A stretch of 64,000 nucleotides of DNA, from the NCBI RefSeq assembly GCF_007050985.1, contig NZ_VHSF01000002.1, positions 558,001 to 622,000 of the forward strand, given 5' to 3'. The translations under genes and the position numbers were made by a program. Below, one piece after another: positions 1-64,000 of the stretch (the stretch's first letter is position 1; every line of letters begins with the position of its first letter). Below the pieces are notes generated by a model. It made no database searches. It was not told the origin of the DNA and was given only the letters and a program-made list of their open reading frames with translations. The stretch comes from Christiangramia sabulilitoris (GTDB lineage Bacteria > Bacteroidota > Bacteroidia > Flavobacteriales > Flavobacteriaceae).

Positions 1-132
1 GATTACCTGAGAAGTTGATGGCGCAACCAATTCTATTTCCGGATTCTGTACTTCAGATTCCTGATTACAGGAGGTTAAAAAGGTAGCGGTTAACGCGGCT
101 ACTCCTAATACTTTGAGCGTTCTTACTTTCAT
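1..132 (-). CDS. Lipoprotein, N-terminal fragment (cut by window edge)
   Basis: The first 44 codons of a minus-strand gene whose 3' part lies outside the window. The start is the ATG read leftward from 132. The peptide has a basic tip (MKVR), a hydrophobic stretch and a lipobox ending Thr-Ser-Cys at residue 22, followed by a Gln/Glu/Pro-rich linker. That is a type II signal peptide, so the product should be a membrane-anchored lipoprotein. The mature domain is not visible and no function can be assigned. A TTTG-N19-TACTTTTA promoter lies just upstream. Confidence 0.75.
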   Translation of the reverse strand, partial: MKVRTLKVLGVAALTATFLTSCNQESEVQNPEIELVAPSTSQVI

Positions 133-173
133 TAATTTTAAGTTTAGGGTTAAAATTTGGTTAATGTGAAGGA

Positions 174-204
174 TAAAAGTACATTTATCTAGACGAAACG
201 CAAA
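174..204 (-). promoter_or_regulatory. Bacteroidota-type promoter for the lipoprotein gene
   Basis: Read on the minus strand: TTTG (204-201), a 19-base spacer, then TACTTTTA (181-174), matching TTTG-N19-TAnnTTTG at all but the last base. It lies about 40 bases before the lipoprotein start. Confidence 0.5.
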
Positions 205-233
205 TTTAATTCCCATAATATTGTTAAAAGGGC

Positions 234-267
234 AAAAAAAATAGCTATTGAAACAATAGCTATTTTT
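234..267 (-). terminator. Intrinsic terminator after rhodanese gene
   Basis: A 14-bp A/T-rich stem (237-250 with 254-267, loop AAA) sits directly downstream of the rhodanese stop. On the minus strand it is followed by a run of T, as expected for an intrinsic terminator of that gene. Confidence 0.7.
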
Positions 268-286
268 GGTTAAAAAGATAGGATGA

Positions 287-601
287 TTAATTATGGGCTG
301 TTTCCCCTTCCCATTCAGAAAAACCGCCTAACAAATTATAAGTTTCGCTAAAACCCATTTGATCCAGTAAGGTACAAGCCTGAGAACTTCTTTTTCCCGA
401 CCTGCAATAAATGTAATAGTGTTTTGATTTATCGAGCTTTTCCACTTCGTTGATAAAACCCTGTCCTTTATAGATGTCGATATTTTTTGAATCTGGAATA
501 TAACCTTCTTCTACTTCCTCCTCAGTACGAACATCCAGAATTACTGCATCATCGTCATTTTTGAGCTTTTCCTGCCAATCTTCCTGATTTAATTCTTTCA
601 T
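287..601 (-). CDS. Single-domain rhodanese-like protein
   Basis: A 104-residue, one-domain rhodanese with no signal peptide, so probably cytoplasmic. The active-site loop CRSGKRS starts with the catalytic cysteine, followed by the helix SSQACTLLDQMGF. The N-terminal part carries the usual VILDVRTEEEVEEGYIP strand and turn. Such proteins carry a persulfide on the cysteine and transfer sulfane sulfur, for example in thiosulfate detoxification or sulfur relay; the acceptor here is unknown. It stands alone on its strand, with its own terminator. Confidence 0.85.
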   Translation of the reverse strand: MKELNQEDWQEKLKNDDDAVILDVRTEEEVEEGYIPDSKNIDIYKGQGFINEVEKLDKSKHYYIYCRSGKRSSQACTLLDQMGFSETYNLLGGFSEWEGETAHN

Positions 602-723
602 AGTTTTTGCCTTAAAAGTTTATTGGTAGTGTAAATATAAGCGCAATTTTTTTTTTGAAGCACCAGGCTGAAAAGGAGTCGCAATTTTAACAGAACATTA
701 ATGCTATCAACTTAAATAACGAT

Positions 724-755
724 TATATTTGTATGTACAATTGTTGTTTATACAA
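724..755 (+). promoter_or_regulatory. Promoter -7 box with two tandem MarR-type operators
   Basis: TATATTTG at 724-731 fits the Bacteroidota -7 box exactly. It overlaps TTGTATGTACAA (729-740), and a second TTGTTTATACAA (744-755) ends one base before the start codon. The two 12-mers are 10/12 identical, each has TTGT/ACAA arms, and they are 15 bp apart. Binding of the downstream-encoded MarR protein here would block both the promoter and early elongation. No good -33 TTTG was found. Confidence 0.6.
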
Positions 756-1208
756 ATGAAATTAGAAGATTTGCTTAAGACGAATGATAAACTACCAGAA
801 TCAAGGAAATTGGTTCTTAATATGATCGTTACAGCCAATCATATAAGCGAAAAACTTTCTGAAGCTCTCAAACCTTTTGAAGTAAGTAATCAGCAATTTA
901 ATGTACTCAGGATCTTAAGAGGACAAAAAGGTAAACCTGCGAATATGAGCACCATCCAGGAAAGGATGGTCAATAAAATGAGTAATACTACGAGACTGGT
1001 AGATAAACTGATAGAAAAAAACCTTTGTGAAAGAATTGTATGCCCCTCAAACCGGCGTAAGGTAGAGATACGGATAACAGAAAACGGTCTTGACTTACTT
1101 GAACAGATCGACCCTGAGATCGATAAAGTAGAACAGGATTTCGCCATGAAAATAAATGAAAAGGAATTATTATCACTAAATGAAAAATTAAATGAACTTA
1201 GAAGTTAG
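756..1208 (+). CDS. MarR-family transcriptional regulator
   Basis: A 150-residue winged-helix regulator. The core shows the MarR pattern: a helical dimerisation start, QFNVLRILRGQKGKP, the recognition helix region (MVNKMSNTTRLVDKLIEK), then the wing CPSNRRKVEIRITENG. An upstream TTG at 729 would extend the frame, but it lies inside the -7 promoter box, so the ATG at 756 is the start. It overlaps the nitroreductase gene by 17 bases. MarR proteins commonly repress their own operon in response to small phenolic or oxidising ligands; the tandem palindromes over the promoter fit autoregulation, which is inferred. Confidence 0.9.
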   Translation: MKLEDLLKTNDKLPESRKLVLNMIVTANHISEKLSEALKPFEVSNQQFNVLRILRGQKGKPANMSTIQERMVNKMSNTTRLVDKLIEKNLCERIVCPSNRRKVEIRITENGLDLLEQIDPEIDKVEQDFAMKINEKELLSLNEKLNELRS

Positions 1209-1845
1209 CACAAAAAGCAGTTATATCGAAGATCTTAACTGGAGATATGCAACCAAGAAATTCGATAAAAATAAAGAACTAAACCAAGACGATTTAAATG
1301 TTTTACTGGAAAGTATTCAACTTTCGGCATCATCTTACGGCCTCCAGCCCTACGAAATAATCGTGATCAGGGATATGGAGACCAGAGAGAAATTAAAAGC
1401 CGCAGCCTGGAATCAAACGCAAATTACCGATGCTCCTTACCTAATCGTATTCTCGAATTTAAAATCGGTTTCTGAAGCTTACGTTGATTCGTATTTAGAT
1501 AATATTGCCGAAACCAGAAATTTATCTCGTGAAGCCTTAAAAGGCATGGAAGACATGATTAAGGGAACCACTCTGCAATTATCTGCGGATGCACAAAACA
1601 CCTGGGCTGCTAAGCAAGCCTATATCGCTTTGGGCAATTTACTTTCTGCCGCTGCCAGTTTAAAAGTGGATACCTGCCCTATGGAGGGTTTCGATGCTGC
1701 AAAGTTCGATGAAATTCTGGGTCTTGCAGATAAGAATCTTACCACCGCTGTAATTGCACCTGTGGGCTATAGAAGTGAGGAAGATTCATACCAGCATTTA
1801 ACGAAAGTTAGAAAATCTAAAAAAGACTTAATAGAAATTATTTAA
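1192..1845 (+). CDS. NAD(P)H-dependent nitroreductase-family oxidoreductase (NfsB-like)
   Basis: A 217-residue FMN-dependent nitroreductase-fold enzyme. The N-terminal WRYATKKFD and SIQLSASSYGLQPYEIIVI segments are the FMN-binding start typical of NfsB-like proteins, and the C-terminal half has the ALGNLLSAAASLKVDTCPMEGFD motif. The family reduces nitroaromatics, quinones or enones with NAD(P)H. The start overlaps the end of the MarR gene by 17 bases, suggesting translational coupling, and a YceI-family gene follows within 20 bases. The inducing or natural substrate is unknown. Confidence 0.9.
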   Translation: MNLEVSTKSSYIEDLNWRYATKKFDKNKELNQDDLNVLLESIQLSASSYGLQPYEIIVIRDMETREKLKAAAWNQTQITDAPYLIVFSNLKSVSEAYVDSYLDNIAETRNLSREALKGMEDMIKGTTLQLSADAQNTWAAKQAYIALGNLLSAAASLKVDTCPMEGFDAAKFDEILGLADKNLTTAVIAPVGYRSEEDSYQHLTKVRKSKKDLIEII

Positions 1846-1864
1846 TATTTAAAAATTAAGAATT

Positions 1865-2434
1865 ATGAAAAATAGAATTTTAAAAGGTGGACTGGTTGCT
1901 ATTATTGTTTTAGCTACCGTAGCATTTACAAACACTAAAAAAGAAGTAAATGTCGAAGAAAGCACCGTAGAATGGAGAGGAGAAAAAGTTACCGGTTCTC
2001 ACAATGGGACTATTGAATTGGAGAGCGGGTATCTCATGATGGAGGATGATAAGATCACAGGTGGTGAATTTATTATGGACATGCGCACCATTACGGTAAC
2101 AGATCTTACCGGGGAAAATAAAGGTAAACTCGAAGGCCATTTAAAATCTGAAGATTTCTTTGGTGTTGCCAAACATCCTCAGGCTAAACTGGTAATTACC
2201 AGTGCCGCTTCAAAAGGTAACGGGAAATATGGCATTGTGGGCGACCTTACCATTAAGACCGAAACTCACCCAATCACCTTCGACCTGGTCATGAATGGAG
2301 ATGTTGCTACTACCAGTCTAACCATAGACAGATCAAAATATGATGTTAGATACGGGTCTGGTAGTTTCTTTGATAACCTCGGAGATAAAACTATCTATGA
2401 TAATTTTGAGCTTGATGTAAAGTTAAGGTTCTAA
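1865..2434 (+). CDS. YceI-family exported lipid-binding-like protein
   Basis: A 189-residue YceI-like protein with an N-terminal signal peptide (about residues 1-23, ending near AFTNT). The YceI core starts at VEESTVEWRGEKVTGSHNGTI; SEDFFGVAKHPQAKLVI and the late TIDRSKYDVRYGSGSFF are family signatures. YceI proteins form a lipocalin-like barrel that binds polyisoprenoids or other amphiphiles in the periplasm. It is the third gene of the MarR-nitroreductase operon, 19 bases after the previous stop. A role in stress handling is inferred from this context. Confidence 0.88.
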   Translation: MKNRILKGGLVAIIVLATVAFTNTKKEVNVEESTVEWRGEKVTGSHNGTIELESGYLMMEDDKITGGEFIMDMRTITVTDLTGENKGKLEGHLKSEDFFGVAKHPQAKLVITSAASKGNGKYGIVGDLTIKTETHPITFDLVMNGDVATTSLTIDRSKYDVRYGSGSFFDNLGDKTIYDNFELDVKLRF

Positions 2435-2480
2435 ATCAAGGTTCCGGATTTATAATTTCAGGATATTATTATAAAAAACA

Positions 2481-2511
2481 TTTGGTATAAAAAATATCCT
2501 CTCTATATTTG
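2481..2511 (+). promoter_or_regulatory. trp operon promoter
   Basis: TTTG (2481-2484), a 19-base spacer and TATATTTG (2504-2511) give a perfect Bacteroidota housekeeping promoter. The box ends only 5 bases before the leader-peptide ATG, so transcription should start at or within a few bases of that codon. Confidence 0.8.
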
Positions 2512-2516
2512 AAGTC

Positions 2517-2573
2517 ATGTTAAAAACGAACAAAAATAACTGGTGGTGGAATAACTTACGTCAAATTTCGTGA
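2517..2573 (+). CDS. trpL: trp operon leader peptide (TrpL-like)
   Basis: An 18-residue reading frame encoding MLKTNKNNWWWNNLRQIS, with three consecutive Trp codons at 2541-2549 and a stop at 2571-2573. Position, length and Trp run are those of a classical attenuation leader: a ribosome starved of charged tRNA-Trp stalls on the Trp codons. The ATG sits almost at the predicted transcript 5' end, implying a leaderless or nearly leaderless message. No Shine-Dalgarno sequence is present. Confidence 0.85.
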   Translation: MLKTNKNNWWWNNLRQIS

Positions 2574-2634
2574 GCTAATCTGCTATTTCCAATATAGAAA
2601 TCACAAAGGCTTGTCTCACGACAAGCCTTTTTTT
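2568..2634 (+). promoter_or_regulatory. trp attenuator: terminator hairpin and competing pairing
   Basis: The terminator is an 11-bp stem (2605-2615 with 2620-2630, loop TCAC) followed by T7. TCGTGAG at 2568-2574, spanning the last sense codon and stop of the leader peptide, is exactly complementary to CTCACGA at 2615-2621, the terminator loop and its edges. A ribosome finishing the leader would mask 2568-2574 and allow termination; one stalled at the Trp codons would leave it free to disrupt the hairpin. The 7-bp competitor is seen; the mechanism is inferred. Confidence 0.75.
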
Positions 2635-2655
2635 ATTGAAAAAAATCGATATTCA

Positions 2656-4050
2656 ATGTTTAAATTAAATACAAAATACAGGAAGACACTGGCTGATACT
2701 ATAACCCCGGTTAGTATTTACCTTAAGCTAAGGGATAAATATCCAAATAGCCTTTTGCTGGAAAGTAGCGATTACCACGCCAGTGATAATAGTTTTTCCT
2801 ATATCTGCTGTAATCCTATCGCTTCTTTTAAATTGGAAAATGACGTTATAAATACCAGCTTTCCTGATGGCAGCTCTACAACAATGAATATTGATACTGC
2901 CTCTTCTGTACCACAGGAAATTCAGAAATTTTCGAAAATGTTCTGCGCAGATTCTTCAGAATTTAAGTTTATAAACAATGGGCTCTTTGGATACATAGCC
3001 TATGATTCTGTTCGCTATTTCGAAAATGTAGAGGTTACCAGGAAAGAAAAAGATCTCAAGATACCCGATATTTATTATGCGGTTTATCAAAATATTATAG
3101 CGATTAATCATTTTAAGAATGAGGCTTATATTTTTGATCATTCCTATAACACTGAAAGTAATATTGATGAAATAGAGCAATTGCTAAAGGTTAAGAATTT
3201 CGCCACCTATAACTTCACCCGGCATGATGATCCCAGATCGAATCTAACGGATGATGAGTATAAAACTATGGTAGATTCTGCGAAAGATCATTGCCATCGC
3301 GGTGATGTTTTTCAACTGGTACTCTCGAGGAGATTTTCTCAGAAATTCAAGGGGGATGAATTCAATGTATATCGAGCACTTAGGAATGTTAATCCCTCTC
3401 CATACCTTTTCTATTTCGACTACGGAAATTTCAAAATATTCGGTAGTTCTCCAGAGGCTCAATTGATCGTCAATAAAGGCAGAGCTGAAATTCATCCAAT
3501 AGCCGGTACTTTCAAACGAACCGGAAATGATGAAAAAGACGCTGAAATTGCCAAAGAACTGGCCGTAGATGAGAAAGAAAATTCTGAGCATGTTATGCTG
3601 GTAGATCTCGCCAGGAATGATCTAAGCCGCAACGGAAGTGATGTAAAAGTGGAGAATTACCGGGAAATCCAATTCTTTTCCCATGTTATTCATCTGGTAA
3701 GTAAAGTTACAGGCAAAAAACATCCGGATGTTTCTACTCCTCAAATCGTGGCAGACACTTTTCCAGCAGGAACTTTAAGCGGAGCACCTAAGCCGATGGC
3801 CCTTAAACTCATCGAAAAATTTGAGAATGTAAACAGAAGTGCATACGGAGGAGCAATTGGTTTTATGGATTTTGAAGGCAATTTTAACCATGCCATTATC
3901 ATAAGATCATTTGTGAGTAAGAATCACGAGCTGCATTACCAGGCTGGCGCAGGAATTGTATCTGAATCCAAGCCTGAGAACGAACTACAGGAAGTATATA
4001 ACAAACTGGGTGCTCTAACCAAAGCCCTCGAAATTGCTGAAGAAATTTAA
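2656..4050 (+). CDS. trpE: Anthranilate synthase component I
   Basis: A 464-residue chorismate-using subunit, which with TrpG and glutamine makes anthranilate, the first step of tryptophan synthesis. The C-terminal chorismate-binding domain shows VFQLVLSRRF, the IHPIAGTFKRTG loop, VMLVDLARNDLSR and PAGTLSGAPKPMA. LLLESSD near residue 35 fits the LLES-type feedback site for tryptophan. The open frame extends upstream to a TTG at 2611 inside the attenuator hairpin; the ATG at 2656 is downstream of it and is chosen. TrpG begins one base after the stop. Confidence 0.95.
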   Translation: MFKLNTKYRKTLADTITPVSIYLKLRDKYPNSLLLESSDYHASDNSFSYICCNPIASFKLENDVINTSFPDGSSTTMNIDTASSVPQEIQKFSKMFCADSSEFKFINNGLFGYIAYDSVRYFENVEVTRKEKDLKIPDIYYAVYQNIIAINHFKNEAYIFDHSYNTESNIDEIEQLLKVKNFATYNFTRHDDPRSNLTDDEYKTMVDSAKDHCHRGDVFQLVLSRRFSQKFKGDEFNVYRALRNVNPSPYLFYFDYGNFKIFGSSPEAQLIVNKGRAEIHPIAGTFKRTGNDEKDAEIAKELAVDEKENSEHVMLVDLARNDLSRNGSDVKVENYREIQFFSHVIHLVSKVTGKKHPDVSTPQIVADTFPAGTLSGAPKPMALKLIEKFENVNRSAYGGAIGFMDFEGNFNHAIIIRSFVSKNHELHYQAGAGIVSESKPENELQEVYNKLGALTKALEIAEEI

Positions 4051-4051
4051 A

Positions 4052-4684
4052 ATGAAAAAGAATAAGAGAATACTGGTAATAGATAATTATGATTCGTTCG
4101 TATACAATCTGGTACATTATCTTGAAGAGCTGGATTGCGAGGTAGTGGTAAGAAGAAATGACCAGTTGCATATCGACGATCCCGAGGAATATGACAAAAT
4201 ACTATTGTCACCCGGGCCGGGAATTCCGGAAGAAGCCGGACTTTTAAAACCAATTATCGCAAAATATGCTGCAACTAAAAGCATTCTTGGAGTATGTTTG
4301 GGTATGCAGGCCATTGGAGAGGTTTTTGGTGGAACCCTTTTGAATCTTGATGAAGTTTATCATGGTGTTGCTTCAAAAATTGAATTAGTTGTTGATGATG
4401 AATATCTTTTTCATGGTTTGGATAATGAACTGCAGGTAGGACGATATCATTCCTGGGTGGTTGAAAAGAACCTCCCCCCTTCCTTACAGGTTACCAGTTA
4501 CGATGAAAAGGGTGAGATCATGTCACTTAGACATGTTGAATTTGATGTTCGTGGTGTACAGTTTCACCCTGAGTCTGTGCTTACTCCAGATGGTAAAAAA
4601 ATGATCAGGAACTGGGTAAATGGTTCCGTTTCAGATAATATTCAGGAAGAAAAAATTTCAAATTCTGAAGAACCAACCTTATAA
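4052..4684 (+). CDS. trpG: Anthranilate synthase component II (glutamine amidotransferase)
   Basis: A 210-residue class I glutamine amidotransferase that supplies ammonia to TrpE. It shows IDNYDSFVYNLVHYLEEL at the start, the oxyanion strand LSPGPGIP, the nucleophile elbow GVCLGMQAIGE with the catalytic Cys, and the GVQFHPESV motif with the catalytic His and Glu. The ATG at 4052 follows the trpE stop by one base. It might also serve PabB for folate synthesis, as dual-use TrpG/PabA proteins do elsewhere; nothing here tests that. It ends with a short acidic tail of about 20 residues. Confidence 0.95.
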   Translation: MKKNKRILVIDNYDSFVYNLVHYLEELDCEVVVRRNDQLHIDDPEEYDKILLSPGPGIPEEAGLLKPIIAKYAATKSILGVCLGMQAIGEVFGGTLLNLDEVYHGVASKIELVVDDEYLFHGLDNELQVGRYHSWVVEKNLPPSLQVTSYDEKGEIMSLRHVEFDVRGVQFHPESVLTPDGKKMIRNWVNGSVSDNIQEEKISNSEEPTL

Positions 4685-4695
4685 GCAACAAAATT

Positions 4696-4765
4696 CGTCA
4701 GCCTGATTTATTTCAGGATCTCTACAGAAGCTGAAACTTCTGAAAAGATTGGAAACAGCCTGACG
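4696..4765 (+). repeat. Intergenic palindromic repeat, copy A (trpG-trpD gap)
   Basis: About 70 bases with near-inverted ends: CGTCAGCCTG at the left and CAGCCTGACG at the right. Its interior (TTTCAGGATCTC, CTGAAAC) resembles the copies at 8476, 10384 and 14571. It fills most of the 101-base gap inside the trp operon. Confidence 0.55.
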
Positions 4766-4785
4766 CAAAGATGACAATTTAAATA

Positions 4786-5781
4786 ATGAAAGAATTACTA
4801 AACAGGCTAATTAGCCATGAAACCATAAGCACCGAGGAGGCCAAACAGGTGATCTTTAATATTTCTGAAGGGAAATATAACGATACGCAGATCGCAGCTT
4901 TTCTTACCGTTTATATGATGCGTAGTATAACTATAGAAGAACTGGAAGGTTTCCGTGATGCCCTATTAGAATTATGCATCAAGGTCGATCTTTCAGCTTA
5001 CGAAGCTGTAGATCTATGCGGAACCGGTGGAGACGGGAAAGATACTTTTAATATTTCCACAACATCTTCTTTTGTAACTGCGGGTGCGGGAGTGAAGGTA
5101 GCCAAACATGGAAATTACGGAGTTTCATCGGTAAGTGGTAGTTCTAATGTCATGGAATTCCTGGGAATTAAATTTAGTAATGATGCCGGTTTTCTTGAAA
5201 AATGTATCGACCAGGCTAATATTTGCATATTACATGCTCCTCTCTTTCATCCCGCAATGAAGAACGTGGCTCCGGTTAGAAAAAGTCTGGCGGTGAAGAC
5301 ATTCTTTAATATGTTGGGACCTATGGTAAATCCTGCATTTCCCAAAAATCAACTGGTGGGAGTTTTCAGTCTTGAACTGGCGCGGATGTATGCTTATCTT
5401 TACCAGAATACCGATAAGAATTATACCATCTTATATGCACTCGACGGGTATGATGAAATTTCTCTCACCGGGGAAACAAAAAGCATCAGTAATAATTCTG
5501 AAAGAGTATTGAAACCCGCAGATTTTGGGGTTTCTGAGTTAAAACAAACTGAAATTGCCGGCGGTGGATCTATCGAAAGTTCGGCAGCTATCCTTACTAA
5601 TATTCTGAAAGGTAAAGGATCACCGGCTCAAAACAACGTGGTGTGCGCTAATGCAGGTATGGCTATTGCTACTTCGAGAAATCTAAGTCCTCAGGAAGGA
5701 TTTCAGGCAGCAAAAGAAGCACTCGAATCTGGAAAGGCTTTCGAAAGTTTTAAGAAATTACAGGAATTAAGTCAAAATTGA
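4786..5781 (+). CDS. trpD: Anthranilate phosphoribosyltransferase
   Basis: A 331-residue homodimeric enzyme that joins anthranilate and PRPP to give phosphoribosyl-anthranilate. The glycine-rich PRPP loop CGTGGDGKDTFNIST, the KHGNYGVSS motif that binds anthranilate, and NMLGPMVNPA are all present. Length is normal for the family. It follows trpG after a 101-base gap holding a palindromic repeat, and is followed 4 bases later by trpC. Nothing suggests fusion with TrpG, unlike enteric TrpD. Confidence 0.95.
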   Translation: MKELLNRLISHETISTEEAKQVIFNISEGKYNDTQIAAFLTVYMMRSITIEELEGFRDALLELCIKVDLSAYEAVDLCGTGGDGKDTFNISTTSSFVTAGAGVKVAKHGNYGVSSVSGSSNVMEFLGIKFSNDAGFLEKCIDQANICILHAPLFHPAMKNVAPVRKSLAVKTFFNMLGPMVNPAFPKNQLVGVFSLELARMYAYLYQNTDKNYTILYALDGYDEISLTGETKSISNNSERVLKPADFGVSELKQTEIAGGGSIESSAAILTNILKGKGSPAQNNVVCANAGMAIATSRNLSPQEGFQAAKEALESGKAFESFKKLQELSQN

Positions 5782-5785
5782 ATTA

Positions 5786-6574
5786 ATGAATATTTTAGAT
5801 AAAATCATAGCAGATAAATTCAGAGAAGTAGAATTAAAGAAATCCCTGATACCCGCTTCACAACTGCAAAATTCAGTTTTGTACAAGAGAAAATGTATTT
5901 CACTTGCTGAAAATTTAAAAAAAGGTTCAGGTATTATCGCAGAACATAAGAGAAGATCTCCTTCTAAATCTGTGATTAATCAGGATCTAAATGTACAGGA
6001 TGTGGCTGCCGGATATGAGAAAGCGGAAGTTTCGGGAATTTCAGTCTTAACTGATGGTAAGTATTTCGGCGGTTCCCTGGAAGATCTTCTTTACGCGCGG
6101 GCATCAGTTAATATTCCAATCCTTAGGAAAGAATTTATGATAGATGAATATCAGGTAACCGAAGCCAAAGCCTACGGTGCAGATGCAATCCTTTTGATTG
6201 CCGCAGTTTTGACTGAAAAACAATTAATCTATCTTGCAAATTCAGCTAAAAACCTGGGTATGGATGTACTTTTAGAAATTCATAATGAGGAGGAATTACA
6301 GAAATCTTTACGGGTAAATGCCGATATGATAGGGGTTAATAACAGAAATTTAAAAACCTTTGAGGTAAGTATTGATAACTCCAAAAAACTAGCTGAATTG
6401 ATTCCCTCTAATTTTATTAAGGTTTCTGAAAGTGGAATTAGTAATACCGGGGCGATCGCAGATCTTAAAAAATATGGATATCAAGGTTTCCTTATAGGCG
6501 AAAATTTCATGAAAACGAGCAATCCCGGTGCAGCCGCCCAGGATTTTATTAAAGAACTTAAATCTCTCGCATAA
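5786..6574 (+). CDS. trpC: Indole-3-glycerol-phosphate synthase
   Basis: A 262-residue TIM-barrel enzyme that closes the indole ring from carboxyphenylamino-deoxyribulose phosphate. Visible signatures are EHKRRSPSKSVIN with the catalytic Lys on strand 1, ISVLTDGKYFGGS, LRKEFMIDEYQ, LLEIHNEEEL, IGVNNRNLKTFEV and the phosphate site SESGI. It is monofunctional; TrpF is a separate protein encoded immediately downstream, its ATG touching the trpC stop codon. Confidence 0.95.
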   Translation: MNILDKIIADKFREVELKKSLIPASQLQNSVLYKRKCISLAENLKKGSGIIAEHKRRSPSKSVINQDLNVQDVAAGYEKAEVSGISVLTDGKYFGGSLEDLLYARASVNIPILRKEFMIDEYQVTEAKAYGADAILLIAAVLTEKQLIYLANSAKNLGMDVLLEIHNEEELQKSLRVNADMIGVNNRNLKTFEVSIDNSKKLAELIPSNFIKVSESGISNTGAIADLKKYGYQGFLIGENFMKTSNPGAAAQDFIKELKSLA

Positions 6575-7288
6575 ATGCAACAAGAAACCACCGGCGGAAA
6601 AAGTCAGTTTATTTCAGCATCAGGACAAAGCACCGGGTTAAGCCTCAAAGTTTGTGGAATGCAGCAGGCCGGGAATATGATCCAGGTTGCAGAATTACAA
6701 CCAGACTATATGGGCCTCATCTTTTATGATAAGTCCCCTCGATTTTTTGATGGAAATCTTCCCGATATCTCATCTGAAATAAAAAAAACTGGCGTTTTCG
6801 TGAATTCTCCTGTTGAGGAAATTCAGTTAAAAGTGAAAAAATATAAACTCGATGCTATACAGTTGCATGGAGAGGAATCGGCAGCTTTTTCAAAAGAGCT
6901 AAAGTCCAGTCTGCAAAGATCCGGGAATACTCCCGAGTTGATTAAAGTATTTTCTATTGGTGTAAATTTTGATTTTCAGGAATTAAAACCTTTCGAAGGT
7001 ATAGTAGATTATTTCCTTTTCGATACAAAGGGAGAATTGAGAGGTGGTAATGGAAAAGAATTCAACTGGAAGATCCTTTATGAGTATCCCTCAAACACGC
7101 CTTTTTTCCTTAGTGGCGGGATTGGTCCCGAACATGGGAAAGCAATTTCAGAGATCAAAAGACATTTCCAGAGTAAAGGCAAGCCGGGACTACTCTACGC
7201 TGTAGATGTGAACAGTAAATTCGAGCTAAAACCCGGATTAAAAAAATTGAATGAATTGAAAGATTTCAAAATACAGATAAATTCATAG
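6575..7288 (+). CDS. trpF: Phosphoribosylanthranilate isomerase with N-terminal extension
   Basis: A 237-residue TIM-barrel isomerase for the Amadori rearrangement in tryptophan synthesis. The barrel begins at LKVCGM (about residue 24) with the catalytic Cys; [24 protein letters not shown], the aspartate in FLFDTKG, and [11 protein letters not shown] follow. About 22 low-complexity polar residues precede the first strand, and no later Met could start the protein without losing the catalytic Cys, so the extension seems real. The ATG abuts the trpC stop and trpB starts one base after this gene. Confidence 0.93.
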
Positions 7289-7289
7289 A

Positions 7290-8471
7290 ATGAGCTATCA
7301 AGTAAATGAAAAAGGATATTATGGTGAATTTGGCGGGGCCTATATTCCCGAAATGCTATATCCAAATGTAGAAGAATTGCGATCCCGGTATCTGGAGATC
7401 ATGCAGGAGGAATCTTTTCAGAAAGAATTCAAGGAACTCCTGAAAGAATATGTTGGACGACCCACCCCGCTCTATTTTGCGAAAAGATTTAGTGAAAAAT
7501 ATGGCACAAAAGTATACCTGAAACGGGAAGACTTATGCCACACGGGAGCCCACAAGGTAAATAACACCATTGGACAGATATTAATGGCGCAAAAGTTGGG
7601 GAAAAAGCGCATCATCGCTGAAACCGGAGCAGGTCAGCATGGTGTGGCCACAGCTACGGTTTGCGCACTTATGGGAATGGAGTGTATCGTTTATATGGGA
7701 GAAGTTGATATTGAAAGACAATCTCCAAATGTCGCCAGGATGAAAATGCTGGGTGCAAAAGTGATCCCTGCAAAATCTGGAAGCAGAACCTTAAAAGATG
7801 CTACAAACGAGGCGATTCGTGACTGGATCAATAATCCGGTAGACACACATTATATCATAGGATCTGTAGTAGGGCCGCACCCCTACCCTGATATGGTGGC
7901 TAGATTTCAGGCAGTGATCTCAGAAGAAATGAAAGTTCAGTTGAAAGAAAAAGAAGGTAAGGAAGATCCAGATTATGTTGTGGCCTGTGTAGGTGGAGGA
8001 AGTAATGCGGCCGGCGCTTATTATCATTACCTGGATAAACCAGAAGTGGGAATTATCGCGGTGGAAGCTGCCGGAAAGGGAATAGATACCGGGGAAAGTG
8101 CTGCTACCTCAGCATTAGGTAAACCTGGAATTATTCATGGAAGTAAAACCTTATTGATGCAAACCGGGGACGGCCAGATCACTGAGCCATATTCAATTTC
8201 GGCTGGTTTAGATTATCCTGGCGTAGGACCAATGCATGCGCATTTATTTGCCAGCGGCAGAGGCGAATTCATCAGCGTTACCGATGAAAATGCGATGAAA
8301 GCAGGTCTCGAATTAGCCAAACTGGAAGGAATTATTCCGGCCATTGAAACCTCCCATGCCCTCGCCATTTTTGAAGACAGAAAATTCAAAAAGGACGATG
8401 TGGTAGTGGTAAACCTTTCCGGCCGTGGAGATAAGGATCTTAACACCTATATTGAATATTTTAATTTGTAA
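7290..8471 (+). CDS. trpB: Tryptophan synthase beta chain
   Basis: A 393-residue PLP enzyme that condenses indole with serine. [13 protein letters not shown] holds the PLP lysine, [15 protein letters not shown] and the phosphate-binding [10 protein letters not shown] are intact, and the C-terminal [11 protein letters not shown] is typical. It is the canonical TrpB1 type that pairs with TrpA, encoded next. An 83-base gap with a palindromic repeat separates it from trpA. Confidence 0.96.
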
Positions 8472-8475
8472 TAAT

Positions 8476-8534
8476 CGTCATGCTGAACTCGTTTTAGCGT
8501 CTCTAAAGATTCTGAAACCATTTCAGAATGACAG
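8476..8534 (+). repeat. Intergenic palindromic repeat, copy B (trpB-trpA gap)
   Basis: Starts CGTCATGCTGAAC and ends TTTCAGAATGACAG, so its ends are imperfect inverted repeats, with GATTCTGAAA inside. It shares its left end, its centre and the ATGACAGATTT right flank with copy C at 10384. It lies inside the trp operon, between stop of trpB and start of trpA. Confidence 0.65.
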
Positions 8535-8554
8535 ATTTTAAGTAAGTAGAGAAA

Positions 8555-9325
8555 ATGAACAGAATAAATCAAAAACTGCAGGAAGATCATAAACTGCTTT
8601 CTATATATTTCACCGCTGGTTATCCCGATATTAATGATACCGAAAAGATCATTGTAGATCTTGAAAAAAGCGGAGTTGATTTTATCGAAATTGGATTGCC
8701 TTTTAGTGATCCTCTTGCAGATGGTCCCACCATTCAGGAAAGTTCTACCCAAGCCTTGAAAAACGGAATGACCACCCAAAAGCTTTTTGAACAGTTACAA
8801 GATATTCGCAGTAAGGTGAGGATTCCTTTAATTATTATGGGTTACTTTAATCCTATGTTACAATTTGGAGTGGAGGAATTTTGTAAGAAATGCCAGGAGA
8901 CCGGCATAGATGGTCTGATCATTCCAGATCTGCCGGTAGATGTATATCATGATGAATACAAGGAGTTATTTGAGAAATATGGCCTAAGGAATATTTTCCT
9001 GATTACCCCTCAAACCTCAAATGAACGCATTGCCTTCATCGATTCTGTTTCAGATAGTTTTATCTATATGGTAAGCAGCGCCAGCGTAACGGGATCTACC
9101 AGTGGCTTTGGCCAGGATACAAAAGCATACTTTAAAAGAATCAATGATCTTAATTTAAAAAATCTGCAGATTGTTGGCTTTGGTATTAAAGATCAGGAAA
9201 CTTTTGAACAGGCTACAGAATATGCTAAAGGAGCTATTATAGGTAGTGCTTTTATCAAATATCTCAATGAAAATGGCACATCCAATGTGGGTGAATTTGT
9301 GGAAAATGTTAAAGCTTTAACCTAA
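8555..9325 (+). CDS. trpA: Tryptophan synthase alpha chain
   Basis: A 256-residue TIM-barrel that cleaves indole-3-glycerol phosphate and passes indole to TrpB. FIEIGLPFSDPLADGPTIQ contains the catalytic Glu and Asp of the alpha subunit; YFNPMLQFG, GLIIPDLPVD and YMVSSASVTGSTSG (the flexible loop) also match. It is the last gene of the seven-gene trp operon. No clear terminator follows; the next start is 71 bases downstream. Confidence 0.95.
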   Translation: MNRINQKLQEDHKLLSIYFTAGYPDINDTEKIIVDLEKSGVDFIEIGLPFSDPLADGPTIQESSTQALKNGMTTQKLFEQLQDIRSKVRIPLIIMGYFNPMLQFGVEEFCKKCQETGIDGLIIPDLPVDVYHDEYKELFEKYGLRNIFLITPQTSNERIAFIDSVSDSFIYMVSSASVTGSTSGFGQDTKAYFKRINDLNLKNLQIVGFGIKDQETFEQATEYAKGAIIGSAFIKYLNENGTSNVGEFVENVKALT

Positions 9326-9396
9326 TTGTAACAGGCTGTTAGCAGCTTTTAAGACTACTTCTGCCTATATTAGAGTTAACAATAAAACTTAGAATT

Positions 9397-9552
9397 ATGG
9401 GAGGACCAATTGAAGATAAGCACAGAGGAGAAAAAGACCGTAGAAAAAGCGATAACGATCCATTATCTGGTGAATTAGGAGACCGTAGTAAAAATACGAA
9501 TAAGGTCGATTACGATGAAGATACTATAAGGAATCAAAAAAATAAAAAATAG
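9397..9552 (+). CDS. Small charged hypothetical protein
   Basis: A 51-residue reading frame starting MGGPIEDKHRGEKDRRKSDN and ending in a Lys/Asn-rich tail. It is hydrophilic, has no membrane segment or cysteine, and is probably disordered. It starts 71 bases after trpA and 4 bases before a bTHX-like gene, so the two are probably co-transcribed. The family is not recognised. Its start and codon use look like a real gene, but the only support is the frame and the tight pairing with its neighbour. Confidence 0.55.
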   Translation: MGGPIEDKHRGEKDRRKSDNDPLSGELGDRSKNTNKVDYDEDTIRNQKNKK

Positions 9553-9556
9553 CCAA

Positions 9557-9691
9557 ATGGGAAAAGGCGATAAAAAGACAAAACGAGGAAAAATTGCAAT
9601 TGGCACCAGTGGTAAGTTAAGACCTAAACGTCGCAAATTTAAAATAAAGCCTACTACCCTGGCCAACCAGGATAAGAAAGAATTGCAATGA
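9557..9691 (+). CDS. 30S ribosomal protein THX-like (Bacteroidota type)
   Basis: A 44-residue, very basic protein starting MGKGDKKTKRGKIAIGTSGK and continuing LRPKRRK. The MGKGDKKTK-RGK...GT-GK-RP pattern matches the tiny THX-type small-subunit protein of Bacteroidota, which fills a cavity between 16S rRNA elements in the 30S head. The C-terminal extension of about 18 residues is longer than in minimal THX proteins. It is preceded by another tiny gene and followed convergently, one base later, by the UDG-like gene. Confidence 0.7.
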   Translation: MGKGDKKTKRGKIAIGTSGKLRPKRRKFKIKPTTLANQDKKELQ

Positions 9692-9692
9692 T

Positions 9693-10358
9693 CTAGAAAA
9701 ATTCCCGGTATTGCAGAACCCTGAAATCAATAGTATTGAATTCAGGGTTTTTCTTTTTCAATTCTTTATACAGAGCAGAACTCCCTACCGCGATATTGGC
9801 GGCACCTGATGGCGCAGTAAGCGAAACGGTCTTTATTAACCTGCCATCCAGCAAAAACTGGTGTATTCTGGGAGACTTATTAGAAACTACTTTCAAACTT
9901 ATATCGTGTTCAGATTCCCTTAAATATTTCCTGAAAAAATATTCCGGACCATTTTTAGAGTTACCCCCGGTAAAAAGCAGGGTATCAACTTTAGGATAAT
10001 TTTTAAGTATACCTATCATGTCACGAAGCTCCACTTTCTGCATTCCCAGGTCTGAAGCATCAACCTTCTCTCTCCTGCTGCTTTCCACCACATCGCAAAT
10101 CCCGATACCTCTTTCCACCAGGAAATCTTTTCTTTGCTTAACAGCCTCCGGAGTATTTTCAAATTTTAAATTCAGGTCAAAAATTCTGTCCAGGATAATC
10201 CAAAGTTGACCATCCCCACTACCATAGCAAAAATCGACATCATCCTGCCTTAACTGCCTTTTGGTAAACCTTGGTGGTGGCAGTGTACCTACAATAAGTT
10301 TGGTAGCATTTTCAGGAATAAAAGGAGGAAATGGATGTTTATGATGAAAAAGTTCCAA
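9693..10358 (-). CDS. Uracil-DNA-glycosylase-superfamily protein
   Basis: A 221-residue protein of the uracil-DNA glycosylase fold. LIVGTLPPPRF near residue 22 is the first-strand motif, GIGICDVVESS follows, and SLTAPSGAAN is the C-terminal loop that inserts into DNA in this superfamily. The catalytic residue and damaged base cannot be set from sequence alone; uracil, hypoxanthine or mismatched thymine are possible. Upstream of the start the frame stays open without an ATG as far as a TGA, so TTG at 10358 is taken as the start. Confidence 0.7.
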   Translation of the reverse strand: MELFHHKHPFPPFIPENATKLIVGTLPPPRFTKRQLRQDDVDFCYGSGDGQLWIILDRIFDLNLKFENTPEAVKQRKDFLVERGIGICDVVESSRREKVDASDLGMQKVELRDMIGILKNYPKVDTLLFTGGNSKNGPEYFFRKYLRESEHDISLKVVSNKSPRIHQFLLDGRLIKTVSLTAPSGAANIAVGSSALYKELKKKNPEFNTIDFRVLQYREFF

Positions 10359-10383
10359 AGCAGATGTAAATTTTGGGTTTTCA

Positions 10384-10453
10384 CGTCATGCTGCCCCGAA
10401 GCTTGGGGAATTTCAGCATCTCAGAGATTCTGAAAGAAGTTCAGGATGACAGA
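10384..10453 (+). repeat. Intergenic palindromic repeat, copy C
   Basis: Starts CGTCATGCTGC, contains an internal small palindrome (CCCCGAAGCTTGGGG), then TTTCAGCATCTCAGAGATTCTGAAA, and ends GTTCAGGATGACAGA. The ends are inverted repeats. It lies between the UDG-like and YaaA genes and shares both ends with copy B at 8476. Confidence 0.65.
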
Positions 10454-10457
10454 TTTA

Positions 10458-11219
10458 TTATCTTATGAACGTCGGTTCATTTTCCTTTTCGGTATGCTCT
10501 TCACTAAAACGATAACCATCGTAGTCAAAGCCTTTTACATCATCTAAAGTTTTGCAATCTTTATCGATGATATAGCGAACCATTGATCCACGGGCCTTCT
10601 TGGCGAAGAAACTAATGATCTTTAGTTTACCGTTCTTGAAATCCTTGAAGACAGGAGCAATTACCGGAACCTTAAGTTTCTTAGTATCTACAGCTTTGAA
10701 GTATTCATTACTAGCCAGGTTCAGGAATAATTCATCATCTTTTAATTCATTATTCAGATATTCTGTCACCTTCTTTTTCCAGACTTCGTAGAGGTTATCC
10801 TTTCTTTCGATCCCAATAGAAGTTCCCATTTCCAACCGGTAAGGCTGGATAAGATCCAAAGGCCGCAAAATACCATACATCCCGGAAAGTATCCTTAGTG
10901 TATCCTGCACTTTATCTATCTTATCTGTTGGTATGGTATAAGCATCCAGACCGGTGTATACATCTCCATTGAAAGCATACATGGCAGGACGTGAATTCTT
11001 TTTGTCGTGTTCTTCCTCGAACTCCTGGTATCGGGAATAATTAAGATCTGCCAGCTTATTGCTAATGCTCATTAAATCTGAAATTTCTTTCTTGCTCTGT
11101 CGCGCAAGCTTACGATTCAGCTTGGCAGCAGTTTCCAGAAACTCGGGTTGAGTTCCCCGGTTAGTTGGTAGTTTTGATTCATAATCCAGCGTCTTTGCAG
11201 GAGAAACAACGATTTTCAT
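10458..11219 (-). CDS. yaaA: Peroxide stress protein YaaA (DUF328)
   Basis: A 253-residue YaaA protein. [14 protein letters not shown] at the start, [41 protein letters not shown] and [10 protein letters not shown] are family signatures. In E. coli YaaA limits intracellular free iron during hydrogen peroxide stress and binds DNA through a helix-hairpin-helix-like fold; the exact chemistry is unsettled. A TATCTTTG box at 11242-11249 (minus strand) lies about 25 bases before the start and could be its promoter. Confidence 0.92.
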
Positions 11220-11317
11220 TTCTTTTCAGTTAATTTTCTTTCAAAGATAACTTATCACTTCAAAACCTGAATAATCCCTTAAAATAGTTTTTTATGAATC
11301 TATAGAATTCTCCTATA

Positions 11318-12376
11318 CTAATTCCCCTCCAGCTGGCTTTTGGCATAACCCCTCCATTTTTCAATACAATCATGCATATCCTGCGGTATATCTGTATCAA
11401 AGCTCATCCATTCACCGGTGACCGGATGCTCAAAACCAAGAGTTTTCGCATGTAGGGCCTGTCTGGGCAGAATTTTAAAGCAATTGTCTACAAATTGCTT
11501 GTATTTAGTAAAAGTGGTTCCTTTAAGAATGCGGTCACCGCCATAGCGCTCATCATTAAAAAGAGTATGTCCAATATGCTTCATGTGCACCCTGATCTGG
11601 TGCGTTCTCCCGGTCTCCAGTTTGCAGGATACCAGTGTAACATATCCTAATCTCTCTAAAACTTTATAATGGGTTACTGCGGGCTTACCATTTTCGGCAT
11701 CGTCTCCCAGATATACCATATTCTGAAGTCTGTTCTTTGGATTCCGGCCAATATTCCCTTCTATGGTGCCCTCATCATCTTCTATATTTCCCCAGGCGAT
11801 AGCTATATATTCCCTTTCACTGGTCTTGTCAAAAAATTGTTTGGAAAGATGTGCCATCGCTACCTCGGTCTTGGCTATAACCAGTAATCCACTTGTATCT
11901 TTATCAATTCTATGCACCAAACCGGGACGGTCACTGCTATTGTTTGGAAGGTTATCAAAATGATGTATCAGCGCATTGATCAAAGTCCCGCTGTAGTTTC
12001 CATGACCCGGGTGCACCACCATTCCCGCAGGTTTATTCACCACCAGTAATGCATCATCTTCATATACGATATCAATTGGAATATCTTCTGGCGTTAAAAG
12101 ATATTCATAAGGCGGGTGTTCGAACATTACCTGAACCGTATCCCCACCCTTAACTTTATAATTCTGCTTTACGGTTTCGCCGTTGACATATATATTACCG
12201 CTTTTGGCTGCTTTCTGAATTTTATTCCGGGTAGCATTTTCAATAAAATTCATCAGGTATTTATCTACCCTTAATGGATTCTGGCCTACCTCTGCCACAA
12301 ATTTATGATGTTCATAAAGACTCTCGTCCTCCTCCTGATCTTCAATATCCTCTCTCTGGTCTTTTTTAGAATTCAT
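11318..12376 (-). CDS. RluD-like 23S rRNA pseudouridine synthase
   Basis: A 352-residue RluA-family enzyme. An N-terminal S4 RNA-binding domain (about residues 30-90, RVDKYLMNFIENATRNKIQK) precedes the catalytic domain with GLVHRIDKDTSGLLVIAKT, which holds the catalytic Asp. TGRTHQIRVHMKHIGH is another family signature. The S4 plus RluA layout matches RluD, which modifies helix 69 of 23S rRNA, so that target is likely. It overlaps the upstream PASTA-protein gene by 11 bases. Confidence 0.9.
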   Translation of the reverse strand: MNSKKDQREDIEDQEEDESLYEHHKFVAEVGQNPLRVDKYLMNFIENATRNKIQKAAKSGNIYVNGETVKQNYKVKGGDTVQVMFEHPPYEYLLTPEDIPIDIVYEDDALLVVNKPAGMVVHPGHGNYSGTLINALIHHFDNLPNNSSDRPGLVHRIDKDTSGLLVIAKTEVAMAHLSKQFFDKTSEREYIAIAWGNIEDDEGTIEGNIGRNPKNRLQNMVYLGDDAENGKPAVTHYKVLERLGYVTLVSCKLETGRTHQIRVHMKHIGHTLFNDERYGGDRILKGTTFTKYKQFVDNCFKILPRQALHAKTLGFEHPVTGEWMSFDTDIPQDMHDCIEKWRGYAKSQLEGN

Positions 12377-12989
12377 TTACTTCGTTTTCGGTATCGCCAC
12401 CATTATCTATACTGTCCTCATTAGTTTCCCTGTATCTTCCACTACCATCACCCAGAACGAGATCAATTCTGGAAGTTTTCATCAACTTTTCTCCCGGGTT
12501 AACCAGTTTCCCTTTATGTCTTAGTTCCAAAACGGCATCTTCAGCGATATCGGGTTTGTAAGAGATCTCTCCAATCTCAAAACCAAGAGATCTTAACGTT
12601 GGTTCTACCTGTCTTCTGGTTTTACGTATAAGGTTATTAGGCACTTCGATCTTTCTATAACCTGAAGGGTTCAGGGTGAGGTATATTTTACGATCTTCCT
12701 TTACGAATTTACCCGGAGCAGGAACCTGATCGATTACAGAATATCGGGGGTAATCAGGATTAAAGTTGGCTGAATCCAGGATCTCGAAGTCGAGATTTAA
12801 TTCTTCCAGACGGTTCTCCACATTATCCAGATTCATTTTAGCAAGATCTGGAACCTCGATACGCTGATCCTGGTTTGTAGAATAATCCAGCCATTGCATC
12901 GTTAAAAATGATAATATTAATAATACAATACCTGCCAGCACCAGTTGTATTAAAAAGGTCTTGCTGAAAATAAAACGAAATAATCCCAT
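12366..12989 (-). CDS. Membrane-anchored PASTA-domain protein
   Basis: A 207-residue protein with one N-terminal transmembrane helix (about residues 10-33) and two or three PASTA repeats outside: IEVPDLAKMNLDNVENRLEE, then YRKIEVPNNLIRKT, with PAPGKFV and NPGEKL turns. PASTA modules bind peptidoglycan fragments in Ser/Thr kinases and PBPs, but this protein has neither a kinase nor a transpeptidase domain. It is translationally coupled to RluD and divergent from ddl, which makes the D-Ala-D-Ala of peptidoglycan. A cell-wall role is likely; the mechanism is unknown. Confidence 0.85.
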   Translation of the reverse strand: MGLFRFIFSKTFLIQLVLAGIVLLILSFLTMQWLDYSTNQDQRIEVPDLAKMNLDNVENRLEELNLDFEILDSANFNPDYPRYSVIDQVPAPGKFVKEDRKIYLTLNPSGYRKIEVPNNLIRKTRRQVEPTLRSLGFEIGEISYKPDIAEDAVLELRHKGKLVNPGEKLMKTSRIDLVLGDGSGRYRETNEDSIDNGGDTENEVNEF

Positions 12990-13006
12990 AGTTTTTGAAT
13001 AATGGG

Positions 13007-13014
13007 CAAAGATA
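13007..13014 (-). promoter_or_regulatory. -7 box for the PASTA-rluD pair
   Basis: TATCTTTG on the minus strand, an exact TAnnTTTG match, about 18 bases before the PASTA gene start. No good -33 TTTG was found at the right distance. Confidence 0.4.
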
Positions 13015-13028
13015 TAAAACCCTTTGGT

Positions 13029-13060
13029 TTTGGTGACTGCCCTTTTAAGTGATATTTTTG
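13029..13060 (+). promoter_or_regulatory. ddl promoter
   Basis: TTTG (13029-13032), a 20-base spacer and TATTTTTG (13053-13060) form a full Bacteroidota promoter about 30 bases before the ddl start. Confidence 0.6.
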
Positions 13061-13090
13061 TTTAACGACTTCTAACCGGATATATTGAAT

Positions 13091-14074
13091 ATGAAGAAAA
13101 AGATCGCCATCGCCATGGGCGGATATTCCAGTGAATATCGCATTTCTATTAACAGCGGAAACATAGTGTATAAACATCTTGACCGTAATCTTTACGAGCC
13201 TTACCGGGTTCATATTTTACAGGGAGAATGGTTTGTTGTAACAGAGGATGATACTCCGTACCCTATCAATAAGAGCAATTTTACTGTTAAGATCAACGAT
13301 GAGGTCATACAGTTTGATTGTGTTTTTAATACTATTCACGGTACTCCCGGTGAGAATGGATTATTGCAGGCTTACCTGGAATTGATCGGTATCCCGCAAA
13401 CCAGCTGCGATTATTATCAATCGGCCCTCACCTTTAACAAAAGAGATCTTATTAGTGTTCTGAGACCTTATGGCATAAAGGCAGCTACCAATTATTTCCT
13501 GAATAAAGATGAGGAAATCAATCCTAAGGATATAGTGGAAAAGGTTGGCTTGCCTTGTTTTGTCAAAGCGAACCGTGCAGGCAGTAGTTTTGGGGTCACG
13601 AAAGTTAAGACCGAAGAGGAGATCATCCCGGCAGCAAAAACCGCATTTACTGAAGATACTGAAGCTATTATCGAATCTTTCCTGGATGGAACTGAAGTTT
13701 CTGTTGGTGTTATTACCTATAATGGTGAAGTTATGGCCTTGCCGGTAACAGAGATTGTTCCCGATGGCGAATTCTTCGATTATGCCGCAAAATATCTCGG
13801 AAAGTCACAGGAGATCACCCCGGCACGAATTTCAGAAGAGGATTCTAAAAAGGTCCAGGATATTGCGGTCATGATCTACAAAAAATTGAAGATGAAAGGT
13901 TTCTCAAGATCTGAGTTCATTTTCCATGAGGGCGAACCTCATTTTATTGAAATGAATACCAACCCCGGAATTAGCCAGGCCAGCATTTTACCTCAGCAAG
14001 CTGAAAAAGCCGGGATAAGTTTAAAAGATCTTTTTGGAAGTGCCGTGGAAGCTGCTTTAGCACAAAATTTATAA
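13091..14074 (+). CDS. ddl: D-alanine--D-alanine ligase
   Basis: A 327-residue ATP-grasp enzyme that makes the D-Ala-D-Ala dipeptide of peptidoglycan precursors. The N-terminal AMGGYSSEYRISINSG, the FNTIHGTPGENGLLQAYLEL motif, LPCFVKANRAGSSFGVTKV (ATP-grasp lysine) and IEMNTNPGIS (metal and ATP ligands) are intact. The ATG at 13091 is preferred to an in-frame TTG two codons earlier. Its promoter is visible upstream and coaD follows after 36 bases. It is divergent from the PASTA-domain gene. Confidence 0.95.
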   Translation: MKKKIAIAMGGYSSEYRISINSGNIVYKHLDRNLYEPYRVHILQGEWFVVTEDDTPYPINKSNFTVKINDEVIQFDCVFNTIHGTPGENGLLQAYLELIGIPQTSCDYYQSALTFNKRDLISVLRPYGIKAATNYFLNKDEEINPKDIVEKVGLPCFVKANRAGSSFGVTKVKTEEEIIPAAKTAFTEDTEAIIESFLDGTEVSVGVITYNGEVMALPVTEIVPDGEFFDYAAKYLGKSQEITPARISEEDSKKVQDIAVMIYKKLKMKGFSRSEFIFHEGEPHFIEMNTNPGISQASILPQQAEKAGISLKDLFGSAVEAALAQNL

Positions 14075-14110
14075 TTAACTTATACCTAATAACTAAACAA
14101 AAACCGCCAG

Positions 14111-14566
14111 ATGAAAATAGCTGTTTTCCCTGGATCCTTTGATCCGCTAACTTTAGGACATACCGATATTATAGACCGTGCCCTGCCGTTATTTGATAAA
14201 ATCATCCTGGCTATAGGAACAAACTCGAGCAAGAAATATATGTTCGGCCTTGAAGAGAGATTGCATTTCCTCAAGGAAACCTATAAGAATGAAACTAAAA
14301 TTGAAGTAGATACTTATAAGGGTCTCACGGTAGAATACTGCAAATCTAAAAATGCCGGTTTTATTTTAAGAGGGCTAAGAAATGCTCAGGATCTTGAATT
14401 TGAAAAAGCTATTGGACAGACTAACTACAAAATGGCCGGGGTAGAAAGTGTTTTTCTTATCTCAAGTTCGGGCAAGGCGCATATTTCTTCAACGGTGGTT
14501 CGGGATGTAATGCATCACAATGGCAACTATGAGTTCATGGTACCAGATGTGGTAAGGAAGAAGTGA
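14111..14566 (+). CDS. coaD: Phosphopantetheine adenylyltransferase
   Basis: A 151-residue nucleotidyltransferase for the penultimate step of coenzyme A synthesis: 4'-phosphopantetheine plus ATP gives dephospho-CoA. The GSFDPLTLGHTDII motif with its HxGH-like site, FILRGLRNAQDLEFE and ISSSGKAHISSTVVRD are all diagnostic. It probably forms an operon with ddl. The stop is followed by a 193-base gene-free stretch filled with repeat-like palindromes. Confidence 0.96.
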   Translation: MKIAVFPGSFDPLTLGHTDIIDRALPLFDKIILAIGTNSSKKYMFGLEERLHFLKETYKNETKIEVDTYKGLTVEYCKSKNAGFILRGLRNAQDLEFEKAIGQTNYKMAGVESVFLISSSGKAHISSTVVRDVMHHNGNYEFMVPDVVRKK

Positions 14567-14570
14567 TTTT

Positions 14571-14760
14571 TCATCCTCATCCTGTACTTGATTCAGAATC
14601 TCAAATCCAGGTTCTGAAAGTTTAAAATCTGTAAACTTTCGCTAAATAACAATTGAAAACTTTTACTTAAAAAATAGACCCTGAAATAAATTCAGGGTGA
14701 CAATCTGTTTTTTATTGAATTTCAGCATCCCTTGAGATTCCCTAATTCGTTCAGTGTGAC
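14571..14760 (-). repeat. Intergenic palindromic repeats, cluster D
   Basis: The convergent gap between coaD and the TonB receptor holds three fragments of the same flavour: TCATCCTGTACTTGATTCAG near 14578, a 25-bp palindrome-like segment reading GACCCTGAAATAAATTCAGG (14678-14697) then GTGAC, and TTCAGCATCCCTTGAGATTC (14720-14739) ending GTTCAGTGTGAC at 14760. The mix of TTCAG, CTGAA and GTGAC or GTCA ends is shared with copies A-C, but the copies here are broken or nested. Confidence 0.5.
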
Positions 14761-17051
14761 TATAAATTAAGATCCAGCCTTATTCCTCCAAAGAAATTCC
14801 TTGGATTTCCCGGGTAATAATAGCGTGGAGCTGAACCTCCAAAACCTATAGCATTGGTCACAATACTGGAGGCATACCTCTCATCCAGAACATTATTGCA
14901 TCCCAAATTAAAATGAAGATCTGCTTTGGCACTTAATTTCCAGCTATAGTCCAGCCTTAGGTTCAGAAGCTGATAAGGATCGGTATATCCGGAATTAGCA
15001 TCGTTCAAAGCCATTCTTCCAAAAGCCTGGTAATTTATATTTAGAGATAGGCTCCTGAAAATAATTTCTGTTCCGGGAGATACCATATAATGGGGAATAC
15101 CCGGCAAAGTATTTCCTGAATAGTTTTCTCCAAGATCCACAAAACGATCAAACTCGAAATAGTTGAAATTTGAATTCAGGAAAAATTTTAAATTCAGATC
15201 GGGAAATATTCTGGTTTGATATGCTGAACTGAATTCGATGCCGTTATGGTCTGCTTTTCCGGCATTAACCCCTACAAATTGGTCCTGCCCAACTCTTCTG
15301 GCGACAAGCATGTTACGAATCTGTATAGAATAAAGGTTCAACTCGGTATAAAGTTTATTATTCAGCCAGTTTCCCTTAAACCCGCTTTCATAATTCCAGC
15401 CCGTTTCCGTTTTCAGGTCGGTATTAATTAATCCTTCCGGGGTCAGGGTTTCTGCTACAGTTGGTGTGGAAAAACCATGACTTGCAGATGCATAGAAATT
15501 TCTGCCGGCAAAAGCTTCATAGCTTAAACCTAACCTGGGAGAGATCACCGCATTGAATCTATAATCACCAGACTGGTTCAGGTTGTCTGTATTGAACCTG
15601 TCTTCCAGGACATACCGGGTGGAATTAAAATTCAGACCCGCTTCCAGCAGTAATTTTGAAGTAAGTTCTGAATTTATCTGGGCAAAAGCATTTACATAAT
15701 TCCTATCCTGCTCATTGAAGCTTAACCGATCTCCCTGAACACTTCTCCTTTCTTCAGCCTGCTCATACAGGTTTTCGTAGGTTGAAGTTTCATAAAATTC
15801 TAACATAGTTTCAGCTCCAAAACTTAATTCTGATGGCTTACCAAAAACTTCGGTTTGAAAATTGAATCTGGTGCGAGCTCCCAGCGATCTTCTAACCTCA
15901 TCCAGAATATTAAAAGGCCTGGGTTCATATCCATCCCTGGAATTATAAAAAACAGAAGTCGTGTTTTTTAACCTGGTTGAAAATTTATGTTCATATGAAA
16001 TTCCCAGGATATTTTTATCGTAAGATTCATAACCGGCGGCCTTATTCCATGTAAATGCTGCTTTTTCTGGGTCATTCCGAAAATCATTTTCGTTCAGGGA
16101 ACTGGGAATAAAAGCCTTTAGATTAGTATAAGAGAAAAAGAAGGTCCAATAATTGCCAGATTTATTGATTAACCCCGCAGAACCTAGAAATGAAATCCTG
16201 TCGTATTCCCCATTTTGCCGGTATCCATTGCTTTGAACCTGATTATAATTCAAAGAGACATCCAGGCTGTCTTTTACAAAACTTAGGTTTGCACGGGTCT
16301 TTCTTGTATTAAAGCTACCATAACTATAATTTGCTGAGACCGATTTTTGCTTTTTTTGATTCTGCTTAGTATAAAGATTGATCGAACCACCAAGACCTGC
16401 TCCAAAAACTGATGAGACTGGCCCTTTAAAAATTTCGATCCTATCCAGATATTCCGGGTCAAAATCATCCAGGGTCACCTCTCCTTCAGTAGTCGTTAGA
16501 GGAATACCATTAATATAAGCCTTGATACGATTGGTGCTGTACTGCGATCTTGCTCCAATACCGCGAATATTGATCTTATTTGTATTGAGTGCTCCCTGGC
16601 TCACAAATACACCGGGCACATAATTAAAATTTTGTACCAAATTAAAATTATCACTTCTTTCCAGATCGTTTTCAGATATAAGACCTACCGATGCTGGGAT
16701 TTCTCTAATCGTTTGAGGTATATTAGAACCTCTTACAATGACTTCAGAAAGCTGTGAAAATTCTCTCTGAAGGAAAATATTCCTCAGTTGTACTCTTTCC
16801 TGAAAGCTCTTGATTAAAAGTAAGTAGCCTATTTTTTTAAATTCAATTTCAAGCGGAAATTCAATTTTCTCAAATTCAAATTTACCTTCGGAATTGGTGA
16901 TACTGGTTTTCCCCGAAATCAGATCTTTTACTTCTACATTCTCAAGAGGTTTACCAGTATTTGCATCTAAAACTTTCCCTTCGAATTCCTGGGCATAAGC
17001 GGAGATTCCAATAATATGAACAATAAAAAGCAGGAATAGTGATTTTTTCAA
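14760..17051 (-). CDS. TonB-dependent outer-membrane receptor
   Basis: A 763-residue receptor: signal peptide (residues 1-20, ending AYAQ), a carboxypeptidase-like regulatory domain (GKVLDANTGKPLENVEVKD to about residue 90), a plug domain (EVIVRGSNIPQTIREIPASV, NIRGIGARSQYSTNRIKAYI, PVSSVFGAGLGGSINL) and a 22-strand-type barrel to the end. Such proteins import siderophores, cobalamin or other large ligands using TonB and the proton gradient. The plug motifs look like iron-type receptors, but the ligand is unknown. No SusD partner is adjacent. The only plausible start is TTG at 17051, since no ATG precedes the signal peptide. Confidence 0.9.
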   Translation of the reverse strand: MKKSLFLLFIVHIIGISAYAQEFEGKVLDANTGKPLENVEVKDLISGKTSITNSEGKFEFEKIEFPLEIEFKKIGYLLLIKSFQERVQLRNIFLQREFSQLSEVIVRGSNIPQTIREIPASVGLISENDLERSDNFNLVQNFNYVPGVFVSQGALNTNKINIRGIGARSQYSTNRIKAYINGIPLTTTEGEVTLDDFDPEYLDRIEIFKGPVSSVFGAGLGGSINLYTKQNQKKQKSVSANYSYGSFNTRKTRANLSFVKDSLDVSLNYNQVQSNGYRQNGEYDRISFLGSAGLINKSGNYWTFFFSYTNLKAFIPSSLNENDFRNDPEKAAFTWNKAAGYESYDKNILGISYEHKFSTRLKNTTSVFYNSRDGYEPRPFNILDEVRRSLGARTRFNFQTEVFGKPSELSFGAETMLEFYETSTYENLYEQAEERRSVQGDRLSFNEQDRNYVNAFAQINSELTSKLLLEAGLNFNSTRYVLEDRFNTDNLNQSGDYRFNAVISPRLGLSYEAFAGRNFYASASHGFSTPTVAETLTPEGLINTDLKTETGWNYESGFKGNWLNNKLYTELNLYSIQIRNMLVARRVGQDQFVGVNAGKADHNGIEFSSAYQTRIFPDLNLKFFLNSNFNYFEFDRFVDLGENYSGNTLPGIPHYMVSPGTEIIFRSLSLNINYQAFGRMALNDANSGYTDPYQLLNLRLDYSWKLSAKADLHFNLGCNNVLDERYASSIVTNAIGFGGSAPRYYYPGNPRNFFGGIRLDLNL

Positions 17052-17228
17052 AATCTGAGCATTTATGTCGCAATTTTAACCAAAAAATAGGGGATTGAAA
17101 GACTTTTCAGGGATTAATAAAGGGTTTTAGCTTAGTTTCGCTAACATTAAGTCCCGAGATAAGCCATTTGATTTTGGCTGCTTTCAGACTTTTTAAGTAA
17201 GTTTACGGCGATATTTTTAGAAAATTTT

Positions 17229-18980
17229 ATGAAAAAACTGTGGTTGGCAATAGGGATAGTAGTTAGCCTTTCTGCCTGTGATTTTTCAAAATATAAACTG
17301 GTTAAAGAGTATGATTTCGAAACCCGGTTTGAGAAATCGGGAGGAACTGAAACCGGCACTTATGCTGAAGTCATTTCCTTTTACGAACAACTCGCGGATG
17401 CCTACCCCTCCATCAGCATTGAAGAATTTGGAGAAACAGATGCCGGTCTTCCTTTGCATCTTGTCACCTATAATGGAAACGAGGAGAAAGACCTCGAAAA
17501 ATTACGCAAATCTCACAGCGTAATCCTTATAAACAACGGGATACATCCCGGAGAGAGTGATGGTATCGATGCAACCATGATGCTCTTTAGAGATATGGCT
17601 TTGGATTCTGTCAGGTCTCCTAAAAATACCCTGGTCGCCACAATTCCAATTTATAATGTTGGAGGGGCTTTAAACAGGAACTCTACAACCAGGACTAACC
17701 AAAACGGACCTAAAGAATATGGTTTTCGTGGAAATGCCAGGAATTATGACCTTAACCGGGATTTTATAAAAGCTGACACCAAGAACGCCCAAACTTTTTA
17801 CGAGATATTCCATTATTTAAATCCAGACGTTTTCATTGACAACCATGTAAGTAACGGGGCCGATTATCAATATACCCTGACACACCTATTTACCCAACAT
17901 GACAAATTAGGAGGTAATCTTGGAGATTATCTTCAGAAAAAAATGATGCCGGCCCTGGAAGACTCTCTTAAAGCTAAAGACTGGGACATTACTCCCTATG
18001 TAAATGTCTTTAATCAGGTTCCTGAAGATGGGTTTTCCCAATTCATGGATTATCCGCGATACTCAACTGGTTATGCCGCATTATGGAATACTTTAGGCAT
18101 GATGGTGGAAACCCATATGCTAAAACCCTATGATAAGAGGGTAATGGGAACTTATGAACTAATGAAGTCAATGATCAGGATCACTGATTCTGAAAGCACG
18201 ATCATCAAAGACCTGAGAAACCAGGCCAGGCGTAAATATCTTACAGACAGAAGCTATAACCTCAATTTCGAGGTAGACAAAGAAAACCCTACTTCAAGAG
18301 AATTTAAAGGCTATAAAGCCGAAAAAATTACCAGCAATATAACCGGCAGGGAAAGACTCAAATATGATCGAGAAGAGGCTTTTACCGAAGAAATAGATTA
18401 TTACGATAATTATAAGGTAAGCCAGGAGATCGAAATTCCCCGGGCCTATATTATACCGCAGGGTTGGTGGCAGGTTTTAAACCGCCTAAAAATGAACAAC
18501 ATCAAAATGGAAACTCTGGATAGAGATACCATCATCCAGGTGGAAGTTTATAAGATCGAAGATTATAAAACTACCGAAACTGCTTATGAAGGCCATTATC
18601 TGCACCAGGATACCAAGGTTTCGAAATCTGTACAGAAAATAAATTTCAGAAAAGGAGACTTTTTGATCACAACTTTTCAGGATGGAGCGCGATATCTTAT
18701 AGAAACTTTAGAGCCGACCGCGGTGGATTCATTTTTTAACTGGAATTTCTTTGATACCGTCCTACAGCAAAAAGAAGGCTTTTCGCCATACGTTTTTGAA
18801 GATATCGCACAAAGAATGCTTGAAGAGGATACGCAGTTAAAAAAGGAATTCGAGGAAAAGAAACTTAAGGATTCAGGATTTAACGAAGATTGGTACGCAC
18901 AGCTGGAATGGCTTCATAAAAGATCTGAGAATTACGAAGCAGCACATTTACGCTACCCGGTCTTCAGACTTCCCCGCTAA
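17229..18980 (+). CDS. M14-family zinc carboxypeptidase-like lipoprotein
   Basis: A 583-residue protein with a lipoprotein signal (MKKLWLAIGIVVSLSACDFS; Cys at residue 17), so it is anchored in the envelope. The M14 fold is indicated by INNGIHPGESDGID with the HxxE zinc ligands, then NYDLNRDF and FIDNHVSNGAD with the third histidine. The C-terminal roughly 230 residues do not resemble the catalytic domain. M14 enzymes remove C-terminal amino acids or cut peptidoglycan peptides; the substrate is unknown. It converges on the NUDIX gene, and the two coding ends overlap by 33 bases. Confidence 0.85.
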   Translation: MKKLWLAIGIVVSLSACDFSKYKLVKEYDFETRFEKSGGTETGTYAEVISFYEQLADAYPSISIEEFGETDAGLPLHLVTYNGNEEKDLEKLRKSHSVILINNGIHPGESDGIDATMMLFRDMALDSVRSPKNTLVATIPIYNVGGALNRNSTTRTNQNGPKEYGFRGNARNYDLNRDFIKADTKNAQTFYEIFHYLNPDVFIDNHVSNGADYQYTLTHLFTQHDKLGGNLGDYLQKKMMPALEDSLKAKDWDITPYVNVFNQVPEDGFSQFMDYPRYSTGYAALWNTLGMMVETHMLKPYDKRVMGTYELMKSMIRITDSESTIIKDLRNQARRKYLTDRSYNLNFEVDKENPTSREFKGYKAEKITSNITGRERLKYDREEAFTEEIDYYDNYKVSQEIEIPRAYIIPQGWWQVLNRLKMNNIKMETLDRDTIIQVEVYKIEDYKTTETAYEGHYLHQDTKVSKSVQKINFRKGDFLITTFQDGARYLIETLEPTAVDSFFNWNFFDTVLQQKEGFSPYVFEDIAQRMLEEDTQLKKEFEEKKLKDSGFNEDWYAQLEWLHKRSENYEAAHLRYPVFRLPR

Positions 18981-19571
18981 ATACTTTTCAGGAAATAACA
19001 TTTTAATATTGGCGTAGGATTTTTTGAGGGCTTTCTGGCTTTTCTCATAGTTCTTCCATTTCACCTTTTTAATGCCTTCACTATGCTCGGGAACAAGGTC
19101 GCCATCGAATTCGGTATACATTTCATACCAGTATGTTTCCTTGAGACGAAGCTTTCCCTTTCTTTTAAAAACATGATACGTCCGGGTAATAAACCTGGTA
19201 ATTTCCAGATCCCTTACTCCGGTCTCCTCTTCAACTTCACGAATAGCTGACTCTTCAATGCTTTCATTTTTTTCTGTCTTCCCTTTTGGAAGATCCCAGC
19301 GATTATTTCTATAGATAAAAAGGATTTCTTTCTTATCGTTTACCACCATTCCTCCAGCAGCTACAACTACTTTCATTTTTTTGAAAAGGAATTTAAGAAG
19401 TTTGGTTTCATCTGGATGATATAAATTCACATAAAGCAATTCCCCAATGAGAATTTTCTTGATAACCTTTTTGAGACGAACTGACTTTAACGGGAAAGTG
19501 GTATAGTTTTCCCCAATTTCTTTCTTTGTTGAAACAATTATGGGAATATCATTCACAAAAACTTTATACAT
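18948..19571 (-). CDS. NUDIX hydrolase with N-terminal extension
   Basis: A 207-residue protein whose second half is a NUDIX domain: GKTEKNESIEESAIREVEEE continuing into TGVRD matches the GX5EX7REUXEEXGU box that binds the metal and hydrolyses a nucleoside-diphosphate-X bond. About 65 residues precede it and resemble no domain I recognise. WDLPKGK suggests the broad MutT/DIPP-like group, but the substrate cannot be set. The gene is divergent from pyrE with only 8 bases between the two start codons, and its 3' end overlaps the convergent M14 gene. Confidence 0.85.
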   Translation of the reverse strand: MYKVFVNDIPIIVSTKKEIGENYTTFPLKSVRLKKVIKKILIGELLYVNLYHPDETKLLKFLFKKMKVVVAAGGMVVNDKKEILFIYRNNRWDLPKGKTEKNESIEESAIREVEEETGVRDLEITRFITRTYHVFKRKGKLRLKETYWYEMYTEFDGDLVPEHSEGIKKVKWKNYEKSQKALKKSYANIKMLFPEKYLAGKSEDRVA

Positions 19572-19574
19572 TTG
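19567..19574 (+). promoter_or_regulatory. -7 box placed for a leaderless pyrE transcript
   Basis: TACATTTG matches TAnnTTTG exactly and ends 5 bases before the pyrE ATG, so the transcript should begin at or near that ATG. The box also contains the start codon of the divergent NUDIX gene (19569-19571). A good -33 TTTG was not found at the standard distance, so confidence is limited. Confidence 0.45.
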
Positions 19575-19579
19575 CAGCT

Positions 19580-20221
19580 ATGATTTTGAATAAAGAAACA
19601 GCAAAAAAGACTGCTGAGCTTTTGTTGCAAATTAAAGCAATAAAATTAGAACCACAAGAACCCTTCACCTGGGCTAGCGGTTGGAAGTCGCCAATATATT
19701 GCGATAACAGGATCATTCTTTCCTATCCAATGATTAGGAACTATGTACGGGAGAATTTCGCCAGGCAGATCGAGGAAGAATACGGTAAGCCAGATGTGAT
19801 CGCTGCAGTTGCTACCGGAGCTATAGGAATAGGTATGCTGGTTGCAGAATATCTCAGTCTTCCTTTCGCCTATGTAAGGCCAGAACCTAAAGGGCATGGC
19901 AGACAGAACCAAATTGAAGGAAACCTGGAATATGGCCAGAGCGTTGTGGTTATAGAAGACTTAATTAGCACAGGTAACAGTAGCTTAAATGCCGTAAAGG
20001 CTTTGAAAGAAGCAGGAGCCCATGTCAAAGGAATGTTTGCAATTTTCACTTATGGATTTGATACTTCGGTGAAAAACTTTGAAGAACATCATATTAATCT
20101 GCATACGTTAAGTGATTACGAAAACCTTATAGAAACAGCCCAGAATACAAATTATATAAATACAGAAGAGGCGGCGATCCTGCGCAAATGGAGAGAGAAT
20201 CCTGCCCACTGGAAACCATAA
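19580..20221 (+). CDS. pyrE: Orotate phosphoribosyltransferase
   Basis: A 213-residue type I phosphoribosyltransferase that converts orotate and PRPP to OMP in UMP synthesis. The PRPP loop VVVIEDLISTGNSSLNAV, the flexible-loop region VRPEPKGHGRQNQIEG and FTWASGWKSPIYCDNR are typical. The frame opens upstream at 19526 within the NUDIX gene, but the ATG at 19580 gives the family's usual N-terminus (MILNKETAKKTAELL). An SRPBCC protein gene follows with a 2-base gap, in the same transcript. Confidence 0.95.
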   Translation: MILNKETAKKTAELLLQIKAIKLEPQEPFTWASGWKSPIYCDNRIILSYPMIRNYVRENFARQIEEEYGKPDVIAAVATGAIGIGMLVAEYLSLPFAYVRPEPKGHGRQNQIEGNLEYGQSVVVIEDLISTGNSSLNAVKALKEAGAHVKGMFAIFTYGFDTSVKNFEEHHINLHTLSDYENLIETAQNTNYINTEEAAILRKWRENPAHWKP

Positions 20222-20223
20222 AG

Positions 20224-20616
20224 ATGAAATTAGAAAGCCCAAAAGTAACCGCCGGAAGAAATCAACAGGAATTATTTGAATTTCTTACCAATGTGGAGAA
20301 TTACGAAAAGATCATGCCTAGCAGTAAGGAGAAATTCGTTGTAACATCTGATGATACTTTCCTTTTTCAATTGAAGGGAATGCCGGAAATCAAATTAAAA
20401 ATAGTAGAAACCAAGGAGCCGGAATTAGTGGTACTTGGGTCAACATCAGATAAATTTCCTTTCACCCTGAATACCCATATCGCAGATGCAGGAGAAGGGA
20501 AAAGCGAAGTAAATATGGATTTCGAAGGTAAATTTAATCCTATGATGAGTATGATGATCAAAGGACCACTTAAGAAATTCATAACAGCCCTTACCGAGAA
20601 TATTGGGAAATTATAA
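20224..20616 (+). CDS. SRPBCC-family (START-like) protein
   Basis: A 130-residue protein of the SRPBCC helix-grip fold: an N-terminal strand plus helix (QQELFEFLTNVENYEKIMP), a central sheet (MPEIKLKIVE, FPFTLNTHI), and a long C-terminal helix (LKKFITALTENIGKL). Such small domains bind hydrophobic ligands; no ligand or reaction can be read here. The ATG at 20224 follows the pyrE stop by two bases. A clear terminator follows. Confidence 0.7.
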   Translation: MKLESPKVTAGRNQQELFEFLTNVENYEKIMPSSKEKFVVTSDDTFLFQLKGMPEIKLKIVETKEPELVVLGSTSDKFPFTLNTHIADAGEGKSEVNMDFEGKFNPMMSMMIKGPLKKFITALTENIGKL

Positions 20617-20637
20617 TTAGCCCTGAAATAAGAATAT

Positions 20638-20663
20638 AAGCCGGATCCTTTCCGGCTTTTTTT
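20638..20663 (+). terminator. Intrinsic terminator after pyrE-SRPBCC
   Basis: AAGCCGGA (20638-20645) pairs with TCCGGCTT (20651-20658), loop TCCTT, followed by a T run. It lies in the convergent gap with birA. Confidence 0.85.
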
Positions 20664-20665
20664 AT

Positions 20666-21397
20666 TTAGTACAGAAGCTTCAACTCTTTAAGGTCGTAAG
20701 TTTTGAATACTGAATCTTCAATTTCCAGCCTTAATTTACCTGCTGCAGTCACACCACGAATAATCCCGTTAAAATGTTCCCCCGCTGCAGAAGCAAAACT
20801 GGAAACCTCATTTAAGCGAAACATATTTTGCTCATACTCAGCTAATACCTCACCAGATACCCTGTAAGGTAATTCCTCCAAATTTGCTTCAATTTGAATT
20901 ACCAGTTTTTCCAGTATTTCATCCAGATCGAAATGTTTATTGGAAACAGATTTTAAAGAACCAGCCTGTGGAAGATCATTAAATTCTGTTTGATTTACAT
21001 TTAGTCCAATTCCAATAATACTTGCCACAATCCCTTCGGTCTTTACAATATTTTCTATAAGGATACCTCCAATCTTCCGTTTTGCTGACAGAATGTCGTT
21101 AGGCCATTTTACCTTTAAATCAGCGATTTCAAGAGATTTCAAGACCTCCAGAACCGCCATCGACACAGAGGCACTTAATAAAAAATGCTTTGAAATTTCA
21201 AGCTTGGTTTGTGGGTAGAGAATACTGAAGGTTAGGTTCTCACCTGCCTTTGTCACCCAGTCTGAACCTCGTTGACCACGGCCTGCCGTTTGGGTTATTG
21301 CTCTTACACATACAGGATCAAAATTTTTTCCACCCTCATAAAACTTCCGAACAAAGGAATTCGTACTGTCAATGGCATCAACTTTGATTATACGCAT
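20666..21397 (-). CDS. birA: Biotin--[acetyl-CoA-carboxylase] ligase
   Basis: A 243-residue biotin protein ligase that activates biotin with ATP and attaches it to the biotin carrier protein of acetyl-CoA carboxylase. The biotin loop GRGQRGSDWVTK, KWPNDILSAKRKIGGILIE and IGIGLNVNQTEF are diagnostic. There is no N-terminal DNA-binding domain, so it is the non-regulatory type. The ATG at 21397 (MRIIKVDAIDSTN) is preferred over the upstream frame start at 21439. It is divergent from rsfS-ftsH. Confidence 0.93.
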   Translation of the reverse strand: MRIIKVDAIDSTNSFVRKFYEGGKNFDPVCVRAITQTAGRGQRGSDWVTKAGENLTFSILYPQTKLEISKHFLLSASVSMAVLEVLKSLEIADLKVKWPNDILSAKRKIGGILIENIVKTEGIVASIIGIGLNVNQTEFNDLPQAGSLKSVSNKHFDLDEILEKLVIQIEANLEELPYRVSGEVLAEYEQNMFRLNEVSSFASAAGEHFNGIIRGVTAAGKLRLEIEDSVFKTYDLKELKLLY

Positions 21398-21463
21398 ATA
21401 AAAGTATAAGAGATAAGGCGTTAATTCTTCTGCAAACAATCTCTTTAAAAGAGCAAAAAATGA

Positions 21464-21471
21464 TAAATTTG
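21464..21471 (+). promoter_or_regulatory. -7 box for rsfS-ftsH
   Basis: TAAATTTG, an exact TAnnTTTG match, 18 bases before the rsfS start. No clear -33 TTTG at the expected distance. Confidence 0.4.
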
Positions 21472-21489
21472 CGTAAATAAATTAATTTA

Positions 21490-21861
21490 ATGTCGAAAAA
21501 GGAAATAAACAGCGATCAACTTATTGCACATATTATTAAAGGGATAGAGGAAGTTAAGGGTAATGATATTGATATCCTGGACCTTAGAGAAATAGAAAAT
21601 ACAGTTTGTGATTACTTCATAATTTGCAACGGTACTTCCAATACACAGGTTAATGCCATAGTCAATTCCATACAAAAAACAGTTAGTAAAAACCTTAAAG
21701 ATAAACCCTGGCATATTGAAGGTAGTGACAATGCCGAATGGGTACTTATGGATTACGTGAATGTAGTAGTACACGTATTCCAGAAGCATATCAGGGAATT
21801 TTACGATATTGAAAGCCTATGGGGTGATGCGAAGATCACTTCCATAGAAACCAGTTATTAA
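21490..21861 (+). CDS. rsfS: Ribosomal silencing factor RsfS
   Basis: A 123-residue RsfS/Iojap protein. Diagnostic segments are DILDLREIENTVCDYFIICNGTSNTQV and EGSDNAEWVLMDYVNVVVHVF; normal length. RsfS binds protein L14 of the large subunit and blocks joining with 30S, lowering translation in starvation. It is 24 bases before ftsH, an order often seen in Bacteroidota. Confidence 0.94.
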   Translation: MSKKEINSDQLIAHIIKGIEEVKGNDIDILDLREIENTVCDYFIICNGTSNTQVNAIVNSIQKTVSKNLKDKPWHIEGSDNAEWVLMDYVNVVVHVFQKHIREFYDIESLWGDAKITSIETSY

Positions 21862-21885
21862 ATCCAAATCATTTAGAACGACATA

Positions 21886-23940
21886 ATGGCGAATCAAAAA
21901 CCGAAGAAAAAATTAGATCCCAAAAAACCTAAATTCAGTGCCTACTGGATTTATGCGGCGATCATCATTATATTTTTAGGCCTTAATCTTTTTGGAGATG
22001 GTGGGTTCTCTGAGCCTGCCAAAACAAATCCGGCAGAATTCAAGGATTATCTGAGCAACGGTGATATAGAGAAAGTTGAGATCATTAACCGTAATCAAGC
22101 CAGAGTTTATCTTACCAGCGAAGCCAAGGAAAAAGAGATCCATAAGAAAAATATCGAACCTGGATTTTTGTCAACGGGTGACTCTCCAACCTATACTTTC
22201 CAATTTGGGGATCTCCAGAATTTCGAGAATGATATTAATGAGATAAAAAAGGAAAACAATCTTAATACAGTGGTTACCTATGACACCTCGAGTGATGTTA
22301 TAGGGGAACTTTTCTGGGCATTGCTTCCCTTTATCCTAATCATTGGTGTCTGGATCTTTATAATGCGTAAAATGAGTTCAGGAGCCGGCGGTGGTGCGGG
22401 CGGACAGATTTTTAACATTGGTAAATCCAAAGCAAAATTATTCGATCAGAATACAGATGTAAAAACATCTTTTAAGGATGTTGCAGGACTGGAAGGCGCT
22501 AAAGAAGAAGTACAGGAAATAGTTGACTTTTTAAAACAGCCTGAAAAATATACCGCTCTTGGTGGGAAAATCCCAAAAGGAGCATTACTGGTAGGACCTC
22601 CGGGAACTGGTAAAACATTACTTGCAAAAGCTGTTGCCGGGGAAGCTAAAGTTCCTTTCTTCTCATTATCAGGATCAGATTTTGTTGAAATGTTCGTAGG
22701 GGTTGGTGCTTCCAGAGTACGTGACCTTTTTAAACAGGCTAAAGAGAAGTCTCCTTCGATCATATTTATCGATGAGATCGATGCGATTGGTAGAGCTAGA
22801 GGTAAAAGTAATTTCTCCGGATCTAATGATGAGCGTGAGAATACTTTAAACCAGTTATTAACCGAAATGGACGGTTTTGGCACCAATACCAATGTAATTG
22901 TAATCGCGGCTACCAACCGTGCAGATGTACTTGATAAGGCATTAATGCGTGCTGGTCGTTTTGACAGACAGATCTATGTTGACCTGCCAGACCTTAATGA
23001 GAGAAAAGAAATTTTTGAAGTTCATCTAGGTCCGCTTAAAAAAGTTGCCGATGAATTAGATACCGAATTTTTAGCGAAGCAAACTCCGGGATTCTCGGGG
23101 GCAGATATCGCTAATGTTTGTAATGAAGCTGCTCTTATCGCTGCCAGAAAAGGCAATAAAGCTGTTGGGAAGCAAGATTTCCTTGATGCTGTAGATCGTA
23201 TTGTAGGTGGTTTGGAGAAGAAGAACAAAATTATTACTCCTTCAGAAAAGAAAGCCATTGCTTTTCATGAAGCCGGTCATGCTACAGTTAGCTGGATGCT
23301 GGAACATGCAGCTCCATTGGTCAAGGTTACTATCGTACCCCGTGGGCAATCTCTTGGTGCGGCCTGGTATTTACCTGAAGAACGACTTATTGTTAGGCCA
23401 GAACAGATGCTGGATGAGATGTGTGCTGCCTTAGGTGGACGTGCTGCTGAAAAAGTAATCTTTAATAAGATCTCTACCGGCGCACTTAGTGACCTGGAAA
23501 AAGTTACTAAGCAGGCCCGAGCTATGGTTACCATTTATGGTCTTAATGACGCAGTAGGGAATATTACTTATTATGATTCCTCAGGACAGAGCGAATATAA
23601 TTTCACCAAACCTTATAGTGAAAAGACTTCTGAACTTATAGATAAGGAAATATCGAATCTTATTGAGGAGCAGTATAAACGTGCTATAGACCTCCTGGAA
23701 CATAACAAGGATAAACTAAGCCAGTTAGCTGAAATTCTTCTGGATAAAGAAGTTATCTTTAAGGATGACCTTGAAAAGATCTTTGGAAAACGCCCTTTTG
23801 ATAAGGAAATAGCAGAAACTAAACCTGTAAAGAAAAAGAATTCTTTACCTGTAGAAAATGGTCAGGACATTAAATCTTCTGATGGAAAAGATACAGACGA
23901 AGAAGGAGAATTAACTGAAAACGATTCGGTTAATAAGTAG
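21886..23940 (+). CDS. ftsH: ATP-dependent zinc metalloprotease FtsH
   Basis: A 684-residue membrane-bound AAA+ protease that degrades misfolded and regulatory membrane or cytosolic proteins. Two transmembrane helices (about 21-38 and 143-160) flank the small periplasmic domain. Walker A GPPGTGKT is at residues 237-244, followed by the pore region [17 protein letters not shown], Walker [10 protein letters not shown], and the zinc site HEAGH at 461-465. The last roughly 40 residues are polar and acidic, probably disordered. Confidence 0.97.
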
Positions 23941-23955
23941 TGTAGAAGTCGAAGT

Positions 23956-23996
23956 AAAAAATCTGAAATTAAACAATGGTTAATTTCAGATTTTTT
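23956..23996 (+). terminator. Terminator after ftsH
   Basis: A 17-bp A/T-rich stem (23956-23972 with 23980-23996, loop ACAATGG) ends in a T run. It lies between ftsH and the LUD-domain gene and could work in either direction. Confidence 0.75.
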
Positions 23997-24036
23997 AACT
24001 TTGATAAATTGACTGTAAGAATCACACCCAAACCCT

Positions 24037-24648
24037 ATGAATCTATTCAAAAGGTTTCTTAATCCCAAATCTAAAGCCGATCAGGAGCAGGAAGCTCCGG
24101 AGAAAGCAGATAGAGGGAAATATATGCCGGAGGTAAAACTACCTACCGACGAGCGTTTTATGCTCAACTTTAAGAATAATGGGGGTAAATTCTTATACTG
24201 CGTGGATGATTCTGAGATCCGGGAAGCATTTGACAATATTCTGATGGAAAATGACTGGTATGAGAAACAATGTTGTTGCTTCGATGAAAAACTGATTAGC
24301 AAATTCAAAGGTTTCAACCTTGCTTTCAACAAATCGGCAGATGCTGAATTTTATCTTTCAACCTGTGAGTTTCTGGTAGCCAATGACGGTTCTATATTAA
24401 TTTCTTCCAATCAGATAAAGGAGAGAAAACTTCACGAACTTCCCGCAAATTTTATTATCCTCGCCTCTACAAGTCAGTTAATTGACACGATTGGAGAAGG
24501 CTTAAGAGGCATCAAATTTAAAAACAAACAGCAGATCCCTTCCAATATTACCACGATTAAAAATTTTGAAACCCAAAAAGAAGGTGATTTCATGACTTAT
24601 GGAAGTAGTACAAAAAACTTATATTTGCTGCTGCTGGAAGATCTGTAA
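24037..24648 (+). CDS. LUD-domain protein (LutC-like)
   Basis: A 203-residue protein in the LUD (DUF162) family, which includes LutB/LutC of lactate utilisation. The core is a Rossmann-like fold: FLYCVDDSEIREAFDNIL, STCEFLVANDGSILISSN and the conserved late ELPANFIILA followed by a terminal GSSTKNLYLLLLEDL. No iron-sulfur cluster motif is present and no lactate genes are adjacent. It leads, 3 bases ahead, into cdsA, so it may be transcribed with phospholipid genes; its role is not clear. Confidence 0.75.
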   Translation: MNLFKRFLNPKSKADQEQEAPEKADRGKYMPEVKLPTDERFMLNFKNNGGKFLYCVDDSEIREAFDNILMENDWYEKQCCCFDEKLISKFKGFNLAFNKSADAEFYLSTCEFLVANDGSILISSNQIKERKLHELPANFIILASTSQLIDTIGEGLRGIKFKNKQQIPSNITTIKNFETQKEGDFMTYGSSTKNLYLLLLEDL

Positions 24649-24651
24649 TTT

Positions 24652-25488
24652 ATGAGGGAAACCATTATTCGTGCTGTTTCGGGATTATTGTATACCGCTA
24701 TACTGGTTGCTTCAATCCTGTCTTCCGAAATCATATTCATAATTCTTTTTTATCTGTTAAGTCTGGTCTGCCTGGTGGAGATGCAAAAACTTCTAAGGCT
24801 TAAAAGCTATGCGCTATATATTGTACAGGCGCTATTCTTTTATCTTTTCAGCTTTTTAAAATTCAATCAGGATGCTACCATCCTGCTTCTTTTTATTACC
24901 ATTTTCGTCAATTTATTTCTGGTAAAAGACCTTATTGTGGTGAAGAAGATCCCGGTCTTCGAAAAGAAGAAGTATATCATTATTATCTTTTATCTAATTT
25001 CCTCAACCATATTTCTCACCCTTATTCCAACAATTGAGGGGGTATTCATTCCAAAACTGGTTATAGGCATATTCTTCCTTATCTGGACGAATGACACCTT
25101 CGCCTACCTGGTGGGAAAGAATTTCGGTAAACGAAAATTATATGAAAAGATCTCACCTAATAAGACTATAGAAGGCTTTTTGGGAGGGCTTATCTTTAGT
25201 TTACTCATGGCATATGCTATCTGGTATTACAGCCCTTATTTACCCGCAAGTATCTCTGAACACAGTCGCTTTAACACGCCATTGATCTGGTTAGGCATGG
25301 CTATAATACTTAGTATTTTTGGTACGTTAGGAGATTTAATACAATCTAAATTCAAGCGACAGGCAGGAGTAAAAGATAGCGGAAAATTAATGCCAGGGCA
25401 CGGGGGATTGTTTGATAGACTAGATAGTATTATCTTTGCAAGCCCATTTATTTATGCCTATTTATATATATTAAATTATGTTTCATAA
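24652..25488 (+). CDS. cdsA: Phosphatidate cytidylyltransferase
   Basis: A 278-residue integral membrane enzyme, with about seven hydrophobic helices, making CDP-diacylglycerol from CTP and phosphatidic acid, the branch point for phospholipids. The CdsA signature is near the C-terminus: GDLIQSKFKRQAGVKDSGKL continuing MPGHGGLFDRLDS. WTNDTFAYLVGKNFGKRKL is also typical. It overlaps the following psd gene by 11 bases, so coupling is likely. Confidence 0.95.
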   Translation: MRETIIRAVSGLLYTAILVASILSSEIIFIILFYLLSLVCLVEMQKLLRLKSYALYIVQALFFYLFSFLKFNQDATILLLFITIFVNLFLVKDLIVVKKIPVFEKKKYIIIIFYLISSTIFLTLIPTIEGVFIPKLVIGIFFLIWTNDTFAYLVGKNFGKRKLYEKISPNKTIEGFLGGLIFSLLMAYAIWYYSPYLPASISEHSRFNTPLIWLGMAIILSIFGTLGDLIQSKFKRQAGVKDSGKLMPGHGGLFDRLDSIIFASPFIYAYLYILNYVS

Positions 25489-26134
25489 AGAAGGATACAA
25501 GATAATGACGGTTACTGCGATCATTTTGATCGCAATTAACATGATAAGCTATAATTTAATAGATACCTACTGGATTAAATTTGCCATTCTGGTATTATCC
25601 ATCCTGTTTTTTCTATTGATAATCCAGTTTTTCAGAAACCCAAAGAGAGCCGCAGTCCACAATAATGAGCACATAGTTTCTCCCGTAGATGGAAAGGTTG
25701 TAGCCATTGAAGAGGTTTACGAAAAGGAATACTTTAAGGACAAGAGACTTCAGATCTCCATTTTCATGTCACCTATCAATGTACACGTAACCCGTCATCC
25801 TGTTGGTGGAAAAGTGACCTATAGCAAATATCACCCCGGTAAGTTCCTTGTTGCGTGGCATCCAAAATCCAGCGAAGAGAATGAAAGAACAACGGTGGTG
25901 GTCAAAAATGAAGTGGCTGGTGAAATCCTATACCGCCAGATAGCCGGAGCACTGGCTAAAAGAATTGTAAATTATGCCGAAGTAGATACCGAAGTTGTTC
26001 AGGGAAGCGACAGTGGCTTTATAAAATTTGGTAGCCGTGTAGATGTGTTTGTTCCAATTGGAACAAAAGTGAAGGTTGAGATTAACCAAAAAGTAAAAGG
26101 TGCAGTTAGCGTGATCGCTGATGTAGCCTCATAA
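25478..26134 (+). CDS. psd: Phosphatidylserine decarboxylase family protein
   Basis: A 218-residue short-form PSD. It makes phosphatidylethanolamine by decarboxylating phosphatidylserine. A hydrophobic N-terminal hairpin (about residues 8-48) anchors it. VSPVDGKVVAIEEV, SIFMSPINVHVTRHPVGG and the IKFGSRVDVF site with the Gly-Ser at which the proenzyme would self-cleave to form its pyruvoyl group are present. It overlaps cdsA by 11 bases and is followed 8 bases later by an acyl-CoA-binding protein. Confidence 0.92.
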   Translation: MFHKEGYKIMTVTAIILIAINMISYNLIDTYWIKFAILVLSILFFLLIIQFFRNPKRAAVHNNEHIVSPVDGKVVAIEEVYEKEYFKDKRLQISIFMSPINVHVTRHPVGGKVTYSKYHPGKFLVAWHPKSSEENERTTVVVKNEVAGEILYRQIAGALAKRIVNYAEVDTEVVQGSDSGFIKFGSRVDVFVPIGTKVKVEINQKVKGAVSVIADVAS

Positions 26135-26142
26135 TTAATATT

Positions 26143-26415
26143 ATGGCAGAAGAAAATTCAAAATTTCTAAAGGCCTATGACATGGCAAGCAATACTGCGC
26201 AGCAGTTTCCGCCAGATGTGCTTTTACATTTTTACGCCCTTTATAAACGAGCGACAGAGAGAAATGGATTTTATATTCCTCCAACCAATGAAGGAGATCT
26301 TAGAAGCGCGTTTAAGATCAATGCCCTGGTACAGGTTAAAAACCTTAGCAAGGAAGAAGCTATGAATCGCTATATATCAATGGTCGAACAATATATTGGA
26401 GAGATCCCTGAGTAA
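26143..26415 (+). CDS. Acyl-CoA-binding protein (ACBP family)
   Basis: A 90-residue soluble four-helix protein of the ACBP family: QFPPDVLLHFYALYKRATER holds the conserved Tyr and Lys of the acyl-CoA pocket, and the later KINALVQVKNLSKEEAMNRY replaces the usual KWDAW-type segment of eukaryotes. ACBPs bind long-chain acyl-CoA. It is the last gene in a cdsA-psd run, so it may buffer acyl chains for lipid synthesis; that is inferred. The family is common in eukaryotes but rarer in bacteria. Confidence 0.85.
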   Translation: MAEENSKFLKAYDMASNTAQQFPPDVLLHFYALYKRATERNGFYIPPTNEGDLRSAFKINALVQVKNLSKEEAMNRYISMVEQYIGEIPE

Positions 26416-26433
26416 AACTGAGGAAATTTCCAT

Positions 26434-26465
26434 AAAAAAAAGAGGACTTGCTGTCCTCTTTTTTA
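26434..26465. terminator. Bidirectional terminator between ACBP and valS
   Basis: GAGGAC (26442-26447) pairs with GTCCTC (26453-26458), loop TTGCT, flanked by an A run on the left and a T run on the right. It can end both convergent transcripts. Confidence 0.85.
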
Positions 26466-26488
26466 TGTCTTAACTATTTCAAGCTATA

Positions 26489-29119
26489 TTAATTTAAACT
26501 TTTCAAGCTGGCCTTAAGGGCTTCTATTTTCGCCTCAGCATCGGCTTTTTTGGTTTTTTCCACCTCCACTACTTTTTCCGGGGCATTGTTTACAAAGCGC
26601 TCGTTAGAAAGTTTCTTATCTACAGTTTTTAAAAAGCCTTCAGTATAACTTAGTTCTTCCTGAATTTTCTTCTTTTCGGCATCAACGTCAATAGCTCCCA
26701 CAATCGGTATAAAATATTCGTTTGATCTTACTCTAAAGGAAAGAGCTCCATCTACAGAACCATCCACATATTCAAGAGTTCCAACATTCCCCATTTTTAC
26801 AATTACAGAATCAAATGTCTTTGAAGTATTCTCATTATTAAGAACGCTAAGATCTATTTCATTCTTGAAGGAAATATTCTTGTCTTTTCTAATTTTTCTT
26901 ACACCAGCAATAACATCAGCCGCGTGAGAGAATTCTTTTATGATCTTTTCATCATAATCCAACTCTTCCGGCCAACGGGAAATAATCAAGGCCTCTTCAG
27001 GTGTCCGGGTAGTTATCTCCTGCCATATCTCTTCGGTTACAAAAGGCATAAAAGGATGTAGTATTTTGAGATTGTCTTCAAGAATATCGATGATCTCGTC
27101 AAAAGTCTTTTTATCCATTGGCTGACCGTAAGCCGGTTTTACCATTTCCAGAAACCAGCTACAGTAATCATCCCAGATCAATTTATAGGTTGCCATCAAA
27201 GCATCGCTTATCCTGTATTTAGAATAATGATCTTCGATCTCTCTAACAGTCATTTGAAACTTAGCCTTATACCAGTCTATAGCCATTCTTGCGGTCTCCG
27301 GCTGACTGATCTCCTCTGATATCTCCCAACCCTTTACAAGTTTAAAGGCATTCCATATCTTATTGGTAAAGCCGCTTCCCTGCTTACAAAGGTCTTCATC
27401 AAACATAAGATCATTTCCAGCAGGTGAACTCAAAAGCATACCTACCCGAACTCCGTCTGCACCGTACTGCTCAATAAGCAACAAAGGATCTGGAGAGTTC
27501 CCTAACGATTTTGACATTTTTCGTCTTTGCTTATCCCGAACTATACCCGTTAGATAAACATTTTTGAAAGGTCGTTCCCCCCTGTATTCATATCCGGCCA
27601 TAATCATCCTGGCCACCCAGAAAAAAAGAATTTCCGGAGCGGTTACAAGATCATTGGTAGGATAGTAATATTGAATTTCTTTATTTTCCGGCTCAAGAAT
27701 ACCATTGAAGACACTCATAGGCCATAGCCAGGAGGAAAACCAGGTATCCAGCACATCCTTATCCTGAGTAAGATCTGATGCCTGTAAATCATCATTCCCA
27801 CTTGCTTTTCTGGCTTCAGCTAAAGCCTCTTCCCCAGATGTCGCTACTACAAAATCGTTTTTCCCGGACCCATAGTAATAAGCTGGAATTTGATGTCCCC
27901 ACCATAATTGACGGGATATATTCCAATCTCTTACATTCTCCATCCAGTGACGGTAGGTATTCAGGAATTTTTCCGGAACAAGATTAATATCATCTCCAAT
28001 AACGGCGGCCAGTGCAGGCTCTGCCATTTCCTTCATTTTCAAAAACCATTGATCACTGAGTTTAGGTTCTATAACTGCCCCGGTACGTTCACTGGTTCCA
28101 ACCTTGTTTAAGTGATCTTCCACCTTGTCCAGAAAACCGGAAAGTTCAAGCTCTTCAACTATTTCAGCACGAACTACAAATCGATCTTTACCTTCATAAT
28201 GAAGCCCGTAATGATTCAGTGTAGCATCATCATTAAAAATGTCTATAACATCCAGAATGTGCTTATCCCCTAAATTCTTATCATTTTCGTCATGTGCCGG
28301 GGTTACCTTAAGACAACCTGTACCAAATTCCATATCCACGTATTCATCCTCAATAATGGGAATTGTACGGTTACAAATAGGCACGATCGCTTTTTTACCT
28401 TTAAGGTGCTCAAACCTTTCATCATTAGGGTTAATACAAATTGCCGTATCACCTAAAATAGTCTCTGGTCTGGTAGTGGCAATCGTTAGATCCTCATTGG
28501 TTCCATCGATCTTATATTTAAGGTAATAGAGCTTACCATTTCTTTCTTCATAATTCACCTCTTCATCAGAAAGGGTGGTCTTTGCCTGGGGATCCCAGTT
28601 TACCATGCGGTAACCGCGGTAAACAAGGCCTTTCTTATAAAGATCAACAAAAACCTTTATTACAGATTCAGACATATCATCATCCATGGTGAATTTGGTT
28701 CTGTCCCAATCACATGAAGCACCTAGGGTTTTTAACTGTTGTAAAATAATTCCACCGTGCTTGTGTGTCCAGTCCCACGCGTGTTGTAGAAATTCCTCAC
28801 GGGTAAGATCATTTTTATCTATTCCCTCAGATTTTAATTTTGCAACCACTTTTGCTTCAGTAGCAATAGAAGCGTGATCTGTCCCCGGCACCCAACAGGC
28901 ATTATAGCCTTTTAACCTTGCTCTTCTAACCAGTACATCCTGAATAGTATTATTCAGCATATGCCCCATATGAAGAACTCCGGTGACGTTAGGCGGAGGG
29001 ATCACGATAGTATAAGGCTCCCGTTCATCTACACTGGAATGAAAATATTTGTTCTTCATCCAGTAGTCGTACCACTTATCCTCTACTTTTTTCGCATTGT
29101 ATTGTGAAGCAATTGCCAT
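26489..29119 (-). CDS. valS: Valyl-tRNA synthetase
   Basis: An 876-residue class I synthetase that charges tRNA-Val. The catalytic motifs are HMGHMLN (HIGH-type, in [13 protein letters not shown]) and KMSKSLGN. The editing domain lies in between ([11 protein letters not shown]), and the C-terminal helical arm is a coiled coil (EEKLSYTEG-type). The upstream frame opens at 29149, but the ATG at 29119 starts the usual N-terminus [20 protein letters not shown]. Confidence 0.95.
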
Positions 29120-29197
29120 TTCTTGGTCTGATTTTTGAAATAATGGCAAAAGTAATTATTAATGAAGGATTATGAAAGCTGCTGAAATGATATAAAT

Positions 29198-29229
29198 TTT
29201 GAGAAATGAAATATTTCAGCTTATCTTTA
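29198..29229 (+). promoter_or_regulatory. Promoter for the DUF1573 gene
   Basis: TTTG (29198-29201), a 20-base spacer and TATCTTTA (29222-29229) match the Bacteroidota promoter with one mismatch in the -7 box, 24 bases before the start codon. Confidence 0.5.
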
Positions 29230-29253
29230 CTATTCCGCTAAAATTTTAAAATT

Positions 29254-29655
29254 ATGAAAAAACTAATCGCAATCGCCATATTCGTTTTTGCAGGAATGTC
29301 TGTCGCTCAGGCTCAGAAAGTAGCAAAAATGGAATTCAAGTCGGAGACCATCGACTACGGCGAAATAAAAAAAGGCAGTGATGGTGTTCGTGTATTCGAA
29401 GTGAAGAATATAGGCGATGCCCCGCTGATCATTGAGGATGTTAAATCCAGCTGTGGATGCACGGTGCCAAAAAAACCTGAGAACCCTATCATGCCGGGTG
29501 AAACCGGAGAGATCCAGGTTAAGTATGACACGAAACGCGTAGGTCCTATCAGGAAAACTGTAACTGTTTATTCGAATTCAAATGAACCGGTGAAAGCCCT
29601 TAAGATTAAAGGTGCTGTTATTGATGTTCCAGGTACTACCGACGGAGACAGCTAG
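29254..29655 (+). CDS. Exported DUF1573 protein
   Basis: A 133-residue protein with a signal peptide (MKKLIAIAIFVFAGMSVAQA) and a DUF1573 immunoglobulin-like domain. The hallmark EVKNIGDAPLIIEDVKSSCG continuing CTVPKKP, then MPGETGEIQVKYDTKRVGP, is intact. These proteins are periplasmic or surface-associated in Bacteroidota and their role is unknown. It has its own promoter and terminator and no operon partner. The two cysteines in CGC may form a disulfide or a metal site. Confidence 0.85.
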   Translation: MKKLIAIAIFVFAGMSVAQAQKVAKMEFKSETIDYGEIKKGSDGVRVFEVKNIGDAPLIIEDVKSSCGCTVPKKPENPIMPGETGEIQVKYDTKRVGPIRKTVTVYSNSNEPVKALKIKGAVIDVPGTTDGDS

Positions 29656-29675
29656 GAAAATGCATATAATTTATA

Positions 29676-29705
29676 AAAAAGCCTTCCATACAGGAAGGCT
29701 TTTTT
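29676..29705 (+). terminator. Terminator after DUF1573 gene
   Basis: AAAAAGCCTTCC pairs with GGAAGGCTTTTT (loop ATACA), and the T run follows. Confidence 0.85.
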
Positions 29706-29821
29706 GTTTCTATTAATTTTTAAGCAGCATCCATTTTCGAAACAAAAACGCTGGATAATTAGCAGATAATTATTGAATGATAGTTTAATTTTGCAATTTT
29801 GCACTCCATAAATAATAAGCT

Positions 29822-31018
29822 ATGCCTAAAATCTCAAATAAGGGGCTCAAAATGCCTGAATCACCTATACGAAAACTGGTTCCATTTGCAGAGGCCGCTA
29901 AGAAAAAAGGTCGCAAAATATACCAGCTTAACATTGGACAGCCAGACATAAAAACTCCTAAGGTTGCCCTGGATGCAGTTAGGAATCACAATATAGAAGT
30001 TTTATCCTATAGTCATTCTGCGGGATTTGAAGCTTACAGAGAAAAGCTTGCCGGCTACTACCAGAAAACTTCTTTACCGGTAGAAAAGGATGATATCATT
30101 ATTACAACCGGCGGCTCTGAAGCTTTACTTTTTACCATGGGTAGTATAACAGATCCCGGAGATGAAGTGATCATTCCGGAACCATTCTATGCAAATTACA
30201 ATGGTTTTGCTACTGCTTCAGGGGTTGAAATAAAGCCAATTCAGGCTAATATAGATGACGGGTTTGCCCTTCCTCCTATTGCTGAATTTGAAAAATTAAT
30301 CACAGATAAAACAAAGGCTATTCTCATTTGCAATCCTGGAAATCCAACAGGATACTTATATACCAAGGAAGAGGTAAAACAACTGGCAGATCTTGCTTTA
30401 AAACATGACCTGTTCATAGTTTCAGACGAAGTTTATCGTGAGTTCGCTTATGAAGGAGCAGAACATCATTCCATTATGAGTATTCCGGAATTAGCCCAGA
30501 ATGCGATTATGGTAGATTCTGTATCTAAGCGTTATAGCATGTGCGGCGCCCGCATTGGATGCCTGGTTTCAAAAAACAAAGAAGTGATCGCTACTGCCAT
30601 GAAATTTGCTCAGGCCAGGTTAAGCCCTCCTACTTTCGCACAGATAGCGAGCGAAGCTGCTTTGGACACCCCACAGGAATATTTTGACGAGGTGATAGAG
30701 CAGTATACTTACCGTAGAAATTTATTAGTTGAGGGCCTGGAAAAGATCGACGGTGTAAAGGTCGCTAAGCCAAAAGGTGCTTTCTATTGCATCGCCGAAC
30801 TACCCGTGGATGATGCCGATGATTTCGCAAGGTGGTTGCTGGAAGATTTTGAGGATGACAATGAAACAATCATGGTTGCACCTGCTGCCGGATTTTACTC
30901 TACTCCAGACACCGGTAAGAACCAGGTTAGGATCGCTTATGTATTGAAAAAAGAAAATCTGGAAAGAGCAATTATAATTCTGGATAAGGCACTAAAGCAA
31001 TACAAGCAGCAAAATTAA
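29822..31018 (+). CDS. Class I/II pyridoxal-phosphate aminotransferase
   Basis: A 398-residue fold-type I aminotransferase of the aspartate aminotransferase group. QLNIGQPDIKTPKVALDAVR, the loop ICNPGNPTGYLYTKEE, and SVSKRYSMCGARIGCLV with the PLP lysine are intact. Aspartate is the usual substrate for such enzymes, but substrate use varies. A TAATTTTG box (29786-29793) is upstream. murB starts inside the stop codon (TAATG), so the two are co-translated. Confidence 0.88.
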   Translation: MPKISNKGLKMPESPIRKLVPFAEAAKKKGRKIYQLNIGQPDIKTPKVALDAVRNHNIEVLSYSHSAGFEAYREKLAGYYQKTSLPVEKDDIIITTGGSEALLFTMGSITDPGDEVIIPEPFYANYNGFATASGVEIKPIQANIDDGFALPPIAEFEKLITDKTKAILICNPGNPTGYLYTKEEVKQLADLALKHDLFIVSDEVYREFAYEGAEHHSIMSIPELAQNAIMVDSVSKRYSMCGARIGCLVSKNKEVIATAMKFAQARLSPPTFAQIASEAALDTPQEYFDEVIEQYTYRRNLLVEGLEKIDGVKVAKPKGAFYCIAELPVDDADDFARWLLEDFEDDNETIMVAPAAGFYSTPDTGKNQVRIAYVLKKENLERAIIILDKALKQYKQQN

Positions 31019-32031
31019 TGCAGATACTGCGCAATTATTCACTCCGGGAATACAACAGCTTTGGCATTGATGTAAAAGCTGATAAATTCATTTCTATTGA
31101 AAATGTTGCAGATCTGAAGGAAGTTCTCCGAAAAAACTATTCTTCAGAATTATTCGTTCTGGGTGGTGGCAGTAATATGCTATTAACTGGTGATATTCAT
31201 AAAACCGTTGTGCATATTGCTCTAAAAGGGAAACGCATAATTTCTGAAACAGATGAGGAAGTTATTGTAGAAGCAGAGGCAGGTGAAAATTGGCATCAGT
31301 TTGTACTTTGGACGCTTGAACAGAATTTTGGCGGATTGGAAAACCTTTCTCTTATCCCTGGAAATGTGGGTACTGCACCCATTCAGAATATTGGAGCTTA
31401 TGGTGTTGAGCTAAAGGACACATTTTATAGTTGCCGGGCAATGAATGTCCAGACGCTTGAGGAAAAAAAATTCAGCCTGGAGGATTGTGATTTCGAATAC
31501 AGGAATTCAGTTTTTAAACATAAACTCAAGGGACAATATATAATTACTTCGGTTCAGTTCAGGTTAAGCAAGAAGGATCACCGGTTAAATACCGATTATG
31601 GCGCTATAACTTCTGAACTTGAAAAGAATAAAATTACCAGTCCCACTATTCAGGATATTTCTAAAGCGGTTATCGCTATAAGAAACTCGAAATTACCCGA
31701 TCCCAAGAAGATAGGCAATAGCGGTAGTTTTTTCAAAAATCCGGTAGTCAATGCAGAAAAGTATAAGGAACTTATCACTGAATTTCCGGAGATGCCTTCC
31801 TATAAAATATCAGAAGATGTGGTAAAAATACCAGCTGGCTGGCTAATAGAAAAAGCAGGATTTAAAGGATATAGAAACGGGGATGCCGGAGTACATAAGA
31901 ATCAGGCGCTTGTCCTTGTGAACTACGGCGCTGCTACCGGAGAAGAAATCTTCTATCTGTCCAGGAAAATACAAAGTGCTATTAAAGACAAATTCGATAT
32001 TGAACTTGAAGCAGAAGTAAATATCATATAA
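31018..32031 (+). CDS. murB: UDP-N-acetylenolpyruvoylglucosamine reductase
   Basis: A 337-residue FAD enzyme that reduces the enolpyruvyl group to give UDP-MurNAc in peptidoglycan synthesis. FVLGGGSNMLLTGD and LSLIPGNVGTAPIQNIGAYG bind FAD, and KIGNSGSFFKNPVV holds the proton-donor Ser. Type I MurB length. Its ATG overlaps the previous stop by one base. It ends at a strong hairpin terminator. Confidence 0.95.
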   Translation: MQILRNYSLREYNSFGIDVKADKFISIENVADLKEVLRKNYSSELFVLGGGSNMLLTGDIHKTVVHIALKGKRIISETDEEVIVEAEAGENWHQFVLWTLEQNFGGLENLSLIPGNVGTAPIQNIGAYGVELKDTFYSCRAMNVQTLEEKKFSLEDCDFEYRNSVFKHKLKGQYIITSVQFRLSKKDHRLNTDYGAITSELEKNKITSPTIQDISKAVIAIRNSKLPDPKKIGNSGSFFKNPVVNAEKYKELITEFPEMPSYKISEDVVKIPAGWLIEKAGFKGYRNGDAGVHKNQALVLVNYGAATGEEIFYLSRKIQSAIKDKFDIELEAEVNII

Positions 32032-32034
32032 TAA

Positions 32035-32063
32035 AAAGGGAAATACTTAAAGTATTTCCCTTT
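32035..32063. terminator. Terminator between murB and the fasciclin gene
   Basis: A nearly perfect hairpin of AAAGGGAAATACTT and AAGTATTTCCCTTT with a one-base centre (so a small loop). It sits just after the murB stop, in the convergent gap. Confidence 0.75.
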
Positions 32064-32089
32064 CAAATTTTTATCTAAAACCTGTTAGT

Positions 32090-32713
32090 CTATGCTTTTT
32101 TCATTACTACGGCATCGATCACATGCACTACTCCATTAGAAGCATCAACATCTGTCATTACCACAGTTGCTTTTTTACCATTTTCATCGGTAAGAACCAC
32201 TTTATCGCCCTCTAAAGAGGCAACAAGTTTTCCTCCACCTACAGTATCGATTTCAACTTTACCATTATTATCCTGAATCATTTGCATCAACTGCTGAGCT
32301 GTAACTTCTCCAGATACAACATGGTATTTCAATACATCTGCTAATTGACTTTTATTTTCTTCTTTCAACAGGCTTTCCAGGGTTGCCTTATCTACTTTGT
32401 TAAAAGCAGCATTGTGTGGAGCGAAAACCGTAAATGGTCCTTCTTCTGTTTTAAACATCTCAGCAAGTTCTGCCGCTTGTAATGCAGTAACCAGTGTGCT
32501 AAGAGTATCAGTTTGCATAGCTTTAGCTGCTATACTATTAGACTCCATCTCCATTTTTTCTTTTTCGGCTTTCATTTCAGCCTCTTTTTCGGCCTCCATT
32601 TGTTCCATTCTTTCCTTTTCAGCCGCCTCTTCTTCCTTCTTCTTTCCATCTTCACAAGCTGTGAATATAAAAGCAGAGAGAGCAAGCACTGTAAATAACA
32701 TTCTAAATTTCAT
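32090..32713 (-). CDS. Fasciclin-domain lipoprotein with charged linker
   Basis: A 207-residue lipoprotein (start MKFRMLFTVLALSAFIFTAC, lipobox Cys at residue 20). Just after the Cys lies about 50 residues of Lys/Glu/Met-rich sequence, likely a stalk-like coiled coil. A FAS1 domain (about 65-205) follows: TLSTLVTALQAAELAEMF, PFTVFAPHNAAFNKV, VVHVIDAVVM. FAS1 domains mediate adhesion or matrix contact. The run of acidic residues after the lipobox resembles surface-export signals in Flavobacteria, which would place it on the outside; this is inferred. Confidence 0.85.
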   Translation of the reverse strand: MKFRMLFTVLALSAFIFTACEDGKKKEEEAAEKERMEQMEAEKEAEMKAEKEKMEMESNSIAAKAMQTDTLSTLVTALQAAELAEMFKTEEGPFTVFAPHNAAFNKVDKATLESLLKEENKSQLADVLKYHVVSGEVTAQQLMQMIQDNNGKVEIDTVGGGKLVASLEGDKVVLTDENGKKATVVMTDVDASNGVVHVIDAVVMKKA

Positions 32714-32880
32714 AATTGTAGTTTTTTTTGTCATTAACGATGCAAGATATTGTGCAAAAGCCAATTATACCCCACGATTCGATTAAAGTTTAGTTAAATA
32801 TTGTAAACGTTATACTAATGACATTCGGGATTTTTAGTTGCTTTTATTTATTCTTATTTTTGCATCTGAATATTTAGATC

Positions 32881-33087
32881 ATGAAGCTATTAATTTTAAG
32901 TATCATATTACTGGGTCTTGCTTTCGCGGGAATCGCAATTAAGATCTGGGGTAAAAAAGATGGTAAGTTTGCCGGCACCTGTGCCAGCCAAAACCCGTAT
33001 CTGAATAAATCTGGTGAACCATGCAGTTTCTGCGGAAAATTACCGGATGAAATGGAAAATTGTTCCGAAACGCCTAAGACCACTTAG
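32881..33087 (+). CDS. Small membrane protein with four cysteines
   Basis: A 68-residue protein with one N-terminal hydrophobic helix (LLILSIILLGLAFAGIAIKI) and a short soluble tail that has four cysteines, including a CSFCGK pair. The CxxC could bind a metal or be redox active, but the pattern is too short to assign. It is a family I have seen in Flavobacteria without function. A TATTTTTG box (32855-32862) is upstream. A glycosyltransferase gene follows after 5 bases. Confidence 0.65.
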   Translation: MKLLILSIILLGLAFAGIAIKIWGKKDGKFAGTCASQNPYLNKSGEPCSFCGKLPDEMENCSETPKTT

Positions 33088-33092
33088 GCTAA

Positions 33093-34196
33093 ATGGGGAC
33101 AACATTTATAGGTTTATTCATACTGGTTAGTTTAGTTAACCTCTTATACTTTTTCTCCTTCTTCTCTTTCGCAACGACGAACTTTAAGAATAAACTACAT
33201 CCTGAAGTTCCGGTATCGGTAATTATTTGCGCCAAAAACGAAGAAGAGAATCTTAGAAATTTTCTTCCTGCAATTCTGGACCAGGATTATCCCGATTTTG
33301 AAGTTATTGTGATCAACGATGCTTCTGCCGATAATACGTTGGAAGTAATAGAGAGTTTTCAAAAAATTGACCCGAGAGTCCAGCTGGTTAACGTGCAGAA
33401 CAATGAAGCTTTCTGGGCCAATAAAAAATACGCCCTTACACTTGGGATCAAAAAGGCTGTAAATAAGCATCTATTATTTACCGATGCAGATTGTGCTCCA
33501 CAATCCAGTAACTGGATTAAAGAAATGTCACGAAACTTCCAGCCCGGAAATTCGATTGTATTAGGCTATGGGGGATATTTTCAGCAATCGGGCTCCCTGC
33601 TAAATAAATTGATTCGCTTTGAAACCTTGCTCACAGCTATTCAGTACTTTTCTTACGCGAAACTTGGCACACCTTATATGGGGGTAGGTAGAAACCTGGC
33701 CTATACTTCCACTCAATTTTACGAAATGAAGGGATTCGCCAATCATTTACATTTAAGATCTGGCGATGACGACCTCTTTGTGAATGAAGCATCTACTTCA
33801 GATAATACTGCGATCTGTTTTCATCCAGATTCTATCACGAGAAGTGTTCCGAAGAAAAAGTTTTCAGAATGGTTTCACCAGAAAAGACGTCATGTCTCGG
33901 TAGCCGGGCATTATAAAACAAAGCATAAAGCACTTCTGGGTGCCTTTTATATCTTCAGAGTATTATTCTGGATAATGCTGGCGGGACTTCTAATATTTCA
34001 GGTATATCCGCAAATTGTTTTAAGCATTTTAGGCCTTAAACTTATTACGGAAGCCTTTGTTTATATTAAAGCCGGTAAGAAATTGAAAGAAACAGATGTT
34101 ATCTGGTTATTCCCATTTTTTGACCTGTTTTTAATATTCATGCAATTAGCTATCTTTATAGCTAACCTCATTTCAAAACCTAAGCATTGGAAATAA
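33093..34196 (+). CDS. Membrane-associated family 2 glycosyltransferase
   Basis: A 367-residue GT2 protein: N-terminal transmembrane helix (about 4-24), a GT-A catalytic domain (PVSVIICAKNEEENLRNFLP, LLFTDADCAPQ with the metal-binding DAD, then SGDDDLFVNEA) and two to three hydrophobic helices in the last 100 residues. KKKFSEWFHQKRRH fits the product-exit motif QxxRW-like, weakly. It likely makes or modifies a cell-surface glycan or lipid; sugar and acceptor are unknown. Its 3' end overlaps the sigma-factor start by 10 bases. Confidence 0.85.
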   Translation: MGTTFIGLFILVSLVNLLYFFSFFSFATTNFKNKLHPEVPVSVIICAKNEEENLRNFLPAILDQDYPDFEVIVINDASADNTLEVIESFQKIDPRVQLVNVQNNEAFWANKKYALTLGIKKAVNKHLLFTDADCAPQSSNWIKEMSRNFQPGNSIVLGYGGYFQQSGSLLNKLIRFETLLTAIQYFSYAKLGTPYMGVGRNLAYTSTQFYEMKGFANHLHLRSGDDDLFVNEASTSDNTAICFHPDSITRSVPKKKFSEWFHQKRRHVSVAGHYKTKHKALLGAFYIFRVLFWIMLAGLLIFQVYPQIVLSILGLKLITEAFVYIKAGKKLKETDVIWLFPFFDLFLIFMQLAIFIANLISKPKHWK

Positions 34197-34756
34197 ATCC
34201 GGACCATCTCCTGGAGAAGATCAGGGAGGCAAAAAAAGGAAGCCAGGCTGCTTTCAATTATCTTCTGGACAGGTACTGGAATGATGTTTATGGGTTTCAG
34301 CTTAAGAAAACCAGAAATGAGTATGAATCTGAGGATATTACGATCCAGACCTTTTCCAAGGCATTCAACAAAATAGATACTTTTGATGAAAATTACTCAT
34401 TTTCTACCTGGTTAATTGCAATCTCCAAGAACATTCATATAGACCAGGTTCGCAAGAAAAATACCTCAATACGATCCAAAACTTCTATGCACGAAGAAAA
34501 TCGCGTCTATGAGATCGTAGATGAAACCCCGGGAATAGAAGACAAACTGATAAAAGAGCAGAATTTAGAACAGTTACTTTCAGATATTAAGCAATTGAAA
34601 CCACATTATCAAGAAGTGATCAATCTTCGGTTTTTTCAGGAAAAATCTTATAAAGAAATAGCCAGGTTCCTGGACGAACCCATGAATAATATAAAAGTAA
34701 AATTACTAAGGGCCAAGAAGTTACTGGCAGGTATCATCGAAGCCAGAAATATCTAA
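34187..34756 (+). CDS. ECF-type RNA polymerase sigma factor
   Basis: A 189-residue sigma-70 family factor of ECF type. Region 2 is visible at AAFNYLLDRYWNDVYGFQL, with DITIQTFSKAFNKIDTF continuing into FSTWLIAISKNIHIDQVRKK. Region 4 is at HYQEVINLRFFQEKSYKEIA. There is no in-frame ATG near the start, so TTG at 34187 is taken; the frame overlaps the glycosyltransferase stop. No anti-sigma gene is adjacent. Confidence 0.85.
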   Translation: MEINPDHLLEKIREAKKGSQAAFNYLLDRYWNDVYGFQLKKTRNEYESEDITIQTFSKAFNKIDTFDENYSFSTWLIAISKNIHIDQVRKKNTSIRSKTSMHEENRVYEIVDETPGIEDKLIKEQNLEQLLSDIKQLKPHYQEVINLRFFQEKSYKEIARFLDEPMNNIKVKLLRAKKLLAGIIEARNI

Positions 34757-34808
34757 GTAAGGATAAGCATACTTGCGAGTCTAATTTATGCAATTCCCTA
34801 TATTATTG

Positions 34809-34816
34809 TATCTTTG
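34809..34816 (+). promoter_or_regulatory. -7 box for the lipA-gap operon
   Basis: TATCTTTG, an exact TAnnTTTG match, 17 bases before the lipA start. A TTTATG at 34785 is a weak -33 candidate. Confidence 0.4.
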
Positions 34817-34833
34817 AACTTCAGATTTTTGCT

Positions 34834-35715
34834 ATGAATACAGACGTTGCGCCCGTTAAATCAAAAACCGAAAGACAGCCAAAACCTAAATGGCTTCGTG
34901 TAAAACTTCCAACCGGTAAAAAATACACCGAATTAAGGAGCCTGGTAGACAAGTATGACTTACATACTATTTGTACTTCTGGGAGCTGCCCTAATATGGG
35001 TGAATGCTGGAGCGAAGGAACTGCTACCTTTATGATCCTGGGAAATATTTGTACACGATCATGTGGTTTTTGTGGCGTAAAAACCGGAAGACCGGAAACG
35101 GTAGATTGGGATGAACCTGAAAAAGTAGCCAGATCCATAAAACTAATGCAGATAAAACACGCCGTGGTAACGAGTGTGGATCGTGATGATCTAAAAGATA
35201 TGGGATCGATCATCTGGGCTGAAACCGTAAAAGCAATCCGCAGGATGAACCCTGAGACTACTTTAGAAACCCTCATTCCAGATTTCCAGGGTAATGAAAG
35301 AAATATCGACCGTATTGTAGAAGTAATGCCAGAAGTTGTTTCTCATAATATGGAAACGGTAAAAAGACTTACCCGCGAAGTTAGAATTCAGGCAAAATAC
35401 GACCGCAGCCTTGCTGTTTTAAAATATCTGAAGGACAGCGGTATTAGAAGAACCAAATCTGGTATCATGCTCGGCCTTGGCGAACAGGAAGAAGAAGTTA
35501 TACAGACTTTGAATGATCTTCGTGATGCCGGCGTAGATGTGGTAACTATAGGGCAGTATCTGCAGCCAAGTAAAAAACACTTACCGGTAAAGCAATTTAT
35601 CACTCCAGATCAATTTAAAAAGTACGAAGAGATAGGGCTGGATCTAGGTTTCAGACATGTTGAAAGCAGCGCCCTGGTTAGATCTTCTTACAAAGCACAA
35701 AAGCACATAAACTAG
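34834..35715 (+). CDS. lipA: Lipoyl synthase
   Basis: A 293-residue radical-SAM enzyme that inserts two sulfurs into octanoyl groups on lipoyl domains. The auxiliary [4Fe-4S] motif CTSGSCPNMGEC (Cx4Cx5C) and the radical-SAM motif CTRSCGFC (CxxxCxxC) are both intact, as is the C-terminal RSSYKA. Its normal length and intact motifs support full function. The gap gene begins 8 bases later. Confidence 0.96.
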   Translation: MNTDVAPVKSKTERQPKPKWLRVKLPTGKKYTELRSLVDKYDLHTICTSGSCPNMGECWSEGTATFMILGNICTRSCGFCGVKTGRPETVDWDEPEKVARSIKLMQIKHAVVTSVDRDDLKDMGSIIWAETVKAIRRMNPETTLETLIPDFQGNERNIDRIVEVMPEVVSHNMETVKRLTREVRIQAKYDRSLAVLKYLKDSGIRRTKSGIMLGLGEQEEEVIQTLNDLRDAGVDVVTIGQYLQPSKKHLPVKQFITPDQFKKYEEIGLDLGFRHVESSALVRSSYKAQKHIN

Positions 35716-35723
35716 TCTCTTAA

Positions 35724-36731
35724 ATGGCTAAAACAATTAATATTGCCATTAATGGTTTTGGCAGAATAGGACGAAATCTTTTCAGAATTCTCCTGCATCA
35801 TCCAACCATTAGGGTGGTAGCGATCAATGATATTCATGATGCTAAAAGCCTCGCGCACCTCTTAAAGTACGATAGTATTCACCGCACATTAAAAGCCGAG
35901 GTTACCTCTACAGAATCTGCCATTGTGGTAAATGGAAATGAAATTCCTTTACTGAACTATGATCAACCCGCAGATATACCATGGAATGAACATAAGGTAG
36001 ATTACGTAGTCGAGTCTTCCGGAAAATTTAAAACCGAAAGAGAACTGGAAGGCCATTTAAAAGAAGGAGTTAAGAAAGTAATTCTTTCTCTTCCGGCGCA
36101 GGATGACCATATTAAAATGGTGGTATTAGGAGTTAATGAACATATACTGGACGGTTCTGAAAGAATAATTTCCAATGCTTCCTGCACTACGAATAACGCC
36201 GCTCCTATGCTGAAGATAATCCATGATCACCTGGAAGTTACGCAAGCATATATCACTACAGTGCATTCTTATACCTCAGATCAAAGCTTACATGATAAAC
36301 CTCACCGCGATCTGAGACGCAGCAGGGCTGCAGCTCAATCTATCATACCCACTACAACCGGTGCGGCTAAAGCCCTTACCAGTATATTTCCAGATCTGAG
36401 TGAAGTCATTGGCGGGTGTGGCATAAGAGTTCCTGTACCTAATGGATCTCTAACAGATATGACTCTTAATGTGAAAAAAGATACTAGTATTGAGGAGGTT
36501 AACGCACTTTTTAAAGAAGCATCTCACGGTAAAATGAAAAATATTATTCAATATACCGAGGATCCCATTGTATCCATAGATATTTTAGACAACCCTAACA
36601 GTTGTATTTTCGACGCCCAGATGACCTCTGTTATTGGGGGCAAACTTGTTAAATTAATTGGCTGGTATGATAATGAAATTGGCTATTCTAATCGTCTTAT
36701 CGATTTAATTTCACTCATTAACGATAAATAG
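35724..36731 (+). CDS. gap: Glyceraldehyde-3-phosphate dehydrogenase
   Basis: A 335-residue GAPDH. The Rossmann start INGFGRIGRNLFRI and INDIHDAKSLAHLLKYDS bind NAD; the aspartate there favours NAD over NADP. The catalytic Cys is residue 154 in NASCTTNNAAP; the usual motif has a second Cys four residues later and here it is Asn. THSY-type His and the C-terminal WYDNEIGYSNRLIDL follow. It is in an operon with lipA, not with other glycolysis genes, and may be a paralog. Confidence 0.93.
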   Translation: MAKTINIAINGFGRIGRNLFRILLHHPTIRVVAINDIHDAKSLAHLLKYDSIHRTLKAEVTSTESAIVVNGNEIPLLNYDQPADIPWNEHKVDYVVESSGKFKTERELEGHLKEGVKKVILSLPAQDDHIKMVVLGVNEHILDGSERIISNASCTTNNAAPMLKIIHDHLEVTQAYITTVHSYTSDQSLHDKPHRDLRRSRAAAQSIIPTTTGAAKALTSIFPDLSEVIGGCGIRVPVPNGSLTDMTLNVKKDTSIEEVNALFKEASHGKMKNIIQYTEDPIVSIDILDNPNSCIFDAQMTSVIGGKLVKLIGWYDNEIGYSNRLIDLISLINDK

Positions 36732-36772
36732 CTATATTTAACCGCATTAACAGCTTCTAGCTATTTTCCCGA

Positions 36773-38998
36773 ATGAAGAACCTAAAGCTTTTCTTTTTAT
36801 CAATCTGTTGTTTTATTCTATTTGGATTCCAGGATTCATCTATAAGCGAGACAGAACCTAAGCCTGAACAAATAAAGCAACTGCTAAAACAGGCAGAAAG
36901 CTCTATTGACCAGATGCTTTTTGACAAAGCACATAATCAGCTAAACAAATCTCTTGAACTGGCTAAGCGCATCAAGCATGATCGCTATGTGGCACTTTCC
37001 AGCAGTATTCTGGCCAGGATGTACAGCGTACGACATGAGTACGACAAGGGAATCACTCAACTGGAAAGAGCAATTTCCATTCAAAGAGAGATCGATGACC
37101 AGGAAGGTTTGAATTACTCATACATTATGTATGGTAAATTGTTGACCGCGAAGGAAGATAACGACAGGGCCCTCAAATACCTTAACCTGGCACAGAAATA
37201 TTACCAAAAAAAGGATAATGAGGATAAGCTGGGAATAATTGCTCTGAACAAAGCGATTATTTTTCTAGACCAGGGTAATTTAGACCGGGCTAAAGCAGAA
37301 TTAAGTAATGCTAAAATATATTTGGAAAGCACCACCAATGGATATGAGCTAACCAGACTATATTATTTTATTGCCCGTGTAAATGAAAGAGAAGGCGATT
37401 TTAGAAAAGCTGAAGAAGCTGCTCAAAAGTCTTTAAACATCGCCATCGAGGGAGGTTTCACCGGCATGTCGATGTATTCTTATGGAATTTTAAGTGAAAT
37501 TGAAGAAAAAAGGAATAACCTGCCCATGGCCTTATTTTATCTTAAAAAGAAAAATGAGATAAGAGCTGCTGTATTTGATGTCAACAAGGAAGCTTTAGCC
37601 ACAGAAATAGATGCCCGGATAGGAGTAAAAGCATTAAAGTCTACCGTAGAAGATCTAACACAGCAAAATGCTGAACAGGAACGCACCCTGAAGGTTAATA
37701 AACTTACCACTATACTAAGTGTCGCGTTAATTACCATACTATCATTATTAACCCTCTCCTTATACAAGAACAATAATTTAAGAGCACGAGCTAACGAATT
37801 ACTTCAAAAAAAGAATACAGAACTGGTACTGGCCAAGGAAAATGCTGAGAAAGCATCAATGGCCAAGGCTCAATTCCTTACCACGATTACCCACGAACTA
37901 AGAACACCTTTGTATGCTGTGACCGGGTTGACGCATTTGCTATTAGAAGAAAGCCCTACCGAAAGTCAAAAGGAACATCTAAATTCCCTGAAATTTTCAG
38001 GGGAATACCTGCTTTCCCTTATTAACAACATTCTGGACCTTAACAAGCTTGAGGCTAACAAGGTCGAGATCGTAAACTCTAGTTTCGACCTTAAAAAGCG
38101 AATTTCAGATGTTTTGATAGCATTGAAAAATTCAGCTGATGAAAGGAACACCAAACTACACTTTGAATTCGATAATTCCATACCGGAGAAATTATCTGGC
38201 GACCCTCTTAAAATATCTCAGATCCTTATTAACCTGATAGGAAACTCCATCAAGTTTACCGAAGACGGTGACATCTGGATCGATGTTAAAAAAACCGGGC
38301 AGGTCGGTAAAAAAATTAAGCTGGAATTTCAGATCCGGGATAATGGAGAAGGAATTGGCAAGGAGAAACAGAAAGCTATTTTTGATAATTTCACCCAGGG
38401 CTCTACTCAGATCAACAGGAAGTTTGGAGGTACCGGTCTTGGACTTTCCATTGTTAAGAACCTGTTGAGCTTGCTAGGTAGTGAGATCGATTTGGAAAGT
38501 GAATTAGGCGAAGGATCAAAATTCACATTCGAACTGGAATTCGAAGCACCTGAGGCAGAATTCGCGAAAGCTAATGCAACTCCAAAAATTGACGAGGCGA
38601 AACTCACCAACGACATCATGGAGAATAAACGCATCCTGGTCGTGGAAGACAATAAGATCAACCAGATGATCACGCGCAAGATCCTGGAAAAAAACAAAGT
38701 GATCTGCGATGTTGCGGATAATGGAACCATTGCTATTGAAAAAGTTCAGAATAATGCATTCGACCTTATTCTTATGGACATCCACATGCCGGGAATTAGC
38801 GGAATTGAGGCGACCATAGAGATCAGGAAATTTGATGGTTCTATCCCAATTATTGCACTTACTGCCGTAACTCTGGATGATAATCTTGATGAATTTTACC
38901 TGAACGGTTTCAACGATATTATCCCTAAACCGTATAAAACTGAAGAATTCTTTCACAAGATCAATAAATATCTTGCTGCAAAAGAAGCTGCCGTTTAA
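36773..38998 (+). CDS. TPR hybrid sensor histidine kinase with receiver domain
   Basis: A 741-residue multi-domain protein: signal peptide or N-terminal helix (4-20), periplasmic tetratricopeptide-like repeats (about 30-280; RALKYLNLAQKYY, RKAEEAAQKSLNIA), a transmembrane helix (about 315-337), a coiled coil, HisKA with the phospho-accepting His 374 (THELRTPLYAV), HATPase_c (about 480-595; GLSIVKNLLSLLG), then a receiver with Asp 669 (LILMDIHMPG). The output would be phosphotransfer to an unknown regulator, since no HTH partner is adjacent. A strong terminator follows. Confidence 0.92.
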   Translation: MKNLKLFFLSICCFILFGFQDSSISETEPKPEQIKQLLKQAESSIDQMLFDKAHNQLNKSLELAKRIKHDRYVALSSSILARMYSVRHEYDKGITQLERAISIQREIDDQEGLNYSYIMYGKLLTAKEDNDRALKYLNLAQKYYQKKDNEDKLGIIALNKAIIFLDQGNLDRAKAELSNAKIYLESTTNGYELTRLYYFIARVNEREGDFRKAEEAAQKSLNIAIEGGFTGMSMYSYGILSEIEEKRNNLPMALFYLKKKNEIRAAVFDVNKEALATEIDARIGVKALKSTVEDLTQQNAEQERTLKVNKLTTILSVALITILSLLTLSLYKNNNLRARANELLQKKNTELVLAKENAEKASMAKAQFLTTITHELRTPLYAVTGLTHLLLEESPTESQKEHLNSLKFSGEYLLSLINNILDLNKLEANKVEIVNSSFDLKKRISDVLIALKNSADERNTKLHFEFDNSIPEKLSGDPLKISQILINLIGNSIKFTEDGDIWIDVKKTGQVGKKIKLEFQIRDNGEGIGKEKQKAIFDNFTQGSTQINRKFGGTGLGLSIVKNLLSLLGSEIDLESELGEGSKFTFELEFEAPEAEFAKANATPKIDEAKLTNDIMENKRILVVEDNKINQMITRKILEKNKVICDVADNGTIAIEKVQNNAFDLILMDIHMPGISGIEATIEIRKFDGSIPIIALTAVTLDDNLDEFYLNGFNDIIPKPYKTEEFFHKINKYLAAKEAAV

Positions 38999-39079
38999 CT
39001 TCTGGCACGTGCTTTGTAAAAGAATTGGCAAATTGAATTATATACTAGACTTTTATATAATTTGAATTAGCCAGAAAGA

Positions 39080-39109
39080 AAAAGAGGTGTTTTTTACACC
39101 TCTTTTTTA
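39080..39109. terminator. Terminator inside the 3' end of lpxK
   Basis: AAAGAGGTGT and ACACCTCTTTT form a stem with a T-rich loop, then a T run. The lpxK stop codon (39094-39096) lies inside the hairpin, so the hairpin serves the histidine-kinase transcript but is also part of the lpxK coding end. Confidence 0.8.
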
Positions 39110-40107
39110 TTTACATATAATTTAATCTTCTCTGTAAACTGCTTCTCTCCCCGCTCCAGAAATTCTACTTCTATAGGCAGATAGTATAACTTCTCTGCTG
39201 GTATTTTGTCCCGTAACCTCATATAATCCTTTTCTGTAGTTAGTATCGCTGGTTCCTGCTGAAGCTGTTCCAGTTCACTTTTGGAAAAATTATGATGATC
39301 TGAGAATTTATAATGCTTAGGCTGAAAATTTTTAGACTTTAAAAATTCAAGTAAAGGAGCAGGATTAGCAATTCCGGTAACCAAGACAAAATCTCGGGAT
39401 TTAAGACCCTCCAAAGATCTTTCACCCACTTTGGAAATCACATTATCTGAATATTTGATAGAACTAAAAAATACCGCCTGATGAGATTCGGGTTTGAGTC
39501 TATTACATATCTTTTTTTGCTCTGCTTCACTTAGATCATTTGGGCATTTGGTAACAATTATAACATCTGCTCTCCTGGCTCCTGAAGATGATTCCCTTAA
39601 ATTACCTGCCGGTAAAATAAGATCATCCACAAACAGATCTCCATAAGCCGTAAGAAGTATATAGAACCCGGCTTTAACCTTTCTGTGTTGAAAAGCATCA
39701 TCCAAGAGAATTACATCGGGTTTAAATTTCAACAATTCCCTGATTCCCTCCTGCCTGTCAGCATCCACAGCTACGATCACATCTGGATATTTATTTTTGA
39801 ACTGTAAGGGTTCATCCCCGCTTTTCGATACCGAATCTGATTCTGCGACGAGTTGAAAGCCCTTACTTTCCCGCTTATAGCCACGACTTAAAGTAGCAAC
39901 CTTTAAATGCTCATTTAAAATCCTCAAAAGAAATTCGATCATCGGTGATTTTCCTGTACCACCCATGTTAAGGTTCCCCACCGCAATAACCGGCAGGTCG
40001 TAAGATCTGAATTTCAGTATATTATTATCATATAGTTTATTCCGAACCCTGGTCACTCCATGGTATATTAGAGAAAATGGGTAAAGTAATTTTCTTGGAT
40101 TCGGCAT
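39094..40107 (-). CDS. lpxK: Tetraacyldisaccharide 4'-kinase
   Basis: A 337-residue membrane-associated kinase that phosphorylates the 4' position of the lipid A disaccharide. The P-loop is GNLNMGGTGKSPM; RGYKRES and LLDDAFQHRKV are further family motifs, and the last stretch contains the ITTEKDYMRL-type segment. The start is the ATG at 40107 (MPNPRKLLYPFSLIY), since the upstream frame to 40191 has no such N-terminus. It ends inside the neighbouring terminator. Confidence 0.92.
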   Translation of the reverse strand: MPNPRKLLYPFSLIYHGVTRVRNKLYDNNILKFRSYDLPVIAVGNLNMGGTGKSPMIEFLLRILNEHLKVATLSRGYKRESKGFQLVAESDSVSKSGDEPLQFKNKYPDVIVAVDADRQEGIRELLKFKPDVILLDDAFQHRKVKAGFYILLTAYGDLFVDDLILPAGNLRESSSGARRADVIIVTKCPNDLSEAEQKKICNRLKPESHQAVFFSSIKYSDNVISKVGERSLEGLKSRDFVLVTGIANPAPLLEFLKSKNFQPKHYKFSDHHNFSKSELEQLQQEPAILTTEKDYMRLRDKIPAEKLYYLPIEVEFLERGEKQFTEKIKLYVNKKEV

Positions 40108-40219
40108 AAAAGGCTTAGTATTTTTATATTTGGATTGTTTGCAGATAAAATGCAAATTTTGCAGATTTCTACACAAATGGAGGAACTGCATCCAATCCCG
40201 GAAGCTAAAATATTAAATT

Positions 40220-41314
40220 ATGATCATACAGGAAGTAATTGACCTTATAGAAGATTTTGCACCCACAAAATATGCTGAAAGCTTTGATAACGTGGGCCTT
40301 TTGGTAGGTAATCGTTCCGCAGAAATAACGGGTGCCCTTATTACCCTGGATACACTTGAGGCCACAGTGGACGAGGCCATAGCAAAAAACTGTAACCTGA
40401 TCATTAGTTTTCATCCAATCATTTTCTCCGGGCTTAAAAAACTCACCGGAAGCAACTATGTTGAAAGAACAGTTCTAAAAGCGATTAAAAATGATATCGC
40501 GATCTATGCTATTCACACCGCCCTCGATAATCAGCATAAAGGAGTGAATGATATTATCTGCGAAAAATTAGGACTTATAAACCGCGAAATCCTCATTCCC
40601 AGAACCGATTCAATAAAAAAGCTTACGACCTTTGCACCTCTGGAGCAAGCTGATAAAATAAGAGAGGCATTATTTAATGCGGGAGCCGGAAATATTGGCA
40701 ATTATGACAATTGCAGTTTCAATATCAATGGCAAGGGTAGTTTTAAAGGAAATGAGGCCTCCAACCCGGTAATTGGTAAAAAGGGAGAAATACATTATGA
40801 AGATGAAACACAAATAGGGGTCACTTATGCCGCTCATCTGGAATCTAAGATTTTGAAAGCATTATTCAGCAGTCATCCATATGAAGAAGTAGCTTACGAA
40901 ATTCATAGTCTTGAAAATAAAAATCAGCAATTAGGCATGGGAATGATTGGTGAACTGGAAAATGAGACTGATGAACTCAACTTTTTAGAAAACCTCAAAC
41001 AAACTTTCAAATCCGGTTGTGTGAGACATTCCCGGTTCCTGAACAAACCTATAAAAAAAGTGGCTGTTTTAGGTGGCAGCGGTGCCTTTGCGATCGATAA
41101 TGCCAAAGCTGCGGGCGCTAATATCTTCATTACCGCAGATCTGAAATATCATGACTTCTATAAAGCCGAGCAAAAACTGGTGCTAGCAGATATTGGACAC
41201 TATGAAAGTGAACAGTTTACAAAAAATTTACTATATTCTTTTCTTAGCAAAAAAATTAGTAGTTTTGCACTTATTTTAGCAGACACAAATACCAATCCAA
41301 TACATTATTTATAA
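40220..41314 (+). CDS. Nif3-like dinuclear metal protein (GTP cyclohydrolase 1 type 2)
   Basis: A 364-residue Nif3/DUF34 protein with an inserted middle domain. SFDNVGLLVG, LIISFHPIIFSGLKKL, AIYAIHTALDN and the late ADLKYHDFYKAEQKLVLADIG EXLEHXE-type segment hold the histidine and glutamate ligands of a two-metal site. The family forms hexamers; its reaction is unsettled. The two-domain form with the CutA-like insert fits the length. It is followed 1 base later by a coiled-coil gene whose product often accompanies it. Confidence 0.88.
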   Translation: MIIQEVIDLIEDFAPTKYAESFDNVGLLVGNRSAEITGALITLDTLEATVDEAIAKNCNLIISFHPIIFSGLKKLTGSNYVERTVLKAIKNDIAIYAIHTALDNQHKGVNDIICEKLGLINREILIPRTDSIKKLTTFAPLEQADKIREALFNAGAGNIGNYDNCSFNINGKGSFKGNEASNPVIGKKGEIHYEDETQIGVTYAAHLESKILKALFSSHPYEEVAYEIHSLENKNQQLGMGMIGELENETDELNFLENLKQTFKSGCVRHSRFLNKPIKKVAVLGGSGAFAIDNAKAAGANIFITADLKYHDFYKAEQKLVLADIGHYESEQFTKNLLYSFLSKKISSFALILADTNTNPIHYL

Positions 41315-41315
41315 T

Positions 41316-42095
41316 ATGGCGAAAAAAAACGATGTTACTGTAGAAGAGAAGTTAAGATCACTGTACGATCTTCAGTTGGTGGATTCGCGAATCGATGAAA
41401 TTAGAAACGTACGTGGTGAATTACCTCTGGAAGTTGAAGATCTGGAAGACGAAGTAGCAGGTTTGAACAGACGCCTGGAGAAACTGGATGCAGATATCGA
41501 AGTAATCGAGAATGACATCAAGAATAAGAAGAACCAGATTGAGGAGTCAAAGACTACCATCAAGAAATATTCTGAGCAGCAGAAAAATGTTCGTAACAAC
41601 AGGGAATTCAACGCTCTAAGTAAAGAAGTAGAATTTCAGGAATTAGAAATAGAGCTTTCAGAAAAGCATATCAAAGAGTACAAGGTTAAGATCGAGCAGA
41701 AGAAAGAGATCATTGCTAAGACTAAAGAAAAGCTTGCGGAACGTGAAGCTCACCTTAAACACAAAAAGAGTGAACTTGACGAGATCCTTAAGGAAACTGA
41801 AAAAGAAGAGCAGGCTTTAATCGAAAAATCTCAGGAATATGAGAAAAATATCGAAGACAGGCTTGTTAAGGCTTATAAGAGAATCAGAAGTAATGTAAAG
41901 AATGGTTTAGCCGTAGTACCCGTAGAGCGTGGTGCCTCTGGTGGTTCATTCTTCACTATTCCTCCGCAGGTAATTATGGAAATTGCCGGTCGTAAGAAGA
42001 TTATCACAGATGAACATAGCGGTAGAATCCTTGTAGACGAGGAGCTAGCCAAAGAAGAACAGGAAAAAATGGAAGGAATGTTCAAGAAGTTCTAA
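41316..42095 (+). CDS. Coiled-coil protein with degenerate zinc ribbon (DUF164-like)
   Basis: A 259-residue protein: a long charged coiled coil (about 5-190) then a short C-terminal domain. The coiled coil plus ribbon layout matches the CT398-like / zf-RING_7 family, where four cysteines bind zinc. Here the ribbon positions read ERGASGGSFFTIPPQ and DEHSGRILVDEEL; the expected CxxC pairs are replaced by Ala/Ser, Ser, His and Ser, so no cysteine is left in the protein. The remaining fold features (IPPQ, GRIL) are kept. It is 1 base after the Nif3-like gene. Confidence 0.85.
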   Translation: MAKKNDVTVEEKLRSLYDLQLVDSRIDEIRNVRGELPLEVEDLEDEVAGLNRRLEKLDADIEVIENDIKNKKNQIEESKTTIKKYSEQQKNVRNNREFNALSKEVEFQELEIELSEKHIKEYKVKIEQKKEIIAKTKEKLAEREAHLKHKKSELDEILKETEKEEQALIEKSQEYEKNIEDRLVKAYKRIRSNVKNGLAVVPVERGASGGSFFTIPPQVIMEIAGRKKIITDEHSGRILVDEELAKEEQEKMEGMFKKF

Positions 42096-42118
42096 ACTTC
42101 CTCCAATTTTAATTTTTA

Positions 42119-42183
42119 GACTGCCTGGAAAATAACAGTAAGATCTCCGGATCTGAAGCAAAAGTTTTTCAGGCAGTTTTTTT
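42119..42183 (+). terminator. Long hairpin terminator after the coiled-coil gene
   Basis: CTGCCTG (42121-42127) pairs with CAGGCAG (42170-42176), extended by A/T pairs, with an inner AGATC-TCCG-GATCT hairpin (42141-42154), and a T7 run. Confidence 0.7.
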
Positions 42184-42270
42184 ATGCCTTAAATTAAAGC
42201 CTCTGCCGGATTAACAAGTATTTCACATTAATCGATCATATATGGGCTATCTTTAGAGGACCCAATTCAA

Positions 42271-42852
42271 ATGAATATGAGAACTTTGATAATCCTATTA
42301 TGCTTCACCGCATGCCTAATGGCCTGCAACAATTCCGGCAAGGAGAAAGATGATTTTTCTGCTGAAAATGATTCTAAAGAATTTAAAAATGACCCCGGCT
42401 CTTCTATACAGGACCAACACATAGTTGCAGAGGAAAAGAAGAAAACTGAGATAGATCGAACTGAGAATTCTAATTCTGCTACGGCAATTCCCGGTACTTA
42501 TTTTAATACGGAACATCAGGAAGATACTTCCTGCAAATGTTATTGTCTAGAGGTTGCAACCAATGGTACTTCAGAATTATGTCTCAAAGAAAACGAGATG
42601 TATATAAATGCCCGTTTTCAGCAAGATGGAAATAATATCAATATTTTCTATAACGGCAGAACTGCAAAAACAACTGCTGAAAAAATTCCGTGGGAAAAGT
42701 TTGAGACTGGTATGCCAATTGCAGTCTTAAGCCCGGAGACCAATGGTGATCTAAAGCTAGACTGGAAAGGATTTAGAATAGATGGCGAGATCGCGATAGA
42801 CTACGCGTTACTTGGAAAGAAAACTCTCGAAGGAACTTATAAAAAGAAATAA
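42271..42852 (+). CDS. Hypothetical lipoprotein with a cysteine-rich motif
   Basis: A 193-residue lipoprotein. The signal LIILLCFTACLMAC has its lipobox Cys at residue 19. A polar, acidic linker (about 20-70) is followed by a domain of about 120 residues with TSCKCYCLEVATNGTSELCL, four cysteines, and beta-rich sequence. I do not recognise the family. An alternative start is the ATG at 42277. It is 2 bases before msrA, so an envelope oxidation-related job is possible but unproven. Confidence 0.65.
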   Translation: MNMRTLIILLCFTACLMACNNSGKEKDDFSAENDSKEFKNDPGSSIQDQHIVAEEKKKTEIDRTENSNSATAIPGTYFNTEHQEDTSCKCYCLEVATNGTSELCLKENEMYINARFQQDGNNINIFYNGRTAKTTAEKIPWEKFETGMPIAVLSPETNGDLKLDWKGFRIDGEIAIDYALLGKKTLEGTYKKK

Positions 42853-42854
42853 TT

Positions 42855-43535
42855 ATGAAATTTTTACTATTAAACTTTATCAGTCTAATTTTCCTGGCGT
42901 GTGGAAATCAAACTAAAGATAATAATAGCAATCCTCAGAAAGAAATCGCCAATGCAGAGCCTGTAGAAGCTTCATCTCAAAATGGACTGGAGAAGGCTTA
43001 TTTTGCCAGTGGTTGCTTTTGGTGTGTTGAAGCCATTTATGAAAGCGTTGAAGGTGTAGAAGAGGCTATTTCCGGGTATTCTGGAGGTCACACTAAGAAC
43101 CCGACCTATAAATCCAGTAATACAGGCAGGACCGGTCATGCAGAAGCTGTAGAGGTAATTTACGATCCTGAAGTCGTAGATTTTAAAACACTGGTAGAAA
43201 TATTTTTTGGATCCCAGGACCCTACACAGGTGAATGGTCAGGGTCCAGACAGGGGTTCACAATATCGATCGATCATCTTTTACCAGAATGAAGAACAGAA
43301 AAATATAATCGAGGAGGTAAAAGCTAAGGTTGCTGAGAAATATGATGAGCCAATCGCGGCCGAAATATTACCTTTTCAGAAATTTTGGAAAGCAGAGGAC
43401 TACCATCAGAATTATGAAAAGAACAATCCTAATAATCCTTACATCAGGAATGTTTCGATCCCAAGACTTAACAGGTTCAAATCGAAATTTCCTGAGCTAT
43501 TGAAAGAGAATCAACACTCTAATTCGAGCGAATAA
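42855..43535 (+). CDS. msrA: Exported peptide-methionine (S)-S-oxide reductase, lipoprotein form
   Basis: A 226-residue MsrA that reduces the S-epimer of methionine sulfoxide in proteins. The active site is GCFWCVEAIYESVEGVE with the catalytic Cys; YSGGHTKNPTYKSS and RTGHAEAVEVIYDP follow. The first 16 residues (MKFLLLNFISLIFLAC) are a lipoprotein signal, so it works in the envelope instead of the cytoplasm. It is preceded by another lipoprotein gene. Confidence 0.92.
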   Translation: MKFLLLNFISLIFLACGNQTKDNNSNPQKEIANAEPVEASSQNGLEKAYFASGCFWCVEAIYESVEGVEEAISGYSGGHTKNPTYKSSNTGRTGHAEAVEVIYDPEVVDFKTLVEIFFGSQDPTQVNGQGPDRGSQYRSIIFYQNEEQKNIIEEVKAKVAEKYDEPIAAEILPFQKFWKAEDYHQNYEKNNPNNPYIRNVSIPRLNRFKSKFPELLKENQHSNSSE

Positions 43536-43583
43536 AAAATGCATATTTAAATAAACATTAGCTCTTTAGAAGTAATATAATTA

Positions 43584-43612
43584 TAAGCCTGCTTTTCAGC
43601 GGGCTTTATTTT
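43584..43612. terminator. Terminator between msrA and kmo
   Basis: AAGCCTGCT pairs with AGCGGGCTT (one G-T pair, loop TTTC), followed by a T-rich stretch. It overlaps the last codons of the convergent kmo. Confidence 0.6.
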
Positions 43613-44949
43613 TTGATGAGTTTTATAATCTCCTTTTCCACCTCTTCACTATCCCACTTTTCTTCTATCTGCGGAATTTCCATCACCTGATCCATGATCC
43701 CTCGCTGGTAATCTCCAATTTTCAGGGCATCTGCATAGGCTTTATCTGAAAAGGTAACTCTGGAATATAGAGGTGTCCATAGCTCCGGGTGATCCTGGGC
43801 AAATTTCTTTTCGATCTTTTTCCGGAGAAGGAATGAAGGATCTGCCGTTTTACTGCTCATCTCAACAAAATTTCTATAACTTAATTCTGCAATAGCATCG
43901 GCATTAGGTTTCCTTTCATTCTGATATTCCTCAAAGATCAATTGCCAGTCATTACCATATTTATTGATCTTATCATTTAATACTGAAATATCTTCAAAGC
44001 CGGCATTCATCCCCTGCCCGTAAAAAGGAACAATAGCGTGCGCAGAGTCTCCAACCAGGGTGATCTTATCGTAATAAGACCAGGGAAAACATTTTATAGT
44101 CACCATGGCACTTGTGGGATTCCTGAAAAAATCCTTTTTCAGATTAGAAATCTCATCCTTTATATCCGGAAAATATTTCTCAAAAAAGGTATCAGCTTCC
44201 TGTTCGGTTTTAATGGTTTCAAATGAAACTTCGCCTTCAAAAGGCATAAACAAGGTACATGTAAACGTACCATCAAGATTAGGCATCGCTATTAACATGA
44301 AATTACCCCTGGGCCATATATGGAATGATGAATTATCAAGTTTATGAGACCCATCCTCATTGGCGAGAATGGTTAATTCTTTGTATCCTACGTCGATAAA
44401 ATGCTGGGAGTAATTAAATCTGCTCTGGCGTTGCATTTTATGCCTTACCCTTGAGAAGGCACCGTCTGCTCCAAATATGAGATCAAATTTATATTCTTTC
44501 CAGACACTTTTTTCAGATTCTCCGGTATAAAGTCTGGCTTCTTTCATATCCACATCCCAGATCTTTTCCTCGAATTTGAATTTTGCTCCGGCAGTTTCAG
44601 CCAGATCGATCATTTTCCGGTTCAGCACACCCCGGGAGATAGAATAAATCGCCTCACCTTCTTCTCCATATTTCTGAAAATAAACCGGCTGCCCTTCAAC
44701 ATGCATCGCTCTTTTATCCAATGGCAGTGCCAGCTCTCTTATCTCCTCCTCTATTCCGGCTTCACGCAAAGCTTTCCAGCCACGATTGGACATCGCCAAA
44801 TTTATAGACCTGCCCGAGAACTGAACTTTACGAACGTCTGGCCTACGGTCAAAAACGGTAACTTTAAAACCTTGTTTTCTCAGGAAAATAGCCAGCAGGG
44901 ATCCCACGAGTCCAGATCCTACAATTGCCACATCTTTTTCTTCTTGCAT
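43606..44949 (-). CDS. kmo: Kynurenine 3-monooxygenase
   Basis: A 447-residue FAD enzyme that hydroxylates L-kynurenine to 3-hydroxykynurenine. The N-terminal VGSGLVGSLLAIFLRKQG binds FAD, FDRRPDVRKV follows, and GDSAHAIVPFYGQGMNAGFED is the second FAD motif. Residues of the substrate pocket cannot be checked by eye, but the full-length match to KMO with its RSINLAMSNRGWKAL segment is good. Kynureninase, which would use its product, is encoded 7 kb away on the same strand. Confidence 0.92.
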   Translation of the reverse strand: MQEEKDVAIVGSGLVGSLLAIFLRKQGFKVTVFDRRPDVRKVQFSGRSINLAMSNRGWKALREAGIEEEIRELALPLDKRAMHVEGQPVYFQKYGEEGEAIYSISRGVLNRKMIDLAETAGAKFKFEEKIWDVDMKEARLYTGESEKSVWKEYKFDLIFGADGAFSRVRHKMQRQSRFNYSQHFIDVGYKELTILANEDGSHKLDNSSFHIWPRGNFMLIAMPNLDGTFTCTLFMPFEGEVSFETIKTEQEADTFFEKYFPDIKDEISNLKKDFFRNPTSAMVTIKCFPWSYYDKITLVGDSAHAIVPFYGQGMNAGFEDISVLNDKINKYGNDWQLIFEEYQNERKPNADAIAELSYRNFVEMSSKTADPSFLLRKKIEKKFAQDHPELWTPLYSRVTFSDKAYADALKIGDYQRGIMDQVMEIPQIEEKWDSEEVEKEIIKLIKK

Positions 44950-45127
44950 GTATCGGTTTGAAAAGTATATCCTATTAACAAGACCAAAATCTGCTAAAAG
45001 ATGATACTTTATTCTTCCTGCGAAATTACTTAAATAATATGAAAATCACCTGTATAAGCTGATTTAACAGATATCAAGCCGACATTCATTTATCAGTTTC
45101 TTAACAGCAGAAACTAATGATATCAGG

Positions 45128-45135
45128 TATTTTTA
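45128..45135 (+). promoter_or_regulatory. -7 box before the ene-reductase gene
   Basis: TATTTTTA matches TAnnTTTG at 7 of 8 positions, 14 bases before the start. The 200-base gap between kmo and this gene holds no other clear signal. Confidence 0.3.
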
Positions 45136-45149
45136 GGCAAAAAAGGAAT

Positions 45150-46262
45150 ATGACAAAAGAAAACCAACCATTACTTCAGGAATATAAACTGGGTAACATT
45201 ACTCTGAAGAACAGAGTTATAATGGCACCCATGACCCGGAGTAGAGCAGACAATCCTGATAATGCTCCAACAGAAATGCATGTAGAATATTACACCCAGC
45301 GTGCCGGCGCCGGATTGATCATCTCTGAAGGTTCACAAGTTTCCAAGCGTGCTGTAGGCTATGTGCACACCCCTGGCATATATACCAAAAAACAGGTGGA
45401 AGGATGGAAAAAAGTTACGGAAGCAGTTCACAACGAGGGCGGTAAAATTTTTATTCAGCTTTGGCATGTGGGCCGGATCTCACATCCAAAATTTCATGGG
45501 GGAGACAAACCACTGGCTCCAAGCGCAGTTAACCCGAACGCCAAAGTATATACACCCGATGGTTTTGAACAAACAACAGATCCTAAGGAAATGAGCATGC
45601 AGGAAATACAGGAAACTATCCAGGAATTCAGACATGCCGCTCAAATGGCCAAAGAAGCCGGCTTTGATGGTATCGAATTACATTCTTCAAACGGATATCT
45701 CTTTCATCAGTTTTTCAATAAAAACGCTAACCGTAGAACCGACGACTACGGAGGAAGTATACCCAACCGGGCAAGATTCTTTTTCGATGTCCTGGAAGCT
45801 GTAAGTGAGATCTGGCCTGAAAACCAAATAGGATGCAGGTTCAACCCTTCCCTGCACGAGTCCTTCGGAATAATTGCCACAGAAGATAGTATTGCCACCT
45901 TCGACTACATAATTGATAAATTAAATGCCTACGATCTGGCTTACGTCCACCTTTCAGAACCCTTTACAGATGTAAGTGATATACCTTATCTGGAAACACA
46001 GATCGCGAAACGATACAGAAAGATCTATAAAGGAACTTTAATGATCAATAACGAATTTGACCGTGAATCAGGTAACAAGGTGATCAAAGAAGGTGATGCA
46101 GATCTTGTAGCCTACGGGAAGCTGTTTATCTCTAACCCAGACCTGCCTAAGCGTTTTGAAAACGATTGGCCCATTGCAGATTATGATAAGGATACTTTTT
46201 ATACCCAGGGAAAAGAAGGCTATATAGATTATCCGGCTTACGAAGCTGAAAAAGTTTCATAA
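45150..46262 (+). CDS. Old yellow enzyme family ene-reductase (NemA-like)
   Basis: A 370-residue FMN TIM-barrel that reduces activated C=C bonds or nitro esters with NAD(P)H. NRVIMAPMTRSRADNPDNAP holds the family start; QLWHVGRISHP and LHSSNGYLFHQFF give the His and Asn (HxxN) that bind the substrate carbonyl; late KGTLMINNEFD binds FMN phosphate. The ATG at 45150, after AAAAGGAAT, is chosen over the ORF-opening ATG at 45117. Its natural substrate is unknown; a role in stress or xenobiotic reduction is typical. Confidence 0.92.
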   Translation: MTKENQPLLQEYKLGNITLKNRVIMAPMTRSRADNPDNAPTEMHVEYYTQRAGAGLIISEGSQVSKRAVGYVHTPGIYTKKQVEGWKKVTEAVHNEGGKIFIQLWHVGRISHPKFHGGDKPLAPSAVNPNAKVYTPDGFEQTTDPKEMSMQEIQETIQEFRHAAQMAKEAGFDGIELHSSNGYLFHQFFNKNANRRTDDYGGSIPNRARFFFDVLEAVSEIWPENQIGCRFNPSLHESFGIIATEDSIATFDYIIDKLNAYDLAYVHLSEPFTDVSDIPYLETQIAKRYRKIYKGTLMINNEFDRESGNKVIKEGDADLVAYGKLFISNPDLPKRFENDWPIADYDKDTFYTQGKEGYIDYPAYEAEKVS

Positions 46263-46350
46263 TATTATTATAAAGCTCTTTAAAATGCTGTTAAGAATTT
46301 TGGTTCAGATGATTGATGAGGTAACTTGTAGTAACTAAAAACTATAAATT

Positions 46351-46596
46351 ATGGATCAGGAGAAACTTGACCACATGAGGTCTACGTTAAACAAGCTGGA
46401 AGATATCAAGAATACCCAGCACAGTCTCATTGATAAAATTAATCATGTGATTACAGACCTTTTTCAACATCCGGATAAGAATCTTGAAAAGGTTATGGAA
46501 GATGCTCACCAAAAAGCTTCAGATAATATTGATGCAGTACGTGAGGCCATGGAAGAATATGAGATGGCCATCAATAAAATGGAGAATCAGAATTAA
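46351..46596 (+). CDS. Small helical hypothetical protein
   Basis: An 81-residue, charged, probably all-helical protein (LDHMRSTLNKLEDIKN, KVMEDAHQKASDNIDAVREA), with no cysteine or membrane segment. It could be a coiled-coil hairpin. I do not recognise the family. It stands 88 bases after the ene-reductase and has a possible terminator downstream. The regular heptad-like spacing and tidy start support a real gene. Confidence 0.6.
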   Translation: MDQEKLDHMRSTLNKLEDIKNTQHSLIDKINHVITDLFQHPDKNLEKVMEDAHQKASDNIDAVREAMEEYEMAINKMENQN

Positions 46597-46642
46597 TTTA
46601 AAGGTACATTAACAGGCGTTTACGCAAGCATTTAATAAATTG

Positions 46643-46671
46643 AGGTCAGTCAAAAAAACTGACCTTTTTTT
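46643..46671 (+). terminator. Terminator or attenuator touching the flavin-reductase start
   Basis: AGGTCAGT (46643-46650) pairs with ACTGACCT (46658-46665), loop CAAAAAA, then T6. The ATG of the flavin-reductase gene follows at once at 46672, so the hairpin occupies its 5' region. Confidence 0.7.
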
Positions 46672-47313
46672 ATGAAACATATTGATTCCACCGATATAAA
46701 AAAGATGGAAAAAATTTTCCGCCTGAACCTGATCAACAGTTGCACCGGTTTTAAATCTGCCAATCTTATCGCTACCAAATCCAGGGATGGAAATCCCAAC
46801 GTGGCAGTCTTCAGCTCGGTTACTCACATGGGAAGCAATCCGGCGATGCTGGGTTTTGTTACCAGGCCTTTGAGCGTGGCCAGAAATACCTATAAGAATA
46901 TAAAAGAAACCTCTTATTTCACAGTGAACCACGTTCATGAAAAAATGATAGAACAGGCTCATCATACCGCCGCCAAATATGAAGAAGATATATCTGAATT
47001 CAATAAAACAGGCCTTACTGAAGAATACCTGAATGATTTTCATGCGCCCTATGTAAAGCAATCTGAAATCAAATTAGGTTGTAAATTTCTTAATGAATAC
47101 CATATAGAGGAAAATGACACATTACTGGTAGTTGCGGCAATAGAACATATCTATTTTGATGAGGGAATACAAATGCCTGATGGGTGGCTGCGCCTTGACG
47201 ATGCCGGAACTGTAGCTATTAACGGGCTCGATGGTTATTCACTCCCAAGTCTCATTGACCGTTTTCATTATGCCAGGCCTAACCAGGTAGTTAAGTCTTT
47301 TTTCAGCAATTAA
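46672..47313 (+). CDS. Flavin reductase family protein (FMN-binding)
   Basis: A 213-residue flavin-reductase-like protein. [40 protein letters not shown] and [15 protein letters not shown] are its FMN-binding split-barrel signatures. Such proteins reduce or bind free flavin, or act with other oxidoreductases. The start ATG touches a terminator-like hairpin and there is no visible Shine-Dalgarno sequence. It precedes the DUF2256 and photolyase genes by 5 bases, so it is probably co-transcribed with them. Confidence 0.85.
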
Positions 47314-47318
47314 ATTTA

Positions 47319-47450
47319 ATGAAGAAAGAAAATCTTCCCGAAAAAATTTGTCCGGTTTGTGAGCGCCCTTTCAGGTGGCGTAAAAAATGGAAGAAGGATT
47401 GGGAAAATGTAAAATATTGTAGTGAGAAATGCAGAAAAAATAAAGGATGA
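47319..47450 (+). CDS. DUF2256 zinc-finger-like protein
   Basis: A 43-residue, very basic protein with [20 protein letters not shown] and YCSEKC, giving a C-x2-C-x19-C-x3-C pattern suited to one zinc ion. This matches DUF2256, a small family often encoded next to cryptochrome/photolyase genes. It starts 5 bases after the flavin-reductase stop and its TGA overlaps the ATG of cryptochrome-DASH (ATGA), so it belongs to that operon. Function is unknown. Confidence 0.85.
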
Positions 47451-48733
47451 ATACAGGCCTGGTATGGTTTAGAAACGATTTGAGAGTAGAAGATCATGAA
47501 GCTTTAAAAATCGCATGTGAAAAGCATAAAAGAGTTATTGGTCTTTATTGCTTCGATCCCAGACAATTTCAGAAAACACCCTATGGCTTTCACAAAACCG
47601 GGAAATTCCGGGCTAAATTTCTAATAGAAACTATTGAAGATTTAAGGAATAACTTGCGAGATCTTCATATACCGCTGCTAGTCTACCATACGCAGCCTGA
47701 AAATATTTTTCCGGAACTGGTTTCAAATTATGAAATAAAAGCCGTTTACTTTCAGAAGGAATGGACGCAGGAAGAGAAAGAGGTGGAAAATGCAGTAAAA
47801 GGAAATTGCCGGGATTTAGAATTTAATTCTTTCTACCAGCAATTTTTATATCACCCTGAAGATATACCTTTCGACTCATTTAATGAAATACCAAAAGTAT
47901 TTACCGAATTCAGAAAAGCCTGTGAAAAGAAATCTCAGGTAAGAGATCTAATTGACACACCCTCTGGGAACATACCAGATGATACTTTTGAAAACACCGA
48001 AATCCCTACTCTAAACGACCTCGGCTTTGAAAATTTTCAGCAGGATGAAAGATCTGCTTTTCCTTTTAAGGGTGGAGAAAATAATGCAATGAAGAGAGTA
48101 CGGGAGTACTTCTGGGAATCCCGGAACCTTTTAGACTATAAAAATACCAGGAATGGACTTATAGGGACTGCATACAGCTCGAAGTTATCTGCCTGGCTGG
48201 CGAATGGCAGTATTTCACCTCGAACCATTTACCATGAAGTAAAAAAATTTGAAAAAGAACATACCAGTAATCAAAGTACATACTGGTTAATATTTGAGTT
48301 GATCTGGAGAGACTTTTTCAAATATGTATCCCTAAAGCATGGGAATAATATATTTAAACCGGGAGGTATACTGGAAAGATCTTATACATGGGAAAGCAAT
48401 AAAGAAAGTTTGGAAAACTGGATTGCAGGAAATACAAAATATGACTTTGTAAATGCCAATATGAAAGAGATCGCTGCTACAGGATTTATGAGCAACCGTG
48501 GCCGGCAGAATGTAAATAGCTTCTGGGCAAAAGAACTAAAACAGGACTGGCGCATTGGAGCTGCCTATTTTGAAAGTCTCCTCATAGATTATGATGTGCA
48601 CAGTAATTGGGGAAACTGGATGTATAATAGCGGGGTTGGTAATGATCCCCGGGACCGAAAATTCAATATAGAAAGTCAGGCAGATCGTTATGATCCTGAC
48701 GGTGAATACCAAAATTTATGGCTGAAAAATTAA
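47447..48733 (+). CDS. Cryptochrome DASH
   Basis: A 428-residue cryptochrome/photolyase. The N-terminal antenna domain starts [17 protein letters not shown], and the FAD domain has [54 protein letters not shown] and [17 protein letters not shown]. The DASH-type GRQN...N..A..L motif is clear. Cry-DASH repairs cyclobutane pyrimidine dimers, mainly in single-stranded DNA, using blue light, and may signal. It overlaps the next gene by 16 bases. Confidence 0.93.
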
Positions 48734-50265
48734 AAACGCTTAGACTTATCCTTGGAGACCAGTTAAATCACAAACATAGCTGGTATAATGGCGACCAGGA
48801 TCACATCACTTACCTGATCATGGAAATGCGACAGGAAACAGACTACGTGACCCATCATATTCAAAAAGTGATTGGATTTTTTAGCGCCATGAGAAATTTT
48901 GCAGATTATTTATCTGAGCGTGACCATACTGTGATCTATTACCGAATTAACGATAAGGAAAACCAGCAGGACCTCAAAAAGAATATCAAAGAACTAATTT
49001 CAGATAAAGGCTTCGAAAAATTTGAGTATCAGTTACCTGATGAATATCGTCTTGATGAGCAATTAAAGGAACTTACAAAAGAGCTCGAAATTGAAACACA
49101 AAATTATGACACCGAACATTTCCTCACCGGCAGAGATGAACTTACTAAGATTTATGAGGGGAAAAAGCAGCTCACGATGGAATATTTTTACCGTCACCTT
49201 AGAAAGAAATTCAAGGTTCTTATGGAAACAGATTCCAATCCTGAAGGCGGCAAATGGAATTTTGATAAATCCAACCGCAAGAAATGGAAAGGTGAACCAG
49301 AAATTCCGCACGAAAGAGGCTTTAGAAAAGACGTAAGCGATCTGAACCGGGAATTAGAAAAAGCAGGTATTTCAACCATCGGTACAGTTGAAGAAAAAAA
49401 TTTTAACTGGCCTACCTCCAGGGAAGATTCACTTTCTGTACTCAATTATTTTTGCAAAAACCTGTTGGTACATTTCGGGGATTATCAGGATGCACTTCAT
49501 ACAGACGAAGAATATCTGTTTCATTCCCGTTTATCATTCAGTATGAATACAAAAATGCTGTCGCCTAAAGAGGTCATAGATTCTGTGATTGATCATTATT
49601 ATGAGAATAAGGATGAAATAGATATCTCCCAGGTAGAAGGTTTTGTAAGACAGATCCTGGGCTGGAGGGAGTATATGCGGGGTATATACTGGAAAGAAAT
49701 GCCGGGCTATAGAAAATCTAATAAATTAAGAAACCAAAATGAACTTCCTCCATTTTACTGGGATGCCAAAACCAAAATGAATTGCCTGCACCATTCTATT
49801 AAAAACAGTCTTGAAAATGCTTACGCTCACCATATTCAGCGTTTAATGATTACAGGAAATTTTGCCTTGCTTACAGAAACCCACCCAGACGAAGTAGATA
49901 GATGGTACCTGGGAATTTATATAGATGCCATAGAATGGGTGGAAATAACCAATACGCGAGGAATGAGCCAGTTCGCTGATGGAGGAATTGTAGCTACCAA
50001 ACCCTATGTTTCCAGCGGAAGCTATATCAATAAAATGAGTAATTATTGCAAAGGCTGTCATTATAAGGTAAGTAAGAAAACAGAGGAAGACGCCTGTCCT
50101 TTTAATAGTCTATACTGGAATTTTCTGGATTCTAACCAGGAAAGATTCCGGGATAACCAACGTATGAACATGATGCTCAGTCTTCTGGATAAGAAAGATT
50201 CTGAAGAAATGGAAAAGATCAGAAGCAGGGCAAAGAAAATAATTGATAACCCCTCTGATTTTTAG
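48718..50265 (+). CDS. FeS-BCP/CryB/PhrB-type photolyase
   Basis: A 515-residue member of the iron-sulfur photolyase group. Cysteines 356 (in MNCLHHS), 444, 447 and 460 (CKGC, then x12, ACPF) have the spacing of the [4Fe-4S] ligands of A. tumefaciens PhrB. The N-terminal LRLILGDQLNHKHSWY and the C-terminal EWVEITNTRGMSQFADGG are typical. Such enzymes repair (6-4) photoproducts with light. It overlaps cryptochrome-DASH by 16 bases, so the two are translationally coupled. Confidence 0.93.
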   Translation: MAEKLKTLRLILGDQLNHKHSWYNGDQDHITYLIMEMRQETDYVTHHIQKVIGFFSAMRNFADYLSERDHTVIYYRINDKENQQDLKKNIKELISDKGFEKFEYQLPDEYRLDEQLKELTKELEIETQNYDTEHFLTGRDELTKIYEGKKQLTMEYFYRHLRKKFKVLMETDSNPEGGKWNFDKSNRKKWKGEPEIPHERGFRKDVSDLNRELEKAGISTIGTVEEKNFNWPTSREDSLSVLNYFCKNLLVHFGDYQDALHTDEEYLFHSRLSFSMNTKMLSPKEVIDSVIDHYYENKDEIDISQVEGFVRQILGWREYMRGIYWKEMPGYRKSNKLRNQNELPPFYWDAKTKMNCLHHSIKNSLENAYAHHIQRLMITGNFALLTETHPDEVDRWYLGIYIDAIEWVEITNTRGMSQFADGGIVATKPYVSSGSYINKMSNYCKGCHYKVSKKTEEDACPFNSLYWNFLDSNQERFRDNQRMNMMLSLLDKKDSEEMEKIRSRAKKIIDNPSDF

Positions 50266-50297
50266 GAAGTAAAGTTAAATCAAGGTTAAATGAGAAG

Positions 50298-50325
50298 TTG
50301 CGGGTAATTCTATTATCTAACTTTA
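50298..50325 (+). promoter_or_regulatory. Promoter for the small membrane-protein gene
   Basis: TTG (50298-50300) and TAACTTTA (50318-50325), 17 bases apart, resemble the Bacteroidota promoter, 88 bases before the start. The box is 7 of 8 matches and the spacing is a little short. Confidence 0.35.
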
Positions 50326-50412
50326 TATTGGAATTAATCAACATACTTAACAACTTAACATTTAATATTAACCATAGGCAAGCTTAAAGGCCTGCCTTAA
50401 ATTTAACCTGAC

Positions 50413-50568
50413 ATGAGAGATTTAATTTGGCTTATTATCGTTTTACTGGTCATTGGATGGCTTGTTGGATATTTTGCATTTCCAGACCTTGGAAGCATTA
50501 TCCATATTTTAATAGTTTTAGCCGTTATTTTAATTCTATATAAGCTTCTTACTGGAAGACGGCTGTAA
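50413..50568 (+). CDS. Lmo0937-family small membrane protein
   Basis: A 51-residue protein with two short transmembrane helices (LIWLIIVLLVIGWLVGYFAF and IHILIVLAVILILYKLL) joined by a short polar turn, matching the lmo0937 family of small membrane proteins. Function is unknown; some members are induced by envelope stress. It stands alone between the photolyase gene and a terminator. Confidence 0.7.
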   Translation: MRDLIWLIIVLLVIGWLVGYFAFPDLGSIIHILIVLAVILILYKLLTGRRL

Positions 50569-50588
50569 TATTTTATAGAACAATCACC

Positions 50589-50617
50589 ACCCTTTGAGTA
50601 ATCAAAGGGTTTTTTTG
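50589..50617 (+). terminator. Terminator after the small membrane-protein gene
   Basis: ACCCTTTGA (50589-50597) pairs with TCAAAGGGT (50602-50610), loop GTAA, then T7. Confidence 0.85.
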
Positions 50618-50646
50618 TTTATACTCATTAACTTAAAATCCAAAAA

Positions 50647-51405
50647 ATGTGGAAACTTGAAGGCAAAAAAGCATTAATTACAGGAGGTACCAAAGGAATT
50701 GGGCAGGCGACAGTTTTAGAATTTGCTGAACTTGGAGCCCAAGTTCTTTTCACCTCAAGAAGTAAGGAAGACATTATTGCTTTTGAAAAAGAATTACAAC
50801 AACAGGGATTTGCAGCAAAAGGAATGGTTGCAGATTCTGCGAGTGAACAAGATCGGAATAAAATAAAATCCTGGATCGATGAGAACTGGAGGAACCTGGA
50901 CATCCTGGTGAATAACGCAGGGATCAATATTCGGAAAAAGGCAACAGAATATACCGAGGATGAATTTAGAAAAGTGATGGAAATTAACCTGATGGCGCCG
51001 TTTCAATTCTGCCGGTTGCTATACCCCAATTTAAAGGAATCGGGTACGTCTGCCATTGTGAACGTAGCTTCTTCTGCCGCCCTTCAGGATGTGGGAACGG
51101 GGACTCCTTATGCCATGTCCAAGGCCGGGTTATTGCAACAATCACGAAGTCTTGCCGTAGAATGGGCCGGAGATAACATCCGGGTAAATTCGGTATCGCC
51201 ATGGTTCACCAAAACACCCCTGACTGAAGGTTATCTGCACAATGAAGAAAAAATGAATTCTATCTTAAGCCGGACTCCGCTCAACCGGGTTGCTGAGGCA
51301 AGTGAAATTTCGGCAATTATCGCCTTTCTGACCATGGAGAAATCCTCATTTATCACCGGCCATAACATCATTGCCGATGGCGGGATGAGTATAACCGCGT
51401 TGTAA
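50647..51405 (+). CDS. Short-chain dehydrogenase/reductase (tropinone-reductase-like)
   Basis: A 252-residue classical SDR. The cofactor loop is ALITGGTKGIGQATV (TGxxxGIG), NNAGINIRKKA follows, and the catalytic Ser, Tyr and Lys are in NVASSAALQD and PYAMSKAG. NSVSPWFTKTPLTEG and ITGHNIIADGGMSI complete the SDR pattern. It resembles the tropinone-reductase-like group, but the substrate is not known. A lipoprotein gene follows 38 bases later. Confidence 0.9.
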   Translation: MWKLEGKKALITGGTKGIGQATVLEFAELGAQVLFTSRSKEDIIAFEKELQQQGFAAKGMVADSASEQDRNKIKSWIDENWRNLDILVNNAGINIRKKATEYTEDEFRKVMEINLMAPFQFCRLLYPNLKESGTSAIVNVASSAALQDVGTGTPYAMSKAGLLQQSRSLAVEWAGDNIRVNSVSPWFTKTPLTEGYLHNEEKMNSILSRTPLNRVAEASEISAIIAFLTMEKSSFITGHNIIADGGMSITAL

Positions 51406-51443
51406 ATATGATTATTTACTACCTTTAGAAAAAAATTAGCCAA

Positions 51444-52115
51444 ATGAAAAAACTATTCATCTTATCAATTCTGGGAATTTTATTCTATTCGTGTAACGAC
51501 AAGAAAAAAGAACAGGAAATCATTTCTGAGGAGCAGAACCTGGAAATTCATGAAAAAATTGCTCTGGCCAATGGGCTTGAGGAATTTGACAGTATCAATA
51601 AAATTGAATTCACTTTTAATGTTAGTGTAAATGATACGCTGAGGTCTGAAAGAAAATGGACCTGGGATACCAGAACAGATAGGATAACTCTTATTGAAAA
51701 AGATTCTACGATGAGCTATATACGGCAGGATAGTATTGAAGAGGCGAACCAATATATAGATCAAAGATTTATCAATGATTCCTACTGGTTATTGTTTCCA
51801 TTTCAGTTAGAATGGTCAGATGCTAATTTTAGTGAGGTAAAGACCGCTACGGCACCAATCAGTAAGAAGGATATGCAAATGCTTACCGTAAATTATCGTT
51901 CAGAAGGAGGTTATACCCCCGGGGACAGTTACGATATCTATTTTGACGATGAATTTATGATCAGGGAGTGGGTATATCATTCAGCAGATGGAAACAACCA
52001 AATGGCAACTACCTGGGAAGATTATGACGAATTCAAAGATATTAAGGTTGCCAAAATGCATAAATCTGAAGATGGATCCTTTAAACTATTCTTTACAGAT
52101 ATCGCAGTAGAATAG
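51444..52115 (+). CDS. Hypothetical lipoprotein
   Basis: A 223-residue lipoprotein with signal MKKLFILSILGILFYSC and Cys at 17, followed by a Lys/Glu-rich stretch. The mature part is beta-rich, with a central WTWDTRTDRITLI and a terminal strand set (DIYFDDEFMIREWVYH). It looks like a barrel-like lipid- or ligand-binding domain, but I do not recognise the family. It follows the SDR gene and precedes a perfect terminator, with kynU convergent beyond. Confidence 0.65.
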   Translation: MKKLFILSILGILFYSCNDKKKEQEIISEEQNLEIHEKIALANGLEEFDSINKIEFTFNVSVNDTLRSERKWTWDTRTDRITLIEKDSTMSYIRQDSIEEANQYIDQRFINDSYWLLFPFQLEWSDANFSEVKTATAPISKKDMQMLTVNYRSEGGYTPGDSYDIYFDDEFMIREWVYHSADGNNQMATTWEDYDEFKDIKVAKMHKSEDGSFKLFFTDIAVE

Positions 52116-52135
52116 ACTTTGATATTTTAAAAATA

Positions 52136-52163
52136 AAAAAGGAGGCGATCGCCTCCTTTTTTA
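52136..52163. terminator. Bidirectional terminator between lipoprotein and kynU
   Basis: A self-complementary hairpin: AAAAAGGAGGCGA and TCGCCTCCTTTTT. It is placed to end both converging transcripts. Confidence 0.85.
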
Positions 52164-53450
52164 TTGTATAGTTTCTTTAGTTAAAATTCCTTTTTTAAGG
52201 ATCTGCCCAAATTCATACATGTCTTCAAAAGAACAGTAAAATGGTGCAGGAGCAAGTCGTATTACATTTGGCTCCCGCCAGTCTGTAATTACCCCAGCTT
52301 CCATCAAATATTTAAAAAGTTCTCTACCCTCTCCATGGAGAAATACAGACAATTGCGTACCTCTCTGGTCCTGATCTGCTGGTGTAATGATTTCAAAAGA
52401 ACTGTCCACTTCCTTATCGATCTCATGAAGTACAAATTCCAGGTAAGCCACGATCTTATTTCGTTTTTCGATCAAGGCAGGCATACCCACCTCAGCGAAC
52501 ATCTCCAGTGAGGCCAGGTAAGGAGCCATAGCCAAAATTGGAGCATTGCTTATTTGCCATGCTTCTGCCGTAGGCTCAGGCTGAAACTCAGGTTCCATAA
52601 GAAATCTTCTTTCCTTATTATGTCCCCACCATCCTTCGAATCTTGGAATATCTTTAGTATCGTGATATTTCTCATTTATAAAGCATCCCGAAGCATTTCC
52701 CGGGCCGGAATTCATGTATTTATAACTGCACCATGCGGCAAAATCCACATTCCATTCACTTAATTTTAATTCAATATTTCCGGCAGCATGAGCTAGATCC
52801 CAGCCAACAAAAGCTCCAACCTCATGTCCCGCTTTGGTAATGGTTTCCATATCGAAAACCTGACCTGTATAATAATTCACTCCACCAATAAGTACCAGGG
52901 CGCACTCCTCTCCTACCTCTTTTATTTTTTTGAGTACATCATCTGTCCTGAAATTGTTCTCACCATCGCGTTTTTTAATTTCTACAATGGCATCTTTCGG
53001 GTCATAGCCATGGAATCTTACCTGGCTGGAGATCATGTACTGGTCACTTGGAAAAGCTTTTTCTTCGCAAATAATCTTGTATCTTTTTCCCGAAGGTCGG
53101 TAAAAAGAAACCATAAGCAGGTGCAGGTTCACCGTTAGCGTATTCATCACAGTGACCTCAGATGGCTTGGCACCTACCACCTTCGCAAGTTTTTCTGAAA
53201 ATCGTTCATGATAATCCCACCATGATTTCTCAGCATAGAAATGTCCTTCTACGGCAAGTTCAGCCCAGTCTTTCATGATCTCGTCGACATACTTCTGAGC
53301 AGTTTTGGGTTGCAGTCCTAAAGAATTTCCAACAAAATAAATGACCTCTTTCCCATTAACTTTTGGAAAGATGAATTCATTGCGATATTTAGAAAGTTTA
53401 TCTTCTTTATCTAATTGCCTGGCAAATTCTCTGGAATTCTCGAACTGCAT
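52161..53450 (-). CDS. kynU: Kynureninase
   Basis: A 429-residue PLP enzyme that cleaves (3-hydroxy)kynurenine to (3-hydroxy)anthranilate and alanine. The PLP site is in DFAAWCSYKYMNSGPGNASG with the lysine; EKAFPSDQYMISSQ, GWDLAHAAGNIEL and GYDPKDAIVEI are typical, and VIRLAPAPFYCSF ends the protein. With kmo it gives two steps of the kynurenine pathway. Its start is divergent from an O-methyltransferase gene. Confidence 0.93.
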   Translation of the reverse strand: MQFENSREFARQLDKEDKLSKYRNEFIFPKVNGKEVIYFVGNSLGLQPKTAQKYVDEIMKDWAELAVEGHFYAEKSWWDYHERFSEKLAKVVGAKPSEVTVMNTLTVNLHLLMVSFYRPSGKRYKIICEEKAFPSDQYMISSQVRFHGYDPKDAIVEIKKRDGENNFRTDDVLKKIKEVGEECALVLIGGVNYYTGQVFDMETITKAGHEVGAFVGWDLAHAAGNIELKLSEWNVDFAAWCSYKYMNSGPGNASGCFINEKYHDTKDIPRFEGWWGHNKERRFLMEPEFQPEPTAEAWQISNAPILAMAPYLASLEMFAEVGMPALIEKRNKIVAYLEFVLHEIDKEVDSSFEIITPADQDQRGTQLSVFLHGEGRELFKYLMEAGVITDWREPNVIRLAPAPFYCSFEDMYEFGQILKKGILTKETIQ

Positions 53451-53544
53451 ATTTCTATTTTTTCGTAAAAATACAATTTCGTTTTAAAAGAGATAAGGTC
53501 TCCAGCCCGCTTAAAATCTTTAATTTTGTCGGAAATTTGAACAA

Positions 53545-54186
53545 ATGCATTTCTTACCAGAGGATATTGATGAATATATAGTTGCGCATTCTCAAAATGA
53601 ACCAGACCTGCTCTCCCAGTTAAACCGGGAGACGAATCAAAAGGTAATGCAACCAAGAATGTTAAGCGGCCATTACCAGGGCAGGGTTTTAAGCCTCTTA
53701 TCCAAAATGAAAAATCCAGAAACTATACTGGAAATTGGCACTTACACAGGTTATTCAGCGCTCTGTCTTGCAGAAGGACTTGCAAAGAATGGGGTTCTGC
53801 ATACTATCGATGTTAATGAAGAACTTTTTGATCTTCAGAAAAAATATTTCGATAAATCCGCTTATGCCGGGCAGATAGTTCAGCATCTTGGCGATGCGAC
53901 CGAAATTATCCCGGGGATCGATGCGAAGTTCGACCTGGTATTTATTGATGCAGATAAGCCCAATTATCCCAAATACTTCGAACAGATCATTGAAAAGATG
54001 AATTCCGGAGGCCTCATACTTTCAGATAATGTATTATGGTCTGGAAAGGTTGTGAAAAAGGCAAAGAAAGATGATGAGTCTACTTTAGCTCTTTTGGAAT
54101 ATAACAGGCTACTCGTAATAGATGACCGCGTAGAGACCGTTATTTTACCAATTAGGGATGGTCTTACCCTTACCCGGGTAAAATGA
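53545..54186 (+). CDS. SAM-dependent O-methyltransferase (COMT-like)
   Basis: A 213-residue class I methyltransferase. ILEIGTYTGYSALCLAEGL binds SAM; DLVFIDADKPNYPKYFE and SDNVLWSGKVV give the divalent-metal and substrate region of the CCoAOMT/COMT group. Catechols or related phenols are likely substrates but none is assigned. It is divergent from kynU; 3-hydroxykynurenine products could be substrates, but that is speculation. It ends against the PAP2 gene with no gap. Confidence 0.87.
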   Translation: MHFLPEDIDEYIVAHSQNEPDLLSQLNRETNQKVMQPRMLSGHYQGRVLSLLSKMKNPETILEIGTYTGYSALCLAEGLAKNGVLHTIDVNEELFDLQKKYFDKSAYAGQIVQHLGDATEIIPGIDAKFDLVFIDADKPNYPKYFEQIIEKMNSGGLILSDNVLWSGKVVKKAKKDDESTLALLEYNRLLVIDDRVETVILPIRDGLTLTRVK

Positions 54187-54744
54187 TCAATATAAACGAC
54201 GTCCTGCCTTATTATATAACTTAAAGAATAATATGGCCATTAAAATACCCACGATCATACCCACAAGAATGTCGCCGGGATAGTGAACCCCAACATATAT
54301 TCTACTCATTACAAAAATTATGGGCCAGATATAGGCCAGATAGATCCACTTGGTTTTCTTGGCGATCACCAGGACCAGGAAAGTTGTGGCCGCAAAAGAT
54401 GTGGAAGAATGTCCCGAGAAAAAACTATAATTAGTTGGCTCCTGGAGGATTCTTATTAGTTCTGTAAGTTCCGGGGTGTTATTGGGCCTTAACCTTAAAG
54501 CAATCCCTTTTACGAGATTGGTAAAACCCCAGGTGGTGAAAACGGTGGCGAGCAGGAATAACGTTGAAAATACTGCTTTTTTCCAATGAAAGGCCATAAA
54601 GAAAAAAGCGAAAAAAAGAAAGTAAAGCGGTATCCAGTGGCGGGGATTAGTAACAAAGATCCAGAAAGCATCATATTGCTCGATCCCAAGATTGTTCAGG
54701 TATACAAATAAATCCCGGTCCCATTGTTCAATTTTCTCCCACAT
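54187..54744 (-). CDS. PAP2-family membrane phosphatase
   Basis: A 185-residue integral membrane protein with about five or six hydrophobic helices. The three phosphatase motifs are present: KGIALRLRP, YSFFSGHSS and SRIYVGVHYPGD with the nucleophile His. Such enzymes dephosphorylate lipids such as undecaprenyl diphosphate, phosphatidylglycerol phosphate or lipid A; the substrate is unknown. It lies 13 bases downstream of tatA, probably in one transcript. Confidence 0.9.
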   Translation of the reverse strand: MWEKIEQWDRDLFVYLNNLGIEQYDAFWIFVTNPRHWIPLYFLFFAFFFMAFHWKKAVFSTLFLLATVFTTWGFTNLVKGIALRLRPNNTPELTELIRILQEPTNYSFFSGHSSTSFAATTFLVLVIAKKTKWIYLAYIWPIIFVMSRIYVGVHYPGDILVGMIVGILMAILFFKLYNKAGRRLY

Positions 54745-54757
54745 ACTCTAAAGTAAA

Positions 54758-55039
54758 TTAGCGTTTGCGTCGAACAGATCCGGTGATTTCTTCTATATCT
54801 TCTTTTACTTTATCTATCTCTCCCCGAACATCTTTGGTGAAGTCTGTATCAATCCCCTGCTTTTCAGCACTTTTCTGGATTTCACTTTTAATATCATTGG
54901 AGGCATTTCTAACGGCTTTCATGCCTTTTCCCAATCCTCTGGCAATATCAGGGATCTTATCGGCTCCAAATACCATTACCAGAATGAACATGATAAAGGC
55001 AATTTCAGCTCCACTAATAAATAAAGGTAGCATATACAT
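54758..55039 (-). CDS. tatA: Sec-independent translocase TatA-family protein
   Basis: A 93-residue TatA/E-type protein: one N-terminal transmembrane helix (about 6-25, FISGAEIAFIMFILVMVFG), the FGADKIPDIARGLGKGMK hinge and amphipathic helix, and a charged tail. It forms the pore of the twin-arginine pathway with TatC, which is not in this window. An alternative start is the ATG at 55033. A bacterial TatB role cannot be excluded, but the FG plus short tail favours TatA. Confidence 0.88.
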   Translation of the reverse strand: MYMLPLFISGAEIAFIMFILVMVFGADKIPDIARGLGKGMKAVRNASNDIKSEIQKSAEKQGIDTDFTKDVRGEIDKVKEDIEEITGSVRRKR

Positions 55040-55071
55040 AGCAGGACAAATATAATTACAAATCTAAGCAT

Positions 55072-55100
55072 AAAAAAAGCCGACTCGTTAAAGTCGGCTT
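55072..55100 (-). terminator. Terminator after the M1 peptidase gene
   Basis: On the minus strand AAGCCGACT and AGTCGGCTT (loop about 6) are followed by T7, just past the M1 stop. Confidence 0.85.
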
Positions 55101-55121
55101 AAATATTATTCATGAAAATTA

Positions 55122-57419
55122 CTAGTCCTGGGACGAATCCTTGAACTCTTCAAATTCATTTTTATCCTCATTTTTAGGCCAGCTATTATTGTCTACATCG
55201 ACATCTGCCGTTTCTAAATCAGGGTCCAGAGTTATCTTAACGATCTCTTTATTTGTAGGGATCACTTTGCTCACTGTTTTATCATTTTTTCTCCAAATTT
55301 GCACAGGATAAGTAACCTTTTCTGAAGTACCATCAGCATAAGTCAATTCTGCAATTATTGGCATTACCAGTCCACCCGGCTTTTCAAAAACAACCTGATA
55401 AAAGTATTTAGGAGTTTGAAGATTTTTTCTTTCTTCCTCGCTGAAATTATCCATTACGTAAGCCTGTAGAGTTTCAGAATTTTCCAATAGAGATCTTTCT
55501 TTCATCTCAGCGCTAAACTCTTCATCTTCTTCGCTAATTACATATAGAGCATCTATCTTTTCAGGGCTTGTACCATATCTTTCCAGCATATCTCTACCTG
55601 CTTTGGTAGGAGTATCTGTCACATAATACTTATTTACTTCTTTAATCCCGATATCCACGTTATCTGTGGTATAGAACCAACCTCTCCAGAACCAGTCCAG
55701 ATCCACACTGGAAGCATCTTCCATAGTTCTGAAGAAATCTTCAGGAGTTGGGTGTTTAAACATCCATCTCTGGGAATAGGTAGCAAATGCATAATCAAAC
55801 AGCTCACGCCCCATGATAGTTTCACGAAGGATATTTAAAGCTGTTGCAGGTTTTCCGTAGGCGTTATTACCTAATTGATGAACCTGTTCCGGGTTGGACA
55901 TAATTGGAGATATATAAGCCTGGTTACCCTTCATATAAGGCACGATCTTACTAGGCTCTCCACGTCTTGACGGATATTTCTCCAGCGGAGCAATAGCTTC
56001 CGGATATTCAGTGGCGAACTCCTGTTCAGCCACATATTGTACGAAAGTATTAATACCTTCATCCATCCATCCCCACTGGCGCTCATCTGAATTTACGATC
56101 ATTGGAAAGAAATTATGCCCTACTTCATGAATGATCACGCTTATCATTCCAAATTTTACACGGTCACTATAATTACCATCCTCATCTGGTCGGCCATAGT
56201 TCCAGCAGATCATAGGATATTCCATCCCCTGGTTTTTCGCATGTACAGAAACTGCTTTATGGTAAGGATACTGGAAAGTATGCTCTGAATAACTCTTCAG
56301 GGTGCTGGCTACAGCTCTGGTAGACCATTGTTCCCATAGAGGATTACCTTCCTTGGGATATACCGATACTGCCATTACATCTTTTCCCATAACATCTACT
56401 GCCATCATATCGATGATGAACTTCCTTGAGGTTGAAAAAGCAAAGTCACGCACCATCTCGGCCTTATAGGTCCAGGTTTTGGTTTTTGTTGAAAAACCTT
56501 TTTCAGCAGCCTCAGCCTCTTCCTGCGTTACGATCATTACCGGCTTATCATAGCTTTTCTTAGCCTTTTCGTAACGTTTCATCATCTCTTTCGTGTAAAC
56601 TTCTTTTCTATTCTGAAGTTCACCGGTAGCCTCCATCACATGATCTGCAGGAACCGTAATATTCACCTCGTAATCACCAAATGGTAAAGCAAATTCACCA
56701 TTGCCCCAGAACTGGTAATTCTGCCAGCCTTCCACATCGTTATAAACCGCCATTCTTGGAAAAAACTGGGCGATCACATAAGCCTTGTTTCCATTTTCAG
56801 GAAATAGCTCATATCCCGAACGGGCACGGTTTGTCACGTGGTTATTCACATTGTAAGACCATTTTATATCAAAAGAATAACTCTCTCCGGCCTTTAATGG
56901 CTTAGGAAGATCTATTCTCATCATTGTCTGGTGTATCGTATACTTTAAAGCTGTTCCGTTAGCAGATACTTCTTTAATATTGAAACCACCATCAAAGGGA
57001 GCTTCCATATATTTACTGGCAAATCCTGCCGGTGTGGCTACAGGCGCCATTCCGTCACCATCTTTTTGCGGTGCATCCTTCTTTCTTATGTTCTGGTCTA
57101 ACTGCACCCATAGATATTCAAGATCCTGAGGTGAATTGTTATGATAGGTGATAGTTTCATCACCAGTAATTACTGAATTCTTATCATCCAGCACGATATC
57201 CATCTTATAATCGGCTTCGTTCTGGTAGTAGGCCGGACCCGGAGCGCCGGATGCAGTTCTATATTGGTTAGGGGTGGCAAATTCCTGATATAATTGCCTG
57301 AATTTGTTCTGGTTTGTGTGACCTTCCTGCCGCGTTTCGGTTTGTTCGGTTTCCTGCGCAGATACACCTGCAAAAACGAACATTAGAAACACAGAGCATA
57401 GCATATTTAATCTCTTCAT
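55122..57419 (-). CDS. Exported M1-family metallopeptidase
   Basis: A 765-residue aminopeptidase-like protein with a signal peptide (about 1-21). The zinc site HEVGH, then 18 residues, then E in WMDEGINTF fits the M1 HEXXH-x18-E. The N-terminal half is a beta domain and the C-terminal end is acidic. The usual GXMEN exopeptidase motif was not seen, so activity could be altered. It shares a direction with the three genes upstream on the minus strand. Confidence 0.87.
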   Translation of the reverse strand: MKRLNMLCSVFLMFVFAGVSAQETEQTETRQEGHTNQNKFRQLYQEFATPNQYRTASGAPGPAYYQNEADYKMDIVLDDKNSVITGDETITYHNNSPQDLEYLWVQLDQNIRKKDAPQKDGDGMAPVATPAGFASKYMEAPFDGGFNIKEVSANGTALKYTIHQTMMRIDLPKPLKAGESYSFDIKWSYNVNNHVTNRARSGYELFPENGNKAYVIAQFFPRMAVYNDVEGWQNYQFWGNGEFALPFGDYEVNITVPADHVMEATGELQNRKEVYTKEMMKRYEKAKKSYDKPVMIVTQEEAEAAEKGFSTKTKTWTYKAEMVRDFAFSTSRKFIIDMMAVDVMGKDVMAVSVYPKEGNPLWEQWSTRAVASTLKSYSEHTFQYPYHKAVSVHAKNQGMEYPMICWNYGRPDEDGNYSDRVKFGMISVIIHEVGHNFFPMIVNSDERQWGWMDEGINTFVQYVAEQEFATEYPEAIAPLEKYPSRRGEPSKIVPYMKGNQAYISPIMSNPEQVHQLGNNAYGKPATALNILRETIMGRELFDYAFATYSQRWMFKHPTPEDFFRTMEDASSVDLDWFWRGWFYTTDNVDIGIKEVNKYYVTDTPTKAGRDMLERYGTSPEKIDALYVISEEDEEFSAEMKERSLLENSETLQAYVMDNFSEEERKNLQTPKYFYQVVFEKPGGLVMPIIAELTYADGTSEKVTYPVQIWRKNDKTVSKVIPTNKEIVKITLDPDLETADVDVDNNSWPKNEDKNEFEEFKDSSQD

Positions 57420-57482
57420 GTACTTGGTTTTAATTTAAGGTTGCTAAAAATAAGTATTTTAAACTCCATGGGAAAAAGCATT

Positions 57483-57983
57483 CTAAAAATTTATTGTCTT
57501 ACTGCTGTTTTCTTTCAATAGCAGCATGCTTTCAATATCCTCACCCTTCTTTACATGGACTATATTCTTCTGGCTATCGAAAAGATCTGTAAGAATAAGA
57601 TTCTCGACCTTTATCTTGCTAAAATTCTCAGTATTTACACTTTCAATAAATAGAACGATTTGATCTGCATCGAATTTACTACCTAGAAAATTTAATTTGA
57701 GTTCCTTCCCGTTAACAGAAATATTAAGTTTTTTGGCTAAATATTTTTCGATAAGTGGTTTATTGGAAATCAGATCTTCCTTATAAGACAAACTTATCTT
57801 TTTTTGATATCTCTTAGAAAGCACATCCTCAAAATCATCTATGAAAACACGGGAAATTATTTGAAGACTTTTTTGTTCCTTTTTATATTCTATTTCGGTA
57901 ACACTTAAATAGGTTTCGTGGTCTGCATTCGTAAAAGAACATAAGGAAATAATAGCAAACAGAAGAACTAAAGTCTTTTTCAT
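57483..57983 (-). CDS. Exported DUF6702-like protein
   Basis: A 166-residue secreted protein. The signal is MKKTLVLLFAIISLCSF; the mature part begins HETYLSVTEIEYKKEQKSLQ and continues with IISRVFIDDFEDVLSKRY, which resembles a flavobacterial family (DUF6702) often next to M1 peptidases. The function is unknown. The frame opens at 58037, and 57989 is another possible start; 57983 gives the best signal peptide. Confidence 0.7.
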   Translation of the reverse strand: MKKTLVLLFAIISLCSFTNADHETYLSVTEIEYKKEQKSLQIISRVFIDDFEDVLSKRYQKKISLSYKEDLISNKPLIEKYLAKKLNISVNGKELKLNFLGSKFDADQIVLFIESVNTENFSKIKVENLILTDLFDSQKNIVHVKKGEDIESMLLLKENSSKTINF

Positions 57984-58089
57984 AGTCATTTTTGGTGCTT
58001 CAAAAGCAAATATTGAACCAGAAATCAAATGATTCACATCTGCATGTTTTGGATTGTTTTATATTAAAAAGGTTTAATCAAGGAATAGA

Positions 58090-58941
58090 TTATCCTGGCA
58101 ATTGTGAAGATTGATTTAAAGCACTACCTCTTCTTTGCCTGAAATCTTCGATGCGAGTCTGAAAATATTCTATGAGTACAAAGGCATTATCATTGAGCAC
58201 CAGTTGCCTGAATACCGAATCTTCTGTACAGAAATAAACAAAGTTGCAAACCTCATTAGCATTGAGATCGAGATCTTCCCGAAAAAATTCGTTACCTACG
58301 ATCGCTATGCTCTTATTCGCCAGATCACGGGGAGTATAGGTTCTAGGTTTTTGCTTATCGCCAGATAATTTATCTATGACCGCACCCGCGATCTTATCTA
58401 ATCTTATTCCGCCATTAGACATTGCCTTCTCATATGGATTCATCTCCCTGTCTTTCCTAATGAAGTCATTCAGATTATTCTGAAGTTCATACTTTTTTTC
58501 GACCTCGGTGATCGAGATCCTGGAAAGATCATTAGCAAGGTGACCAGATAATTTAATATCGTCTATCACCACTTCTGCAAGCTCATTCATCTTATCCTGA
58601 AGCTGAATATTCAGGCTTTTATTCTCTATCATTTTCCGGGTTACAATAACCGTCGTGTTATAGAATTGTACTGAAGAAACATATAAACTGTCATTTTCAT
58701 TAGCGAAGATCTCAAATTCACCTTCTGTATTCGTGACTGCACCCTTTTCAAGATTCAGGTTGATAATGTGGATCTTCTCAATGTCGGGATTACTAGCCTC
58801 TACCTTTCCTTTTAGTAAAACTGATTCCTGCGCCTGAGCTGAAAGTCCCACGAGGCAAAAGAAAAAGATCAAACCCAGTAGGCCTTTATTTTTATTGAAC
58901 TTATATTTCAAATTATAAATATTGTAATTCTTGATATTCAT
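58090..58941 (-). CDS. Carboxypeptidase-like regulatory domain protein, copy 1
   Basis: A 283-residue secreted protein: signal peptide (about 20-42), a CarboxypepD_reg-like domain (about 45-130; GAVTNTEGEFEIFANENDSL), then a helical C-terminal half ending in FQTRIEDFRQRRG. Parts of the C-terminal half (LSGHLANDLS, KSIAIVGNEFF, EVCNFVYFC) match the neighbour at 58963, so the two are paralogs. Such domains are structural add-ons, for example in TonB receptors, but here the C-terminal domain is of unknown function. Confidence 0.8.
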   Translation of the reverse strand: MNIKNYNIYNLKYKFNKNKGLLGLIFFFCLVGLSAQAQESVLLKGKVEASNPDIEKIHIINLNLEKGAVTNTEGEFEIFANENDSLYVSSVQFYNTTVIVTRKMIENKSLNIQLQDKMNELAEVVIDDIKLSGHLANDLSRISITEVEKKYELQNNLNDFIRKDREMNPYEKAMSNGGIRLDKIAGAVIDKLSGDKQKPRTYTPRDLANKSIAIVGNEFFREDLDLNANEVCNFVYFCTEDSVFRQLVLNDNAFVLIEYFQTRIEDFRQRRGSALNQSSQLPG

Positions 58942-58962
58942 GATTTTACAAAAAAAAGGAAT

Positions 58963-59727
58963 TTAATCTATTTCACGCAATGCTCTGAAAGAATCTACTT
59001 TAAGTTCAAAATAATCAATTAGCTGTAAAACTCTTTTTTCACTTACAAGCCTGTTGTATTCATCATCATCCACACAATAGAAAAGAAAATTAATTATTTC
59101 AGATTCTTCAATATTCAGTTGCGAGACGAAGAAAAATTTTCCTACAAGGTTAAGGCCTTTATTAACCATTATAGAACTTTCATTATTTTCTTTCGCTTTT
59201 TCCAGCTGTCTGAACTTTCCATTCAATTTATTAAGGAGGGTCACGATATTACCACCATTATATGCCGAATGAGTCTCGAGTTCCAGGCTCGTCCGACGTG
59301 GTTTAGGAAAAGGAATTCCGAGTTTTTCATAAATAGATTTCGGCACTAAATCAATATCTTTTGCAATGTTACCCGTAAGCCGAATATCATCCAGCTGCAC
59401 CTCATCCAGCTCATTGAATTTTTTCCGCAATTGAACGATCAGATTCTTTTCAAAATCAGATTCACTCACTACGAGCTTAATGTGCTCATGTTGAATAGAT
59501 GAAAAAAACAGCGTATCTCCAGGCTCAGCCGGAATTTTAAAAATTCCTTTCTCATTAGTAGTTGTGCCCGTTTCACCGGTAAGATTTACTACGTGTATAT
59601 CTGAAATATTCTGGAGGCTGTCCCCAATGAATACCTGTCCCTGCAGTATTTCTCTTTCCTGCCCCGTTAGAGTTTGAGAAGAAAATATCAAGAAAACTAT
59701 GAGTTTAAAGAATAACCTGATTTTCAA
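58963..59727 (-). CDS. Carboxypeptidase-like regulatory domain protein, copy 2
   Basis: A 254-residue secreted protein, paralog of the previous one: signal peptide (about 1-21), CarboxypepD_reg-like domain with TGTTTNEKGIFKIPAEPGDT, and the shared LTGNIAKDID and EIINFLFYC segments, ending FELKVDSFRALREID. The only start candidate is TTG at 59727; the frame upstream meets a stop after four codons. That TTG lies in TATCTTTG (minus strand), so promoter and start may overlap. Confidence 0.78.
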   Translation of the reverse strand: MKIRLFFKLIVFLIFSSQTLTGQEREILQGQVFIGDSLQNISDIHVVNLTGETGTTTNEKGIFKIPAEPGDTLFFSSIQHEHIKLVVSESDFEKNLIVQLRKKFNELDEVQLDDIRLTGNIAKDIDLVPKSIYEKLGIPFPKPRRTSLELETHSAYNGGNIVTLLNKLNGKFRQLEKAKENNESSIMVNKGLNLVGKFFFVSQLNIEESEIINFLFYCVDDDEYNRLVSEKRVLQLIDYFELKVDSFRALREID

Positions 59728-59836
59728 AGATATTGGTTAGCGCTGGAATTAATAACGATCGAATTTTGGTTTTAGCTTTTCAGGGGCTATAAAATTTTTA
59801 GAATAGTCCTGAATCTCTAAATTTACAGTAAAAAAT

Positions 59837-60544
59837 ATGATGCGAGCAATTCTTGCCAGTACCTCAACACTTCACAACCAGGAATACCTGGAATACCTTC
59901 TACCTTACCTGCCAGATTTATTTAAAAACGTACAGGAGATATTATTTATACCATTTGCAAGACCGGGTGGAATATCACATGATGAATATACAGCCAGGGC
60001 CGCGGAGGCTTTTTCTAAGGCAGGTATTAAGGTCAAAGGAGTTCATGAATATAATGATCCAGTGGAGGCGGTGAGAAATGCAGAAGGAATTTTTACAGGT
60101 GGTGGCAATACTTTTTTACTCGTATCTGAACTTTACAGGAATAAGTTAATGAACGTGATTAGGGAGGTGGTAAAAAATGGGACACCTTATATGGGAACAA
60201 GCGCGGGAACTAATATTGCGGGGTTAAGCATGCAAACAACTAACGATATGCCAATAGTATACCCTCCATCCTTTCAAACGTTAAGCCTGGTGCCATTTAA
60301 TATCAATCCGCATTACCTGGATCCAGATCCAAATTCAGAACATAAAGGAGAGACCAGGGAGACCAGGATCAAAGAATTTCACGGTCTTAATTCGCAACCG
60401 GTGATTGGCCTAAGGGAAGGCAGCTGGCTGGAAATAAAAGATAATAAAGTTACGTTAAAAGGCATGCTGCAGGCAAGGGTTTTCAAAAAGGAAAAATTAC
60501 CTTTCGAAATAGAGACAGAAACAGATCTAACCGATTTAAACTAG
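59837..60544 (+). CDS. pepE: Dipeptidase E (peptidase S51)
   Basis: A 235-residue S51 peptidase that cleaves Asp-X dipeptides. The catalytic Ser is in MGTSAGTNIAG; GIFTGGGNTFLLVSEL and PFNINPHYLDPDPNSEHKGE follow, the latter with the catalytic His and Glu. A second ATG at 59840 is an alternative start. It is 1 base before the glutaminase gene, an operon consistent with peptide or amino-acid use. Confidence 0.92.
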   Translation: MMRAILASTSTLHNQEYLEYLLPYLPDLFKNVQEILFIPFARPGGISHDEYTARAAEAFSKAGIKVKGVHEYNDPVEAVRNAEGIFTGGGNTFLLVSELYRNKLMNVIREVVKNGTPYMGTSAGTNIAGLSMQTTNDMPIVYPPSFQTLSLVPFNINPHYLDPDPNSEHKGETRETRIKEFHGLNSQPVIGLREGSWLEIKDNKVTLKGMLQARVFKKEKLPFEIETETDLTDLN

Positions 60545-60545
60545 T

Positions 60546-61460
60546 ATGGATTACCAGCAAATACTGAACACCATTCAGGAAGAAATGAGTTACAGGGATG
60601 TAACCGGGAAAGTGGCATCCTACATTCCAGAACTGGCAAAAGTAGACCAGAAGAAATTTGGGATGCATGTATATTGTGGTGACCAGAAAAATTTCTCGTT
60701 TGGTGATAGCGAAGAAAAATTTTCAATTCAAAGTATTTCCAAAGTCTTCACCCTGGCCATAGCCATGCGTTTAATGGGTGAAGATCTGTGGGATCGTTTA
60801 AATGTAGAGCCATCTGGCGACCCTTTTAACAGTCTTACCCAGCTTGAATATGAAAGCGGAATACCCAGAAACCCTTTTATTAATGCCGGCGCCCTGGTAA
60901 TTTCAGACATTTTACTGGATCAATTAGACGACCCTAAGCAGGAATTGCTGGATTTTGTTAGAAAGATCACGGGAGACGATGATATTCATTACGATAAAAA
61001 AGTGGCCAGTTCAGAAAAATCTACCGGATACCGAAACATCGCTTTAGTGAATTACATTAAAGCCTTAGGAAATATTAAATGTGATGTGGAACCAATTGTA
61101 GATTTTTATTTCCACCAATGTTCGCTTGCTATGTCCTGTAAGCAACTTTCCAGAGCCTTTATGATCTTCGCTAATAGAGGAAAGATCCTGGAAACCAATG
61201 AAAAGATCTTAAAACCTAAAACGGTAAAAAGAATAAATGCGCTTATGCAAACCTGCGGATTTTATGATGAAGCGGGAGAATTCAGTTTTCAGGTAGGCCT
61301 ACCCGGGAAAAGTGGTGTTGGAGGTGGGATTGTAGCCATACATCCCGATAATTATTCGGTGGCGGTATGGAGCCCAATACTCAATGAAAAAGGCAACTCA
61401 GAGCTTGGAATGAAAGCACTGGAAAGATTTACAACTTTAACCGGTGTCTCAGTCTTTTAA
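60546..61460 (+). CDS. glsA: Glutaminase
   Basis: A 304-residue serine-dependent glutaminase (beta-lactamase-like fold) that hydrolyses glutamine to glutamate and ammonia. FSIQSISKVFTLAIAM holds the Ser-x-x-Lys pair; RNPFINAGALVISDILL, YRNIALVNYIKALGN and GKSGVGGGIVAIHP are diagnostic. Length is typical. It follows pepE by one base. Confidence 0.95.
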   Translation: MDYQQILNTIQEEMSYRDVTGKVASYIPELAKVDQKKFGMHVYCGDQKNFSFGDSEEKFSIQSISKVFTLAIAMRLMGEDLWDRLNVEPSGDPFNSLTQLEYESGIPRNPFINAGALVISDILLDQLDDPKQELLDFVRKITGDDDIHYDKKVASSEKSTGYRNIALVNYIKALGNIKCDVEPIVDFYFHQCSLAMSCKQLSRAFMIFANRGKILETNEKILKPKTVKRINALMQTCGFYDEAGEFSFQVGLPGKSGVGGGIVAIHPDNYSVAVWSPILNEKGNSELGMKALERFTTLTGVSVF

Positions 61461-61471
61461 ATTCCAGCAAC

Positions 61472-61503
61472 AAAAAAATGCCTTCCGAAGACCGGAAAGC
61501 ATT
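61472..61503 (-). terminator. Terminator after rpsT
   Basis: On the minus strand AATGCTTTCCGG and CGGAAGGCATT form a stem (one mismatch), then a T7 run, just past the rpsT stop. It lies in the convergent gap with glsA. Confidence 0.75.
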
Positions 61504-61529
61504 CCTTTATAAATTGAACACTGCTAAAA

Positions 61530-61778
61530 TTAAAGTGCTGCGACGTGCTTAGTCAAATTTGACTTTAGGTTAGCAGCTTTATTATCATGAATGATATTTT
61601 TCTTAGCCAATTTGTCGATCATAGAAATAACAGAAGGCAACATAGCCTCAGCCTCTTTCTTATCGGCATCACGCAATTTTTTGATCGCGTTCCTTGTAGT
61701 TTTATGCTGGTAGCGATTTCTAAGACGCTTAGTCTCATTGCTACGAATCCTCTTCAACGCTGACTTATGATTTGCCAT
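61530..61778 (-). CDS. rpsT: 30S ribosomal protein S20
   Basis: An 82-residue basic helical protein of the 30S subunit. [20 protein letters not shown] and the late [20 protein letters not shown] match S20. Normal length. Upstream, on the same strand, lie two tRNA-Glu genes and proS, with 30 bases between rpsT and the nearer tRNA. Confidence 0.96.
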
Positions 61779-61808
61779 TTCAATTATTATTTAAAAGTTT
61801 TTTAAAAG

Positions 61809-61880
61809 TAGTCCGTAGGGGAATCGAACCCCTGTTACCAGGATGAAAACCTGGCGTCCTAACCCCTAGACGAACGGACC
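61809..61880 (-). tRNA. tRNA-Glu (anticodon TTC), copy 1
   Basis: A 72-base cloverleaf read leftward from 61880: acceptor GGTCCGT, D arm with TCGTCTAGGGG, anticodon stem CCAGG, loop TTTTCAT (anticodon TTC), TPsiC arm GGGGTTCGATTCCCC. The 3' CCA is not encoded. The first pair is G-T, the rest of the stem is regular. Confidence 0.95.
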
Positions 61881-61950
61881 AAAAATTATTTCAAAGTGCA
61901 ACTTAAATTGTTGCTAAAAACAAACACAATTCTTTCAGTGTTTCTTTTCG

Positions 61951-62022
61951 TAGTCCGTAGGGGAATCGAACCCCTGTTACCAGGATGAAAACCTGGCGTC
62001 CTAACCCCTAGACGAACGGACC
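61951..62022 (-). tRNA. tRNA-Glu (anticodon TTC), copy 2
   Basis: Identical in sequence to the copy at 61809-61880, 70 bases upstream on the same strand. Together with proS and rpsT these may form one transcript. Confidence 0.95.
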
Positions 62023-62099
62023 ATTTTGTTTCAAATGCGGATGCAAAAATACAACTTTTTTGGAATGCCGCAAATGTTCTCCAATTTTTTTTAAAATTT

Positions 62100-63578
62100 T
62101 TAATAGGCCTTAGCAAAAAGCACTCTCCCATTTGATGGCTTACCCGTTAAAACACAAGCTCCTGCCTCTTCTTTCCTGTCAAAAGGAATACATCTGATAG
62201 TTGCTTTTGTAAGATCCTTGATCTTATTTTCTGTTTCTGAAGTACCATCCCAATGTGCAGAAATAAATCCGCCTTTTTCCTTTAATACGCTTTTAAATTC
62301 GTCAAAAGATTCAACTTCAGTAATATGTGAATCTCGGTAATCTTTTGCTTTTGTATAAAGACTATCCTGGATCTCGGTCATTAATGCCTTCACCTTCTCT
62401 ACTACTTCTTCATTTTTCACAAATTCCTTGGTAAGCGTATCTCTTCTGGCAAGCTCCACCGTTCCTTTCTCAAGGTCTTTTGGTCCAATAGCCAATCTTA
62501 CCGGAACTCCCTGCAATTCATACTGGGCAAATTTCCAGCCGGGTTTTTGGTTGTCGTTATCGTCAAATTTAACCGAGACTCCTACCGCCCTGAGATCCCT
62601 TACAAGATCTTTGGCAACTTCAGATATCTGTTGAAACTGTTCTTCTCCTTTATATATGGGAACAATTACTACCTGTACCGGGGCAAGATTTGGAGGCAAA
62701 ACCAATCCCTTATCATCACTATGGGTCATGATCAAAGCGCCCATTAATCTGGTAGAAACACCCCAGGAGGTAGCCCAGACATGTTCTAAGCCACCTTCTT
62801 TAGTAGCAAATTTAACATCAAAGGCCTTGGCAAAATTCTGACCCAGGAAATGAGAAGTTCCTGCCTGTAATGCTTTACCATCCTGCATTAGCGCTTCAAT
62901 ACAATATGTTTCTAAAGCACCTGCAAAACGCTCGCTTTTTGTTTTCGCACCCTTCACCACTGGAATAGCCATGAAATTTTCCGCGAATTCTGCATAAATA
63001 TTATTCATAAGCTCTGTTTCTTCAAGAGCTTCCTGTCTGGTAGTATGAGCTGTGTGCCCTTCCTGCCATAAAAATTCTGCAGTTCTTAAAAACAATCTCG
63101 TTCTCATCTCCCAGCGAACCACGTTTGCCCACTGATTGATTTTTATGGGTAGGTCCCTGTAAGACTGGATCCAGTTTTTGTAGGTATTCCATATAATAGC
63201 TTCAGAGGTTGGCCTTACCACCAGTTCCTCTTCAAGTTTTGCATCGGGATCTACCATTAATTTACCCGGCTTATCCGGATCGTTCTTTAAACGATAATGT
63301 GTGACGATAGCACACTCTTTCGCAAATCCTTCAGCATTTTTTTCTTCTGCTTCAAATAAACTTTTGGGAACAAATAGCGGGAAGTATGCATTTTGATGTC
63401 CTGTTTCTTTAAACATTCTATCCAGTTCAGCCTGCATTTTTTCCCAAATAGCATATCCGTAAGGTTTGATCACCATACACCCGCGAACTGCTGAGTTTTC
63501 AGCCAGATCGGCCTTCACCACCAATTCATTATACCATTTAGAATAGTCTTCGCTTCTCGTCGTTAGATTCTTCCCCAT
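62100..63578 (-). CDS. proS: Prolyl-tRNA synthetase (archaeal/eukaryotic type)
   Basis: A 492-residue class II synthetase without the bacterial INS editing domain, so the ProS3 type found in Bacteroidota. [17 protein letters not shown], the motif-2 loop [20 protein letters not shown] and LGQNFAKAF are clear, and the C-terminal extension ends with an unusual Lys-Ala-Tyr. The frame opens at 63668, but the ATG at 63578 starts the family's N-terminus [20 protein letters not shown]. Next upstream and divergent is the truncated lipoprotein gene. Confidence 0.95.
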
Positions 63579-63683
63579 TTCTTTATATTTGGCATAAAAC
63601 TTGTATCTTTTTCGGTAGTTCGTACTAACCGTTCGGGCAAAACTAACCATTTTTGCAATGCCCAACAATAAAAAGAATTACCA

Positions 63684-64000
63684 ATGAATCTTTACTACAC
63701 CTTACGAAATAAATTAAATCTACTGTTCGTTCCGGTGGTACTTTTCACTTTGGTCTCCTGTGGTTCATACCAGTATTCAGGTTATGAAGCAGATGGAATT
63801 TATGGTGAGTCAAGACCGGGAATTTGGGAGCAGCAAGATCCTCAGGAAAATGAGGTCAAGCCTAATGGAAATAATTCCTACTATAAAAATCTTTTTGCAC
63901 AGCAATCTCAAATGGTTGGACAGGCCCTGGAAAATGATATTTTCACAGATGTTGAAGATTACACTTCTAACGATGGATATGAAAATTATTCAGACCTGGG
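63684..64000 (+). CDS. Lipoprotein, N-terminal part (cut by window edge)
   Basis: The first 105 codons of a gene running off the right edge. It begins MNLYYTLRNKLNLLFVPVVL with a lipobox LVSCGS (Cys at about residue 25). The mature part is rich in Gln, Asn, Tyr and Asp (NGNNSYYKNLFAQQSQMVGQ), suggesting a disordered or repetitive surface protein. Without the rest, no function is proposed. It is divergent from proS. Confidence 0.7.
   Translation, partial: MNLYYTLRNKLNLLFVPVVLFTLVSCGSYQYSGYEADGIYGESRPGIWEQQDPQENEVKPNGNNSYYKNLFAQQSQMVGQALENDIFTDVEDYTSNDGYENYSDL

Follow-up and report, generated by a model that had tools for sequence, protein, structure and literature searches.

The trpEGDCFBA operon of Christiangramia sabulilitoris (GCF_007050985.1, NZ_VHSF01000002.1, forward-strand positions 558,001-622,000) is probably governed by a ribosome-mediated attenuator of the family RF01692, whose transcription starts at the AUG of the leader peptide or one base before it. 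Coordinates are those of the window, the whole 64,000-nt stretch of DNA that was analysed. Given that the RF01692 (Bacteroid-trp) covariance model matches above its cut-off (60 bits against a gathering score of 49; model positions 1-131 of 131) in front of a complete trpEGDCFBA operon, the attenuator itself is a known and described Rfam family, and the traits of that family, a short frame with Trp codons situated 5' of trp biosynthesis genes, are present. Bacteroid-trp was described from Bacteroidetes in a table entry (Weinberg et al., 2010; PMC2864571), and has been reported in front of the trp operon of F. psychrophilum (PMC6414381). The initial annotation, made from the sequence alone, had placed a trp attenuator here; the RF01692 score and the same anatomy in relatives confirm it.

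The anatomy of the attenuator (Table 1), its conserved pairings and its promoter spacing are seen directly in the sequence, the comparison with relatives and the folding. TCGTGAG (2568-2574) and CTCACGA (2615-2621) are exact reverse complements of each other, and the hairpin with its T7 stands where it had been annotated, as does this complementarity. The leader folds with z = -4.6, none of 200 shuffles being equally stable, and the terminator pattern GCTTGTC-N1-6-CACGACARGC has a single match in the genome, at the trp leader.

Table 1. Coordinates of the trp attenuator and its operon, with the his leader of the same genome (window positions, except for the his leader).
Feature	Position	Strand	Basis
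TTTG, -33-type element	2481..2484	+	sequence; consensus from published papers
TATATTTG, -7 element (TAnnTTTG)	2504..2511	+	sequence and relatives
Predicted transcription start, at the A of ATG or 1 nt before	2516..2517	+	predicted, 4 or 5 nt past the -7 element
Leader peptide frame MLKTNKNNWWWNNLRQIS, 18 codons, TGA at 2571-2573	2517..2573	+	sequence; ATG position in relatives
Three Trp codons, sensor	2541..2549	+	sequence; invariant in alignment A1
Segment 1, CTTACG within Leu-Arg codons, partner 2569-2574	2555..2560	+	folding, duplex-energy control
Segment 2, TCGTGAG, overlaps the stop codon	2568..2574	+	sequence, relatives, pairing energies
Segment 3, CTCACGA in terminator loop and stem	2615..2621	+	sequence, relatives
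Intrinsic terminator hairpin and T7 (stem 2605-2615 with 2620-2630)	2605..2634	+	sequence, folding, stem covariation
trpE, first gene of the operon	2656..4050	+	PF04715, PF00425
trpG, trpD, trpC, trpF, trpB, trpA	4034..9325	+	genes of the complete trp operon
his leader peptide MRNYTVHHHHFSFHAQAR, upstream of hisG	L226:1198-1254 (G000:C1, the window's genome)	+	sequence, terminator behind

From these features we infer a start site, a leaderless mode of initiation and a regulatory response, which would operate as follows. A ribosome would initiate on the 5'-terminal AUG of the leader transcript; where Trp-tRNA is scarce it would stall at codons 9-11, masking segment 1. Segment 2 (TCGTGAG) would then be available for pairing with segment 3 in the loop of the terminator while the 3' arm was still to be synthesised, and transcription would go on. 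With ample Trp-tRNA the ribosome would get to the UGA within segment 2 and mask this segment, and the terminator would form; it would likewise form if the ribosome were absent, segments 1 and 2 then pairing with each other.

Promoter spacing and the predicted transcription start

The promoter is a perfect one for the Bacteroidetes, consisting of TTTG, N19 and TATATTTG, followed by the five bases 2512-2516 and the ATG at 2517; it had been annotated as ending five bases before the ATG of an 18-residue frame with Trp-Trp-Trp, and is found exactly so. The distance from box to start site is reported as 4 or 5 nt for the probable promoters of F. johnsoniae, this spacing being partly a selection rule by which 241 of 434 candidates were kept (PMC6847099), and the promoter box of F. 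psychrophilum is reported to span -12 to -5 (PMC9723704). Since the gap from box to ATG is 5 nt, the published spacing of 4-5 nt leads to a predicted start at the A of the AUG or one base earlier, and to a predicted untranslated region of 0-1 nt; the initial annotation had put the start near the start codon, which fits the spacing in both species. The near-leaderless state of the trp leader, which is predicted from promoter spacing, has good though not conclusive support. In this phylum leaderless mRNAs are uncommon, making up 5.5% of 890 mRNAs in F. psychrophilum (PMC9723704), and approximately 3.7% of the 5' UTRs reported for B. thetaiotaomicron are shorter than 10 nt.

The window has 54 frames of 150 aa or more, and for 13 of them TAHHTTTG occurs no further than 150 nt upstream; the nearest such box lies 5 nt away in one of them (19567) and at least 16 nt away in the other twelve. 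The single case is a second predicted leaderless start, TACATTTG-N5-ATG at 19567-19582 (+), before a frame of at least 200 codons that resembles pyrE. Genome-wide, TTG-N17-21-TAnnTTTG-N5-ATG gave eight matches (one site was read twice and accounts for two of them) against four for the reversed control, and the bare pattern therefore says little; with the gap relaxed to 0-30 nt there were at least 157 matches against at least 99 in the control.

The question of how this spacing behaves in relatives was addressed with 189 loci, comprising 80 picked by TrpE (the best 80 of 585) and 109 picked by Rfam. A leader with Trp-Trp-Trp was recognised by the rule of our script in 177 of these, the 12 dropped loci having no leader found or Trp-Trp only; 169 of the 177, selected in this way for TGG runs, are non-identical (the window's own included), and 168 non-identical leaders, again with the window's own, have at least 30 nt upstream and entered the gap survey. 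TAnnTTTG occurs no more than 50 nt upstream of the leader ATG with six of six positions in 166 of the 168, and the boxes of the other two have five of six. The gap is exactly 5 in 54 leaders, 4 or 6-12 in 35, 14-22 in 75 and 38-40 in 4. A gap of exactly 5 was found for 35 of 74 TrpE-picked leaders, a set that was chosen without the promoter-including RNA model and leans toward close relatives of the window, and for 19 of 94 Rfam-picked leaders, which include the window's own; the genomes listed for the latter set each have a different genus code, and leaders identical to TrpE-picked ones were removed. Among the 54 gap-5 leaders the five-base spacer varies in sequence and is constant in length. 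As the other gaps are common, leaderless initiation is not needed for the mechanism.

Gaps of 14-22 nt predict untranslated leaders of 9-18 nt, and this lends some weight to the possibility that here too the same attenuator is transcribed from further upstream, under a different promoter or through read-through of the gene that ends at 2434, with an ordinary 5' UTR. A potential box for such a start, AACATTTG at 2477-2484, matches TAnnTTTG at five of six positions; however, it lacks the -12 T reported as nearly invariant in the probable promoters of F. johnsoniae (PMC6847099), and its TTTG is itself the -33 element of the perfect promoter. Together with the gap of exactly 5 that is held in 54 of 168 leaders despite varying bases, this makes an upstream start unlikely, and we favour the start at or next to the AUG.

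On a quick TrpE tree of 75 rows, 27 of whose 72 inner branches are open, 37 rows have a gap of 6 or less, 8 a gap of 7-12 and 30 a longer one (L103 and L104 included). The short-gap state requires at least five changes and is found in two separated groups, Christiangramia-Salegentibacter-Gillisia-Zunongwangia and Maribacter-Allomuricauda-Flagellimonas. Going by the gaps of the 168 leaders, the predicted leaderless form has persisted in some lineages, and a short leader has taken its place in others. In Salegentibacter, the leaders L103 and L104 are extended 33 nt back to the leaderless position: L104, counted with a gap of 38, has an in-frame ATG 5 nt past the box and 33 nt upstream of the usual start, and the corresponding triplet of L103 is ATA.

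Conservation and pairing of the leader RNA

Of 149 genomes of the family, 109 have an RF01692 match at E <= 0.001, and in 95 it lies above the cut-off; of 296 genomes drawn from the phylum, 30 have a match, 28 of these 30 belonging to the same family. The initial annotation had expected relatives to keep the Trp codons and the complementary segments, and both are kept: the ATG stands exactly 8 codons ahead of Trp-Trp-Trp in 161 of the 169 leaders (our script preferred such an ATG among several), CGTGA is present in 162, and CGTGA and TCACGA occur together in 153. Of the 169 leaders, 166 have a terminator hairpin whose energy is below -6 kcal/mol.

The distance between TCGTGA and the first TGG is 27 or 28 nt in 154 of the 169 leaders, whatever the word's reading phase, which is 0 in 121, 1 in 34 and 2 in 3, the word being absent in 11. 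In the 158 leaders having TCGTGA, the start of the stop codon ranges between 11 nt upstream and 8 nt downstream of the first base of this word, and the end of the peptide varies by phase (..S-stop versus, for example, ..FVN or ..FVK), whereas the RNA word is constant. TCGTGA is therefore kept as RNA and not as peptide.

For covariation we used an alignment, A1, of 113 of the 168 hairpin-bearing leaders, thinned at 80% identity and limited in length; the Trp codons are invariant in it, the leaders having been chosen for TGG runs. The terminator stem covaries, with 31 cells changed on both sides, a score reached by none of 500 shuffles. The 2:3 pairing is intact in 96.5% of cells and, given that the pair is almost invariant, we found no clear covariation beyond shuffles for it in A1 (45 of 500 shuffles reach the score). 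Of the interpretation originally offered, then, the attenuator, the promoter geometry and the conserved codons and segments stand, and the covariation anticipated between 2568-2574 and 2615-2621 does not rise above shuffled controls. We accordingly dropped covariation as proof of the near-invariant antiterminator, for which conservation across reading phases is the better argument. On fixed columns the 1:2 helix fits only 62.8% of cells, less than a slid version does (67.8%), as one peptide type has its segment 1 at another place.

Pairing energies were compared with shuffled controls. The 1:2 duplex has -6.0 kcal/mol in 162 leaders against -2.9 kcal/mol for shuffled segments, and the 2:3 duplex has -13.9 (sd 2.3) kcal/mol in 149 canonical leaders, compared with -7.5 (sd 2.4) kcal/mol when the upstream segments are shuffled. 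In a swap test of the 168 of 175 leaders in which our routine found a hairpin (149 canonical, 19 non-canonical), L087 alone of the 19 prefers its own loop (-13.7 kcal/mol) to all canonical loops (mean -6.9, best -9.4 kcal/mol), and has clearly replaced both 2:3 partners. A possible second case is L214, from another family of the order, with ten contiguous pairs and a native energy of -12.8 kcal/mol (canonical mean -9.3, best -16.0 kcal/mol). L049 (native -8.2 kcal/mol) does not beat its canonical mean of -9.4 kcal/mol, and most other non-canonical leaders show little or no preference for their own loop, several pairing better with canonical loops.

The RNA was also folded from the AUG with or without an assumed ribosome footprint, which covers 18 nt on the 5' side and 12 nt on the 3' side of the first base of the A-site codon. 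For RNA made to 2621, the mean 2:3 pair probability is 0.95, 0.96 and 0.96 with the ribosome at the first, second and third Trp codon, 0.11 without a ribosome and 0.00 with the ribosome on the stop codon. Without a ribosome, CTTACG at 2555-2560 pairs with 2569-2574 in the predicted structures, which gives the 1:2 stem. In the full-length RNA at equilibrium, the terminator folds in all five states tested; antitermination must therefore be kinetic, with 2:3 forming first. By sequence and modelled folding, the leader is a classical three-segment attenuator, with exclusive 1:2, 2:3 and 3:4 pairings and suitably placed Trp codons.

The hairpin sequence is conserved beyond what a terminator needs, and it could be argued that attenuation is sensed by a protein or small ligand on this hairpin, with the near-invariant GGCTTGTC..TCACGACAAGCC as the candidate binding site. 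Against this stand the three Trp codons with an ATG 8 codons ahead in 161 of 169 leaders and the constancy of TCGTGA across reading phases with a stop codon near; moreover, the stem varies with compensation, and pairing with segment 2 already accounts for the loop. We regard such sensing as very improbable. That a chance short frame merely precedes a constitutive terminator, a reading for which we found no supporting point, can be practically dismissed, since RF01692 scores above its cut-off and the recurrence in 109 of 149 family genomes (E <= 0.001) contradicts it.

Two further features were observed in the surroundings of the trp leaders. A repeat of the type GTCATTTCCGCGAAGGCGGAAA, with variants, lies just 3' of the trp terminator in L102, L103, L104, L106, L112, L113 and L114, which belong to several genera. 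In L113, L114, L140, L142 and L164 (Allomuricauda/Flagellimonas-type), a small extra frame, MPAIRREKQLKKWNR..., similar to the end of a GIY-YIG nuclease, lies some 155-165 nt before trpE, between this gene and an attenuator located approximately 490-505 nt before trpE.

The his leader of the same genome

A leader peptide frame with a terminator behind it is also found upstream of hisG (Table 1). The box TAGATTTG ends 8 nt before its ATG, and we predict a nearly leaderless transcript with the design of the trp attenuator. CTCAGGCG, near the stop codon in the tail of the peptide, pairs with CGTTTGAG in the 5' arm of the terminator; an alternative antiterminator, TGATTG with the loop, was considered and replaced by this pairing. 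Across 42 leaders, the energy of this pairing is -14.4 (sd 2.6) kcal/mol, whereas shuffled upstream segments give -6.7 (sd 2.6) kcal/mol. We found no Rfam families above cut-off at the his leader, nor any convincing leader peptide in the surroundings of ilvD.

A hisG match was present in 122 of 148 genomes, and the 42 leaders come from 49 hisG loci (7 were without a leader by our filter), 18 of the 49 having been chosen because their trp gap is 7 or less. Defining short as a trp gap of 9 or less and a his gap of 10 or less, we found both short in 20 of 36 genomes, both long in 15, only trp short in one and only his short in none; the box rule behind these counts was widened after the rows had been viewed, in that TAnnTTTA was allowed, the first base and the distance (26 nt) were limited and the peptide filter was changed. 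Under the earlier rule (A at -11 and TTTG; 30 genomes), the same classes held 10, 15, 5 and 0. On a 35-tip tree each trait changes three times, with only two independent pairs, so the concordance of trp and his spacing is no statistical proof. There is about an even chance that the trp and his attenuators of the Flavobacteriaceae, leaderless or nearly so in some lineages and short-leadered in others, switched their mode of initiation in concert with their decision logic fixed.

Comparison with known systems

The E. coli trp leader works by the same three-state, ribosome-mediated attenuation as is proposed here, and its leader peptide has a ribosome-binding site and a 5' untranslated region. 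The E. coli model Trp_leader (RF00513) scores 17.1 bits in our sequence against a cut-off of 41. Attenuation across bacteria is said to have been covered by Lopatovskaya et al. in 2010. The published table entry for RF01692 is silent on start site and leaderless translation (PMC2864571); the model ends within the 5' arm of the terminator, and the only fold it draws is of the 1:2 type. For F. psychrophilum, the literature reports structured 5' regions with clues to leader peptides at amino-acid operons. Among the titles and abstract openings listed in a search, with most subscription journals outside it, we found no description of a leaderless attenuator in the Bacteroidota.

Bacteroidia ribosomes reportedly do not recognise Shine-Dalgarno sequences. 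A conserved leaderless leader peptide, if true, would be a clean native substrate for initiation on a 5'-terminal AUG, and it poses the question of how these ribosomes can initiate so quickly that they control an RNA polymerase some 100 bases ahead. One attenuator that occurs in related genera both with and without an untranslated leader would come with a built-in control and make a good natural experiment.

Leaderless trp leader peptides are already known in other phyla, as reported for Streptomyces and Sinorhizobium. In Sinorhizobium meliloti, also of another phylum, the 5' end of the attenuator RNA rnTrpL is the ATG of trpL (PMC7298713); its peptide, peTrpL, has 14 residues and is encoded before trpE(G), and the system also acts in trans (PMC7298713). 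TrpL1 of Streptomyces lividans is leaderless, with 18 codons and Trp-Trp-Trp at codons 9-11, and precedes trpE, with two hairpins and a uridine-rich stretch (PMC8079986). Peptide length and Trp position are the same as in the leader of the window; the likeness is one of anatomy, TrpL1 belonging to another phylum with another kind of -10/-35 promoters.
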